Shown: positions 1-51,042 of the stretch, piece after piece
Position numbering within the stretch: position 1 is the first letter of the stretch
Layout of the letters: every line of letters begins with the position of its first letter
From: Candidatus Aminicenantes bacterium JdFR-78
Lineage (GTDB): Bacteria > Acidobacteriota > Aminicenantia > JdFR-78
Direction of reading: 5' to 3'
NCBI GenBank assembly: GCA_002010665.1
Contig: MTON01000025.1
Span: 1-51,042 of the forward strand
Length of the DNA: 51,042 nt
Notes under the pieces: generated by a model
The model's input: only the letters and a program-made list of their open reading frames with translations
Databases searched by the model: none
What the model was told of the DNA's origin: nothing
Translations under genes and position numbers: made by a program

Positions 1-2
1 TT

Positions 3-368
3 GCAAAAAGAACAGCACAGCGTTTCCCTCGAGTCTATAAAATTCTCTACAATAAATATTACGTTGATGAAGCTTATAATTTAATATTTGTCCAGCCAAC
101 TCTAAATTTTGGAACATTTTTAGCAGAATATGATTTGAAAATAATAGATGGAGCTGTTAATGGCTCTGCTTTTATTACAAGAAATACATCTGCTTTTTCT
201 GGTATATTTGATCTAAAAATAATTGATGGTATTGTTAATTTCATTGCATGGTTCTTAAAACAGAAAAGTTTCATTTTTAGAAAAGTTCAAACTGGAGCGA
301 TTCAGAATTATGCACTTGCGATAATTATCGGTTTATTAATCTTTATTACATTAACACTGTTTTTATAG
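3..368 (+). CDS. nuoL: NADH-quinone oxidoreductase subunit L, C-terminal fragment
   Basis: The frame is open from the window edge and encodes the last 121 residues of NuoL, the distal antiporter-like membrane subunit of complex I. The tell-tale segment is NKYYVDEAYNLIFVQP just after the edge, followed by DLKIIDG repeated as a near-copy, a VQTGAIQNYA motif and a final transmembrane helix ending LTLFL. These match the end of the long lateral helix and last transmembrane helix of NuoL. The ATG at 135 is an internal methionine, not the start. nuoM follows 10 bp later, in the standard nuo gene order. The rest of the gene lies upstream of the window. Confidence 0.9.
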   Translation, partial: AKRTAQRFPRVYKILYNKYYVDEAYNLIFVQPTLNFGTFLAEYDLKIIDGAVNGSAFITRNTSAFSGIFDLKIIDGIVNFIAWFLKQKSFIFRKVQTGAIQNYALAIIIGLLIFITLTLFL

Positions 369-378
369 GAGATAAATC

Positions 379-1950
379 ATGAACATACAAAGTCTTCCGC
401 TTCTAACGATCATAACATTTTTCCCTCTCATCGGGATATTTATAATCTTTTTTATCTCAAAAAAGAAAGAAAATTTGATTAAAGTAATTGCAAACATAGT
501 AACAGCTCTTACTTTTCTGATTTCTTTAACTCTCCTCCTCGGCTTTGACCCTCAGGCTGAAGGCATGCAGTTTGTTGAAAAGGTTTCCTGGATCCCAGCA
601 ATTGGTGTTCAATATTTTATGGGAATTGATGGAATCAGCCTGCTTCTTATATTACTAACAACCTTACTAACCTTTCTTGCCACTCTTTCATCCTGGCGAG
701 TGATTGACCATCGCATCAAGGAATATTATATTTTTATGCTCCTCCTAGAAATTGGAATGGTTGGAGTTTTTACTTCCTTAGATCTCATTCTCTTCTATGT
801 CTTCTGGGAAGTAATGCTTGTTCCCATGTATTTTCTAATAGGCGTGTGGGGAGGAGAGAGAAAATTATATGCAGCCATAAAATTCTTTTTATATACCCTG
901 TTTGGAAGTGTACTATTACTTTTGGGAATTTTAGCTCTTTATTTCTATCACCACGCTGTCACAGGAGTTTATACGTTCGATGCCCTTCAAATGATGGCAG
1001 AGGGATTCACAATTCCTCCAAAATTACAATTCTGGATTTTCTTAGCGTTTTTCTTTGGTTTCGCTATAAAAGTTCCAATGTTTCCATTCCATACATGGTT
1101 GCCTGATGCTCATGTCGAGGCACCAACTGCAGGTTCAGTAATATTAGCAGGTATTCTCTTAAAAATGGGAACTTATGGATTCATAAGATTTTCCCTCCCT
1201 ATTCTTCCTGATGCTTCGCGGAAATTTGTTCCTGTAATAGTAGTTCTTTCAATAATAGCAATAATTTATGGTGCTCTTGTTGCAATGATGCAGAAAGATT
1301 GGAAGTCCCTTGTTGCATATTCAAGTATTAGTCATATGGGATTTGTAACCCTTGGAATGTTTGCTTTAACACCCATAGGGCTTCAGGGAAGCATTATTCA
1401 GCAAATAAATCATGGAATAAGCACAGGAGCCTTATTCTTGATAGTTGGAATTGTTTATGAGAGAAGGCATACTCGATTAATTTCAGAATATGGTGGATTA
1501 TCAAGAATTATGCCTGTTTATGCTGCAGTATTCGCCATTATGATGCTTTCATCCATTGGGCTGCCTGGATTGAATGGATTTATAGGTGAATTTCTTATTT
1601 TGGTTGGAACATTCCAAGTGAAATGGTGGTGGGCAGCTATTGCTGCATCTGGAATCATTCTTGGCGCTGCTTATATGTTGTGGCTCTACCAAAGGGTTAT
1701 GTTTGGGAAGGTGACAAAGGAAGAGAATTTAAAAATGAAAGATCTAAATGCAAGAGAGATAGCTTATTTCCTTCCTCTTATTTTCTTAGCATTCTGGATT
1801 GGATTATATCCCAAGCCTTTCTTAAAGGTTTTGGAAAAACCAGTGAATAAAATAGTTCAGAAAGTAAATCCAGATTATTCTCAAAAAAAGCCTGATATAA
1901 TTAAAAAACTTTTTGACCATCAGGAGAGGGAAGGTGAGCTACCTTATTGA
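379..1950 (+). CDS. nuoM: NADH-quinone oxidoreductase subunit M
   Basis: A 523-residue polytopic membrane protein of normal NuoM length, one of the three antiporter-like proton-translocating subunits of complex I. It contains the conserved glutamate helix FYVFWEVMLVPMYFLIG and the lysine helix motif IKVPMFPFHTWLPDAH followed by VEAPTAGSVILAG, both tied to proton transfer in this family. The start is an ATG with TAGGAGAT about 6 nt upstream. It lies between the nuoL tail and nuoN; its last 17 bp overlap the proposed nuoN start, so the two are probably translationally coupled. No truncation or missing key residue is visible. Confidence 0.97.
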   Translation: MNIQSLPLLTIITFFPLIGIFIIFFISKKKENLIKVIANIVTALTFLISLTLLLGFDPQAEGMQFVEKVSWIPAIGVQYFMGIDGISLLLILLTTLLTFLATLSSWRVIDHRIKEYYIFMLLLEIGMVGVFTSLDLILFYVFWEVMLVPMYFLIGVWGGERKLYAAIKFFLYTLFGSVLLLLGILALYFYHHAVTGVYTFDALQMMAEGFTIPPKLQFWIFLAFFFGFAIKVPMFPFHTWLPDAHVEAPTAGSVILAGILLKMGTYGFIRFSLPILPDASRKFVPVIVVLSIIAIIYGALVAMMQKDWKSLVAYSSISHMGFVTLGMFALTPIGLQGSIIQQINHGISTGALFLIVGIVYERRHTRLISEYGGLSRIMPVYAAVFAIMMLSSIGLPGLNGFIGEFLILVGTFQVKWWWAAIAASGIILGAAYMLWLYQRVMFGKVTKEENLKMKDLNAREIAYFLPLIFLAFWIGLYPKPFLKVLEKPVNKIVQKVNPDYSQKKPDIIKKLFDHQEREGELPY

Positions 1951-3376
1951 TTTAAAATCAATTAGTTCAGAGTTAATTTTAAGTTTATTTGCTGTTTTAA
2001 TTCTTGTAATTTCTCCTTTTATAAGAGAAGAAAAAAGGAAATTTATTACTTATTTCAGCATAATTGGTCTTGTAGGTTCTTTTATAGCACTTTTTATTCA
2101 GCCAATGAAAGAAAGCCTTTTCTGGAAGACCCTTACTGTTGATAGATTCTCCCTTTATTTCAAGGCTCTATTCCTGATTGCTACTTTTCTTGTTGTTCTA
2201 ATATCGAGAAAATTTTTTGAGCATGAAAGATATCATAAAGCTGAATATTATTTCTTTCTTCTCCTTACTACAGTGGGATTGATGTTTATGGTTTCATCGG
2301 TTGATTTGATATCATTATATGTTAGTTTTGAATTAATGGCGATCAGTTGTTATGTTCTTGCAGGATTTTTGAAGAGGGATTTACGCTCAAATGAAGCAGG
2401 AATGAAATACTTTGTTCTTGGTGTGTTTTCTTCAGGAGTTCTCCTTTTTGGTTTTTCCTTTTTATTTGGTTTAACGGGTGAAACAGGATTTAATAAAATA
2501 TTTCAGAATTTATCAAACAAGGGAACAGACTTTTTCCTAATCATTGCAATGCTTACCATTGCAGGAGCATTGTTTTTCAAAATCGCAGCAGTTCCCTTTC
2601 ATATGTGGACTCCAGATGTTTATGAAGGTGCACCGACTCCAGTAACTGCCTACCTTTCAGTAGCTCCAAAAGCTGCGTGTTTTGCCATTTTTATCAGATT
2701 ATTTTTAGAAGTTTTACCCATGCTTAAAAATGAATGGCAAACACTCATTGCTTGGGTGTCTCTATTTACAATGACTTATGGTAATATTGCAGCTCTTACT
2801 CAGAGGAGTGTGAAAAGGATGTTTGCATATTCAAGTATTGCACACGCAGGATACATACTCATTGGACTTGCTGCAGGAGGAGAATTTGGAATATGGGGAA
2901 TGCTTTATTATTTACTAATTTATACTTTCATGAATATAGGAGCCTTTAGTATTTTTATATTTATGGCGAAAAAGGAGCACTTTGGAGAAGAATTTCCTGA
3001 TTTTAGTGGTCTGGCTCAGAGAGCTCCCTATTTTTCAGCAATAATTGTTTTAATTCTTCTTTCATTAACCGGCATACCTCCCACAGGAGGTTTTATTGCA
3101 AAGGTTTATATTTTCTCTGCTGCTATTAAACAAAAATTATATTGGTTAGCTATTGCAGGAGTTTTAAATAGCGTAATTTCTCTTTATTATTATTTCCGTT
3201 TAGGAATGGCAATGTATTTTAAAGAACCGCCAAAAGATATTGAGGTAAAATATTCGCCTTCCTTCTTTCTTCTTTTAGCTATAACAATAATTGGTTTAGC
3301 CATCCTACTTCTTGGAATTTTTCCTCACCCCTTTGCCTCCATGGCAAAAATTTCTGCTTTTCAGTTTCTAAATTAA
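1934..3376 (+). CDS. nuoN: NADH-quinone oxidoreductase subunit N
   Basis: A 480-residue membrane subunit of complex I, antiporter-like. Diagnostic features are the glutamate helix SLYVSFELMAISCYVLAGF, the lysine-bearing FKIAAVPFHMWTPDVYEG followed by APTPVTAYLSVAPK, and a YSSIAHAGY motif. The reading frame is open to a TTG at 1913, but that codon has no ribosome site. I place the start at GTG 1934, which has AGGAGAGGG at 1922-1930 with suitable spacing. The gene is the last of the nuo operon; citrate synthase begins 89 bp later under its own promoter. Confidence 0.95.
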   Translation: MSYLIDLKSISSELILSLFAVLILVISPFIREEKRKFITYFSIIGLVGSFIALFIQPMKESLFWKTLTVDRFSLYFKALFLIATFLVVLISRKFFEHERYHKAEYYFFLLLTTVGLMFMVSSVDLISLYVSFELMAISCYVLAGFLKRDLRSNEAGMKYFVLGVFSSGVLLFGFSFLFGLTGETGFNKIFQNLSNKGTDFFLIIAMLTIAGALFFKIAAVPFHMWTPDVYEGAPTPVTAYLSVAPKAACFAIFIRLFLEVLPMLKNEWQTLIAWVSLFTMTYGNIAALTQRSVKRMFAYSSIAHAGYILIGLAAGGEFGIWGMLYYLLIYTFMNIGAFSIFIFMAKKEHFGEEFPDFSGLAQRAPYFSAIIVLILLSLTGIPPTGGFIAKVYIFSAAIKQKLYWLAIAGVLNSVISLYYYFRLGMAMYFKEPPKDIEVKYSPSFFLLLAITIIGLAILLLGIFPHPFASMAKISAFQFLN

Positions 3377-3386
3377 AAAATTAAAT

Positions 3387-3415
3387 TTGACACTTAAATA
3401 AACGGATGATATATT
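3387..3415 (+). promoter_or_regulatory. Sigma-70-type promoter of citrate synthase gene
   Basis: TTGACA at 3387-3392 and TATATT at 3410-3415 are separated by exactly 17 bp, with a TG one base upstream of the -10 (extended -10). The predicted +1 is near 3422, giving a leader of about 44 nt that contains AGGAGG at 3452-3457 before the GTG start. This separates gltA transcription from the nuo operon. Confidence 0.7.
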
Positions 3416-3465
3416 TTTTAGTAATAAGGAATAATAATCATAATACTTTTTAGGAGGTTTTATAA

Positions 3466-4770
3466 GTGAAATTAAAAGAAAAATTAGTAAAGAAAATTGG
3501 GCCTATGAGGGAGGAAGTCCGCTCAGTGATTGAAAAACATGGCGACAAGACAATATCAGAAGTGACAGTAAAACAGGCTTATGGTGGAATGCGGGGAGTG
3601 AAATGTATGGTATGGGAACCTTCTGCTCTTGATCCCATGGAGGGAATCCGTTTTAGAGGATATACCATTCCTGAAGTAAGAGAAAAATTGCCCAAAGCTC
3701 CAGGAGGAGAAGAACCTTTGCCAGAAGGGATCTTTTATCTTCTATTAATCGGTGAAATCCCAACAGAAGAGGATGTAAAGGAAATTACACAGGAATGGCA
3801 GAAGAGGGGCGAGTTACCTCAATATATTAAGGATGCTCTAAGAGCACTTCCTGAGGATACACATCCTATGACACAATTTTCACTCGGCATTCTATGTATG
3901 CAAAGGGAATCAATTTTTGCTCGTCGGTACAGAGAGGGATTAAGTAAAACAGAATATTGGGAACCTGTTTTTGAGGATGTAATGAATCTACTAGCAAAGT
4001 TGCCTCATTTGGCTGCATTCATTTACAGGAAAACTTATAAAAATGATGAACAAATACCACCTGACCCAGAGCTTGACTGGGCCGGGAATTTTGCACATAT
4101 GCTAGGAATTGAAGATGATGAATTCAAAGAATTGCTAAGGCTTTATCTTGTTCTTCACAGTGACCATGAAGGTGGTAATGTTTCTGCACATTCAACACAT
4201 CTTGTTGGTTCAGCCCTTTCTGATCCATATTATGCTCTTTCCGCTGGGATGAATGGATTGGCTGGACCACTTCATGGTTTAGCTAATCAGGAGGTCATCC
4301 GCTGGATATTGAAAATGAAAGAAGAATTGGGAGGAGGGGTTCCAACAAAGGAACAGATTTCTCAATATGTATGGGATACATTGAATAAAGGGCAAGTGAT
4401 TCCTGGATATGGTCATGCTGTTTTAAGGAAGACTGATCCGAGATATATTGCTCAGAGAGAATTTGCCTTGAAACATCTTCCAGATGATGAAATTTTTAAG
4501 ATTGTAAGCCTTCTTTATGAGGTTGTTCCAGGAATTTTAATGGAACATGGAAAAGCAAAAAATCCATGGCCCAATGTTGATGCTCATTCAGGTTGTTTGC
4601 TCTTGCATTATGGGTTAAAGGAATATGATTTTTATACTGTGCTTTTTGGAGTTTCAAGAGCTCTGGGAGTTCTGGCTGCTTTAATCTGGAGCAGAGCTCT
4701 TGGATTACCAATAGAAAGACCCAAATCTGTTACTACAGAATGGATAAAACAGCAATTTGAGGGAAGCTGA
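3466..4770 (+). CDS. gltA: Citrate synthase, mitochondrial/eukaryotic-like type
   Basis: A 434-residue enzyme condensing oxaloacetate and acetyl-CoA to citrate. The catalytic triad can be read by comparison with pig citrate synthase: H270 in [14 protein letters not shown]317 in [14 protein letters not shown] and D372 in [10 protein letters not shown]. The early segment [11 protein letters not shown] plus FRGYTIPE, and the length, resemble mitochondrial citrate synthases rather than the shorter or NADH-inhibited bacterial types; Geobacter is a known bacterial case of this type. The start is GTG at 3466 with AGGAGG 8 nt upstream. It is transcribed alone and ends 15 bp from a convergent gene. 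Confidence 0.95.
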
Positions 4771-4787
4771 ATAAGTTTTAAAGCTTC
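4763..4787. other. Inverted repeat between convergent genes (weak hairpin)
   Basis: GAAGCT at 4763-4768 pairs with AGCTTC at 4782-4787 across a 13-nt loop, spanning the stop codons of gltA and the convergent msrC. Neither strand has a run of T after the stem, so it is at most a weak transcription barrier or an RNA end-protecting hairpin. It is the only stem I see at this junction. Confidence 0.3.
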
Positions 4788-5238
4788 ATAATAACTTAAC
4801 TATCTTTTCAAGCCAGAAGCGGTCAATTTCGCAGAAAGCGTTTAATTCTTTACTATCAACATCCAGCACACCGTAAACTTTATTGTCTTCCCATAGAGGA
4901 ACTGTTATTTCAGACCTAGAGCGGGGATCACATGCTATGTGTCCCGGGAATTTCTCAACATCTGGAACAATTATTGTCTCTCTTCGATTAATGCATGCCC
5001 AGCAGACTCCTTTGTTTTTTTCTAAAACCTGACAGGCAAGAGGCCCTTGATACGGACCAACAATAAGCTCCCCATTTACAATTCTGTAGAATCCAGTCCA
5101 AAAGAAATGGGGCATTTTATGATGAAGTAAAGCAACTATTGTTGCCATACGAGCTATCCTGTCATTTGTTTTTAAAAGTAAATCGCTTAATTGATTATAA
5201 ATTCTTTTATATCTTCTTTCGAGCAAATCCTTGTTCAT
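4786..5238 (-). CDS. msrC: Free methionine-(R)-sulfoxide reductase (GAF domain)
   Basis: A 150-residue single GAF-domain protein that reduces free L-methionine-(R)-sulfoxide, a cytoplasmic oxidative-damage repair enzyme. The family signature GPYQGPLAC, GVCWAC, PDVEKFPGHIACD and SEITVPL is present. Cysteines 69, 79 and 103 have the same 10- and 24-residue spacing as the catalytic/resolving cysteines of E. coli fRMsr (84, 94, 118). The start is an ATG with AGGAGGT 4 nt upstream. A TATACT -10 lies at 5265-5260 on the minus strand, with only a weak -35. The gene is monocistronic and divergent from the glycosyltransferase gene. Confidence 0.9.
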   Translation of the reverse strand: MNKDLLERRYKRIYNQLSDLLLKTNDRIARMATIVALLHHKMPHFFWTGFYRIVNGELIVGPYQGPLACQVLEKNKGVCWACINRRETIIVPDVEKFPGHIACDPRSRSEITVPLWEDNKVYGVLDVDSKELNAFCEIDRFWLEKIVKLL

Positions 5239-5324
5239 ATTGACCTCCTCACTTCTAACAGTATATTCACATCAATTTATAATCTATAGCATAGTTTTAA
5301 AAAATTAAAAATAGTTTTAAAATC

Positions 5325-5353
5325 TTGACCTTTTGGAAAAACTCTAATATAAA
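5325..5353 (+). promoter_or_regulatory. Promoter predicted to give a leaderless glycosyltransferase mRNA
   Basis: TTGACC (5325-5330), 17 bp, TATAAA (5348-5353). Seven bases separate the -10 box from the ATG at 5361, so the expected +1 is 5360-5361. No Shine-Dalgarno sequence is present. The TTG of the -35 box is in frame with the gene and looks like a start codon, but it would be upstream of the transcript. Confidence 0.65.
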
Positions 5354-5360
5354 ACAGTTT

Positions 5361-7730
5361 ATGAAAGTTAAAAATTTTGCAAGTGAAATTTTTTGCATTG
5401 TTTTTATTTCAATTATTCTCACATTATTTTTTCTTCTCTATTTTCAAATTCCATCCTATACGATTTCCAATCATAAATTTAAATTTTCCATCGTAAATTT
5501 TATCTTAATTTTTTCAATTGTTCTTTTTATATTTACTATTTTTGAATTGTTATTTCAGAAATTGACCCTTTTTTCTATTTCTAATTTCAATAGAATCACA
5601 AATATTCTATCTTTCTCCCCTTTTTTACTTTTACTATTTATTCCCCTGAGCCTGAAATATTATCTTACAAATAACGACCTTTATTCCAGATTTAAATTTT
5701 TTCTATTTTTAATTCTGTTTTCTTTTCTTTATCTGAAAATAGTGCTCTTATTCAATTGTTTAAGATATAAACTTCCTGATTTTAAAAAAATCATTGATCG
5801 CTTTATATTAATTTCTTCTAGAAAAAAAATTCTTTATCTTTTTCTATTTTCGTGGTTTATTTACATAATATGCTCAGGAATATTAATTTCTAAAGGTATT
5901 TATTTTTCAGGAGATGAGCCTCATTATCTATTAATTACTCATAGCTTAATAAAAGACTTTGACATTAATGTTGGAAATAATTATTCGAATAAGGATTATA
6001 AGAATTATATGCCAGAAAATATTAAGCTCAGACCTCATGCAAGATTTGGGAAAAAGGGGATCAAATTTCTTTATTCGATACATCTCCCTGGAGTTTCCTT
6101 TCTATTAATACCCCTGTATTTTATAGGATTAATTTTAAAAGGAAAATGGATTTTATTAATTTTAAGAGCTGGTATTGGTGTATTTGGAGCATTACTCGGG
6201 GTGCAAATCTATCTATTCTTAAAAGAAAATTTTGGAGATGAAAAAAAAGCGCTTTTTGTATGGATTATCTATTCCTTTACAATACCAATACTATTCTATT
6301 CAATTCACATCTATCCAGAAGTAGTAATTGCCCTTTTCTCTATTTTTATTTTCAGAAAAATTTATTCTAAAAATAAAATTTCTAATAAATTATTACTTTT
6401 ATTGGGTTTTCTTCTTTCTACTTTTTTGTGGTTTGGCGTTAAATATAATCTCCTGTTCTTTCTTTTTTCAGCTCTTGGTATTTATTTATTGTTAAAAAAC
6501 AAAGGAATAGGATTCAGAATTATTTATTTCCTGATCTTTCCCCTAATTTCTTATCTCCTGTTTGTGCTTTTTTTACATCATCTTTATGGTTCTATCACAC
6601 CTCTTTCTGTTTATGAAGGGCCTGTATCTTCTGAATATATTAAATATTATTACAAAATGGTTTTAACTGAAGTCCCTTTTTCACAGAGAATTGAAACATT
6701 ATTGAATTATTTTCTTGACCAGAGGGATGGCTTATTACTATATTCTCCAATTTACCTTTTCTCATTTCTTGGTTTCTTAGAGCTTCTTAAAAGGAAAAAA
6801 CAACTTGTATTTTCACTATTATTTATTTCTCTCCCATATATTTTAGGATATGCTTTTTTAACGCAAAGGGGAGGCTATGCACCACAAGCTAGGCCTTTAA
6901 TTGCGGTTTTCTGGATAGCAGGAATTTTTTTAGGAAGTTTTTTTGTTTACAATAAAAAGAATTTTTTTAATTTCATTGCTTATTTGTGCTTAGGAATAAG
7001 TTTTGTAATGGTTTTTCTAATGTTGAAAGACCCCTATGCTCTTTATCAAGCAACAACTCACGATGTGACAACAAGGGAAGGAAGACTCTTTTTGACGAAT
7101 TTTAATAATTTGCATTTTTCTCTCACTTCTTTATTACCTTCTTTTATCAAAGTGGATAATTCAAAATATCTTCCAAATTATATATGGACTGCCTTGCTTT
7201 TAGTTTTTATAATCATTTATATTATTTGGAGAAAAGAATTCCTTTCAAGAATAAAGTTCACAATGCACTGGTTTACAATAAATCTCATTATAATTTTTCT
7301 ATTTTTCACAAAAGTGCTTTATCCAAATGTAATTTTGGGAAATCCTAAAGTAATAGATGACTTTTATGGGAGGAAAATCGCATATTATTCTCTGAGCAGA
7401 GAAGCACAGTTTTTCCCACCTTCCACTTTTTATCTTAAGAGAACAGGAGAATTTTTGCTCCCTTTTACTTCCCGTAAACCTATAAAGAATTTGAAGTTTT
7501 CTTTTGGTTCAAATGCAGGAAAATATAAAGTAAAAGTTAATCTTTTTGATATAGAGTTGTTTAATAATATCCTGGATAGAAAAATAACTGAAATTAGTTA
7601 CGAAAGAGTGCCTTATTATCCGTTCAGACATTTAAAACTTTATTTCATCAAAGTTTATATAAAGAAGCTTTCTCCTGAGTCAATTAGAAAAAATCCCTTT
7701 TATTTCCATTTCTTTCCTTTTGCGGATTGA
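5361..7730 (+). CDS. GT-C type membrane glycosyltransferase (ArnT/GT39-like)
   Basis: A 789-residue membrane protein with many hydrophobic helices and a soluble C-terminal tail (about residues 650-789). The segment SGDEPHYLLITHSLIKD near residue 183 has the acidic DE pair expected in the first extracytoplasmic loop of polyprenyl-phosphate-sugar-dependent GT-C enzymes (ArnT/PMT clan), followed by a loop with RPHARFGKKG and further helices. About four extra transmembrane helices precede that loop, an N-terminal addition relative to ArnT. The likely role is transfer of a lipid-linked sugar to an envelope glycan or protein; substrate unknown. Start ATG 5361 is chosen over TTG 5325 because 5325 is the -35 box. 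The last 31 bp overlap tsaD in opposite orientation. Confidence 0.7.
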   Translation: MKVKNFASEIFCIVFISIILTLFFLLYFQIPSYTISNHKFKFSIVNFILIFSIVLFIFTIFELLFQKLTLFSISNFNRITNILSFSPFLLLLFIPLSLKYYLTNNDLYSRFKFFLFLILFSFLYLKIVLLFNCLRYKLPDFKKIIDRFILISSRKKILYLFLFSWFIYIICSGILISKGIYFSGDEPHYLLITHSLIKDFDINVGNNYSNKDYKNYMPENIKLRPHARFGKKGIKFLYSIHLPGVSFLLIPLYFIGLILKGKWILLILRAGIGVFGALLGVQIYLFLKENFGDEKKALFVWIIYSFTIPILFYSIHIYPEVVIALFSIFIFRKIYSKNKISNKLLLLLGFLLSTFLWFGVKYNLLFFLFSALGIYLLLKNKGIGFRIIYFLIFPLISYLLFVLFLHHLYGSITPLSVYEGPVSSEYIKYYYKMVLTEVPFSQRIETLLNYFLDQRDGLLLYSPIYLFSFLGFLELLKRKKQLVFSLLFISLPYILGYAFLTQRGGYAPQARPLIAVFWIAGIFLGSFFVYNKKNFFNFIAYLCLGISFVMVFLMLKDPYALYQATTHDVTTREGRLFLTNFNNLHFSLTSLLPSFIKVDNSKYLPNYIWTALLLVFIIIYIIWRKEFLSRIKFTMHWFTINLIIIFLFFTKVLYPNVILGNPKVIDDFYGRKIAYYSLSREAQFFPPSTFYLKRTGEFLLPFTSRKPIKNLKFSFGSNAGKYKVKVNLFDIELFNNILDRKITEISYERVPYYPFRHLKLYFIKVYIKKLSPESIRKNPFYFHFFPFAD

Positions 7731-8725
7731 ATTCTTGGGAAGGCATCGAGATTTAAATCAAATTTCTTCTGAGCCATATATTTTTTATAAGCCAAGGAAG
7801 CAACCATTGCTGCATTGTCAGTGCACAGCCTTGGAGAGGGTATATATAAAGGCATTCCAGTCCTAGTGCAAAAAGCAAGAAATTTTTCTCTTAATCTGCT
7901 GTTTCTTGCAACCCCACCGCATACTATGAGAGCATTAATTTTTTTGTAAATTGAAAGGGCTCTTTTTACATTTTCTATTAAGAAATTAATAATTGCGTCC
8001 TGGAAGCTTGCCAATAAATCATACACCTGAGGGCTGTCGGCTTGTATATTCATTTCTTTTATATATTTCAAAGCTGCAGTCTTAAGTCCACTAAAACTGA
8101 AATCAAAGCTTTTATCCTTAATTTTGGGTAAAGAAAAAGAAAACTTTTCAGGATTTCCTTTTTTTGATAGTCTGTCAATTATTGGACCTCCTGGATAACC
8201 CAAATTAAGGAATTTTGCTATTTTATCAAGTGCTTCACCAGCAGCATCATCCCTGGTTTTTCCAATTAATTTGAAATCTAATTCTTTGGACATGTAATAA
8301 AGGCTTGTATGTCCTCCTGAAACAACAAGGGCAAGAACAGGAAAAGATATATCTGGATTTTCTAAAAATGCGGCTTCAATATGAGCTTCAATATGGTTTA
8401 CACCGATTATGGGTTTGTCAAAATAAAAAGCTAAGGACTTTACAAAAGATAATCCAACCAGCAGAGAACCGATTAATCCAGGTCCCTGTGTCACTGCAAA
8501 CAGATCAATATCCCCTAGATTCACTTTTGCTTTGAATAAACTTTCCTTCACAATTAAATCTATAGTTTTTATATGCTGACGCGAAGCAAGTTCAGGAACC
8601 ACTCCTCCATAGGGAGAATGAATTTCATCCTGTGAGAGGATTACATTGGATAATATTTCCTTTCCATTCCTTAAAACAGCAGCTGAAGTTTCATCGCATG
8701 ATGTCTCAATACCCAAAATTAGCAT
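7700..8725 (-). CDS. tsaD: tRNA N6-adenosine threonylcarbamoyltransferase TsaD
   Basis: A 341-residue TsaD/Kae1/Gcp protein, which transfers threonylcarbamoyl to A37 of ANN-decoding tRNAs together with TsaB and TsaE. The metal-binding HIEAH (H111, H115), VSGGHTSLYY, RDDAAGEALDKIAKFL, SGLKTA, CGGVARNSRLREKF and CTDNAAMVA blocks are all present. It is the last gene of a minus-strand operon. Its ATG lies 1 nt after the mtnA stop codon, with GAGGTAAG upstream. Its 3' end overlaps the convergent glycosyltransferase gene by 31 bp. TsaB and TsaE are not in this window. Confidence 0.97.
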   Translation of the reverse strand: MLILGIETSCDETSAAVLRNGKEILSNVILSQDEIHSPYGGVVPELASRQHIKTIDLIVKESLFKAKVNLGDIDLFAVTQGPGLIGSLLVGLSFVKSLAFYFDKPIIGVNHIEAHIEAAFLENPDISFPVLALVVSGGHTSLYYMSKELDFKLIGKTRDDAAGEALDKIAKFLNLGYPGGPIIDRLSKKGNPEKFSFSLPKIKDKSFDFSFSGLKTAALKYIKEMNIQADSPQVYDLLASFQDAIINFLIENVKRALSIYKKINALIVCGGVARNSRLREKFLAFCTRTGMPLYIPSPRLCTDNAAMVASLAYKKYMAQKKFDLNLDAFPRIQSAKGKKWK

Positions 8726-8726
8726 T

Positions 8727-9761
8727 TTAACTTACCTCTTTTAATTTTTTTAGTGATTTTAAATAGGGTTTCCTTACAACTCCCTTTTCAGTTATTATTG
8801 CTGTAATAAATGAAGAAGGAGTCACATCAAAGGCTGGGTTCTCAGCCTCTGTTCCTTCTGGTGCAATTGAGATAGAATTTATTTCAAGAACTTCCTTTTT
8901 ATTTCTTTCTTCTATAGGTATTTCCTCTCCTGTCCCTATTGAAAAGTCAATGGTTGAGAGAGGTGCTGCGACATAAAATGGAATTCCGTGTTCTTTTGCC
9001 AAAATTGCAAGGGAATAAGTTCCTATTTTGTTAGCTGTATCACCGTTTGAAGCAATTCTATCAGCCCCTACAATTACACATGTTATTTTTCCTTTTTTCA
9101 TCAGCCAGCCTGCCATATTATCTGTAATTAAAACATGTGGTATGCCAGCTTTTTTCAATTCCCAGCAAGTGAGTCTCGCACCTTGGAGGAACGGTCGAGT
9201 CTCATCAACATAAACTTTTATTTTCTTTCCATTGTAGAATGCTGACTTTATTACTCCAATTGCAGTTCCAAAACCTCCAGTAGCTAATTCACCTGCATTG
9301 CAGTGAGTTAATATTTTTTCTTCCTTTTTTATTAACCTTTCTCCATTTTCACTTATTTTTTTATTGATTTCTATATCCTCTTTTTCAATTAGCAGTGCCT
9401 CTTCAATTATTTTTTCCTTGATAACTTTAAGCGGTAAATTTTTGTTGCTTTCAAAAACCCTTTTGATTCTGTCTATTGCCCAAAAGAGATTTTTTGCAGT
9501 TGGTCGTGTTTTTTTGAAGACCTCGCATATATCATAGAATTTCTCAATATAATTTTCTCCATCATTTAATTTTAAAACTCCAAGAGCAATGCCAAAAGCA
9601 GCAGCTATGCCAATTGCTGGTGCACCTCTAATTGTCATATTTGAAATGGCTTCAGCAACTTCATGATAACTGTTCAATTCTAAATAAATTTCCTTAAAGG
9701 GTAATTTTCTCTGGTCAATCATTATGACTTTATTATTTTCCCATTTTATTGTGGGTAACAT
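8727..9761 (-). CDS. mtnA: Methylthioribose-1-phosphate isomerase
   Basis: A 344-residue eIF2B-alpha/MtnA-family enzyme converting 5-methylthioribose-1-phosphate to methylthioribulose-1-phosphate in methionine or MTA salvage. Motifs are TIRGAPAIGIAAAFG, LTHCNAGELATGG with C154, YVDETRPFLQGARLT, TDNMAG and GADRIASNGDTANKIGTYS with D234. C154 and D234 match the catalytic C160/D240 pair of the B. subtilis enzyme with a constant offset. The start ATG has AAGGAGA upstream and is 9 bp from lepA. No other mtn gene is nearby, so the fate of the product (full salvage or an MTA-isoprenoid or DHAP-ethanol type shunt) cannot be told. Confidence 0.93.
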   Translation of the reverse strand: MLPTIKWENNKVIMIDQRKLPFKEIYLELNSYHEVAEAISNMTIRGAPAIGIAAAFGIALGVLKLNDGENYIEKFYDICEVFKKTRPTAKNLFWAIDRIKRVFESNKNLPLKVIKEKIIEEALLIEKEDIEINKKISENGERLIKKEEKILTHCNAGELATGGFGTAIGVIKSAFYNGKKIKVYVDETRPFLQGARLTCWELKKAGIPHVLITDNMAGWLMKKGKITCVIVGADRIASNGDTANKIGTYSLAILAKEHGIPFYVAAPLSTIDFSIGTGEEIPIEERNKKEVLEINSISIAPEGTEAENPAFDVTPSSFITAIITEKGVVRKPYLKSLKKLKEVS

Positions 9762-9770
9762 CTCGTCTCC

Positions 9771-11558
9771 TTATACTTTTAAAATTTCAAGAAAGGCTTC
9801 CTGTGGAATATTAACCTTTCCAATTTTTTTCATTCTTTTTTTACCCCTTTTCTGCTTTTCGAGTAATTTCATTTTTCTGGTAAAATCTCCTCCGTACAAT
9901 TTAGCAGTGACATCTTTTCTCAGTGCTTTTATAACTTCCTTTGCTATTACTCTTTTACCTATAGCAGCCTGAAGAGTTACCTCGAACAATTGTCTTGGAA
10001 TTACCTCTTTTAATTTGTTTAATAAGGCCCTTGCCTTTTGATATGCTTTATCTTCATGTGCAATAATTGATAGTGCATCAATCTTTTGTTTATTTATCAG
10101 TAAATCAATTTTTACAAGGGAAGATTCTTTATATCCAGAAAATTGATAGTCAAGGGAGGCATATCCATGTGATACTGATTTAAGTTGATTGTAAAAATCA
10201 AATATTATTTCATTTAGGGGTAAATCATAGGTTAGAAGAACTCTTTTTGGTCCAATATATTCAAGACCTTTTTGTTCTCCTCTTCTGCTTTCTACTAACT
10301 TTAATATATTACCCAGATATTCGTCAGGTGTAATTATGTAGGCAGTTATATAGGGTTCTTCAATTTTCTCTATTTTTTCAGGTGATGGAAATTTACTTGG
10401 ATTATTAACTTCTATGATTTTTCCGTCATTTGTGTAGATTTTATACTGGACATTTGGAGCTGTTGAGATTAAATTTAAATCGAATTCTCTTTCCAATCTT
10501 TCCTGAATAATTTCTCTATGCAGTAATCCGAGAAATCCACATCTAAATCCTGCTCCAAGAACCGGAGAATTTTCAGGTTCAAATCGTAACGATGCATCAT
10601 TTAGGCTTAATTTCTGGAGAGCATCTCTTAACATTAAATAGGTTGTCCCTTCAATAGGAAAAAAGCTTGCAAAAACCATTGGTTTAACTTCTCTGAATCC
10701 TGGAAATGGCTTTGAAGTGGGATTTTCCTCTTCTGTAATCGTATCTCCTATCCGCGTGTGACTTAATTCCTTTATTCCTGCAATCATATATCCAACTTCT
10801 CCTGCTTTTAAAACTGATACTTTTCTTGGTTTTGGTGTTAAAACACCGATTTCCTCAACTGTGTAGGAGACTCCTGTGGACATTAATTTGATTTTCATTC
10901 CTGGTTCAATAATTCCATTAAAAATCCTGATTAAAACAATTGCACCGCGGTAAGGATCAAACCATGAGTCAAAAATTAGAGCTTTAAGAGGAGCATTTAT
11001 CTCTCCCTTTGGCGGAGGGATTCTTTTTATAATACTTTCCAGGACTTCCTCTATTCCATCCCCGTATTTAGCACTTATAAGTATTGTTTCATTTTCCTTA
11101 AAGCCGAGTAAATTTTTTAATTGCTCCTGTGTTCTTGATATATCAGCATTTGGCAGGTCAATTTTATTTATTACAGGAATTAGGATTAGATCATTTTCAA
11201 GAGCAAGATAAGTGTTTGAGAGTGTCTGAGCCTCCACTCCCTGAGAAGCATCAACAATGAGAAGAGCTCCTTCACATGCAGCTAGACTTCTTGAAACCTC
11301 ATATGTAAAATCAACATGTCCTGGTGTGTCTATAAGATTGAGAATATATTCATTATTATCTTTAGCTTTATAAATAAGACGAACAGTGTGGGCTTTTATG
11401 GTAATTCCCTTTTCCTGCTCAAGTTCCATACTATCAAGCACTTGATCCCTCATTTCCCGAGGAGGAAGGGCATTGGTTATTTCCAGTAATCTATCCGCAA
11501 GTGTAGATTTTCCATGGTCAATATGTGCTATCAGAGCAAAATTTCTGATTTTTTCCAT
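9771..11558 (-). CDS. lepA: Elongation factor 4 (LepA), ribosome back-translocase GTPase
   Basis: A 595-residue translational GTPase of standard LepA length. The P-loop region [16 protein letters not shown], switch [10 protein letters not shown] and NKIDLP G4 motif are near the N terminus. The LepA-specific C-terminal domain follows, with [36 protein letters not shown], and [26 protein letters not shown] split over the end. LepA acts on stalled or mistranslocated ribosomes and in ribosome biogenesis. It lies one base after the ROK kinase gene and just before mtnA, so it is almost certainly cotranscribed. Confidence 0.97.
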
Positions 11559-11559
11559 T

Positions 11560-12486
11560 TTATGTCACTCTTTTAATATTTTCTGCTGCCCAAAGTGCTG
11601 AACCAATAATTCCAGCCTTGTTTCCAAGTGATGCCTTTCTTATTTCACAGCATTCTATGGCTTTTTTATAAGCTCTCTTCTTAGCCTCTTCCAGAGCAGG
11701 CTTTAGGAGAAGATCTCCTGCTTCCATAACTCCTCCACCAAGTATGATTTTTTCAGGATTTAAGAAATTAATTATAGATGCTAAGCCGAGTCCAAGAAAA
11801 TATCCTGCTATGGAAAATGCTCGAAGGGCTTCTTTCTCTCCTGCTTTTGCTCTTTCAAAAACATCTTTTGAGGTTAGCTTTTTAAATTCCTCCTTTCTTC
11901 CTTTCAGCTTTATGTAATTATCTACAATTTTGGTGGAGCAAACTTCAGTTTCAAGACAGCCCCTTCCTCCACATTCACACTCCTCCCCCTCAGGATTGAC
12001 AATAATGTGTCCGAGCTCACCTGCAAAGCCACATTTACCTTGCCAGAGCTTTCCACCCATTATTATTCCAGAACCAACTCCAGTGCCAATAGTGAGTAAA
12101 ACCATACTTTCTGCATTTTTTCCTGCACCAATTTTGTATTCTCCCCATGCTGCTAAATTAGCATCATTATTGATAAAAAATGGAACATTTATGAATTCTG
12201 AAATTGTCTCATGTATTGGATAATCATCTAAATAAGAAAGGTGTGGTGATTGATGAATTAATTTTTTTTCAATGTTATAAATACCAGGTAATCCAAAACC
12301 AGCAGCAATTATATTTTTTGAAAATTCTTTATTAAAGTAATCCCATAAATCCTTAAAACTTTTAAGTAAGTCAGAAATGTTGTCCGGTGTGGGAAGGTAT
12401 TTATAGAATAAAAGTTCACCCCTTTCATTTACAACACCAGCTTTTATATCTGTTCCGCCCAAGTCAAAACCAGCAAATAAAACCAT
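11560..12486 (-). CDS. ROK-family sugar kinase (probable glucokinase)
   Basis: A 308-residue ROK protein. [16 protein letters not shown] is the N-terminal phosphate loop, ATGKN-like GAGKN and [16 protein letters not shown] form the central ATPase motifs, and [19 protein letters not shown] with RGCLET is the ROK signature with the zinc-binding CxCx4[15 protein letters not shown] carries the substrate-binding Asn-Asp. The most likely activity is ATP-dependent glucose phosphorylation; N-acetylmannosamine or allose kinase cannot be excluded from sequence alone. There is no N-terminal helix-turn-helix, so it is an enzyme rather than a ROK repressor. It is in the tatA-tsaD operon. Confidence 0.88.
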
Positions 12487-12508
12487 TTTTGATTAAAGAG
12501 AATTGTAA

Positions 12509-13735
12509 TTATATTTTTTTCCCGATTACAGCATAATCAGATGGCGCAAAAAGGAGTTTATTTAATCTATCGAAATTTTCATTAATTATAGCAGAATTAT
12601 CGTCTTTTACAGGTATTTCCTGTAGTTTTTCTTCATCCAGGGTGGAGAAATACTTTATCTCAACTTCTTCAAAACCAGATATCTCAAATAAAAATTTTAA
12701 AGTTTTAGGATGAATTGGTTTTTGATGTGAAAGGTCTAGAAAAAATGTATTTACTAAGGAGAACAGAGATGCAGGATTTATAGTTTCAAGAATAAGATAG
12801 CAATTTTTCTTTAATTTAAAATAAGATTTTCTTATTAATTCAATGAGATATTTAGGAGGCAGATGTTCAATTACTTGAGCAGAAAAAATTCCTTCTAATG
12901 ATTCATCTTCAAGCGATGCAAGATGCTGTAAAATATCAGCCTTTATACATTTCAATCCTTTTTGATGGCATATTTCTACCATCTCCTCATTTGAATCCAC
13001 CCCATAGCTATCAATGTTATTTTCTTTTAAAATTTGAAGAAATTCTCCTCTCCCACATCCTAAATCTACTACATTCTTTTTATTCAAAAAGTAGGGGAGA
13101 TATTTCTTTTGTGCCCTTAATAAATTTTCCTCATAACCCCTGAATCTATTTTCAAATCCAGCATATTTATAATCCCTTAAAGGTTCTATTATTTCCTCTA
13201 TCTGTTCTGGAGAAAGTTTCTTTTTCTGGATAGAGGAAAGAAGAGAATCCAATTTGTCCTCCATTAAAAGGAATTTTTTCATGAGTAATTTTACATCCTG
13301 ATACTCATTTATCAATTTATCTATTCTCCATTCCATGCTTTTAAAAATTATATTCACATGATTATTACTTAGAGCATCCCACTCTCTATCCTTAGCGTCC
13401 ACAATCTTTAAGACCGAGGAAAAAAGCTTTAAAGTAGAAAGTAAGTTTTCATTTATCTGTTTAAAAATTTGTTCTATTTGATTTCTATATTCCTTTAAAA
13501 TATCCAGAAATAGCAGATGGTCCTTTTTAAATTTGCGATAGAAAAATCTTTTTAGGGGAGAATGAATCTGCTTGAATTTCTCAAACTGATTTTCTAATTG
13601 GATTAAATGATTTTTTGAAGTTTCTAATTGTTTTTCAATCTCTTTGTGCTTTTCTTCTAATTCACTCAGACTTTTTTGAAGTCTCTCTTCTGCGCTTTTT
13701 CTTTCAGCTGTTAATTTCTCTATGATTCGTCTCAT
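12509..13735 (-). CDS. Coiled-coil class I SAM-dependent methyltransferase
   Basis: A 408-residue protein. Residues about 1-58 are a charged heptad-rich coiled coil. About 60-210 are mostly helical, including a region with RYEENLL-like FENRFRGYEENLLRAQKKYL. Residues about 220-335 form a class I methyltransferase with motif I VVDLGCGRGEF (222-232), acidic YGVDSNEEM, and IFSAQVIEHLPP. The arrangement resembles methyltransferases that cap or modify surface polysaccharides, such as WbdD-like proteins with coiled coils, but no kinase domain is present. The target is unknown. Its start overlaps the tatA stop (TGA/ATGA type), so translation is coupled to tatA. Confidence 0.75.
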   Translation of the reverse strand: MRRIIEKLTAERKSAEERLQKSLSELEEKHKEIEKQLETSKNHLIQLENQFEKFKQIHSPLKRFFYRKFKKDHLLFLDILKEYRNQIEQIFKQINENLLSTLKLFSSVLKIVDAKDREWDALSNNHVNIIFKSMEWRIDKLINEYQDVKLLMKKFLLMEDKLDSLLSSIQKKKLSPEQIEEIIEPLRDYKYAGFENRFRGYEENLLRAQKKYLPYFLNKKNVVDLGCGRGEFLQILKENNIDSYGVDSNEEMVEICHQKGLKCIKADILQHLASLEDESLEGIFSAQVIEHLPPKYLIELIRKSYFKLKKNCYLILETINPASLFSLVNTFFLDLSHQKPIHPKTLKFLFEISGFEEVEIKYFSTLDEEKLQEIPVKDDNSAIINENFDRLNKLLFAPSDYAVIGKKI

Positions 13736-13917
13736 TCTTCTTTCTTTTCATTTTTCTCTGTTTCTTTTTTTTCTTCTTTTGAACTCAATGACCTCTTGAA
13801 ATTTTTTATTCCCTCTCCCATAGCTCTTCCCAGCTCTGGAAGGCGTTTTGCACCAAAGATAATAACTATAATTAAAAGAACCAATAAAATCTCTGTAGGA
13901 CCTATGCTTCCAAACAT
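13732..13917 (-). CDS. tatA: Sec-independent translocase protein TatA/TatE
   Basis: A 61-residue protein with the TatA plan: short periplasmic N terminus (MFGSIGPTE), one transmembrane helix (ILLVLLIIVIIFGAKRLPEL), the FG hinge, an amphipathic helix (GRAMGEGIKNFKRSL) and a charged lysine/glutamate tail. TatA forms the pore-like multimer for export of folded, often cofactor-bearing proteins. The start ATG has AGGAGGTAG just upstream. It is the first gene of the minus-strand operon ending in tsaD. TatC is not in the window. Confidence 0.93.
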   Translation of the reverse strand: MFGSIGPTEILLVLLIIVIIFGAKRLPELGRAMGEGIKNFKRSLSSKEEKKETEKNEKKEE

Positions 13918-14029
13918 TTCTACCTCCTTAATCTCAATTAAAAAGGTAACTTAGTATGTTAAAAAAGTCAACTTATAAAAAATTCTTCAGGTTGTAAACG
14001 TCTTCATATTTAGATAAAATACTCTTAAG
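13918..14029. promoter_or_regulatory. Divergent promoter region, tatA operon / gltX
   Basis: For gltX the plus strand has TTGTAA (13992-13997), 17 bp, TAAAAT (14015-14020); the start ATG at 14030 is 9 bp past the -10, so the leader would be about 2-3 nt, and no Shine-Dalgarno is visible. For tatA the minus strand has TTGACT (13971-13966), with a poor -10 at 17 bp (TACCTT), or an alternative CATACT (13958-13953), and a leader carrying AAGGAGG. Confidence 0.55.
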
Positions 14030-15514
14030 ATGAAAATAAGAGTAAGATTTGCACCAAGTCCCACCGGTTATCTTCATGTGGGGAATGCGCGCACAGCTCT
14101 TTTTAACTGGCTGTTTGCTCGTCAGAAAGGAGGAGTTTTCATTTTAAGGGTGGAGGATACAGATATAGAAAGGTCTTTACAGGAATATGAAGAAGCTCTT
14201 ATATCTGCTCTTAAATGGCTTGGACTGGACTGGGATGAAGGCCCGGATATTGGTGGTGACTATGGCCCTTACAGACAGTCAGAAAGGCTTGAGATTTATG
14301 ATGAATATACAAAGAAATTACTTGAAGAGGGGAAAGCCTATTATTGTTTTTGTTCACCTGAGGAATTGGAAGAGGAGAGAAAAAGAGCTCTTGCTCAGGG
14401 CAGAATGCCAAAATATTCTGGAAAATGCCGTAAAATTACGCTTGATGAAGCTTTACAAAGAATAAAAAAAGGTGAAAAAGCAGCAGTTAGATTGAGAACA
14501 CCAGATGTAGGAGAAATTAAATTTAATGATATGGTGAGAGGAGAGGTTGTTTTTTCTCTTGAAGGGATTGGGGATCCAGTTCTGGTTAGATCAAATGGTC
14601 TGCCCTCATATAATTATGCAGTTGTAATTGATGACCATTTAATGAGAATAACCCATGTGATAAGAGGTGAGGATCATGTATCTAACACTCCGAGACAGCT
14701 GCTCGTTTATCGTGCTTTTAATTTCAAACCTCCTAATTTTGCTCATCTTTCAATGGTAATGGGAAAGGATAATACAAGATTGAGCAAAAGACATGGAGCA
14801 ACATCAATCGAACAGTTTAGAGAAGAGGGTTATTTAGCTTCTGCATTGATTAATTATTTGGCACTTTTAGGATGGGCACCTCCTGAAGGAAGAGAAGTTC
14901 TCACAGTCGAAGAGCTAATAGAACTTTTTGATTTAAACAGGGTCAGTAAATCATCAGCAATTTTTGATTATGATAAATTGAACTGGATAAATCGTCAGCA
15001 TATAAAAAGACTCACTTCGAGAGAAAAAGCAGAAAGGGCATATCCATATCTGAAAAAAGCAGGATATTTACCTGATAAAATGACTTCTGAGCACTGGAAA
15101 TGGCTTGAAAAAGCGATTGAGGGTTTAATTACTAATGTAGACCGTTTTCCTCAACTTGTTAAAGAATTTTCAATTTTCTTTAATTTTTCTCCTGATGACA
15201 TGGGCCAGGAAGCAAAGGATATTATAAAAAGTGAGGAAGGAAGAGAGGTTATAAAGTATTTTTATGAGGAATTATCAAAATTAAATAATATTGACTATGA
15301 AACTTTTATCAGAATTGTTGAAAGTATAAAAAAGAAATCGGGTTTTAAAGGTAAAAAACTTTACCATCCTTTGAGAGTTGCTTTAACAGCGCGCGCCTCG
15401 GGTCTTGAGTTGAATCAGTTCATACCTCTTGTTGAGGAGGGTTCCCAGCTTGATTTTCCATTAAAGATTAAGAATTGTAAGGAGAGAGTAAAAGAAATTC
15501 TGAAATATTTATAA
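14030..15514 (+). CDS. gltX: Glutamyl-tRNA synthetase
   Basis: A 494-residue class I aminoacyl-tRNA synthetase, normal length for bacterial GluRS. The HIGH-type motif is APSPTGYLHVGNARTALFNW (residues about 8-27) and the KMSKS-type motif is RLSKRHG near residue 249, both with GluRS-specific surroundings; the DTDIERS and IRGEDHVSNTPRQ blocks also fit. Whether it is discriminating or also charges tRNA-Gln (needing GatCAB) cannot be read with confidence. The start ATG lies at the predicted transcript end, without a ribosome site. rpmB follows 62 bp downstream. Confidence 0.96.
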   Translation: MKIRVRFAPSPTGYLHVGNARTALFNWLFARQKGGVFILRVEDTDIERSLQEYEEALISALKWLGLDWDEGPDIGGDYGPYRQSERLEIYDEYTKKLLEEGKAYYCFCSPEELEEERKRALAQGRMPKYSGKCRKITLDEALQRIKKGEKAAVRLRTPDVGEIKFNDMVRGEVVFSLEGIGDPVLVRSNGLPSYNYAVVIDDHLMRITHVIRGEDHVSNTPRQLLVYRAFNFKPPNFAHLSMVMGKDNTRLSKRHGATSIEQFREEGYLASALINYLALLGWAPPEGREVLTVEELIELFDLNRVSKSSAIFDYDKLNWINRQHIKRLTSREKAERAYPYLKKAGYLPDKMTSEHWKWLEKAIEGLITNVDRFPQLVKEFSIFFNFSPDDMGQEAKDIIKSEEGREVIKYFYEELSKLNNIDYETFIRIVESIKKKSGFKGKKLYHPLRVALTARASGLELNQFIPLVEEGSQLDFPLKIKNCKERVKEILKYL

Positions 15515-15524
15515 ATCATGGAAT

Positions 15525-15553
15525 TTGACTTTTTTTCGAAATTATAGTAGAAA
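15525..15553 (+). promoter_or_regulatory. Possible rpmB promoter
   Basis: TTGACT (15525-15530), 17 bp, TAGAAA (15548-15553), in the short gltX-rpmB gap. The predicted +1 is near 15560, just before AGAGAGG that precedes the GTG start. The -10 is only a fair match. Confidence 0.4.
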
Positions 15554-15576
15554 TTAGACTTTAAGAGAGGTGAAAA

Positions 15577-15768
15577 GTGGCAAATAGATGTGAGATATGT
15601 GGAAAAGGTCCCATGTTCGGGCATAATATAAGTCATTCCCATAGAGTAACCAAAAGAAGATGGTATCCTAATCTTCAAAGGGTTAAGGCTAATATGAATG
15701 GAACTGTTAGAAGAATATGGGTTTGCACCAAGTGTTTGAAATCTGGGAAGATAGTAAAAGCTATTTAA
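15577..15768 (+). CDS. rpmB: Ribosomal protein bL28 (zinc-ribbon form)
   Basis: A 63-residue ribosomal large-subunit protein. [32 protein letters not shown] and [15 protein letters not shown] are the L28 signature. Two CxxC pairs (CEIC and CTKC) make this the zinc-binding paralogue type that is replaced by a cysteine-free form under zinc limitation in some bacteria. The start is GTG at 15577, followed by GCA (ANRCE after the initiator Met), with AGAGAGG 7 nt upstream. The gene ends 3 bp from the stop codon of the convergent rel gene, with no terminator. Confidence 0.95.
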
Positions 15769-15771
15769 ATT

Positions 15772-17907
15772 TTAAACCCTTTCAACTTCATTAACTTCTT
15801 TAATTTTCTTCAACTCATTAATTATTGAATTTAATTGGTCTATATTCTGAATTTCTAGCCAGAGCTTGATTTGAGCTTTTTCATTCGCAAAAGTATCCAC
15901 TTGAGCTTTTTTAATATTACTGCCTGTATTTGCAATAGTGGATGCAATTTCTGCAAGCACTCCCTTTTTATCCTCTGCTTTAATATTCAGTCGAGCTAAA
16001 TAATTTGAGCTGAATTTTGAATCCCAACTCACTTCAATCATTCTCTCGCTATCCAAAATTTCTTTTTTTACATAGGAACAGCGTATTGAATGAATAGTTA
16101 AGCCTCTTCCTTTTGTCAAATATCCTATAATTTTTTCTCCTTTTACAGGAGAACAACATTTTGCAAGACGAATAGAAATATCACCCTCATCTTTTATTTT
16201 TATACCCGTTTCTTTCCTCAGAGATTTTTCCTGTCTTGGAGAGATAATTTCTTTATAATCTTTTTTAATACTATTAAAAAGTTCTTTAATAAAATTTCTG
16301 TCAACAATTATATTCCCATATCCAATTGCTAGATAAAAGTCATTAATTGATGTAAATCTTCCCTTCCTGAATTTTCGAAGAAATTCGAGGATTTCCTTTT
16401 CTTGTATAGAAGAGGTTTTTAAATTATATTTTTCAAGTTCTTTTTCCCATATCTTTTTTCCTAAATTAATACTTCTTTCCTTTTCCTTCAATTTGAGCCA
16501 GTGTTTTATGTTAGACCGCGCTTTTGAAGTTGTCACTATATTTAACCAGCTACGGTGTGGTCTACCATTTGGAGAAGTTATAATTTCTACGATATCACCG
16601 GATTTTAATATTGTTTTTAAGGGCGAGAATTTACCATTTATCTTTGCTCCAATACAATGGTTTCCGATTTCTGTATGTATCTTATAAGCAAAATCAATTG
16701 GAGTGGAGCCCATAGGCAGAGGAATAACCTCACCTTTTGGGGTAAAAACATAAATTTCTTCTGAACCTAAATCTGATTTTAAATTTCTTAGAAATTCTTT
16801 TGGATTTTTTTGGCCTTCATATATTTCAACAAGTTCTCTTAACCATTTAACCCTCTCATCGTCTTTTAAACCTTTATCGTCCTTGTATTTCCAGTGCGCA
16901 GCAATTCCATTTTCAGCTATTTCGTCCATTTCCTCTGTTCTAATCTGAATTTCAAAAGTATTTTTTTCAGGAGTGATAATTGTTGTGTGTAAAGCCTGGT
17001 ATAGATTTGGCTTTGGAAGAGCAATATAATCCCGAAATCTACCAGGTATAGGAGTCCATTTTTTATGAATCAAACCTAGAATTGTATAGCAATCTTTTAC
17101 AGTTCTTGTAATTATTCGGAGTGCCATAAAATCGAATACCTGATCAAATTCGATATCCCTCTTTCTCATTTTATCGAAAATGCTATAGAGCCTTTTTATT
17201 CTATAAAGAATTTTCGCCTCAATATGATTCTCGGATAACAATTTTTCTAATTCTTTCTTCATTTTCTTCAATTCCATCTCAGCCTTTTCTCTTCTTTCCT
17301 CCACAAGACTGAGTAGTCGGAAATATTCATCCTGATAAAGATATCTGAAAGAGAGGTCCTCGAGTTCAGCCTTTATTCTTCCCATGCCCAATCTATTTGC
17401 AATTGGAGCATATATTTCAAGTGTTTCCCTTGCAATCTGTTTTTGTTTTTCCTCTGGTAAAAATTTTAGTGTTTTAAGGTTATGCAATCTGTCAGCTAAT
17501 TTTATAAATATAACCCTCAAATCATCCACCATTCCTAAAATTACTTTTCTTATATTCTCTGCTTGATGAACTTCAGGAGATGTGAACTTAATCTGACTCA
17601 TTTTTGTAACGCTTTCTACTATTCGAGTTATTTCATTTCCGAAAATTTCTCTTAGCTGGTCAGGTGATACATCTGTATCCTCGAGTACATCATGAAGAAG
17701 GCCTGCAGCTAAAGTAGTCTCATCCAATTTCATATCAGCTAATAAGCTTGTGACCTCAAGGGGATGACTTAGATAAGGTTCACCGGATAGCCGAGTTTGC
17801 CCCTTATGTGCCTTTGCTGAAAATACATATGCTCTTCTCAATAGATCTATATCTGCTTTTGGATTGTAAGTCAGAACCTTTTCAACAATTTCATCAAAAC
17901 GTATCAT
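15772..17907 (-). CDS. rel: Bifunctional (p)ppGpp synthetase/hydrolase, RelA/SpoT family
   Basis: A 711-residue long RSH protein. In order: the HD hydrolase domain with AHKGQTRLSGEPYLSHP and HDVLEDTD near residue 72; the synthetase domain with GRFRDYIALPKPNLYQALHT and EIQIRTEEMDEIAENGIAAHWKYK; a TGS domain with EEIYVFTPKGEVIPLPMGST; a conserved-cysteine region AKCCSPVKGEKIIGY; and a C-terminal ACT domain. Both catalytic halves look intact, so it likely makes and degrades the alarmone. The start is ATG 17907, one codon inside a TTG. It has no ribosome site and sits about 2 nt from a predicted transcript start. Confidence 0.95.
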   Translation of the reverse strand: MIRFDEIVEKVLTYNPKADIDLLRRAYVFSAKAHKGQTRLSGEPYLSHPLEVTSLLADMKLDETTLAAGLLHDVLEDTDVSPDQLREIFGNEITRIVESVTKMSQIKFTSPEVHQAENIRKVILGMVDDLRVIFIKLADRLHNLKTLKFLPEEKQKQIARETLEIYAPIANRLGMGRIKAELEDLSFRYLYQDEYFRLLSLVEERREKAEMELKKMKKELEKLLSENHIEAKILYRIKRLYSIFDKMRKRDIEFDQVFDFMALRIITRTVKDCYTILGLIHKKWTPIPGRFRDYIALPKPNLYQALHTTIITPEKNTFEIQIRTEEMDEIAENGIAAHWKYKDDKGLKDDERVKWLRELVEIYEGQKNPKEFLRNLKSDLGSEEIYVFTPKGEVIPLPMGSTPIDFAYKIHTEIGNHCIGAKINGKFSPLKTILKSGDIVEIITSPNGRPHRSWLNIVTTSKARSNIKHWLKLKEKERSINLGKKIWEKELEKYNLKTSSIQEKEILEFLRKFRKGRFTSINDFYLAIGYGNIIVDRNFIKELFNSIKKDYKEIISPRQEKSLRKETGIKIKDEGDISIRLAKCCSPVKGEKIIGYLTKGRGLTIHSIRCSYVKKEILDSERMIEVSWDSKFSSNYLARLNIKAEDKKGVLAEIASTIANTGSNIKKAQVDTFANEKAQIKLWLEIQNIDQLNSIINELKKIKEVNEVERV

Positions 17908-17915
17908 CAAATTTA

Positions 17916-17944
17916 AATATGATTGTTTTCTTTATTCAAGTCAA
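17916..17944 (-). promoter_or_regulatory. Promoter predicted to give a near-leaderless rel mRNA
   Basis: On the minus strand, TTGACT (17944-17939), 17 bp, CATATT (17921-17916). Eight bases lie between the -10 box and the ATG (first base 17907), placing +1 at about 17909. No Shine-Dalgarno sequence exists in this space. Confidence 0.55.
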
Positions 17945-17969
17945 GTTAATCTCTGGAAGGAAAATTAAA

Positions 17970-18890
17970 TCACTCTAAATTATTTCTTTTTTTAAAGGCT
18001 TTTAATGTATTTTTTAAAAGCATTGCGACTGTAAGAGGCCCCACACCTCCAGGCACTGGTGTGAGATAAGAGGCTTTATTTATCACCTCTGGATGAACAT
18101 CACCGATTATAATATATCCTTTTTTCTCAAATTGTTCTTCCTTTTCTTTATTATCTCCAAATAATTCTTTTATTTTGTTCCTGTCACTCACTCTATTTAC
18201 GCCCACATCCACTACAACAGCGCCTTCTTTTACAAAATTCGAGGTTACAAATGCAGGTTTACCAATTGCCACAATTAATATATCCGCCTCAGAGGCTACT
18301 TCAGATAAATTCCTGGTTTTAGAATGACATATTGTAACAGTTGCATTCTCATTTGTTAACATTGCAGCCAATGGTTTTCCAACAATAAGACTTCTACCAA
18401 TTACAACTACTCTTGTGCCTTCAAGAGGAATATTATTTGATTTTAAAAGTTCAATTATCCCAAGTGGAGTGCATGCCCTTAATCCTTCTTCATTATGTAA
18501 TATTTTTCCCAAATTATGCGGATGAAATCCGTCAACATCCTTTTCAGGTGAAATCGCACAAATTACTTCAAAGGTGTCTAAATGGGATGGGAGGGGAAGT
18601 TGAACTAAAATTCCATCTACTTCATCATCTTTATTCAATTTATTAATTTTCTTTGCCAGTTCATTGAATGAGGTATTTTCAGGTAAATAAAAAATTTCAG
18701 ATGAAATCCCCAACCTTTCACAATTTTTTGCCTTGGTCGAGAGATAAATTTTAGAAGCAGGGTCATCACCTACAAGAATACCCACCAATTTTGGAACCTT
18801 TTTAATTTTTTCCCGATAATAGGCAACTTCTTTCCCTATTTCTTCTTTAATTTTTTCAGCCAATGTTCTACCTTCTAACCATTCTCCCAT
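17970..18890 (-). CDS. folD: Methylenetetrahydrofolate dehydrogenase/cyclohydrolase
   Basis: A 306-residue bifunctional FolD. It interconverts 5,10-methylene-, methenyl- and 10-formyl-tetrahydrofolate, feeding purine and formyl-Met synthesis or C1 pathways. Visible motifs are YLSTKAKNCERLGI with the catalytic lysine, DGILVQLPLPSHL, PEKDVDGFHPHN, VIGRSLIVGKPLAAML and TPVPGGVGPLTVAML near the C terminus. The start is ATG with GGAGG 6 nt upstream, in a leader of only about 10 nt. It lies between rel and the serine-hydrolase gene, each with its own expression signals. Confidence 0.96.
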   Translation of the reverse strand: MGEWLEGRTLAEKIKEEIGKEVAYYREKIKKVPKLVGILVGDDPASKIYLSTKAKNCERLGISSEIFYLPENTSFNELAKKINKLNKDDEVDGILVQLPLPSHLDTFEVICAISPEKDVDGFHPHNLGKILHNEEGLRACTPLGIIELLKSNNIPLEGTRVVVIGRSLIVGKPLAAMLTNENATVTICHSKTRNLSEVASEADILIVAIGKPAFVTSNFVKEGAVVVDVGVNRVSDRNKIKELFGDNKEKEEQFEKKGYIIIGDVHPEVINKASYLTPVPGGVGPLTVAMLLKNTLKAFKKRNNLE

Positions 18891-18906
18891 TTTTTCCTCC
18901 GCGATT

Positions 18907-18935
18907 ATATTAACCAGCGATTCCTTTTAAGTCAA
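18907..18935 (-). promoter_or_regulatory. folD promoter with ultra-short leader
   Basis: Minus strand TTGACT (18935-18930), 17 bp, TAATAT (18912-18907). The predicted +1 is about 18900, so the leader would be essentially just GGAGGAAAAA before the ATG at 18890. The -35 box abuts the stop codon of the upstream gene. Confidence 0.55.
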
Positions 18936-21029
18936 TTATTTTATCTTTTTTAATTTTTTCCTAGCATTTTCGTTAGTGGGATCCGCTTTTAAAGCTTTTT
19001 CATAAAAGTATCTTGCTTTTTTCAAATAAATTTCTGCAATTCCATAATAAAAACTTGATTCTTTTGGAAAGAATTGGCTTGCAATTTTTAATAGATTCAT
19101 GGCTTCATCAAATTTTTTATACATTATAAAATTATGAGCGTAACGGTTAATGAATCGTGGAGTAACTGCGAATTTGTCTGTTTTTGCACTTAGTGCTTTT
19201 TTATAATATTCTCGTGCTCTCCTTAGGTCTCCAATACATATATATGCATTTCCTAAATAAACTAAAGGAATTGCAGACTCTGGATACAATTCTAATGTAG
19301 ATGATGCAATTAGAATAGCTCTTTTTTCATCACCATTCAAGTATAAATATTCAATTGTAGACCCAAAATCCTGTGCAAGATTTGGATAGATTGTATGGCT
19401 AGAAAAAATTCGCTTTAATTTTTTAATAATACCATCCAGATCACTATATGGAGCAATAAACACAGTTCGCGTATATTGATTACAGGTTTTTTCCCATTCC
19501 TTATGCCAAAGACTTATCTTTTGCTCAGTCGAGTTCTGTAATTTAAACTCTTCGGGAAAGGAGGATTGAGTCTTATAAAGATTAATATAATCATTGAAAA
19601 AGCAAATAGCACCCATTTTATGGTAATAGTTAAGTTTCTTCTCTCCAAAATTTTCAATTAATTTATAAGCAATGAATGAGCCCACCTTTACAAAGGCCTG
19701 GCCTGCAATGGGATGTCTTCCATGCAAAATTTTTTTATAAGTTCTTACATAATCCGAATGAATTGATTCAGGATTTACATATTTATTGAAGTAAAGAAAA
19801 GCTTCTTTAAGAGAATTTTTATCTAAACTCAGTGGTTTTTTATTTCTATCATAATAGCTGAGTCCATAATTAAAGGTATCCCAGATTGCTCTGTATAGAG
19901 CGTCATCTTCTTTATTTCCGGTATAAACTCTCATATTCCACGCTTCATCAAAGAGAATCTGGAACAGGCGGTGAGAATAAATATGAAGATTTCCTCCCTC
20001 AAGGTTATATGCCAATGCAATAGCAAAATTCATAGTTGGAAATCTTGCTAAAAGGGTTCTCGTCTCAGGCTGGCCGCCAGTATGATAAGCTTGGAATCGT
20101 CCATTAACTGGAATAATTCTCCATCCCATACCATAATCTGTGAATTTCCCATCTCTTGTAGCCATTGATGTTTCCATTAAATCAATGCTCTTTTTTGAAA
20201 GTATCTTACCTGAATGAAGTCCTTTTGCATATTTCAATAAGTCAACAACTGTGGAGCGAGTTCCTCCTGCAGCGAATCTACTGCTTATATCCACATATTC
20301 TGAATTTTTAAGCTCACCGTCAATTATTCTATAACCCTTTGCCCTATTCGGAATAATCTCATCTGGGTTGTCCATATATGTATTAGTCATGCCAAGAGGT
20401 CCCCATATGTGCTCTTTCATGTAATCGCCATATGGCTGTTTAGATGCACTTTCAATTACTGCGCCAAGAAGATTGTATCCATAACTTGAATAATTGTATT
20501 TTGTTCCTGGTTCTGCAACTAAATCAAAATTGGCAAAGATTTCAATTGCCTCTCGCGTATCTTTATGAACCTTGATATGTCCTTCCTTATCGTAATCCCT
20601 ATAATGACTTATTCCTCCAAGATGTCCAAGAAGTTGTCTTATTGTTATGGGCCATCTTTTCCACGGAAAATAGGGGACATATGTCTGAACCTCAGCATCT
20701 AGATCAATTTTTCCCTTTTCGGCAAGTTGAAGAATCGCAACTGCTGTCATTGATTTTGTATTGGATGCAAGGCGATAGGCTGTTTTTTCTGTAGCAGGAA
20801 CTCTATTCTCAAGGTCAGCATATCCAAAACCCTTTGCCCACATAAAATTATCTTTAATAAATCCAATTGATAATCCTGGAATTCTGTCAACTTTCATTTG
20901 TTTTTTAACAAAGTCTTCTATGGATTTAATCTTTTCAGCATATTTAGAATCCCGAGCAGACAAATATGGAGAGGATAGAATCAGGATAAATAACAAACCA
21001 AAACAAAATTTTTTAAAATAATTTTTCAT
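18936..21029 (-). CDS. Secreted serine hydrolase (beta-lactamase/LACTB-like) with TPR tail
   Basis: A 697-residue protein. A signal peptide is evident (lysine-rich start, hydrophobic FCFGLLFILILSS, about residues 8-24). Residues about 30-370 form a class C beta-lactamase/PBP4*-like domain: SxxK at S89-N-T-K92, YSS at 180-182 in place of YxN, and an HTGG motif (YHTGGQPETR). The fold is shared by D-aminopeptidases, esterases and LACTB, so a beta-lactam substrate is not implied. The C-terminal part has tetratricopeptide-like repeats (VYLGNAYICIGDLRRAREYY, ARYFYEKALKADPTNENARK). Start ATG 21029 is preferred over TTG 21041 because GGAGGT lies between them. Confidence 0.8.
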   Translation of the reverse strand: MKNYFKKFCFGLLFILILSSPYLSARDSKYAEKIKSIEDFVKKQMKVDRIPGLSIGFIKDNFMWAKGFGYADLENRVPATEKTAYRLASNTKSMTAVAILQLAEKGKIDLDAEVQTYVPYFPWKRWPITIRQLLGHLGGISHYRDYDKEGHIKVHKDTREAIEIFANFDLVAEPGTKYNYSSYGYNLLGAVIESASKQPYGDYMKEHIWGPLGMTNTYMDNPDEIIPNRAKGYRIIDGELKNSEYVDISSRFAAGGTRSTVVDLLKYAKGLHSGKILSKKSIDLMETSMATRDGKFTDYGMGWRIIPVNGRFQAYHTGGQPETRTLLARFPTMNFAIALAYNLEGGNLHIYSHRLFQILFDEAWNMRVYTGNKEDDALYRAIWDTFNYGLSYYDRNKKPLSLDKNSLKEAFLYFNKYVNPESIHSDYVRTYKKILHGRHPIAGQAFVKVGSFIAYKLIENFGEKKLNYYHKMGAICFFNDYINLYKTQSSFPEEFKLQNSTEQKISLWHKEWEKTCNQYTRTVFIAPYSDLDGIIKKLKRIFSSHTIYPNLAQDFGSTIEYLYLNGDEKRAILIASSTLELYPESAIPLVYLGNAYICIGDLRRAREYYKKALSAKTDKFAVTPRFINRYAHNFIMYKKFDEAMNLLKIASQFFPKESSFYYGIAEIYLKKARYFYEKALKADPTNENARKKLKKIK

Positions 21030-21292
21030 TTTTACCTCCAAACTTTATTTTGAAAAATTACTAAAAAAAATAATTTCGAAATCCGAAAAATAACTGAATG
21101 TTTACTTTTGAGTTTATGGTCCATCTCTCACTTGTTTTCATTCTATTATAAACACTTTTATATTCTATTTCCCTTGTGTATTATTTGTAAAGTCTTAGTA
21201 GCTTAGTATTGTTGAGGTCTTTTTAACCAATTTAAATAAAAGGAGAATTCTGCTATAATTAGGTTTCATCAATTATATTAAAGGAGTAAAAA
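21030..21292. other. Divergent intergenic region, 263 bp
   Basis: Very A+T-rich spacer between the serine hydrolase and an orphan gene. On the plus strand, TTTAAA (21231-21236), 17 bp, TATAAT (21254-21259) is a reasonable promoter, with a leader of about 27 nt containing AAAGGAG before the ATG at 21293. For the minus-strand gene I find only a GGAGGT ribosome site and no convincing -35/-10 pair. No RNA gene or repeat is evident. Confidence 0.5.
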
Positions 21293-21745
21293 ATGATTGA
21301 AATTAAATTAACGGATGAGCAATATGAAAACCTTATTAAACTCATATACTTAGGCACCTGGATGATTGGTGGCATTAGAGCCCGAGATAATCTTATAGAA
21401 AAATATGAGGATTTAGCCCAATGTATATATTCAAATGCCAAAGAGGATATTCGAGAGAAATATTTTGAATTTGATGAAGAAACAAAAAGATATATACCCA
21501 AAAAAGAGTTTGAAGAAGATCCCGAATTAGATGAGATTATAGATGATTATAATGAAGAAGTTTTCTGGAATGAGTTGATATTTCGGCTAGCTGGGCGAGA
21601 TCTATTAAGAATATATGGAGAAGACGCAATAAGGAACATGAGTATAGAGGAAAGAGCAGAAAAGGAATATCCTTTATTACAGATGTATGAAGAAGAGTTT
21701 ATAAAAAATGGAATAAAGAATTTAGAAATTAGAAGGACTAATTAA
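21293..21745 (+). CDS. Uncharacterised acidic protein
   Basis: A 150-residue, strongly acidic and helical cytoplasmic protein (runs such as DEIIDDYNEEVFWNEL and EERAEKEYPLLQMYEEE). It has no signal peptide or membrane segment. I do not recognise a functional family; similar small acidic proteins annotated only as hypothetical seem to recur in anaerobic bacteria. FWNELIFRLAGRDLLRIYGEDA looks like a conserved core. The start ATG has AAAGGAG 6 nt upstream and a TATAAT promoter. It ends one base from the convergent receiver gene. No function is proposed. Confidence 0.75.
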   Translation: MIEIKLTDEQYENLIKLIYLGTWMIGGIRARDNLIEKYEDLAQCIYSNAKEDIREKYFEFDEETKRYIPKKEFEEDPELDEIIDDYNEEVFWNELIFRLAGRDLLRIYGEDAIRNMSIEERAEKEYPLLQMYEEEFIKNGIKNLEIRRTN

Positions 21746-21746
21746 G

Positions 21747-22100
21747 TTATTCGCTTTGAGCTAATCTTTCTAAACTTTTTAATAAATATTTATATTTTAA
21801 AGGTTTTCTAAAAAATTCTAATATTCCAAGTTCAGTAAAACTTTTTTCAATCTCTTCTCCCGACACTACAATGATTTTTATATCTATATTCTTTTTTTTA
21901 ATATTTTTAATTAGTTCTAACCCATCCATTTTTGGCATTTTGTTGTCTGTTATGAGTAAATCAAATTTTTTACATTGCAGAAGTTTAAAGGCTTCTTCTC
22001 CATCGCTTGCACATTCCACTTCATAACCACTTATTTTTAAAATATCATTAAGAAAATTTCTTATTTGTTTGTCATCATCTACTATTAGTACCTTTTTCAT
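21747..22100 (-). CDS. Stand-alone response-regulator receiver protein
   Basis: A 117-residue CheY-like receiver domain with no output domain. The acidic pocket is in VLIVDDDKQ (D8-D10), the phospho-acceptor is D52 in ITDNKMPKMDG, the switch Ser is S80 in IVVSGEE and the conserved Lys is K99 in FFRKPLK. No histidine kinase is adjacent, so it is an orphan; the nearest GHKL ATPases are in the hydrogenase operon, 14-17 kb away. The start ATG has AGGAGGGC upstream. Its promoter overlaps a palindrome next to a divergent XRE regulator gene, which may control it. Confidence 0.88.
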   Translation of the reverse strand: MKKVLIVDDDKQIRNFLNDILKISGYEVECASDGEEAFKLLQCKKFDLLITDNKMPKMDGLELIKNIKKKNIDIKIIVVSGEEIEKSFTELGILEFFRKPLKYKYLLKSLERLAQSE

Positions 22101-22128
22101 CTAAGCCCTCCTGTTCTTATTATTTTAT

Positions 22129-22157
22129 AAATTACAACTATAAGTTGTGTTTGTCAA
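22129..22157 (-). promoter_or_regulatory. Promoter of the receiver gene overlapping the palindrome
   Basis: Minus strand TTGACA (22157-22152), 17 bp, TAATTT (22134-22129). The 15-bp palindrome at 22134-22148 lies in the spacer, so a protein bound there would block RNA polymerase. Confidence 0.45.
22134..22148. promoter_or_regulatory. Palindromic operator candidate ACAACT-ATA-AGTTGT
   Basis: Perfect inverted repeat with 6-bp arms and a 3-bp centre. A further half-site TTACAACT occurs at 22165-22172, 33 bp (three helical turns) from the first TTACAACT at 22132-22139. It lies between the receiver gene and the XRE regulator, typical of an autoregulatory operator. The assignment to the XRE protein is inferred from position. 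Confidence 0.5.
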
Positions 22158-22227
22158 GATGTTTTTACAACTTTTAATTTATAGATTAAATGCAAAATAA
22201 ATAGTAGTATAAAAAGTTAAATTTAAT

Positions 22228-22611
22228 ATGAAAAAATCATGGAATAAAAAACTCGGTGAAAAAATAAAAGAATTAAGAAAATCTCGTGGAATTTCCCAGA
22301 TGGAATTAGCAGAAAATTTAGGAATTTCTTATCAACAGATCCAGAAGTATGAAAAAGGTAAAAGTTCTCTTTCAGCTTATAGACTTTACCAGATAGCTTC
22401 TTTTTTAAATATTCCTATTTCCTTTTTTTTCGAGGAAGAAAAAGATTTAATTTCAGAAAATAAAGAAAAATATGAAATATTGCCTTCACTAAATAAGGAG
22501 GAAAAAAATTTGCTAAAAAAGTTTAGGAAAATAAAGAACAGAAAAATACATCAAATAATTATAAAATTGTTAGAGGCTATAGTAGAGGTAGAGGAGAAAA
22601 AAACCTTTTAA
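22228..22611 (+). CDS. XRE-family transcriptional regulator
   Basis: A 127-residue DNA-binding protein. Residues about 5-65 are a Cro/C1-type helix-turn-helix: GEKIKELRKSRGISQMELAE, NLGISYQQIQKYEKGKSSLS, and a third block ending FLNIPISFFFE. The lysine-rich C-terminal 60 residues (FRKIKNRKIHQIIIKLLEAI) are helical and may dimerise. There is no sensory or protease domain. The start ATG has no Shine-Dalgarno; a TATAAA at 22208-22213 would give a leader of about 8 nt. It is divergent from the receiver gene across a palindromic site, so autoregulation and control of the neighbour are likely. Confidence 0.85.
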   Translation: MKKSWNKKLGEKIKELRKSRGISQMELAENLGISYQQIQKYEKGKSSLSAYRLYQIASFLNIPISFFFEEEKDLISENKEKYEILPSLNKEEKNLLKKFRKIKNRKIHQIIIKLLEAIVEVEEKKTF

Positions 22612-22635
22612 TTCTCCCAGAGTATTTTAAATAAA

Positions 22636-23748
22636 TTATACAGGTTGTTTAATATTCTTAAAGACTGCAACGCTCAATGCACCAAGGCCTATAATAATTG
22701 TGATTAATTTGATTATCCATCCAATATAAGGAATATTGTATAGAACCGTAAAAATACCTATTCCAAGGATTAAAGCCCATATTGAAAATTCAGCTTTTTT
22801 TCTTAATATTTCTTCTCCAATTACCAGACTTACCAAAATTTTCCCTATATAGAGAAATAAAAAATAAAATAAAAGGAGAATGAGCGATAATGGAATTCCA
22901 ATTACTGTTATTGCAATTAGAACTGATGCAATTGGTAGGCAAATTAAAATCACAAAACCTATGCCAAGGCTTTTCCAGTAGTGTCTTATTTGTTCAACCG
23001 TAATCTTTGAGAATCCAGGAAATAATTTAATTAATAAAATTCCAACTATTATGGCTCCAATCATGAACAGAAGTTTAAAAGTATAAAATTTCCAGCTTAG
23101 CCATTTACTTCTTTTTTTCTTGTAAGGGAGTTTTTCTATTTTGCCTTCTATAATTACTCCTTCTTTTTTTTCAAATTTTCTTGCTCTATATTTTAAATTT
23201 CCATGAATTAGAGAGGAAGAATGCAAAGTTATTTCCTTTGCCTTTAGAATAGCACTGTTAATTTCTCCAGAGATTTCGATAGCTTCAGCTCCTATTTTAG
23301 CTTCACCAAAAATTTTTCCATTTATAGTAATTGTTCCTCCACCAATTAGAGCATCTCTTCCAATAATGGCATTGCCCGTTAAAGCAATATTATTTCCCAT
23401 AGCAGTAAGACTTTTATTAATTTTTCCATTAATGGTAACCGACGCACACCAAACCCGGACATCATCACCTGCTATTCCATTTAATATAAAAGAATTTCCT
23501 CCTCCAATAATATCACCTTTTACTTCTCCATTAATTATTATTGTGTTTCCTCCAAACAGTAAATCTCCTGTTACAATTCCATCAACTATTATACTGCCTG
23601 CTCCTATAAATAAATCACCTTCTATAATTTCATCCTTCGAAATATTGACAGAATTTCCACTTTTAGTTGTAATTGCAAGGCAATCTGCGGTCAATAAGAG
23701 AATTAAAATCAAAATCGAGACAACCAAAATAATAATTTTTTTAATCAT
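22636..23748 (-). CDS. Bactofilin-like polymer-forming domain membrane protein
   Basis: A 370-residue protein. There is an N-terminal signal peptide or anchor (IILVVSILILILLLTADCLA), then about residues 30-195 of short repeating beta-helix strands (GDLFIGAGSIIVDGIVTGDL, INGEVKGDIIGGGNSFILNG and similar) as in bactofilin/polymer-forming cytoskeletal domains. About four transmembrane helices follow (residues 225-365). The beta-helix would be extracytoplasmic. Such proteins often sit in ECF sigma/anti-sigma loci and may sense or reinforce the envelope. Its ATG overlaps the stop of the anti-sigma gene, so the two are coupled. Confidence 0.75.
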   Translation of the reverse strand: MIKKIIILVVSILILILLLTADCLAITTKSGNSVNISKDEIIEGDLFIGAGSIIVDGIVTGDLLFGGNTIIINGEVKGDIIGGGNSFILNGIAGDDVRVWCASVTINGKINKSLTAMGNNIALTGNAIIGRDALIGGGTITINGKIFGEAKIGAEAIEISGEINSAILKAKEITLHSSSLIHGNLKYRARKFEKKEGVIIEGKIEKLPYKKKRSKWLSWKFYTFKLLFMIGAIIVGILLIKLFPGFSKITVEQIRHYWKSLGIGFVILICLPIASVLIAITVIGIPLSLILLLFYFLFLYIGKILVSLVIGEEILRKKAEFSIWALILGIGIFTVLYNIPYIGWIIKLITIIIGLGALSVAVFKNIKQPV

Positions 23749-24281
23749 TTTATTTCCTCCTTCATTTTAAATTTCTCGACTAAATAAATAATTAGGTTTA
23801 TAAGGAGAAATGTGATTAAGAAAATCTGCCCGATAATCACTTTATTTAAATCATATCCTGAGAGAAGAATTTTCCTTATAAGAAATGAGATCGATGAAAA
23901 GAAAAAGAAGATCGGAGTAAAAATATAGGATAGAATACTATAGAAAACAAAGGTAGATTTTATATAATTAACCGTAAAATAAGGAGCTAATATCCCAGCA
24001 ATTATAAAAAATCCATAAATAAAATAAGACCATAAAGTTTTCTTCCATAAGGGAGAAAATTTTTTTGATACTATTTTCTCCATTATGATTCCTGTTAAAT
24101 CAGGTGCATTGTAATCGATTTTGAAAGATTTCTTTATTTTTAGATTCTCCAATCTTAAGATTTCAACCGTTATTCTACACTTTTCACATTTTTTAAGATG
24201 GAAAATGACCTCTTTTTTCTCTTCTGAATTTAATTCATTATCCAGAAATAAAGAATATATTTTTTCACTAAAACATTTCAT
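23745..24281 (-). CDS. Zinc-finger anti-sigma factor, membrane-bound
   Basis: A 178-residue protein. The N terminus has the ZAS zinc motif: C3, then H28-x3-C32-x2-C35 (FHLKKCEKCR), followed by a helical linker and about three transmembrane segments (residues 85-170). It is expected to hold the ECF sigma factor encoded 11 bp upstream at the membrane and release it on an envelope signal. The start ATG follows GGAGG. The downstream bactofilin-like protein is translationally coupled and is the best candidate signal partner. Confidence 0.85.
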   Translation of the reverse strand: MKCFSEKIYSLFLDNELNSEEKKEVIFHLKKCEKCRITVEILRLENLKIKKSFKIDYNAPDLTGIIMEKIVSKKFSPLWKKTLWSYFIYGFFIIAGILAPYFTVNYIKSTFVFYSILSYIFTPIFFFFSSISFLIRKILLSGYDLNKVIIGQIFLITFLLINLIIYLVEKFKMKEEIK

Positions 24282-24292
24282 TGTTTCCTCCT

Positions 24293-24835
24293 TTATTTTT
24301 TGATTCTTTTTCTTAATTCTTGTTTACCTCTAAAAATTAAACTGGCAACAGTATTTCTTGGTATATTCAGAATTTCAGCAATCTGCTCGTAAGAAAAATC
24401 ATGGTAATATTTGAGCATTAAAACAATTTTATATTTTAAGGGTATTTGCTTCATAGCATTTCTTATTCTATTTATTTCAAGTTTCTTAAAGAAAATAAAT
24501 TCAGGGGTTACAAGTTCATTATGCTTCATTTTTTCGAGAAATTCTGAAAAAAATATTTTTTCTCTCTTCCTTTTTCTCAGAATATCTATTAAGTGATTGA
24601 TTGCGATTTTGAATACCCAATTTGTAAATTTATAGTCTGGATTATAAGAATTTAGAGAGCTATAAATTTTTAAAAAAATATCCATGGTTGCATCCTCTGC
24701 ATCTTGAGGTGAATTAAGAAATTGTAAACAGAGGATGAAAACTTGTTTTTGAAAATGACGGACAATTTTAGTAAAAGCTTCTTTATTTCCATTTAAACAT
24801 TCCCTTATCATGGGAATTAATTCATCCTCTTTCAT
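24293..24835 (-). CDS. ECF-type RNA polymerase sigma factor
   Basis: A 180-residue sigma-70 family protein of ECF size. Region 2 covers NGNKEAFTKIVRHFQKQVF, SPQDAEDATMDIFLKIYSSL and TNWVFKIAINHLIDILRKRK. Region 4 is MKQIPLKYKIVLMLKYYHDF, SYEQIAEILNIPRNTVASLI and FRGKQELRKRI. It heads the sigma/anti-sigma/bactofilin operon and is divergent from the giant secreted protein, a likely regulon member. The start ATG lies 8 bp downstream of a TATAAT (24849-24844) with no ribosome site. Confidence 0.93.
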   Translation of the reverse strand: MKEDELIPMIRECLNGNKEAFTKIVRHFQKQVFILCLQFLNSPQDAEDATMDIFLKIYSSLNSYNPDYKFTNWVFKIAINHLIDILRKRKREKIFFSEFLEKMKHNELVTPEFIFFKKLEINRIRNAMKQIPLKYKIVLMLKYYHDFSYEQIAEILNIPRNTVASLIFRGKQELRKRIKK

Positions 24836-24843
24836 TTGCCACT

Positions 24844-24849
24844 ATTATA
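24844..24849 (-). promoter_or_regulatory. -10 element of the sigma-factor operon (near-leaderless)
   Basis: Perfect TATAAT on the minus strand, 8 bp before the ATG at 24835, so +1 would be about 24837. No matching TTGACA is found at 16-18 bp (ATTTTT at 17), so another -35-type element or an activator may be used. Confidence 0.45.
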
Positions 24850-24894
24850 ATACGCTTAAAAATAAAAAAAATTGCAAAAATTATTACTTAAAAT

Positions 24895-24973
24895 TTGACA
24901 ATCATTTAAAATTATGGTTTATTTAAAAAGAGGAAAAATTCCTCGTAAGAAAATTATGAGGTAATAAAATTAC
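24895..24973 (+). promoter_or_regulatory. Promoter and 5' leader with two small hairpins, giant secreted protein
   Basis: TTGACA (24895-24900), 17 bp, TTTATT (24918-24923) predicts +1 near 24930. That is the first base of a perfect stem GAGGAA-AAA-TTCCTC (24930-24944), followed by GTAAT-AAA-ATTAC (24961-24973). The leader runs about 119 nt to the ATG at 25049, which has AAAAGGGG upstream. The 5'-terminal stem may protect the mRNA or be an operator. Confidence 0.45.
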
Positions 24974-25048
24974 TACCCGCCCTACAAATCATATTCCTTC
25001 TGCAATTAAAATAAAGAAATTGAAAAATTCAACTTAAAAGGGGTTTCT

Positions 25049-28000
25049 ATGAAAAAAACGATTTTAATTTTTGGGATTTTATTGGTTTTTATCTCCCTAA
25101 GTAGCAATGCCCAGGTTTCTATTAAACATCAGAAAGCTTTTAATGCTCCTGGGAAAGGGAAAATCAGCGCATGGATTGATGAAGAGCTTAATTCTCATGG
25201 AACAGAATTTACTATTGCTCAAGGCCTTGTAGCAAGAAATTTTAAAACAAGTTACTTTATGGACGGAGACGCCTTTGATAGTTATAGAGGATATACCATA
25301 TACAATTTTGGAAATAATAGAATAATTTATCAGTGGACCAAGTTTAAAACAAATAAGCCATCTGAAATTGGTGGACCTCTTGAAAATTTGAGACTTCCTC
25401 CAGGGAAATATTTACTTGCTATAAGTGGAAGAAAAGGGACGCATGTAGGGATAGAGTTTGAGCTTATTAAATGGCCACCCCCGATTACCACTCCAACTCC
25501 GTCAACAACTTCTCAATCTTCACCCAAAACCTCTTCTCCACCTGCTCAACCTTCTCCTACGGCTATTACTCCCCAAAAACCTCTAGGAGTGAAAATATTT
25601 AATGCACCAGGGACTTATTCAATTAGTGCCTTAATTGATCCCGATTGTAATCCTCAAAATACAACATTTCGGATTGCACCGGGGTTTATTGCTAAAAACT
25701 TTGAGGTTACTGAATTAAGGTCAGGTAGAAATTGTTATACAAAGTTACCTATTGATTCTAAAGGATTCACTTTATTAAAATTAGTAAAAGAAAAGGGAAA
25801 AACAAAAAAAGGAATAATCTATAGGTGGTATAAATCCAAAAATGGAACAATAGATGAAATTGGCGGTCCTTTTAATAATTTAACTCTTGGAGCAGGAACC
25901 TATATTCTTTCTGTTGATGGAGGAATAAACGCTTATGTTGAGTTAAAGTTTGAAGTTGTAAGTCCAGCCCCTGGTAAAGGGAAGCAAACTGGAACATTTA
26001 CTGGCTATGTGAGAACTTCAAGTTATCCCTACACAATAATCAGAGGATTAAAGGGCTGTAGAATAATTATTCTTAATGCGAATGCTCCTGGTCTTTTAAC
26101 TGGTGGTCAACCAGGTGCCCCAGCTCAAGTCTGTGATAGGGTATTGGGCCCAGCCACAATATTTGCAGATTATTCCACTGATTCCGAGGGTTTTTATAAA
26201 ATATCTTTACCTATTGGAAAGTACAAAGTATTATTCTGGGCTCCAGGTTATGTTTATAAGATATACACTATAAACATTAAGAGAGGAATAAATGCTCCTG
26301 TGCTAAGTCATTATGATTCAGAAAAGCCTCCTATAAAACCAGGTGTAACATTGAATAAATTTCAAGGCACTGATGGTCATCTATGTTTAGAATTTGATAG
26401 CTCGGTTAAACACCTAAAAGCAGGAAAGCCTGCAATAACTCCTCCTTCCCCTGCCTCAACTAAAACTAAGCCAGCTGCACCTCCATCTGAACCGAAGACG
26501 CCTGAGAAACCAGTTGTTCCATCAAAGCCTGTTCCAAAAACAACTGGCAAACCTTCCTTAACCGAGGTCAGAGGGCCTTTTCCAGGTGGAAAGCATTTCG
26601 CGGCACTTTCGAGTTTTGAGGATTCAGGTATATGGGTATCATCTGGAAGAATAGCTAAGGATTTCGAGATCACAAATAGTAGTACCCAATTGAGTTTTGA
26701 AATAACGGATCCAAAAGGGAGGGTAGTTTTTAGTTTTGAACGAAGTTCTTCCGGAAAGGTGATTGAAAAGCCATGTTCCCTCAGTGAATTAATTTTAAAG
26801 TCTAATAAAGAAGGCTGGTATAGAGTTCATACAATTGCAGGTACAGGAAATCTGATGTATCGTCTTTACGAGGCAAAAGGAATGGAGACCGGACAACCTT
26901 CCCAGCAAATACAGAAACCTTCTATTAAACCTTCTAAACCCATTACACCTCCTAAGAGTGGCATCAAATATGGTAAAGAAGCTGACCTAGTTGTTTTAGC
27001 AGGTGATATTGATAATTTGGGTTTTGGGTGGCCTCCAGGATTTGATGTTTTCTCCGGAAACTCTACTCCAATTCACGATTACCCTTGGAAGCCTGACCCA
27101 AATGAGGCAAGTGGGACAGACAGGATTATGGTAGGAACAAGCTATACAGGACATTCACCCATAGGTGCGGATGGCTATACAAATACCACTAATCGCCCTG
27201 AAAATTTACCCCAACCAATTTTTATGGAGTACAGTCTTGCTGGTATCCAAGTTAACTCAGCCGTTATCCAAATGTTTGTGGATGATTTTCAATCGCCTCA
27301 TTTTAAAAGTAAATTTCAAGTGAAACTGAATGGGAAGCGGGCTCCATTTCTGGAAAATATATTAAATTCCTTAGATCAGACAGGTCCCATTGGAAAACTT
27401 ATAACTGCTAAGGTTCCGGTAGATTTTTTGGATTTAATCCGTAGTGGAAAATTAGAAATTTATATAGACGACCCCACAACAGGAGCAGGAGATGGATTCG
27501 CTATAGATTTTGTTCGACTGTTAATTAATCCAGCTCCCTTTAAATATACTGGGCGTATATCCGGGCATGTATTAGATGTTTCAACTGGTGAACCAATTCA
27601 AGGAGCAATGGTATCTGCTTCTGGGCTTGTAAGTATTAGAACAGATAATAATGGAGCCTACATTCTGGATAATATACCCGCTGGTCTTTCTATAGTTACA
27701 GTCTCCAAAGCAGGATATATTTCACAAACCCTTTCAAAAGACTTGCCGTCTGGAGCGGAATTAATTTTAGACTTTAAGTTATATCCTGAGAAAAAACCAT
27801 CCGCAAAACTTATAAATGGAAATTTCTCTCAAGGATTAAAAGGATGGACTATAAAATCTCATGGATATGGAAGTTCGCCCGATTCTCGAGCAGAGATTTT
27901 TGGACCTGATTACAGCAATGGATTTCTAAGGATAGGAGTTTGCGGAGGTTATCATTCTGCAAGTCAGGAAATAGCTGTCTCTAATTTGGATATTAAATTT

Positions 28001-28717
28001 AATGCTAAACTTAGAGTGCAAAGATGGTCAACCTTCTGGGGACAGAATGGAGGTTGGGCTGCAGTAGCCCTAACTTATCTCAATAAAAGTAACAATTCCA
28101 TTGGCATAATCTATTATTATCTCAATCCATATAGTACTTCTGAAAATAGACCTGGGATATACTGGGTTAAGCTTGGGACAGGTCTTCCAGTGCCAACAGA
28201 TTGGATAAATGTAAATGTGAATCTTGGGGAAGTGGCAAGAAAACTGCTTGATATTAATCCAAATAATGTTACCAAAATTAGAATTACTGCGGTTGTTTTT
28301 GGCACCCATGAAGACGGGACTTATACAATAGCTGATTTTGACGATTTTTATTTGAATTATCCAGAAAGTAAAGCGGTTTCCAAGCCAACTGGAGAAAAAT
28401 CGGAAAAACTTGGTTCAGGCCAAATATTTTCTATTAGCGGTATCTGGAATACTAATTTCGGGCAAATGAAAATTATGCAATCAGGGAACAGGGTTACTGG
28501 AACTTATACTCACGATAAAGGGAAAATAGAAGGAATACTTAATGGAAATATTCTGATTGGGAAATGGTCAGAGGCTCCTTCTTATAGTCCTCCAAATGAT
28601 GCTGGAGATATCAAATTCATTTTTTCAAAAGATTTTAAATCTTTTACAGGATATTGGAGATATGGATTTGGCGGGAAAGATTGGAGTGGTCACTGGTATG
28701 GTAGTCGCGTGAAATAA
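25049..28717 (+). CDS. Large secreted modular protein with repeat domains and carboxypeptidase-regulatory-like domain
   Basis: A 1222-residue exported protein with a signal peptide ([17 protein letters not shown], residues 4-21). Two related domains of about 115 residues (about 27-142 and 183-300) share FNAPG, an APGFIAKNF / AQGLVARNF block, a YRWYK / YQWTK strand and an EIGGPxxNL motif. A third, more distant copy lies near 515-612. Pro/Ser/Thr-rich linkers (about 144-180, 457-505, 615-648) separate them. Later come a carboxypeptidase-regulatory-like beta-sandwich (832-905, [20 protein letters not shown]), a carbohydrate-binding-like sandwich from about 919 and a C-terminal [12 protein letters not shown] domain (1125-1222) with [12 protein letters not shown]. 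No catalytic site is recognised; adhesion or glycan binding is plausible. Confidence 0.75.
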
Positions 28718-28764
28718 TTTTTATATGTTTTAATTTATTTTATATGTTTTGAAGGAGGACAAGA

Positions 28765-29223
28765 ATGAAATGGTACATTAAATTGGCTCTTGTATTTATA
28801 GCCATAATTGGGTTAGTGATTGGGTTTATAATTTATGACCGATTAACTTCTGGTAAAATAATTTACAAGACAATCATAGATGGAACCCAGTATAAACAAC
28901 AGGTTTTAAAATTTAATATTGAACAACCTAAGTTAACTCATGTTCTAATTATTAATCCATCAATAGAAAGTGGATGGGGAGATCCTGATGTTTTTATTAT
29001 CGCTACCCTTACAGATCCTCAAAATAATAATCTTGTAACTATTGGAAGAGATATAGTTTTTGGTGGAATAAAACCAAGTCCTGCATATCAGAGAAGTTAT
29101 TCAGATTATAGGGAAAAATTTCCCTTTAAACCAACTTTAGTCGGAGAATACACTTTTAAGTTAACTGTTTTAACAGAGCATGTTAAGGATGTTTATATTG
29201 CCGTAGGAAGAAAGGGTAAATAG
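28765..29223 (+). CDS. Uncharacterised membrane-anchored protein
   Basis: A 152-residue protein with one N-terminal transmembrane anchor (LALVFIAIIGLVIGFIIYD) and an extracytoplasmic, probably beta-rich domain containing GWGDPDVFIIATLTDPQ and GEYTFKLTVLTEHVKDVYIA, reminiscent of pre-peptidase or immunoglobulin-like sandwiches. No family is recognised. The start ATG has GAAGGAGG upstream. It lies 47 bp after the giant secreted protein and one base before the next gene, so the three probably form one unit and this may be an accessory envelope protein. Confidence 0.7.
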   Translation: MKWYIKLALVFIAIIGLVIGFIIYDRLTSGKIIYKTIIDGTQYKQQVLKFNIEQPKLTHVLIINPSIESGWGDPDVFIIATLTDPQNNNLVTIGRDIVFGGIKPSPAYQRSYSDYREKFPFKPTLVGEYTFKLTVLTEHVKDVYIAVGRKGK

Positions 29224-29224
29224 A

Positions 29225-29782
29225 ATGGCAGAGAAAATAGCATTCCTCATTATTGGGGCTCTTGTGATTTTTACTTTTATTTTATGTTTCTGGTTAAATT
29301 TTTATTTAGGCCTTTTTATGTTGATTTTCTCTATTTGCGTAATCTGGTGGATTTATGGAGTGAGAAAAAAGAAGATTGATAAAGTATTGGCTGATGTGGC
29401 AAAGGATATCGGGCTTTCCTGTAATAAAAGTTTATTAAAATATGCTTCTCTGCGAGGGAAATACAAAGGATTTGAAACAGAGATAGGGATTTACAATGAT
29501 ATAGATGCTTTTGGGGGTTTAGGGACAATTTTAGCTTCAATTACTGGCTCAGGAAGTATGGCTACTTTGAATATTCGGAATTTTACTGGTATAAGGATAA
29601 AACATAATTTGCATTTTAAAAAAAGCAAAGTTATTTCAGAAACTTTTCCAAAAATTATTGCACATGGTAATGAAATTTTCTTAATTTTTCCGAATATCTC
29701 AGATAAAAAAGAAGAGATCAAAAAACATCTTGAAAACTTAATCAATATTTTACGTGATTTATCAAATGAATCCATGAAGTAA
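29225..29782 (+). CDS. Uncharacterised two-helix membrane protein
   Basis: A 185-residue protein with two adjacent N-terminal transmembrane helices (AFLIIGALVIFTFILCFWL and LGLFMLIFSICVIWWIYGV), then a cytoplasmic domain of about 130 residues. That domain has the pattern LRGKYKGFETEIGIYNDI, a Gly/Ser-rich turn (ASITGSGSMATL) and a charged C-terminal helix. This organisation is common in DUF-type proteins that may bind ligands beside a membrane hairpin, but I cannot name a family. It starts one base after the previous stop and is cotranscribed. Confidence 0.65.
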   Translation: MAEKIAFLIIGALVIFTFILCFWLNFYLGLFMLIFSICVIWWIYGVRKKKIDKVLADVAKDIGLSCNKSLLKYASLRGKYKGFETEIGIYNDIDAFGGLGTILASITGSGSMATLNIRNFTGIRIKHNLHFKKSKVISETFPKIIAHGNEIFLIFPNISDKKEEIKKHLENLINILRDLSNESMK

Positions 29783-29846
29783 ATTAGTTTGGTTTTATAT
29801 TGAAATCCACATCCTCAATCATTATATTTTAAAAACGGAGGAAAAA

Positions 29847-30116
29847 ATGAGAGATTTAAAAGTAGAAGTAATTAAAGTTAAAGAGCGATGTGGGGCTAAA
29901 CATAAACCAGGTGATGTTTTTTATATAAGGGGATTAGGAATGGTAGAGATTCCTGGAAATAAGAAAGTTTGTCTTTATGCTTTGGCAAGTCTTGTCCCAT
30001 TTCTTACAGCTAAACAAAGAGAGGACGAACTTCCCCAAGATGACTGGATTGCTGAGACTACTGAATTAGCATGCCCTGACCCAAAGGGTGTTATATTTAA
30101 AATAACAACAATTTAA
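29847..30116 (+). CDS. TIGR04076 family protein
   Basis: An 89-residue protein matching the TIGR04076 pattern: VKERCGAKHKPGDVFYI, an IPGNKKVCLYALASLVPFLT core, and the ending ACPDPKGVIFKI. The three cysteines (in ERCG, KVCLY and LACPDP) are typical of the family. The function is unknown; members are small cytoplasmic proteins common in anaerobes. The start ATG has GGAGG 6 nt upstream. It is separated from its neighbours by about 60-70 bp on either side. Confidence 0.75.
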   Translation: MRDLKVEVIKVKERCGAKHKPGDVFYIRGLGMVEIPGNKKVCLYALASLVPFLTAKQREDELPQDDWIAETTELACPDPKGVIFKITTI

Positions 30117-30152
30117 ATTTTATAAGCATAAAAATCTCCTACTAAATTTTAT

Positions 30153-30181
30153 TTGACCCCTTTTATTTTTTCTATTATTAG
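30153..30181 (+). promoter_or_regulatory. Promoter predicted to give a leaderless permease mRNA
   Basis: TTGACC (30153-30158), 17 bp, TATTAG (30176-30181), then 7 bp to the ATG at 30189. The predicted +1 coincides with the start codon. There is no Shine-Dalgarno. As at 5325, the TTG of the -35 box is in frame and mimics a start codon. Confidence 0.55.
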
Positions 30182-30188
30182 TTTAATT

Positions 30189-31493
30189 ATGAAAAAAAGA
30201 AATTCTCAATTGTTAGAAGATTTTTCTCTTGTAAAAGTTCCTCTTAATGAAAGAAAAAATTGGGTAAATTTAGCAGTAATATGGATTGGAATTGCTGTTG
30301 TAATGTCTGCAATTTTTAGAGGGATGATGATAGGAATCGGCCTCGGGAGAATATCAAGTGTGATAATTTCGTATATCCTTGGAGAAATAATTCTGATAGG
30401 AATGATGGGTCTTACTGGCTATATAGGTTCAAAAACAGGGTTCTCAACCCCTCTTATTGCTAATTTCTCCTTTGGAAGAATCGGAGCAATAATGATTTCT
30501 CTATCCATAGCTCTCTCTTTAATAGGATGGTTTGGAGTACAAGCTGCCTTTTTTGCCAGAACTGTCCAGTTTTACTTAAACACAAATTTTTCTTTACCCA
30601 TGTTTTCCTTCATCTGTGGAATATTAATGATGATACCTGCGATTTTCGGTATAAGAGGGCTAAGTGCTCTGAGCTGGATAGCTTCTCCTTTTATGATTTT
30701 AATTTTTTTATTTGGAATTATTAAAACTGGTTTTCATTTTTTGCCACCAGATAAATTAATTTCATTAGCTCTTAATCATAAACCAGACCCATATCCGATA
30801 GATATAGGTTCTGCAGCATCAATTGTTGCAGGAGGATTTATTGTTGGAGCAACAACAAGTGCTGATATTTTTCGATATGCAAAACCTCGATTCAGGGATA
30901 TTTTTTCCGCTGCAACACTTGCAATGCTGGCAAGCGCTTTCCTTCATTTTGTTGGTTCAGTTTTAGCAATGAATACAGGTGTTTATCATGAAAGACTTCC
31001 AGAACTTATAATTAGTAATAAATATCTTGGACTGGGTTTCATGGGTTTCCTTGTGCTATTATTAGCTCAATGGACAACCAATGATAGCAATATTTATTCA
31101 GCTGTTTTAGCTCTGAATAATATTTTCAGAACAAAAAGATGGAAAATAACAATAATAGCTGGAATCTTTGCTTCTCTCTTTGCTGCATTAGGAATACTTG
31201 AAAGATTAGAATTGTTTTTAATAATCCTGACTGTTAGTATTGGTCCAATTGGAGGAATCTTTATATGTGATTATTACATTTTAAAAAAGAATTTTTCTGA
31301 AAATAGAAATTTTTCCAAAATAAATTTTAAATCATTAATAGTTTATTTTATTTCATTTATAATAGGCTGGATTACCTCAGGGCACCCCTTTAAAATAAAA
31401 ATTTTCCCATTTTCTATATTTGCATTTAATGGGATAATTTCTTCAATTTTATTATATTATACTGTAATGAAAATTTTTCCTGATAAGGAGTAA
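30189..31493 (+). CDS. NCS1-family nucleobase/cation symporter (CodB-like)
   Basis: A 434-residue membrane protein with about 12 transmembrane helices. Near the N terminus, VPLNERKNWVNLAVIWIGI and GMMIGIGLG plus GSKTGFSTPLIANFSFGRIG are the NCS1 (nucleobase:cation symporter-1) signature helices 1-3; SADIFRYAKPRF and QWTTNDSNIYSAVLALNNIF are also typical of cytosine permeases. It probably imports a nucleobase, hydantoin-like or related amide. The two following genes (DUF1177 and AroM-like) suggest the substrate is catabolised by them. Start ATG 30189 is chosen because the upstream TTG belongs to a -35 box. Confidence 0.85.
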   Translation: MKKRNSQLLEDFSLVKVPLNERKNWVNLAVIWIGIAVVMSAIFRGMMIGIGLGRISSVIISYILGEIILIGMMGLTGYIGSKTGFSTPLIANFSFGRIGAIMISLSIALSLIGWFGVQAAFFARTVQFYLNTNFSLPMFSFICGILMMIPAIFGIRGLSALSWIASPFMILIFLFGIIKTGFHFLPPDKLISLALNHKPDPYPIDIGSAASIVAGGFIVGATTSADIFRYAKPRFRDIFSAATLAMLASAFLHFVGSVLAMNTGVYHERLPELIISNKYLGLGFMGFLVLLLAQWTTNDSNIYSAVLALNNIFRTKRWKITIIAGIFASLFAALGILERLELFLIILTVSIGPIGGIFICDYYILKKNFSENRNFSKINFKSLIVYFISFIIGWITSGHPFKIKIFPFSIFAFNGIISSILLYYTVMKIFPDKE

Positions 31494-31497
31494 AAAA

Positions 31498-32442
31498 ATG
31501 CCTTTCAAACAAATTATTGAAATTTATGAATTTTTGGATAGTCCTCTTATAAAGGAATCAGAATTAAAGGAACTTTTTATAAATAAGGGTCTTGAAGAAT
31601 CAGAGATTGAAATCCATAGAGTTAAAGGAGAAAGGGGAGAGACGATTTTCATTAAAATTAAAATTTGTGGGAAAGACGGGAAATTAAAAGAGGGAAAGGC
31701 TCCAACATTGGGAATTATAGGACAACTTGGAGGAATAGGTGCAAGACCTCATAAAATTGGTCTGGTCTCTGATGCAGATGGAGCAATTACTGCTCTTGCA
31801 AGTGCAATGAAAATTATTGAGATGAGAAAGAAAGGGGATATGTTGAAAGGAGATGTTATTATAACAACTCATCTCTGCCCGAACTCTCCAGTTATTCCTC
31901 ATGAGCCTGTTCCTTTTATGGGAGCTCCTATTTCAATTGAGGTAATGAACAAATACTGTGTTGATAAACAAATGGATGCCATTCTTTCCATAGATACAAC
32001 AAAAGGTAATAGGATTATTAATCAGAGAGGATTTGCAATTTCTCCTACTGTTAAGGATGGTTATATATTAAGGGTGAGTGAGGATTTATTGGATATTATG
32101 GAAATTGTAAGTGGCAAATTACCTGTTGTTTTTGCAATAACAACTCAGGATATAACCCCTTATGGAAATGAGATTTACCATTTAAACAGTATTATGCAAC
32201 CGTCTACTGCAACAACTGCTCCAGTGGTTGGAGTGGCAATAACTACTGAGATTCCAGTTCCAGGATGTGCCACCGGAGCAAATCATTGCCTTGACATAGA
32301 AATGGCTGTTAGATTTGTTATAGAAGTAGCAAAGGCTTTTGGGGAAGGAAAATGTTCTTTTTATGATGAAGATGAATTTCAAAAATTACTTTCTTTATAT
32401 GGTTCTATGGAACACTTAAAAACTTTAGGAAGGAGGAGTTGA
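31498..32442 (+). CDS. DUF1177 family protein
   Basis: A 314-residue cytoplasmic protein of the DUF1177 family: IGQLGGIGARPHKIGLVSDA, TTHLCPNSPVIPHEPVPFMG and SIDTTKGNRIINQRGFAISP are recognisable blocks, with TTEIPVPGCATGANHCLDIE near the end. Conserved His, Asp and Glu residues hint at a metal-dependent hydrolase or amidase, but no activity is established. The ATG has AAGGAG 6 nt upstream, 4 bp after the permease stop. The stop overlaps the start of the AroM-like gene, implying coupled expression and joint function. Confidence 0.8.
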   Translation: MPFKQIIEIYEFLDSPLIKESELKELFINKGLEESEIEIHRVKGERGETIFIKIKICGKDGKLKEGKAPTLGIIGQLGGIGARPHKIGLVSDADGAITALASAMKIIEMRKKGDMLKGDVIITTHLCPNSPVIPHEPVPFMGAPISIEVMNKYCVDKQMDAILSIDTTKGNRIINQRGFAISPTVKDGYILRVSEDLLDIMEIVSGKLPVVFAITTQDITPYGNEIYHLNSIMQPSTATTAPVVGVAITTEIPVPGCATGANHCLDIEMAVRFVIEVAKAFGEGKCSFYDEDEFQKLLSLYGSMEHLKTLGRRS

Positions 32443-33107
32443 AAGTCATAAAAATATGTCTTCTAACAATTGGTCAATCTCCTCGGAGGGATATTGTTCC
32501 AGAGATAAAATCTATATTTTTACCAGAAATAAAAATTATGGAGAAAGGACTACTTGATAATCTAAGTGAAGAAGAAATAAAGAGATTAAAACCTCAAAAA
32601 GATGAGGATTCCCTTATATCAATTTTGAGAAATGGAAAAACAGTCCAACTTGCTGTTAGAAAAGTAGAATCTCTTTTGGAGGAGCATATTAATAAAATAA
32701 TTAAAGAAAATATTAAAGGAGTAGGGATTTTATGCACACATGATTTTATGGAAAGTAAATATCCTGTTCCAGTAATTTTTCCGTGTAAATTTATAAAATT
32801 CTTAATTGAACAGGTCTATAAAATAAATAAAATTGGAATTGTAATTCCTCTGGAAAATCAGATTAGAATGGTCAAAGGGAAATTCAGATGCAGAGAAGTT
32901 ATTCTCCAGGTGAAATCACCATATATCAAAGAAAAAGGATGGGAAGAAATCGCTGACATTTTTAAAAAAAATAGGGTGGAGGGGGTAGTTCTTGATTGTA
33001 TAGGATATAATATAAAAGACAAAGTGGAAATAGAAAAATATGTTAAAGTACCCGTATTTTTACCACGTTTACTTCTTGTTCATCTTATCAATTTAATATT
33101 TTCATGA
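32439..33107 (+). CDS. AroM family protein
   Basis: A 222-residue protein with the AroM signature CLLTIGQSPRRDIVPE at the N terminus and GVGILCTHDFMESKYPVPVI in the middle; the fold is expected to resemble Asp/Glu/hydantoin racemases, with two Cys near the halves' centres (LCTHD and LDCIGYN). The E. coli AroM name comes from linkage to aroL and says nothing about shikimate. Here it follows a nucleobase-type permease and DUF1177, which suggests a racemase or lyase step on a hydantoin- or amide-like compound (inference). Start TTG 32439, overlapping the previous stop, with GGAAGG upstream. Confidence 0.8.
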   Translation: MKVIKICLLTIGQSPRRDIVPEIKSIFLPEIKIMEKGLLDNLSEEEIKRLKPQKDEDSLISILRNGKTVQLAVRKVESLLEEHINKIIKENIKGVGILCTHDFMESKYPVPVIFPCKFIKFLIEQVYKINKIGIVIPLENQIRMVKGKFRCREVILQVKSPYIKEKGWEEIADIFKKNRVEGVVLDCIGYNIKDKVEIEKYVKVPVFLPRLLLVHLINLIFS

Positions 33108-33136
33108 TTTTATTTCAAAAATCCTTTTTATTCCTA

Positions 33137-33345
33137 TTGACAAAACGAATTTTTTCAATTAAATTTAAAGGTAATAAATGTTCATAACCAAATCATTAAA
33201 GTGGGACTTATACTAAACATCTTATCGAGTAGACCGCTACATTTAAATAAATCCTTTCATAACATTTTTAAAAAATATAGTATTACTATAGATTTAATCA
33301 ACTTTTATAAAAATATATATCATACAAATTTTAAAGGAGGAATAA
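33137..33345 (+). promoter_or_regulatory. Promoter and long leader of the Hdr/hydrogenase operon
   Basis: TTGACA (33137-33142), 17 bp, TAAATT (33160-33165) predicts +1 near 33172 and a leader of about 174 nt. The leader holds a 12-codon ORF (33178-33216, AAGG upstream), a small GTAG-ACCG-CTAC stem (33229-33240) in a patch richer in G+C, and a palindrome at 33276-33290. A second possible promoter, TTACTA (33283-33288), 17 bp, TATAAA (33306-33311), overlaps the palindrome. The leader ends with AAAGGAGG before hdrC. Confidence 0.5.
33276..33290. promoter_or_regulatory. Palindromic operator candidate TATAGT-ATT-ACTATA
   Basis: Perfect 6-bp inverted repeat with a 3-bp centre, 56 bp before the hdrC start and overlapping a candidate -35 box. 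It does not match the Rex or Fnr consensus. The regulator is unknown. Confidence 0.45.
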
Positions 33346-33927
33346 ATGGAGATTGAAAGAAAGGTAAAATATGAAGCTGAATTGGACAAAAATTTTTTAA
33401 GGGAAATAATCGAACTATCTCATTGCGAAGAAATTGAAAGGTGTATTCAATGTGGAACTTGTAGCAGTTCTTGTCCAATGGCAGTTTATATGGATTATCC
33501 ACCAAGAAAAATTATGGCAATGGTTAAAGAAGGTTTTAAGGACGAAGCACTGAGGAGCTTTACTATTTGGCTCTGTTCCTCCTGTTATACTTGTACTGTT
33601 AGATGTCCTGCTCAAATAAAAATCACTGATGTTATGTATGCACTTAAGAGAAAGGCTATTGAAGACGGGGTTTATCCCGCTCGCTTCTCAATTCCTGTGC
33701 TTGATAAAGAAATGACTAAAATTATTCAGTCAACTGGAAGAAATTGGGAAATAGGAGTTGTAGTAAAGCTCTACTTGAAAACAAATCCATTTGGTTTGCT
33801 AAAGATGGCTCCTATTGGATTGAAACTAATTAAAACTGGAAGAATGAGTTTCAAGAAAGAGTCAATTAAGAATAAAAAACAATTGAGGAAATTGCTTAAT
33901 TTAATGAAGGAGGAAACAAATGCATGA
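33346..33927 (+). CDS. hdrC: Heterodisulfide reductase subunit C-like protein
   Basis: A 193-residue soluble iron-sulfur protein. Two [4Fe-4S] motifs are clear: C33-x2-C36-x2-C39-x3-C43 (CIQCGTCSSSCP) and C77-x2-C80-x2-C83-x3-C87 (CSSCYTCTVRCP). PPRKIMAMVKEGF between them is typical of HdrC. It relays electrons from HdrA to HdrB. This form is the soluble type, with no membrane anchor. The start ATG has AAAGGAGG upstream; its stop overlaps hdrB by 8 bp. It opens a 19-gene operon. Confidence 0.93.
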   Translation: MEIERKVKYEAELDKNFLREIIELSHCEEIERCIQCGTCSSSCPMAVYMDYPPRKIMAMVKEGFKDEALRSFTIWLCSSCYTCTVRCPAQIKITDVMYALKRKAIEDGVYPARFSIPVLDKEMTKIIQSTGRNWEIGVVVKLYLKTNPFGLLKMAPIGLKLIKTGRMSFKKESIKNKKQLRKLLNLMKEETNA

Positions 33928-34786
33928 ATACACATATTATCCTGGTTGTTCAATAAAGGGAACAGCAAAACATTATGATGAGTCATTAATTTCAACTTTT
34001 AATGCTTTGGGAATAAAAATGAAGGAACTTGAAGATTGGAATTGTTGTGGTGCAACTGCCTACTTTTCTGTAGATGATAAAATGGCTATAGCTATTTCAG
34101 GAAGAAACATTGCATTAGCTCAGAAACAAGGAAAGGATATAGTTGCTCCTTGTGCTGGATGTTATTTAACTTTAAGAAAATCTCTTGAATTTCTTAATGA
34201 TAACCCTGATAAAGTTGAAAATTTAATCAGAGAATTGGCAATTATAGGAGGAGAATTTCCATTTAATATTAAAGTTAGACACCCCCTTGAAGTTTTAATT
34301 AATGATTACGGCCTTGATAAAATTAAAGAGAAAATTAAAAAGAATTTAGGTGATTTGCGCATTGCCTGTTATTATGGATGTCAGGTTGTAAGACCTTTTA
34401 CTGATTTTGATGATCCTGACTATCCTACTTCCCTTGATAAGCTAATGGAGTTAACAGGTGCCACACCAGTTGATTATTCACCAAAGACAAGGTGTTGTGG
34501 TGGTTCTTTAACAGGCACATTAGAAGAAGTTGGACTGAGGTTAAACTATATTCTTCTTAGAGAAGCTAAAAAGAAAAATGCAGATGTTATTGTGACTCTT
34601 TGTCCATTATGTCAGTTCAATCTCGAAATATATCAGGATAAAATAGTTAAAAAATATGGAGAGGACATAAGAGTGCCAATTTTTTATTTTACTCAAATTC
34701 TTGGACTTGCATTGGATATTCCAATTAAGGAATTAGGATTTTCCCGATCAGTAATACCTTTAAATGAATTTTTTGCAAGAGTATAA
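33920..34786 (+). CDS. hdrB: Heterodisulfide reductase subunit B-like protein
   Basis: A 288-residue protein with two CCG domains that bind the paired non-cubane [4Fe-4S] clusters of HdrB. The first runs from YYPGC (C10) through WNCCG (C42, C43) to CAGC (C78, C81); the second comprises CYYGCQVVRP, TRCCGGSLTG and CPLCQFN. HdrB is the site of disulfide reduction in methanogens. In non-methanogens the substrate is usually unknown, with DsrC-like proteins one proposal for sulfate reducers. It is coupled to hdrC and followed by a truncated hdrA. Confidence 0.93.
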   Translation: MHEYTYYPGCSIKGTAKHYDESLISTFNALGIKMKELEDWNCCGATAYFSVDDKMAIAISGRNIALAQKQGKDIVAPCAGCYLTLRKSLEFLNDNPDKVENLIRELAIIGGEFPFNIKVRHPLEVLINDYGLDKIKEKIKKNLGDLRIACYYGCQVVRPFTDFDDPDYPTSLDKLMELTGATPVDYSPKTRCCGGSLTGTLEEVGLRLNYILLREAKKKNADVIVTLCPLCQFNLEIYQDKIVKKYGEDIRVPIFYFTQILGLALDIPIKELGFSRSVIPLNEFFARV

Positions 34787-34797
34787 GGAGGGAAGAA

Positions 34798-35649
34798 ATG
34801 GGTAAAAATAATAACAATATAAAGATTGGAGTTTATATTTGCCATTGTGGAAGAAACATAGCTGAAAAGGTAAATGTTTATGAGGTGGTGGATTTTGCCT
34901 CCAAATTGGATAATGTTGCTGTGGCAAGAGAATATAAATTTATGTGTTCTGATCCTGGTCAGGAATTAATAAAAAAGGACATAAAGGAATTAGGGTTGAA
35001 TAGGGTGGTTGTAGCATCATGCTCTCCATTGATGCACGAACCGACCTTCAGAAATACTACCTTTGAGGGTGGAATAAATCCATTTTATTTTCAAATGGCT
35101 AATATTAGAGAACAGTGCTCATGGGTTACAGAAGATAGTCAGAAGGCAACAGAGAAGGCGAAAGCTCTCGTTGCAGCTGCAGTTAAGCGAGTTATTTATC
35201 ATCAACCTCTGCAAAAGAAAGAAGTTCCTGTCCGACCAGAAGTTTTGATTGTTGGAGGAGGAATTGCAGGAATTCATGCAGCATTAGTCTATGCTAATTC
35301 CGGAAAAAAGGTCTATTTGGTGGAGAAAGAGCCCTCAATAGGTGGTCAAATGTCATATCTTGACAAGACTTTCCCAACTCTTGATTGTGCAGCATGTATT
35401 TTAACACCCAAGATGACAGAGGTTGGAAAACATCCAAATATTGAATTATTGACTTATAGTGAAGTGAAAGAAGTCTCAGGATATGTTGGAAATTTTAAAG
35501 TTAAGATAAGAAAAAAAGCAAGATATGTGGATCTTGAAAAATGTAATGGGTGTGGAATATGCTGGGAGACTTGTCCTACAGTAATCACACCTAAAAGAAG
35601 GGTTATCAGGAAAGGAGATATGATAATAAAAGAAGTTAAAGGAGAATAA
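34798..35649 (+). CDS. hdrA: HdrA N-terminal half (split heterodisulfide reductase subunit A)
   Basis: Only 283 residues, whereas full HdrA has about 650. Present are the N-terminal cluster domain (C15, C17, C50, C75, C107; VVASCSPLMHEPTFR), the FAD Rossmann start VLIVGGGIAGIHAAL (149-163), IGGQM, the HdrA-specific TLDCAACILTPKM (195-206) and one ferredoxin motif C249-x2-C252-x2-C255-x3-C259. The protein stops exactly there. The rest of HdrA, from the RQAVP block onward, is found 6.5 kb downstream in the C-terminal part of the gene at 42110. This is a real stop codon, overlapped by the next ATG, not a frameshift. It has GGAGGG upstream of the ATG. Confidence 0.9.
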   Translation: MGKNNNNIKIGVYICHCGRNIAEKVNVYEVVDFASKLDNVAVAREYKFMCSDPGQELIKKDIKELGLNRVVVASCSPLMHEPTFRNTTFEGGINPFYFQMANIREQCSWVTEDSQKATEKAKALVAAAVKRVIYHQPLQKKEVPVRPEVLIVGGGIAGIHAALVYANSGKKVYLVEKEPSIGGQMSYLDKTFPTLDCAACILTPKMTEVGKHPNIELLTYSEVKEVSGYVGNFKVKIRKKARYVDLEKCNGCGICWETCPTVITPKRRVIRKGDMIIKEVKGE

Positions 35650-36032
35650 TGAATAGAAAAATTAAAAAAATGACTCTTAGGGAAATAAAGGATTTGTTGA
35701 AGTGCGAGGTTATTACAGGAGATGATAATCTTGATCTTGAGGTTCTCTCAGGTGGTGGATGTGATTTGATGAGTGATGTACTTGCATTTGGGAAGCCTGG
35801 GATGTTGCTTCTCACTGGATTAACTAATGCACAATCAGTTAGAACCGCAGATATTGTAGATATAAAAGCCATTATCTATGTCAGGGGAAAGAGGCCTGAT
35901 AAAGAGGGGATTGAATTAGCAAAAAAGAAAGGAATTCCTCTACTTACTACAAAACTCATGATGTTTGAGGCATGTGGCATACTTTATTCAGCAGGACTCC
36001 CTGGCGTTAATGAAGCTGAGAAAATTAGCTAA
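35649..36032 (+). CDS. DRTGG-domain protein (first copy)
   Basis: A 127-residue protein with a DRTGG-type regulatory domain: MTLREIKDLLKCEVITGDDN, GGGCDLMSDVLAFGKPGMLL, IKAIIYVRGKRPD and KKGIPLLTTKLMMFEACGIL. Such domains occur in pyrophosphatases, phosphotransacetylases and serine kinases as ligand sensors, and as single-domain proteins next to [FeFe]-hydrogenase genes. The ATG overlaps the hdrA stop by one base with AAAGGAG upstream. A diverged second copy is encoded at 37816. Its ligand is unknown; it is probably part of the redox signalling block. Confidence 0.78.
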   Translation: MNRKIKKMTLREIKDLLKCEVITGDDNLDLEVLSGGGCDLMSDVLAFGKPGMLLLTGLTNAQSVRTADIVDIKAIIYVRGKRPDKEGIELAKKKGIPLLTTKLMMFEACGILYSAGLPGVNEAEKIS

Positions 36033-36033
36033 A

Positions 36034-36477
36034 ATGGCTATTGAAAATCGAATTGAACATAGCTTTGTAATCAAAGGAAAGGATTTTGGAAATGCTGGAA
36101 ATGTTTCAACAAAAATTAAAGATTTACTTAAGGAAATTGGCATCCCGCCCTCTATTATCCGTCGTGTTGCAATTGCAACTTATGAGGCAGAAATGAATGT
36201 AGTAATGTATGCTAATCATGGAACTCTGAATTTTGCACTTACTCCTCAGAAAATTGAGATTGTAGTGGATGATAGAGGCCCAGGAATAGAGGATATTGAA
36301 TTAGCAATGCAGGAAGGGTATTCAACTGCCACAGAGGAAATGAGAGAAATGGGATTTGGAGCAGGGATGGGTTTGCCAAATATAAAGAAAAATTCAGACG
36401 AGTTTGAGATAACTTCTGAAGTAAATAAAGGAACAAAGCTGAGAATTGTAATTTATCTGGATAGTAAAAATGAATAA
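36034..36477 (+). CDS. RsbW-like serine/threonine kinase/anti-sigma-type ATPase
   Basis: A 147-residue GHKL-fold ATPase of the anti-sigma-factor kinase type (HATPase_c_2). The N box is IATYEAEMNVVMYANHG, the ATP lid motifs are DDRGPGIEDIELA and GFGAGMGLPNIKK, and there is no phospho-accepting His domain. The frame is open to ATG 35965, but that start would overlap the DRTGG gene by 68 bp and add residues foreign to the family. ATG 36034 is one base after the preceding stop. It probably phosphorylates or binds a partner in the same module. Confidence 0.8.
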   Translation: MAIENRIEHSFVIKGKDFGNAGNVSTKIKDLLKEIGIPPSIIRRVAIATYEAEMNVVMYANHGTLNFALTPQKIEIVVDDRGPGIEDIELAMQEGYSTATEEMREMGFGAGMGLPNIKKNSDEFEITSEVNKGTKLRIVIYLDSKNE

Positions 36478-37819
36478 ATATTACCATTCAATCTATATTA
36501 ATGAGAAAAAATGTGAAGGTAGAATGCGGTGCATGAGAGTTTGTCCAACTCAGGCAATAAGAGTTAGAAATGGAAAAGCAATAATTTTAGAAGAAAGATG
36601 TATAGATTGTGGGGAATGCATCAATGCTTGTCCAAATAATGCAATAATGCCTCTAACTGATCCATTTACAACAATCTCTAAATTTAAATATACTATGGCT
36701 ATTCCATCTCCTGCATTATATGCACAATTTGGGAGGGAAATTCTTCCCGACAAAGTTTTGGAAGGATTGAGAAGAATAGGTTTCAATGATGCTTATGATG
36801 TAGCTCAATCGTGTGGAGAGGTAAGTTTTGCAATTCAGGAATATTTAAGAGAGTATAGAGGCCCAAAACCTCTTATTCTATCTTCTTGTCCTCCTGTTGT
36901 TCGACTTATACAGGTGAAGTATCCTGAATTGATTGATCTAATTATGCCCATTGAGACCCCGAGAGAAGTTGCAGGAAAAGAGATTAAAGAGAGGAAATCA
37001 AAAGAATTGGGACTTAAGAAAGAAGACATAGGGGCAATTTATCTTACACCCTGTCCTGCGAAAATGATTTCAATCAGGCAGCCTGCAGAAGGTGGAAAAT
37101 CTCACTTAGATGGTGCTATTTCAATTAAAGATATATATGCTCCGCTATTATCTGCAATGGAAAGTTTAAGCAAATCAGACTATAAATCGTCTTTAGAAAG
37201 TCTTTGTATATTGGGAATAGGATGGGCAATTGCAGGAGGTATTTCAAAAACATTAAGACTAAGAAATTCACTTGCAGTTTCAGGATTAAGGAATGTGGTT
37301 AGGGTGTTGGATGATATAGAAAATGGTAAATTGAAGAATATAGATTTTTTAGAAGCATATTCTTGTTTAGAAGGATGTGTTGGAGGTTCTTTAACAGTTG
37401 AGAACGTTTATATTTCATATAATAAAATTTTTCAATTAATCGAGGATCTTGAATTGCGAAAAATAAAAGCATGTCCTGACATAAGGGAAGTCAGGAGGAA
37501 ATTTAAACAAAATTATTATTTCAGAAAGGAGAAGATATCCCCTCGTCCTCTTAAGCCCCTTGATACATATATATCAAAAGCAATTCTCAAAATGAAAGAA
37601 AAAGATGAGATTTATGAAAGTTTACCAAAAATTGATTGTGGCGCATGTGGTTCTCCAACTTGTGAAACTTTTGCAGAAGATGTTGTAAAAGGAGAAGCTA
37701 AAATAACAGATTGTATTTTTAAAGTTCCTGAGAGATTTGAGGAGATATCAAAGGAATTAATAGAACTATTGAGGAAATCTCCTTATCAGAGATTAGGAAT
37801 TGAGAAGGAGGAACAATGA
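36470..37819 (+). CDS. [FeFe]-hydrogenase-like iron-sulfur sensor protein
   Basis: A 449-residue protein. The N-terminal ferredoxin domain has C44-C47-C50-C54 intact, but its first motif is C15-x5-C21-x3-C25, with Arg18 where the second ligand usually sits. The [FeFe]-hydrogenase large-subunit fold follows: SSCPPVV (C140), TPCPAKM (C195) and EAYSCLEGCVGG (C299, C303) correspond to H-cluster motifs L1-L3, so all four cluster cysteines remain. The proton-relay Cys of TSCCPxW is a Pro. A C-terminal CGACGSPTC domain (C390, C393, C398, C415) binds another [4Fe-4S]. It lies among signalling genes, so a sensor is more likely than a catalyst. Confidence 0.8.
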   Translation: MNKYYHSIYINEKKCEGRMRCMRVCPTQAIRVRNGKAIILEERCIDCGECINACPNNAIMPLTDPFTTISKFKYTMAIPSPALYAQFGREILPDKVLEGLRRIGFNDAYDVAQSCGEVSFAIQEYLREYRGPKPLILSSCPPVVRLIQVKYPELIDLIMPIETPREVAGKEIKERKSKELGLKKEDIGAIYLTPCPAKMISIRQPAEGGKSHLDGAISIKDIYAPLLSAMESLSKSDYKSSLESLCILGIGWAIAGGISKTLRLRNSLAVSGLRNVVRVLDDIENGKLKNIDFLEAYSCLEGCVGGSLTVENVYISYNKIFQLIEDLELRKIKACPDIREVRRKFKQNYYFRKEKISPRPLKPLDTYISKAILKMKEKDEIYESLPKIDCGACGSPTCETFAEDVVKGEAKITDCIFKVPERFEEISKELIELLRKSPYQRLGIEKEEQ

Positions 37820-38154
37820 AACTAAAGGAAATAGTTGAAAAATTAAATTTAACAATCATAGCAGGTAAAGAAAAGCTAGAAAATGAAGTTACTGGTGGAT
37901 ATGCAAGTGACCTTTTAAGTGATGTAATTGCAAATAGTAAGGAAGGAAATTTGTGGCTAACTCTTCAAACCCATCAGAACATAATTGCTGTCGCTACATT
38001 GAAAGAATTAGCTGGAATTGTAATTGTAAATAATCGCGAGCCCGATGAGGAGACTGTTAGAAAGGCAGAGCAGGAAAAAATCCCGCTTTTAGGGTCAAAA
38101 TTAACAGCTTTTGAATTAGCAGGAAAACTTTATGAGCTTGGGATAAAAGGTTAG
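37816..38154 (+). CDS. DRTGG-domain protein (second copy)
   Basis: A 112-residue protein related to the product of 35649: MKLKEIVEKLNLTIIAGKEK, VTGGYASDLLSDVIANSKEG and QEKIPLLGSKLTAFELAGKL align with the first copy. The ATG overlaps the previous stop (ATGA) with GGAGG upstream. Pairs of single-domain DRTGG proteins flanking an [FeFe]-hydrogenase-like protein occur in anaerobes. A ligand-binding role in the signalling block is inferred; no catalytic residues are seen. Confidence 0.78.
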   Translation: MKLKEIVEKLNLTIIAGKEKLENEVTGGYASDLLSDVIANSKEGNLWLTLQTHQNIIAVATLKELAGIVIVNNREPDEETVRKAEQEKIPLLGSKLTAFELAGKLYELGIKG

Positions 38155-38159
38155 GGAAA

Positions 38160-38906
38160 ATGTTAAAAGAATTTAAAGCTGATCTTCACATTCATACATG
38201 TCTTTCTCCATGCACAGATTTTGAAATGGCTCCATCAAGAATAATTGAGAAAAGTAGAGAGAACAAACTGGATCTAATTGCTATTTGTGACCATAATTCT
38301 TCTGAAAATGTTGATGCACTCATGAAAGCTTGTCATGATCAGAAGATTAGAGTAATTCCAGGAATGGAAGTTACCAGCAAGGAAGAAGTCCATATTTTAG
38401 CTCTTTTTGAAAATAGAGATAAAGCCATAGAGTTTCAAGAAGTTATTTATGATAACTTACCTGGTAAAAATGAAGAAGATTTATATGGAATGCAAGTGGT
38501 AGTGAATGAGAAGGGTGAAGTTATTGATTTTAATCAAAAACTTCTTATTGGTGCAACAACTTTATCAGTAGAGGATATAGTAGAATATATTCATTCCTTT
38601 AATGGATTGGCCATTGCCTCACATATAGATAGGGAGGCTTTCAGTATCATAGGACAACTTGGATTCATTCCTCCTGATCTTGAACTAGATGCATTAGAAA
38701 TTTCACCCAGAATTGATTATTATGAAGCACAAGGGAAATTTAATTTCAGTTTTCCTTTAATTTGTTCTTCAGATGCTCATTATCTGGATGAGATCGGTAG
38801 AGGATTCACCATATTTTTAATTGAAAGCGCTAATATATATGAGATAAAAAAAGCACTAAAGGAAGAAAATGGCAGAAAAATTTTGAAGGTGAGTAGAAAT
38901 GTTTGA
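38160..38906 (+). CDS. PHP-domain metal-dependent phosphoesterase
   Basis: A 248-residue PHP-superfamily protein. Metal ligands are seen in ADLHIHTCLSPCTD (HxH), CDHNS (Asp-His), GMEVTSKEEVHILALF (Glu, His), ASHIDRE and SSDAHYL near the end. Such proteins hydrolyse phosphoesters, often nucleotides or 3'-phosphorylated compounds; the substrate is unknown. It lies 5 bp after the second DRTGG gene and overlaps the next ATPase gene by 8 bp. In this setting it may turn over a signalling nucleotide or remove a phosphate from a partner protein (inference). Confidence 0.83.
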   Translation: MLKEFKADLHIHTCLSPCTDFEMAPSRIIEKSRENKLDLIAICDHNSSENVDALMKACHDQKIRVIPGMEVTSKEEVHILALFENRDKAIEFQEVIYDNLPGKNEEDLYGMQVVVNEKGEVIDFNQKLLIGATTLSVEDIVEYIHSFNGLAIASHIDREAFSIIGQLGFIPPDLELDALEISPRIDYYEAQGKFNFSFPLICSSDAHYLDEIGRGFTIFLIESANIYEIKKALKEENGRKILKVSRNV

Positions 38907-39429
38907 GGATTTATCATTGCACATACTGGATATAGTGGAAAATTCAATAAGAGCTGAAGCGAAAAATATTAAAATTAAAATCACGGAAAATTTGGAAAAA
39001 GATTTACTCAGTATTGAGATAGAAGATGATGGGAAAGGAATGAATGAAGAGATGGTAAAGAAAGTACTTGATCCCTTTGTAACCACCAAATCAGGACATA
39101 AAGTGGGATTAGGTCTTCCTTTTTTAGCCCAAGCATCTAAAATGGCTAATGGCAATATATTTATTAAGTCAAAACCAGGGAAAGGAACAAAAATTACAGC
39201 AGTATTTCAGCATAGTCATATTGATCGACAACCCTTGGGAGACATTAAAGAGACTCTAATGACTCTTATTATTGGTAATCCAGAAGTTAATTTCATTTTC
39301 ACTTACAGAAGGAATGGTAAAAAATATCATTTGGACACAAAAAAATTAAGTAAAAATAATCTTAAAAATTTATTAAATAATTTAAATAAGATTTTTGAAA
39401 ATTTTCCTCGGGAGGTAAAAAATGAATAG
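38899..39429 (+). CDS. GHKL-type ATPase (histidine-kinase-like catalytic domain)
   Basis: A 176-residue protein with the ATP-binding domain of histidine kinases only: N box HILDIVENSIRAEAKNI, G1 box EIEDDGKGMNEEMV, F box-like DPFVTTK and G2 box VGLGLPFLAQ. No dimerisation/phospho-acceptor helix and no sensor domain are present, so any phosphorylation would be in trans. The start overlaps the PHP gene and the stop overlaps the next gene. It completes a six-gene signalling block between hdrA and the diaphorase genes. Confidence 0.83.
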   Translation: MFEDLSLHILDIVENSIRAEAKNIKIKITENLEKDLLSIEIEDDGKGMNEEMVKKVLDPFVTTKSGHKVGLGLPFLAQASKMANGNIFIKSKPGKGTKITAVFQHSHIDRQPLGDIKETLMTLIIGNPEVNFIFTYRRNGKKYHLDTKKLSKNNLKNLLNNLNKIFENFPREVKNE

Positions 39430-39898
39430 AGAGGAAATTAGAAAAATACTTGAAAAGTGGGAAAGAAGAGAGGACGCCATTATAGAAATACTTCATGATA
39501 TTCAGAATAAGTATAATTATTTACCCAAGGATGTCCTAATAGAGATTTCTAAAGAACTGGATATGCCTCTAAGTCAAATTTGTAGTGTTGCAACTTTTTA
39601 CAATTGGTTTAGTCTTACTCCGAGAGGTAAACACAAAATTGGTGTTTGTATGGGGACTCCTTGTCATGTAAAAGGAGCTCCTTTGATTATTAAAGCCATT
39701 GAAAAAGAACTGGGTATAAAGGAAGGACAGACAACAAAGGATTTGAATTTTACCCTCGAGATTACTGGTTGTGTTGGAACTTGTGGGCTTGCTCCTGTGG
39801 TAGTGATTGATGGTGAACTTTATGGAGATTTAAATCAAAATAAAATTCTTAAAATATTGAGGAAATATAAAGAGGGTGGAGGAGGTAAAAATGCCTAA
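39422..39898 (+). CDS. hndA: NuoE/HndA-type [2Fe-2S] subunit
   Basis: A 158-residue thioredoxin-fold ferredoxin like NuoE, HoxE and HndA. The N-terminal helical part (ILHDIQNKYNYLPKDVL, SVATFYNWFSLTPRGK) precedes the [2Fe-2S] site C76-x4-C81 and C117-x3-C121 (CMGTPC, TGCVGTC). It works with the NuoF-type subunit in NAD(H) oxidation or reduction. The start overlaps the ATPase gene by 8 bp and has GGGAGG upstream; its end overlaps hndB by 8 bp. Confidence 0.93.
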   Translation: MNREEIRKILEKWERREDAIIEILHDIQNKYNYLPKDVLIEISKELDMPLSQICSVATFYNWFSLTPRGKHKIGVCMGTPCHVKGAPLIIKAIEKELGIKEGQTTKDLNFTLEITGCVGTCGLAPVVVIDGELYGDLNQNKILKILRKYKEGGGGKNA

Positions 39899-40274
39899 AT
39901 TAAAATTAGAAGATTTACAAAAAATTAAGGAAAAGGTAAGAAGAGAAACAGTTCTTAGAGAGGGTGCAGGTAAGGCAAAAATAACTGTTCATATGGGGAC
40001 CTGCGGAATTGCTGCAGGAGCAAGAAAAATAATGAGTGTTATTTTAGAAGAAATAGAAAAAAGAGATGTTAAAGACATTATAGTAACTACTTCTGGATGT
40101 GCTGGGCTTTGCAGTCGTGAACCAATGATAACAGTGGAACTATTAGGAAAAGCTCCTGTAAAATATGTGGATTTGACAGAAGATAAAATGCGAAGAATAT
40201 TTGAAGAACATGTTCTTAATGGAAAGATAGTAAAAGAATATATGTTAGCAATAGGAAGCGAAAGAGTGGATTAA
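39891..40274 (+). CDS. hndB: HndB-type small [2Fe-2S] protein
   Basis: A 127-residue thioredoxin-like ferredoxin with ITVHMGTCGIAAGARKIM (C38) and VTTSGCAGLCSREPMI (C70, C74), the pattern of HndB of NADP-reducing hydrogenases and of the N-terminal domain of NuoF-like HndC/HydB. A GTG at 39876 is in frame but lies in the GGTGGAGGAGG ribosome site; ATG 39891 is the start. This subunit separates Hnd/Hyd-type complexes from plain HoxEFU. Confidence 0.9.
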   Translation: MPKLKLEDLQKIKEKVRRETVLREGAGKAKITVHMGTCGIAAGARKIMSVILEEIEKRDVKDIIVTTSGCAGLCSREPMITVELLGKAPVKYVDLTEDKMRRIFEEHVLNGKIVKEYMLAIGSERVD

Positions 40275-40295
40275 AAAATGAAAGGAGGTGTTTAA

Positions 40296-42098
40296 ATGCC
40301 TTATAGAGCTCATTTAATGGTTTGTGCAGGGACAGGATGTGTTTCTAATAATTCTCTCAAAATAAAAGAAGCTTTGGAAAGAGAAATCAAGAAAAGAGGT
40401 TTGGAAAATGAAATTCTTGTAGTCTCAACTGGTTGTAATGGCTTTTGTGGCCATGGTCCAATAATGGTTGTTCAACCGGACGGAATATTCTATCAATTTC
40501 TAAAAGAAGAAGATATTCCTCTTCTTGTAGAAGAACATTTATTAAAAGGAAGACCTGTGAAAAGATTAATGTACATTCCTCCTGAAGAGAAAGAGCCAAT
40601 ACCGAGAATGAAAGATATTAGGTTTTTTGGTGATCAGTTATTAGTTACTTTGAGAAACCGTGGTCTAATCGATCCAGAAAAAATTGATGATTATATAGCA
40701 AGAGATGGATATGCAGCCTTAGCCAAGGTTCTTACAGAAATGACACCTGAACAAGTAATAGAAGAAATTAAAAAATCAGGTCTGAGAGGAAGAGGAGGTG
40801 GAGGATTTCCTACTGGTTTAAAGTGGGAATTCTGTCGTAAAGCAAAAGGTGAGCCAAAATATGTAATCTGTAATGCAGATGAAGGTGACCCTGGCGCATT
40901 TATGGATAGAAGTATTATTGAAGGCGATCCTCATGCAGTCATAGAAGGTATGACAATTGGTGCATATGCTATTGGTGCGAAAAAAGGATTTATTTATGTG
41001 AGAATGGAATATCCATTAGCTGTGGAAAGATTTTATATTGCTGTTCAGCAGGCAAAAGAATATGGCCTCTTAGGAAAAGACATTCTAGGAACAGGATTTG
41101 ACTTTGACATTGAAGTTAGAAGAGGAGCAGGTGCATTTGTAAGCGGTGAGGAAACAGCTTTAATTGCTTCAATTGAAGGAAAACTAAGTGAACCAAGGCC
41201 TCGACCTCCATATCCTGCTGAGAAAGGTTTATGGGGAAAACCAACGAACATAAATAATGTGGAAACTTGGGCAAATATACCTGTTATAATTTTAAGAGGG
41301 GCAAAGTGGTTTAGTTCTATTGGGACCAAGACAAGTAAGGGAACAAAGGTTTTCTCTTTAGCAGGTAAAGTTTTTAATACTGGTTTAATAGAAGTTCCTA
41401 TGGGAATTACCTTGAGAAAAATAATCTTTGATATAGGAGGAGGAATTCCAAATGGCAAAAAATTTAAGGCTGTTCAGACAGGAGGGCCTTCAGGAGGGTT
41501 CATTCCAGAAAGTCTTCTTGATCTTCCAGTGGATTATGAAAGTTTAACAGAAGCTGGAGCAATAATGGGATCAGGTGGTATGGTGGTTATGGATGAAGAT
41601 AATTGTATGGTAGATGTTGCAAAATATTTTGTAGATTTCTTAAGAAATGAGTCATGCGGAAAATGTACTCCATGCAGAGAAGGTCTGCCAGCTCTTTCCA
41701 AAATATTAACTGATATTACTGAAGGAAGAGGCAAAGAGGGAGATATTGAATTACTTCAAGAAATTTGTGAGACAATGAGAGATACCGCTCTTTGTGGTCT
41801 TGGACAGACTGCACCAAATCCTGTCCTGAGCACTATTCGATATTTTAGAGATGAGTACGAGGCACACATTAAACAGAAAAAGTGCCCGGCTCGTGTTTGT
41901 CGGGAATTAATTAGGTATTTTATAGATGAAGAAATATGCGTAAAAGAAGGCCATGGTTGTGATGTCTGTAGAAAGAATTGTCCTGAGAATGCCATAAGTG
42001 GTGAATTAAATCGGGCTCATAGAATTAATCCTGAGCTGTGTACAAAATGCGGATTATGTTTTGAGTTATGTCGATTCAATGCTATAAAAATTGAGTAA
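40296..42098 (+). CDS. hndC: NuoF/HndC-type NAD(H)- and FMN-binding subunit
   Basis: A 600-residue flavoprotein. In order: a thioredoxin-like [2Fe-2S] domain (C10, C15, C47, C51); the NADH/FMN core with GLRGRGGGGFPTGLKWE near residue 163, CNADEGDPGAFMDRS and GAGAFVSGEETAL; the [4Fe-4S] site ESCGKCTPCREG near residue 451; and a C-terminal 2[4Fe-4S] ferredoxin domain (GHGCDVCRKNCP and CTKCGLCFELC). It is the NAD(H)-active subunit, as in electron-bifurcating HydB/HndC. The start ATG has AAAGGAGG upstream, 21 bp after hndB. Confidence 0.95.
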   Translation: MPYRAHLMVCAGTGCVSNNSLKIKEALEREIKKRGLENEILVVSTGCNGFCGHGPIMVVQPDGIFYQFLKEEDIPLLVEEHLLKGRPVKRLMYIPPEEKEPIPRMKDIRFFGDQLLVTLRNRGLIDPEKIDDYIARDGYAALAKVLTEMTPEQVIEEIKKSGLRGRGGGGFPTGLKWEFCRKAKGEPKYVICNADEGDPGAFMDRSIIEGDPHAVIEGMTIGAYAIGAKKGFIYVRMEYPLAVERFYIAVQQAKEYGLLGKDILGTGFDFDIEVRRGAGAFVSGEETALIASIEGKLSEPRPRPPYPAEKGLWGKPTNINNVETWANIPVIILRGAKWFSSIGTKTSKGTKVFSLAGKVFNTGLIEVPMGITLRKIIFDIGGGIPNGKKFKAVQTGGPSGGFIPESLLDLPVDYESLTEAGAIMGSGGMVVMDEDNCMVDVAKYFVDFLRNESCGKCTPCREGLPALSKILTDITEGRGKEGDIELLQEICETMRDTALCGLGQTAPNPVLSTIRYFRDEYEAHIKQKKCPARVCRELIRYFIDEEICVKEGHGCDVCRKNCPENAISGELNRAHRINPELCTKCGLCFELCRFNAIKIE

Positions 42099-42109
42099 GG
42101 AGGTATAAT

Positions 42110-43867
42110 ATGGTTAAAATTAAAATAAATGGAAAAGAAACTAAGGTCGAGAAAGGTACAACTATTCTCAAAGCTGCTGAAAAATTAGATATTAAAATTC
42201 CTACACTTTGTTATCATCCTCTTTTAGAGCCCTATTCAGCCTGTAGAATTTGCATGGTGGAAATTAAGATAGGCAAGCGCAATGAATTGGTAACAGCTTG
42301 TAATACTGTAGTTGAAAATGGAATGGAGATATTTACAGATTCAGAAAGGGCATTGAAAGCGCGAAAAATGAACATCGAGCTTCTCATGGCTCGAGCTCCT
42401 GCTGCCGAGCCAGTAAAGGAGATAGCAAAGGAACTAGGCGTTGAAAAAACAAGATTTGAGATTAAAGACCCAAACGAAAAATGTATTCTCTGTGGTTTAT
42501 GTGTCAGGACGTGTGAACAAGTAGTGGGAGCAAAAGCTATAAGTTTTATTGAAAGGGGTGCAGATCGAAAAGTTTCTACTCCTTTTGGTGAACCTTCTGA
42601 AGATTGTATAGGCTGTGCTGCCTGCGCCTATTTCTGTCCAACAGAAGCAATAACAGTTGAAGATTTGGATAAAAGAGAAGTAATTCATGATGAAATGATA
42701 CTTGGTCCAAATTCTGCTATAAGGGTGCCCATTCGTCAGGCAGTTCCAATGGTACCCTTTATAGACGAGGAAAATTGTATTCACTTTAAAACCGGAAATT
42801 GTAAGCTCTGTGAAAAAGTTTGCGAAAAGGAAGCAATTAATCATGATATGGAAGATGAAGAAATTGAGTTAGAAGTGGGTACTATTATTATTGCTACAGG
42901 ATTTAAAGGATTTGATGCCAAGAAGGTCCCGGCATATGGTTATGGACGATTTAAAAATGTTCTTACAGCCTTAGAATTTGAGAGAATGGTTAATGCATCA
43001 GGTCCTACTGGTGGACAGATTAGACTGGCTGATGGTAGAGAGCCGGAGTCGGTTGGAATTATTCACTGTGTTGGCTCGCGAGATGAAAATTTCAATGAAT
43101 ATTGTTCAAGAGTTTGCTGTATGTATTCACTTAAATTTGCCCATATAATTAAGGAAAGAACTAATGCAGAGGTTTATAATTTTTATATTGATATGCGGGC
43201 TTTTGGAAAGGGATATGAAGAATTTTACCATAAGTTACTTGAGGAAGGAGTCCATTTTATTAGAGGAAGAGTTTCTGAGATCTCTGATGTCGCCCTAACA
43301 CCAGAAGAAGAAGGAAAATTAATAATTAGGGTAGAGGATACACTTGTGGGAACTGTAAGAAGGATTCCTGTTGATATGGCTATCCTCTCAGTGGGTTTAG
43401 AGCCTAACTTTGGTTCAGATGAAATTACACGAATGTTCAATCTCTCGTGCAGTCAGGATGCTTTCTTCTTGGAAAAGCATCCGAAACTGGCTCCTGTATC
43501 AACAGCTGCAGACGGTATTTTCCTGGCTGGAACTTGCCAGGGGCCAAAGGATATTCCTGATACTGTTGCTCAGGCAGGTGCAGCAGCTTCAGAAGCATTG
43601 GCACTCGCAGATAAAGGTAAATTTGAACTTGAACCTGTCACTGCAGAAATTAATGAAGAACTTTGCTCTGGATGTCAATTGTGTATTGCATTGTGTCCAT
43701 TCAGTGCAATAAGTTATAATAAAGAGAAAGATATTTCTGAAGTGAATGAGGCGCTCTGTAAAGGATGTGGTACATGTGTGGCTGCATGTCCAAGTGGAGC
43801 TGCTATGCAAAATCATTTTCGTGATGAACAGATTATTGCTGAAATTGAGGGAATTCTCAGTGTTTAA
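42110..43867 (+). CDS. Fusion: NuoG/HoxU-like ferredoxin module + C-terminal half of HdrA
   Basis: A 585-residue composite. Residues 1-80 form a [2Fe-2S] domain (C34, C45, C48, C64). The His-Cys3 [4Fe-4S] site usual in NuoG/HoxU is absent; [20 protein letters not shown] occupies its place. Two [4Fe-4S] sites follow (C125-C135, C166-C176). From about residue 203 the sequence is Hdr[17 protein letters not shown]223-C231-C234-C238, [38 protein letters not shown] for FAD, then two C-terminal [4Fe-4S] motifs (C519-C529, C550-C560). It supplies exactly what the gene at 34798 lacks. The ATG has AAGGAGG upstream. Confidence 0.9.
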
Positions 43868-43878
43868 AGGAGGTTAAA

Positions 43879-44310
43879 ATGAGTAATGAAAAATTTGAAC
43901 CAAAAATCGTTGGATTTTTATGCAATTGGTGTTCCTATACTGGAGCCGATTTGGCTGGAACATCAAGAATGACATATCAGCCAAATTTGAGAATAATCAG
44001 AGTAATGTGCAGTGGAAGAGTTGATCCGCAATTTATTTTTAAAGCATTTAAGGAAGGAGCGGATGGAGTATTGATCGCTGGTTGTCATCCTGGAGATTGT
44101 CATTATAAAGAGGGAAATTATAAAGCTTTAAGAAGATATAAACTCATTAAAAAGCTACAATCCGAATTTGGGATTGAGGATGAAAGAATAAGATTAGAAT
44201 GGATTTCAGCTTCTGAAGGAGCTAAATTTCAGGAAGTTTGCAATGAATTTACTGAAACAATTAGAAAATTAGGTCCCTTTAATTCAAAGAAAGGAGGAAA
44301 AAATGAGTAA
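43879..44310 (+). CDS. mvhD: F420-non-reducing hydrogenase delta subunit (MvhD)
   Basis: A 143-residue MvhD protein: [53 protein letters not shown] and the [15 protein letters not shown] helix are all family blocks. It carries a [2Fe-2S] cluster and links HdrA to the hydrogenase MvhAG, accepting electrons from the small subunit. It is placed directly after the HdrA C-terminal half and before mvhG, in the same logic as methanogen mvhDGA. The ATG has AAAGGAGG upstream. Confidence 0.95.
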
Positions 44311-45289
44311 GCCAAAAGTTGCTTTTTATTGGTGTGCCTCTTGTGGTGGATGTGAGGAAGCTGTAGTTGATTTAGCTGAAAATATTTTGAAAGTAGTTGA
44401 AGCAGTGGATATTGTTTTTTGGCCTGTTGCATTAGATTTTAAAAGAAAAGATATTGAAGCAATGCCTGATAAATCTATAGCTGTTACCTTTATAAATGGA
44501 GCTATTAGATTGTCCGAACAAGAGGAAATGGTAAAACTGCTCAGGAAAAAATCCCAGTTAATAGTGGCTTTCGGAAGTTGTGCTCATTTAGGTGGTGTTC
44601 CAGGACTAGCCAATTTCTGGGATAGAGAATCAATTTTCAATAGAGCTTATAAGACAACTCCATCCACCCATAATCCAGAGGGGATTGTTCCTCAGGAAAA
44701 GGTTACAGTGGATGGAAAGGAATTGACGCTCCCTAAGTTCTATAATACGGTATTCCGTCTCGACCAGATAATAGATGTAGATTATTATTTACCAGGATGT
44801 GCACCACCGCCGGATTTAGTAATGAATGCAATTAATGCTATTCTGGAGGGTAAGCTCCCACCAAAAGGTACTGTTTTATCTCCGAATAAATCTTTATGCG
44901 ATGATTGCAAGAGAAATGAAACAAAGCCTGAAAAATTAACAATTAAAGAAATTAAAAGACCTCATGAAATTATGCTCGATCCTGAAAAGTGTTTTCTTGC
45001 ACAGGGGGTAATTTGTATGGGACCAGCAACTCGGACAGGTTGTGGTGAAAGATGTATAGAGGCAAATATGCCCTGTAGAGGCTGTTTTGGCCCTACTGAC
45101 CAGGTGATTGACCAAGGAGCTAAATTTCTTTCAGTTCTGGCTTCAATAATAGATGTAAATGATGAAAAAGAAATAGAGAAGGTCATGGATACTATTGTTG
45201 ACCCAGCTGGAACATTTTATAGATTTAGTCTTCCTTCTTCATTAATGAGAAGAAAAAGAATGCCTTCTGTAGCAGATAATGAAAAATAA
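44303..45289 (+). CDS. mvhG: Group 3 [NiFe]-hydrogenase small subunit (MvhG-like)
   Basis: A 328-residue small subunit. The proximal cluster ligands are seen in [35 protein letters not shown] and [11 protein letters not shown]. Further cysteines ([34 protein letters not shown]) provide the medial and distal [4Fe-4S] clusters. There is no twin-arginine signal, so the enzyme is cytoplasmic. The start overlaps mvhD by 8 bp with AAAGGAGG upstream. Confidence 0.95.
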
Positions 45290-45306
45290 TAATTTTGGAG
45301 GTTAAA

Positions 45307-46779
45307 ATGAGCAATAATAGAATAACAATAGACCCAATAACTCGTTTAGAAGGTCATGGAAAAATCGAAATTTTTCTTGATGAAAAAGGTAATGTAGATA
45401 AAGCTTTTTTGCAAATTCCTGAATTAAGGGGATTTGAGCAGTTTGCAGTTGGTAGACCTGCTGAAGAGATGCCAAGAATAACTCCCAGGATTTGTGGTGT
45501 TTGTCCAACTGCCCATCATATGGCATCTACTAAGGCCCTGGATGATTTGTTTAAGGTGGAGCCCACCCCTGTTGCAAAAAAAATAAGAGAATTTATTTAT
45601 AGTACTTTTATGTTAGAAGATCATACCCTTCATTTCTTTTTCCTTGGTGGTCCAGATTTTGTAGTGGGTCCTCAAGCACCAGCAGCGGAAAGAAACATTT
45701 TAGGTGTATTAAACAAGGTTGGCTTGGAAATAGGGAAAAAGGTTATTGAGATAAGAAAGCAATGCAGGGATATTATTAGTTATTTAGGTGGAAAAGTAAT
45801 TCATCCAGTATGCGGTTTGCCAGGTGGAGTTTCAAAGGGGCTTACAGAAGAAGACAGGAAAAAATTCCTGGAAGTGGCTAAAGCAGGAGTTGAATTTGCA
45901 CAATTTGCTTTAAAGATATTTGACGATATTGTTTTGAAAAACAAAGAATATGTGGATATTGTTACAGGAGATGTGTATTATCATCGCACGTATTATATGG
46001 GATTGGTTGATGAAAATAACAAGGTAAATTTTTATGATGGATATATTAGAGTTGTTGACCCAAATGGGAAGGAATATGCGAAATTCAAATGTCAGGATTA
46101 TTTAAATCATATAGCTGAACATGTGGAGCCATGGAGTTATATTAAATTTCCTTATCTTAAAAATGTTGGTTGGAAAGGTTTTGTGGATGGAGAGGATAGT
46201 GGAATTTATAGAGTAGCTCCTCTTGCTCGTTTAAATGCTTCGGATGGGATGGCCACTCCTCTTGCTCAGGAAGCTTATGAGAAAATGTATGAAACTCTTG
46301 GTGGTAAACCTGCTCATAATACTCTGGCTTTCCACTGGGCTCGTTTAATAGAGGCTCTATATGCAGCAGAGAGAATGGTTGAACTTCTTGAAGATAAGGA
46401 AATCACGGATCCCAATATTAGGAATATTCCAACAGAAACTCCAAAAGAGGGAATTGGAGTTGTTGAAGCTCCAAGAGGAACATTAATTCATCATTATAAA
46501 ACTGATGATAGAGGAATTTTAACAGAGGCAAATCTGATAGTTGCTACAGTTAATAATGCAGCTGCAATAAATATGAGCATTAGAAGAGCTGCTGAGAAAT
46601 TAATAAAGAATGGGAATGTATCTGATGGAATATTAAACATGGTAGAAATGGCATTTAGAGCTTATGACCCATGTCATGCCTGCGCAACTCATTCATTACC
46701 AGGTGATATGCCCTTAATTATAAATATATATGATGCTGATAGAAAATTAATTCATCAGTTTAAGAGAAATGTAAAATAG
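45307..46779 (+). CDS. mvhA: Group 3 [NiFe]-hydrogenase large (catalytic) subunit (MvhA-like)
   Basis: A 490-residue catalytic subunit that cleaves or forms H2. The N-terminal active-site pair is C63 and C66 in RICGVCPTAHHMAS; the C-terminal pair is C456 and C459 in YDPCHACATH. The Ni and Fe ligands are complete. A 28-residue tail (SLPGDMPLIINIYDADRKLI onward) follows H462 and should be removed during maturation by the endopeptidase encoded just downstream. Start ATG 45307 is used; the in-frame TTG at 45295 lies in the TTGGAGG ribosome site. The type fits group 3 (3c/3d-like), cytoplasmic and bidirectional. Confidence 0.95.
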   Translation: MSNNRITIDPITRLEGHGKIEIFLDEKGNVDKAFLQIPELRGFEQFAVGRPAEEMPRITPRICGVCPTAHHMASTKALDDLFKVEPTPVAKKIREFIYSTFMLEDHTLHFFFLGGPDFVVGPQAPAAERNILGVLNKVGLEIGKKVIEIRKQCRDIISYLGGKVIHPVCGLPGGVSKGLTEEDRKKFLEVAKAGVEFAQFALKIFDDIVLKNKEYVDIVTGDVYYHRTYYMGLVDENNKVNFYDGYIRVVDPNGKEYAKFKCQDYLNHIAEHVEPWSYIKFPYLKNVGWKGFVDGEDSGIYRVAPLARLNASDGMATPLAQEAYEKMYETLGGKPAHNTLAFHWARLIEALYAAERMVELLEDKEITDPNIRNIPTETPKEGIGVVEAPRGTLIHHYKTDDRGILTEANLIVATVNNAAAINMSIRRAAEKLIKNGNVSDGILNMVEMAFRAYDPCHACATHSLPGDMPLIINIYDADRKLIHQFKRNVK

Positions 46780-46781
46780 GA

Positions 46782-47249
46782 GTGAAAACACTTATTTTAG
46801 GTCTGGGTAATGAATTATTTGGAGATGATGGTGTTGGTATCCATGTAATTAGAGAATTAAAAAAAAGAGGTGGGTTTAAATCAAATATAGATTTAGTTGA
46901 AACCTCAGTTTCAGGATTAGCCCTTTTAGATATAATTGCAAATTATGATCGTCTGGTTATAATTGATACAATAAAAAGGGAAAACCCAAAACCTGGAAGC
47001 ATAAGATTAATAAATCTCAACCAGATTCGTCATGTTCCCGGCCCATCACCTCATTATGTTTCTTTCCCTCAGATTATTACTCTTGGGAAAAAATTTGGAT
47101 TGAAAATGCCAAAATTAGTTAAAATTATTGCAGTTGAAGCAAAGAGTATTTATCATTTGGGAGAGGAACTTTCCCCAGAAGTAAAAAGTGCGATTCCAGA
47201 AATTATTAATAAAATTAATGAATTAATTGAAGAATGGGAAAAGAAATGA
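46782..47249 (+). CDS. [NiFe]-hydrogenase maturation endopeptidase
   Basis: A 155-residue HycI/HoxW/HyaD-family protease: LILGLGNELFGDDGVGIHVI at the N terminus, YDRLVIIDTIKR with the central Asp, and PSPHYVSFPQI with the conserved His, the three residue sites that recognise Ni in the large-subunit precursor. It removes the C-terminal tail of the large subunit after nickel insertion. The start is GTG, 2 bp after the mvhA stop. It is clearly dedicated to the neighbouring hydrogenase. Confidence 0.9.
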   Translation: MKTLILGLGNELFGDDGVGIHVIRELKKRGGFKSNIDLVETSVSGLALLDIIANYDRLVIIDTIKRENPKPGSIRLINLNQIRHVPGPSPHYVSFPQIITLGKKFGLKMPKLVKIIAVEAKSIYHLGEELSPEVKSAIPEIINKINELIEEWEKK

Positions 47250-47917
47250 AGAAAAAAAGGGAATACACGGTTCTTGTGGAACTACTTGGGTCAAATCAAA
47301 GGGTTGCAAATGAAATAAGAAGGAGACTTACAGAAAATGGGACTCTTGTTATTAATTTTATGAGTTCTCCTGGTGCAGGAAAGACCAGTTTACTGGAGAT
47401 AATAGGTGAAAATTTAAAGAAAAATTATAGATTGGCTGTAATAGAAGGGGACATAGAAACGGAAAAAGATGCTGAACGCATTAGAGCAAAAGGAATTCCA
47501 GCAATTCAGATTACAACAGGAGGTGCTTGTCACCTTGAAGCAAAAATGCTCGGTAAAATTTTTGATAAAATTCCCAAAGACCTTGATTTTTTATTCATTG
47601 AAAATATAGGAAATTTAGTTTGTCCAGCTAATTATGACCTTGGCGAGCATATTCGTTGTGTTCTTCTATCAGCACCTGAAGGTGACGATAAGCCAAAAAA
47701 ATATCCCAAAGCTTTTATTACATCTCAGTGTTTAATTATAACCAAATCAGATTTATTTCCTTATTTACCTTTTGACCCTGAAAGGGCTAAAAAAGAGGCG
47801 CTTTCAATCAATCCAAAAATGGAGGTTTTTATTACATCTGCTATTAATGGGGAAGGAATAGACGATTTGATTGAGTATTTTAAAACATCACTACATGAAG
47901 TGAGGAGTAAAGAGTGA
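47246..47917 (+). CDS. hypB: Hydrogenase/urease nickel-insertion GTPase HypB
   Basis: A 223-residue HypB. P-loop FMSSPGAGKTSLLE, GDIETEKDAERI, metal-site GGACHLEAKM, NIGNLVCPANYDLGE and the G4-type ITKSDLFPYLPFD are present. The N terminus lacks the His-rich nickel store and CxxCGC motif of some HypB proteins. The start is ATG 47246 (ATGA overlap with the protease stop); ATG 47234 is a possible alternative 4 codons longer. Its last codons lie in a short tandem repeat. It works with HypA to load nickel. Confidence 0.93.
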   Translation: MKKKREYTVLVELLGSNQRVANEIRRRLTENGTLVINFMSSPGAGKTSLLEIIGENLKKNYRLAVIEGDIETEKDAERIRAKGIPAIQITTGGACHLEAKMLGKIFDKIPKDLDFLFIENIGNLVCPANYDLGEHIRCVLLSAPEGDDKPKKYPKAFITSQCLIITKSDLFPYLPFDPERAKKEALSINPKMEVFITSAINGEGIDDLIEYFKTSLHEVRSKE

Positions 47918-47927
47918 GGAGTAAGGA
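47900..47927 (+). repeat. Tandem 14-bp repeat GTGAGGAGTAA(A/G)GA
   Basis: Two adjacent copies (47900-47913 and 47914-47927) span the end of hypB and the start of the spacer before hypA, encoding the VRSKE tail of HypB. The sole difference I see is A/G at position 12 of the unit. It may be a slippage product that changed the HypB C terminus. Confidence 0.6.
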
Positions 47928-47960
47928 GATATTTTTAAGTTTTTTGAATTTGAGATAAAA

Positions 47961-48305
47961 ATGCATGAACTTTCAATTGTAGCAAACTTATTTGAGATAC
48001 TAAAAGAAAAGGCCAAGGAACAAAAAGCAAAGAGAATAACAAAGGTTAAACTAAAAGTTGGAGTGTTGTCAGGAGTTGTTCCAGAACTACTGGAAAGCGC
48101 TTTTGATATTTATAAAAAGAAAACCATTGCAAGTGAAGCAAAATTAGAAATAGAAAAAACACTTGTAAAAGTAAAATGTCAAAGTTGTGGTTTTGAATTT
48201 TCTCCAGAAGATTTTACAATGATATGTCCTTCTTGTGGTTCTTTTGAAATAAAAATACTTTCCGGAGATGAGCTTCTTTTAGAAAAAATGGAATTAGAAA
48301 TTTAA
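47961..48305 (+). CDS. hypA: Hydrogenase nickel-incorporation protein HypA
   Basis: A 114-residue HypA. It begins MHELSIVANLFEILKEKA, with His2 as the nickel ligand, and carries the zinc-binding pairs CQSC and CPSC in VKCQSCGFEF and ICPSCGSF. It is the last gene of the operon. HypC, HypD, HypE and HypF, which are needed to make the Fe(CN)2CO centre, are not in the window and must be encoded elsewhere. Confidence 0.95.
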   Translation: MHELSIVANLFEILKEKAKEQKAKRITKVKLKVGVLSGVVPELLESAFDIYKKKTIASEAKLEIEKTLVKVKCQSCGFEFSPEDFTMICPSCGSFEIKILSGDELLLEKMELEI

Positions 48306-48363
48306 TTAAAATTGTAAAACTTTCCCCTTTTTATTCGTCATTTGGAATTTGGTATTTGAAATT

Positions 48364-49671
48364 TTAATCTTTAAGTATTCCCTCAGCAGCAAGCAAACCC
48401 GAGACCGCAGCTCCTACTATTCCTCTGCTTAATCCAGCTCCGTCTCCAGCTACATAAATTTCAGGGATTGAAGTTCTAAGAAATTCATTTGTAAGCACCC
48501 TTAAACCATGAAATTTTATCTCGGTTGCGTAAAGGAGAGTACCATCATCTGCAACTCCAGGGATGAGCTTATTTAAAATATCCAGACCTTCAATAATATC
48601 CCTTACAAATCGATAAGGAAGAGCCATTGCAATATCGCCTGGAGTCACATCAGTTAATGTAGGTTTAACATGACTCTTTTCCAATCTGCTCCAAGTGCTT
48701 CTTCTCCCTCTCCTTAAATCCCCCAATCTTTGAAGAATTGGCTTATTTCCTCCAATTGTTGTTGCCTGAATGGCAATGCTTTCTCCGTAAAGATTTGTGT
48801 TTTCAAGAGGCTCTGTTAATTGAACTTTAACTAAAAAAGCAAAGTTAGTATTAGAACTCTTCCTATCCTTCCATGAATGTCCATTTACAAGACAATATTT
48901 CTCATTTTCCTCTTTAACCACATATCCATAGGGAGAAACACAAAATGTTCTTACAAAATCGTCATAGGTGGGGGTTCTTATATGAACTTTAGGATCCCAG
49001 TTTATCTCACATATTTCTTCCATGATTAATGCAGGAACTTCAACTCTAACTCCAATATCAACAGGATTATAAATATATTTCATCCTTTTTTCTTTAACAA
49101 TTTTCTCTAACCAGCGAGCTCCACTTCTTCCAGGTGCTATCAATAATTTGTCAAATTTAAACTCTTCTTTTTTCGTTGTAATAATTGAATTTTTCCTTAT
49201 TTCTTCAACTTCTGTATTAAATATAAATTCAACGCCTTTCTTTCTCAGGTCATTACTCAATTTTGAAATCACTTCAGGTAAGTGATCAGACCCAACATGA
49301 GCCTGTCTAATGGGCAAATATTTCATTCCATTCTGAACAGCTAAAACTTCTAATTCATGAGCCTTTTTTCTGTTAATTTCTTTAGTCTTTATATTATATT
49401 TTCTAAAGATGCTTTCAACTTCATTTATAAGTTCTGAAAGTTTTGAATAACCTATTAATTCAGCCAAGTTATTTCCAATTTCAGGGGAGAAATTTAATTT
49501 CCCATCAGAAAATAAGCCAGCTCCACCCTCTCCATGAAGTAGATTTGATTTGTCTTTTATTCTTTCCTCAAGAGAAGGTCCTTTATCTAAGATTAAGACT
49601 TCACATTTTCCAGCTAATTTAAAGCCTGCAAACAAACCAGCAGGACCGCAACCTATTATTATTACTTTCAC
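48364..49671 (-). CDS. FAD-dependent oxidoreductase (COG2509-type dehydrogenase)
   Basis: A 435-residue flavoprotein. The N-terminal dinucleotide fold is VIIIGCGPAGLFAGFKLA, followed by HGEGGAGLFSDGKLNFSP, LLIAPGRSGARWLE and the C-terminal IYVAGDGAGLSRGIVGAAVS. These blocks are those of the poorly characterised NAD(FAD)-utilising dehydrogenase family (COG2509, YtfP/HI0933-distant). The substrate is unknown. The start is GTG 49671, giving MKVIIIG; the upstream TTG 49677 is less likely because the predicted transcript begins at about 49671. It is convergent with the hydrogenase operon, 58 bp apart. Confidence 0.85.
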   Translation of the reverse strand: MKVIIIGCGPAGLFAGFKLAGKCEVLILDKGPSLEERIKDKSNLLHGEGGAGLFSDGKLNFSPEIGNNLAELIGYSKLSELINEVESIFRKYNIKTKEINRKKAHELEVLAVQNGMKYLPIRQAHVGSDHLPEVISKLSNDLRKKGVEFIFNTEVEEIRKNSIITTKKEEFKFDKLLIAPGRSGARWLEKIVKEKRMKYIYNPVDIGVRVEVPALIMEEICEINWDPKVHIRTPTYDDFVRTFCVSPYGYVVKEENEKYCLVNGHSWKDRKSSNTNFAFLVKVQLTEPLENTNLYGESIAIQATTIGGNKPILQRLGDLRRGRRSTWSRLEKSHVKPTLTDVTPGDIAMALPYRFVRDIIEGLDILNKLIPGVADDGTLLYATEIKFHGLRVLTNEFLRTSIPEIYVAGDGAGLSRGIVGAAVSGLLAAEGILKD

Positions 49672-49678
49672 GAACAAA

Positions 49679-49707
49679 ATAATGCATTAAATTTCTTAAT
49701 AAGTCAA
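49679..49707 (-). promoter_or_regulatory. Promoter predicted to give a leaderless flavoprotein mRNA
   Basis: Minus strand TTGACT (49707-49702), 17 bp, CATTAT (49684-49679). Seven bases separate the -10 from the GTG at 49671, so +1 coincides with the start codon. No Shine-Dalgarno is present. The -35 lies inside the 3' end of the upstream symporter gene. Confidence 0.6.
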
Positions 49708-51042
49708 TATTTTGGGTAGGAAAATGAGTAAAGCGATCAGGAAAACAGTGTATAGGGCTAATATAGCATATGAAATTTTCCATATTTTTTTCTCAAGAGG
49801 TATTTGTATCTGATTGATAGGGTGAGGCTCGGATGAGAGATAACTTCCGACTAAAATTATTATTATAGCAATCAAAAATCCTATGGCATTCCACCACAGC
49901 CAGGATACTGAGGGAACAAAAAACCAGAGATAGAGATTAAAGATGACTCCTGTCCCCAATCCTAAAATAGCAGGAAAGGATTTGCTTCTTTTAAAAACAA
50001 TACCAGCAAAAAAAACAGCGAGTACAGGACCATAAAAGGCAGAGCCTATTTTATTAATTGCTTCTATAATGGTTGGAGAAATGTTTTTTACAAAAAAGGC
50101 AAATCCTATACAGAACATACCCCAGAGAAAAGTAAAGGTCTTTGAAAGTCTCATTTCTTTATCAGTATCAATCTTTTTCTTTCTAAGCCTTTTATAAATA
50201 TCCTCAACTGTTGCAGCACTCAGAGAATTTATAGATGAATCAAGAGATGACATTGCTGCAGCCATGATTGCTATTAATATAAAACCAACTATTCCAGGAG
50301 GCATCTTCTCTATTACAAAGGTAGGGAGAAGATAATCATAATTACCTTGAGGGAGTTTATTTAAAAAGGCTGAATTTTGAACAACATATGTGCCAAGGAT
50401 TAAGCCTACAAGACAGTAGCCAAGGACTATAGGAAAGCGAAAGATACCGTTAAATAAAAGAGACTTCTTGCAGTCATCTAAATTCCGAGCAGAAAATTCC
50501 CTCTGAACCTGACTCTGGTCACATCCATAATAAGATGCATAGAGAAAGAATCCTCCAAAAAATAATGGCCAGAATCCAAAATCTTGTCCATCACCAAGCC
50601 CATGAGCTGAAAAATTTATTGCAGTGAGCCTTGCAGGATCTAAAAATTTTCCTATTGCACTCCAGCCTCCAATTAAATTGAGTCCAACCAGACCGGTTAT
50701 TAGAATTCCTAAAATAATTACTAGCATTTGTATAGTGTCAGAGATAATATCAACATGAATTCCTCCGAATAATTCATAAATCATGGCAACTGCACCAATC
50801 ATTAAAATGGTAATCCAGAGAGGAGTCTGGAACACAACAGATACAACAATAGCAGCAGCATAGACTGTTACTCCTGTTGCAAGACCTCGACTTATCTGAA
50901 AAATAAGGCTCATCAGGACACGAACTCTCACATCATATCGTCTCTCAAGATATTCATATACACTGATAATTTTCAGAGAATGGAATACTGGAAAAAAAAG
51001 AAACATAAGAAGTGCCATTGCAAGGGGTAGTCCAAGCTCATA
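49696..51042 (-). CDS. Sodium:solute symporter, N-terminus cut by window edge
   Basis: At least 448 residues of an SSS-family (LeuT-fold) transporter; the frame stays open to the window edge (YELGLPLAMALLMFLFFP precedes the first internal Met codon at 51018). SVYEYLERRYDVRVR, SDTIQMLVIILGI, DQSQVQREFSARNLDDC and the AAMSSLDSSINSLSAATVED sodium-site helix are typical. About 11-12 transmembrane helices are visible. The substrate cannot be deduced (sugars, sialate, iodide and carboxylates are all possible). About one helix plus the start are outside the window. Confidence 0.9.
   Translation of the reverse strand, partial: YELGLPLAMALLMFLFFPVFHSLKIISVYEYLERRYDVRVRVLMSLIFQISRGLATGVTVYAAAIVVSVVFQTPLWITILMIGAVAMIYELFGGIHVDIISDTIQMLVIILGILITGLVGLNLIGGWSAIGKFLDPARLTAINFSAHGLGDGQDFGFWPLFFGGFFLYASYYGCDQSQVQREFSARNLDDCKKSLLFNGIFRFPIVLGYCLVGLILGTYVVQNSAFLNKLPQGNYDYLLPTFVIEKMPPGIVGFILIAIMAAAMSSLDSSINSLSAATVEDIYKRLRKKKIDTDKEMRLSKTFTFLWGMFCIGFAFFVKNISPTIIEAINKIGSAFYGPVLAVFFAGIVFKRSKSFPAILGLGTGVIFNLYLWFFVPSVSWLWWNAIGFLIAIIIILVGSYLSSEPHPINQIQIPLEKKIWKISYAILALYTVFLIALLIFLPKILTY

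Follow-up and report, generated by a model that had tools for sequence, protein, structure and literature searches.

The window, the whole 51,042-nucleotide stretch analysed here, carries an operon-like run of genes at positions 33346-48305, which brings together HdrABC-type, NuoEF, HdrA/HydA-N-terminus hybrid, Mvh-type [NiFe]-hydrogenase and HypA/HypB genes. This run is possibly a [NiFe] counterpart of bifurcating HydABC. The genes and motifs given below with coordinates lie on the forward strand. Genes resembling HdrC, HdrB and the HdrA N-terminus (33346-35649) are followed by a DRTGG/Hpr_kinase_N-like protein (a, 35649-36032, a weak match below the cut-off) and by an RsbW/SpoIIAB-like HATPase (36034-36477, with the start taken at ATG 36034), which overlaps by 8 bases the start of a gene for a 449-aa group-D-like [FeFe]-hydrogenase homolog, hereafter the HydS-like protein (36470-37819; ORF, Pfam, alignment and predicted structure). 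A second DRTGG-domain protein (b, 37816-38154) shares an ATGA overlap with the HydS-like gene and precedes a PHP-domain (metallophosphoesterase-type) protein (38160-38906) and a second HATPase_c protein (38899-39429), so that the genes of this cassette overlap or abut. Further downstream lie NuoE, a [2Fe-2S] thioredoxin-like protein, NuoF and an Fe-S/HdrA-type subunit (39422-43867), then MvhD (FlpD), MvhG and MvhA-type [NiFe]-hydrogenase subunits (43879-46779), MvhG being named from sequence and synteny. The hydrogenase of this operon is thus a [NiFe] and not an [FeFe] enzyme.

Pfam assigns to the HydS-like protein Fer4 domains, PF02906 (Fe_hyd_lg_C, residues 74-306, E 7.1e-27) and a C-terminal PF04060 Fe-S domain (residues 385-417), and the Pfam scan found no PAS domain. 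The AlphaFold2 model has a mean pLDDT of 90.2 and its best PDB matches in Foldseek are [FeFe]-hydrogenases (E 6e-20, TM-score about 0.65), so the H-domain fold is predicted to be present. The ferredoxin-type N-terminus holds seven of eight cysteines, which brings one site down to three. As the first-pass annotation had stated, the first ferredoxin motif, C15-x2-R18-x2-C21-x3-C25, has Arg where its second Cys would be (codon of Arg18 at 36521-36523); the same Arg is found in 30/32 orthologs, and all 25 HydG-positive Clostridia group D proteins have Cys there. The C-terminal Fe-S site, C390-x2-C393-x4-C398-x16-C415 (37637-37714), is kept as Cx2Cx4Cx16C in 32/32 orthologs, and the protein ends in ...GIEKEEQ.

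Alignment to solved hydrogenases places Cys140, Cys195, Cys299 and Cys303 at the cubane ligands C300, C355, C499 and C503 of CpI. The four cysteines, listed as kept by the first-pass annotation, are indeed invariant in 80 group-D-type homologs (clade 1, clade 2 and HydG-positive Clostridia). The same annotation had read the proton-transfer Cys as Pro, which proved to be a misalignment: in the local sequence I-L-S-S139-C140-P, the relay position (CpI C299) is Ser139, immediately before the first H-site cysteine (both at 36884-36889), and Pro141 corresponds to the Pro that follows the Cys pair in TSCCP. The L2 motif, T193-P-C195-P-A-K198 (37046-37063), has the group D type Thr at Met353 and keeps the Cys and the Lys, while the L3 motif, E295-A-Y297-S-C299-x3-C303 (37352-37378), has Tyr at CpI Met497.

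Group D (M2e) proteins have two N-terminal [4Fe-4S] motifs, the H-domain and a C-terminal Cx2Cx4Cx16C; they have no PAS domain, have lost Cys299 and carry Ser or Thr at Met353 (Land et al. 2020, PMC8163306). The HydS-like protein shows the four cubane cysteines in L1/L2/L3, the Cx2Cx4Cx16C motif, no PAS, Ser139 for Cys299 and Thr193 for Met353; it departs from group D in having seven rather than eight ferredoxin cysteines. That the relay Cys and the PAS domain are missing is therefore ordinary, both absences being group D features. With TamHydS, the group D protein of Thermoanaerobacter mathranii (PMC8163306, PMC10407848, PMC13104023), it shares the domain order, the four H-site cysteines, Cx2Cx4Cx16C, the lack of PAS and of a Cys at 299, Thr at Met353, conserved Arg31/Asp389/Asp404 and a HATPase neighbour. 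The relay position of TamHydS is Ala137 (PMC11803613), and TamHydS turns over H2 without that Cys, so that its loss alone is no argument against an H-cluster. Its identity with the Clostridia group D proteins used for comparison is about 39-43%. For the HydS-like protein, a related-locus search with this protein alone returned one distant Clostridia match only. The window clade, 32 sequences, forms a single branch (SH-aLRT 99), and group D-type proteins fall in a branch of 97 rows, separate from those of HydA and PAS-type proteins, in a quick tree that carries a long-branch warning and does not include TamHydS. The group C sensors TmHydS, R. albus HydS and Thermoanaerobacterium HfsB (PMC10055695, PMC5707799, PMC11837493) resemble the window protein in their proposed sensory role, altered 299/353/497 positions and C-terminal Fe-S site, but they carry the PAS domain that it lacks; the PAS-type homologs of the class are only about 25-28% identical to it. 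Deletion of HfsB led to higher ethanol yield and adhE expression (PMC10055695, PMC5707799, PMC11837493).

Does the host genome encode the means to build an H-cluster? No hydE, hydF or hydG lies in the window, as the first-pass annotation had noted. That annotation had proposed searching the complete genome for HydE/F/G, with absence favouring a plain [4Fe-4S] sensor. The genome that holds the window (2.53 Mb, 42 contigs, 96.8% complete) yielded zero HydG candidates in a profile search and no HydE match (TIGR03956); for HydF, the matches were confined to the GTPase domain and did not exceed 97 bits, the cut-off being 326 bits. It contains no second PF02906 protein, the HydS-like protein being the only one.

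We then considered 142 genomes of the class, mostly incomplete MAGs, taking as catalytic HydA any PF02906 match over 200 bits. The HydS-like protein has matches at 1e-20 in 72/142 genomes; two of these (G018 and G021) contain only PAS-type matches near 1e-22, and the remaining 70 carry a group-D-like protein (E 1e-75 or better). Among those 70 genomes, neither an over-cut-off HydG (0/70) nor a catalytic HydA (0/70) was detected. Catalytic HydA is present in 12 other genomes of the class, and 10 of these 12, which serve as a positive control, have an over-cut-off HydG, two being HydG-negative. The mutual exclusion is improbable as a chance outcome: for the group-D-like protein, the Fisher value is 3e-4 with HydA and 7e-4 with HydG, values calculated on related genomes that are not independent. 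With no over-cut-off HydG and no catalytic HydA in any of the 70 genomes, an assembly gap in one genome is an unlikely reason for the absence. Hence, of the two options that the first-pass annotation had left side by side, the plain [4Fe-4S] site is favoured by the searches of the host genome and of the class, and the H-cluster-like site is not. Five genomes of the class (G013, G033, G122, G128 and G129) encode below-cut-off HydG-like proteins covering model positions up to about 384/470, and some of them have no HydA.

The HydG search is nevertheless imperfect. In Clostridia, group D proteins occur in 183/391 genomes, and HydG was found in 136 of these 183. Catalytic HydA is present in 43 of the 47 HydG-negative genomes, so HydG was there missed, absent from the assembly or divergent; only four genomes (G225, G282, G382 and G523) have neither protein. 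These cases are false negatives or unexplained absences, and the 47 genomes were accordingly dropped as a second set of group D proteins without an H-cluster. The genomes with HydA and no over-cut-off HydG are G205 (on the 2.45 Mb contig C1), G276, G253 and 40 other Clostridia genomes. Seven Clostridia group D proteins (L142, L143, L145, L147, L149, L151 and L152, from genomes G225, G198, G253, G299, G276, G211 and G162, all HydG-negative and several with HydA) have Gln at the position of TamHydS Glu252, and five of the seven have Arg at Lys358.

These Clostridia bear on the possibility that the window protein carries a full H-cluster like any ordinary sensory hydrogenase of group D, and that its maturases fall in an assembly gap, are too divergent to detect or are replaced by another route to [2Fe]. 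HydG was missed or not found there in many HydA-bearing genomes, the four cysteines and Lys198 are kept in the window protein, and TamHydS works without Cys299 (PMC8163306). We nonetheless regard a full H-cluster as improbable: HydE, HydF and HydG are jointly missing from the host genome, none of the 70 genomes with the protein has an over-cut-off HydG, as opposed to most HydA-bearing genomes of the class, and none has a catalytic HydA. The class result draws on three maturases missing from the host genome, the absence of HydA alongside that of HydG, and many genomes.

The residues around the putative diiron site also speak against a full H-cluster. The segment Thr163-Pro164-Arg165 (36956-36964) aligns with CpI S323-P324-Q325, and the Q325 column is Arg in 32/32 sequences of the window clade and Met in 25/25 HydG-positive Clostridia group D proteins. 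Likewise, the CpI M497 column is Tyr in all 32 and Leu in 24/25. CpI M497L lacks a properly integrated [2Fe] cluster, and sensory enzymes tolerate other residues at this position (PMC10055695). The proposed group D proton path runs through Glu252, Glu289, Ser249 and Asp265 of TamHydS (PMC10407848). The HydS-like protein has Ile258 (37241-37243), Glu295, Ala255 and Ser271 at these places, so that only the Glu295 step is kept and 3/4 are lost. Across the window clade, the Glu252 column is Ile, Met or Val (32/32; Glu in 23/25 HydG-positive Clostridia proteins), the Asp265 column is Ser or Ala (32/32; Asp in 24/25) and the Ser249 column is mostly Val or Ala (Ser or Thr in 24/25). The window protein is a group-D-like homolog for which two attributes of a working [FeFe]-hydrogenase, the maturases and the proposed proton path in its entirety, were not found. 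It differs from TamHydS in the lack of a detected HydEFG or HydA in its genome, in the ferredoxin Cys replaced by Arg, in the loss of Glu252, Ser249 and Asp265, and in Arg at Q325 and Tyr at M497.

Conversely, Lys198 (CpI K358) and Glu295 are kept in all 32 window-clade sequences and Pro79/Ser80 in the HydS-like protein itself, so that the diiron pocket is not wholly ruined. Loss of Glu252 was considered as a sole marker of diiron-site loss and rejected: in a second branch of the class, where HydG likewise does not reach the cut-off, 15 of 23 sequences still have this Glu, which can therefore persist for other reasons. We infer from the alignment that the residue changes around the site follow the loss of the diiron site.

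With the maturases not found and the subsite residues changed together, the HydS-like protein would bind only ordinary Fe-S clusters, and we hold with good confidence that the diiron ([2Fe]) site is absent. A eukaryotic precedent exists in Nar1/CIAO3 (PMC12621388), which shares the hydrogenase fold and the H-site [4Fe-4S] ligands and has no [2Fe] subsite because the maturases are absent; its cavity is proposed to hold a [2Fe-2S] cluster (PMC12621388). The window protein might by analogy carry or help to assemble Fe-S clusters as Nar1 does, its vacant diiron cavity possibly housing a [2Fe-2S] cluster, and the retained H-site cubane in a genome without detected maturases would fit. Nar1, however, works in cytosolic Fe-S assembly and bears a targeting Trp at its C-terminus, whereas the window protein has a different layout, with PF04060 at its C-terminus and no such Trp, and its genes are those of signalling and electron bifurcation and not of Fe-S assembly. 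This makes a Nar1-like function very unlikely.

The order DRTGG-HATPase-HydS-DRTGG-PHP-HATPase is common to the window, the class and Clostridia; a HATPase gene lies directly 5' of the HydS-like gene in nearly all group D loci examined, and the DRTGG/PHP/HATPase set is widely retained near HydS-like genes. The enzymes next to it vary: FeFe HydA in Clostridia, HdrABC, NuoEF and MvhDGA [NiFe] in the window clade, and in clade 2 either HoxU-like with HypA/HypB or a molybdopterin NuoG/FDH-like protein. In the Clostridia genome G205, the cassette adjoins RnfC and RnfB. The common partner of the cassette is usually an NADH- or ferredoxin-linked electron-transfer module and not one hydrogenase. Rnf-type genes were seen next to the HydS cassette in two Clostridia genomes (loci L148 and L149), with RnfC/RnfB confirmed in L148 only.

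Could the protein instead belong to the Hdr-NuoEF-Mvh bifurcating complex itself, as a subunit that is structural or that moves electrons between modules? Its gene sits between hdrABC and nuoEF in a single tight operon, and it has many Fe-S sites, including an RnfB-like C-terminal motif. Yet the HATPase/DRTGG/PHP cassette is not tied to one enzyme, being found with [FeFe], [NiFe], molybdopterin and Rnf enzymes, and in clade 2 it often stands on one flank of the enzyme genes. We therefore consider a subunit role doubtful, about as much so as a full H-cluster.

Rather, we favour, with moderate confidence for the mechanism as a whole, a [4Fe-4S]-only redox sensor that acts through its HATPase partners and is not an H2 sensor; its sensor function and electron source are proposed from group D kinship and gene order. 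The [2Fe] subsite would no longer be delivered to this group-D-type (HydS) homolog. Electrons from a low-potential pool, either reduced ferredoxin or the adjoining Hdr/NuoEF/Mvh complex, would flow into the N-terminal clusters and the H-site cubane, reducing them, and the protein would change shape. The RsbW/SpoIIAB-like HATPase partners, with the DRTGG and PHP proteins, would relay the signal, and its output would be an adjustment of the NADH-linked electron-bifurcating complex. In TamHydS, a shape change is induced by H2 and by photoreduction alike, and H2 does not reduce the C-terminal cluster (PMC13104023). The sensor role suggested in the first-pass annotation retains indirect support, from group D kinship and from the conserved cassette with its two HATPase proteins, while the relay-Cys evidence was misaligned. 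That annotation had overlooked the [4Fe-4S] site at the C-terminus, the altered residues next to the diiron site (Arg165, Tyr297 and Ile258) and the gene cassette.

In the group D literature, the H-cluster is assumed to be common to all [FeFe]-hydrogenase groups because HydEFG are well conserved (PMC8163306), and, for want of a native sample, a group D protein was activated by means of a synthetic cofactor (PMC10407848). The literature searched, which left most subscription papers outside its scope, contained no report of group D proteins in maturase-free genomes. We give roughly even weight, for and against, to a broader proposal, in which the class group-D-type 'hydrogenase' sensors would be a natural and widespread family without a diiron site that reads ferredoxin/NADH load via [4Fe-4S] clusters, the HATPase-DRTGG-PHP cassette would control NuoEF-linked bifurcating complexes in general, and H2 sensing by an H-cluster would be only one version. 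If so, a large branch found in genomes without catalytic HydA and HydG would indicate that the fold can be a sensor without an H-cluster, and would put in question H2 sensing as the general function of group D. It would also provide a bacterial counterpart to Nar1 and natural sequences for testing which residues hold the diiron site. The analysis also draws attention to a signalling cassette, so far uncharacterised, that goes with electron-bifurcating enzymes of several metals.

Two other sets of homologs in the class deserve mention. PAS-type (group C-like) proteins of about 700 aa when complete (L064-L071 and L081), from genomes without over-cut-off HydG (G113, G048, G114, G083, G078, G043, G082, G079 and G040), carry Arg, Phe and Gly at the positions of CpI Lys358, Cys299 and Met353, respectively. 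The Lys is kept in three HydS-like proteins (L072, L073 and L076) whose genomes have HydA, and the PAS-type homologs with Arg at Lys358 may represent a second lineage without the diiron site. Finally, 13 of the 14 aligned HydA proteins (L075, L077, L078, L079, L155 and others) read TSCSP or similar rather than TSCCP, with Ser in the CpI C300 column.
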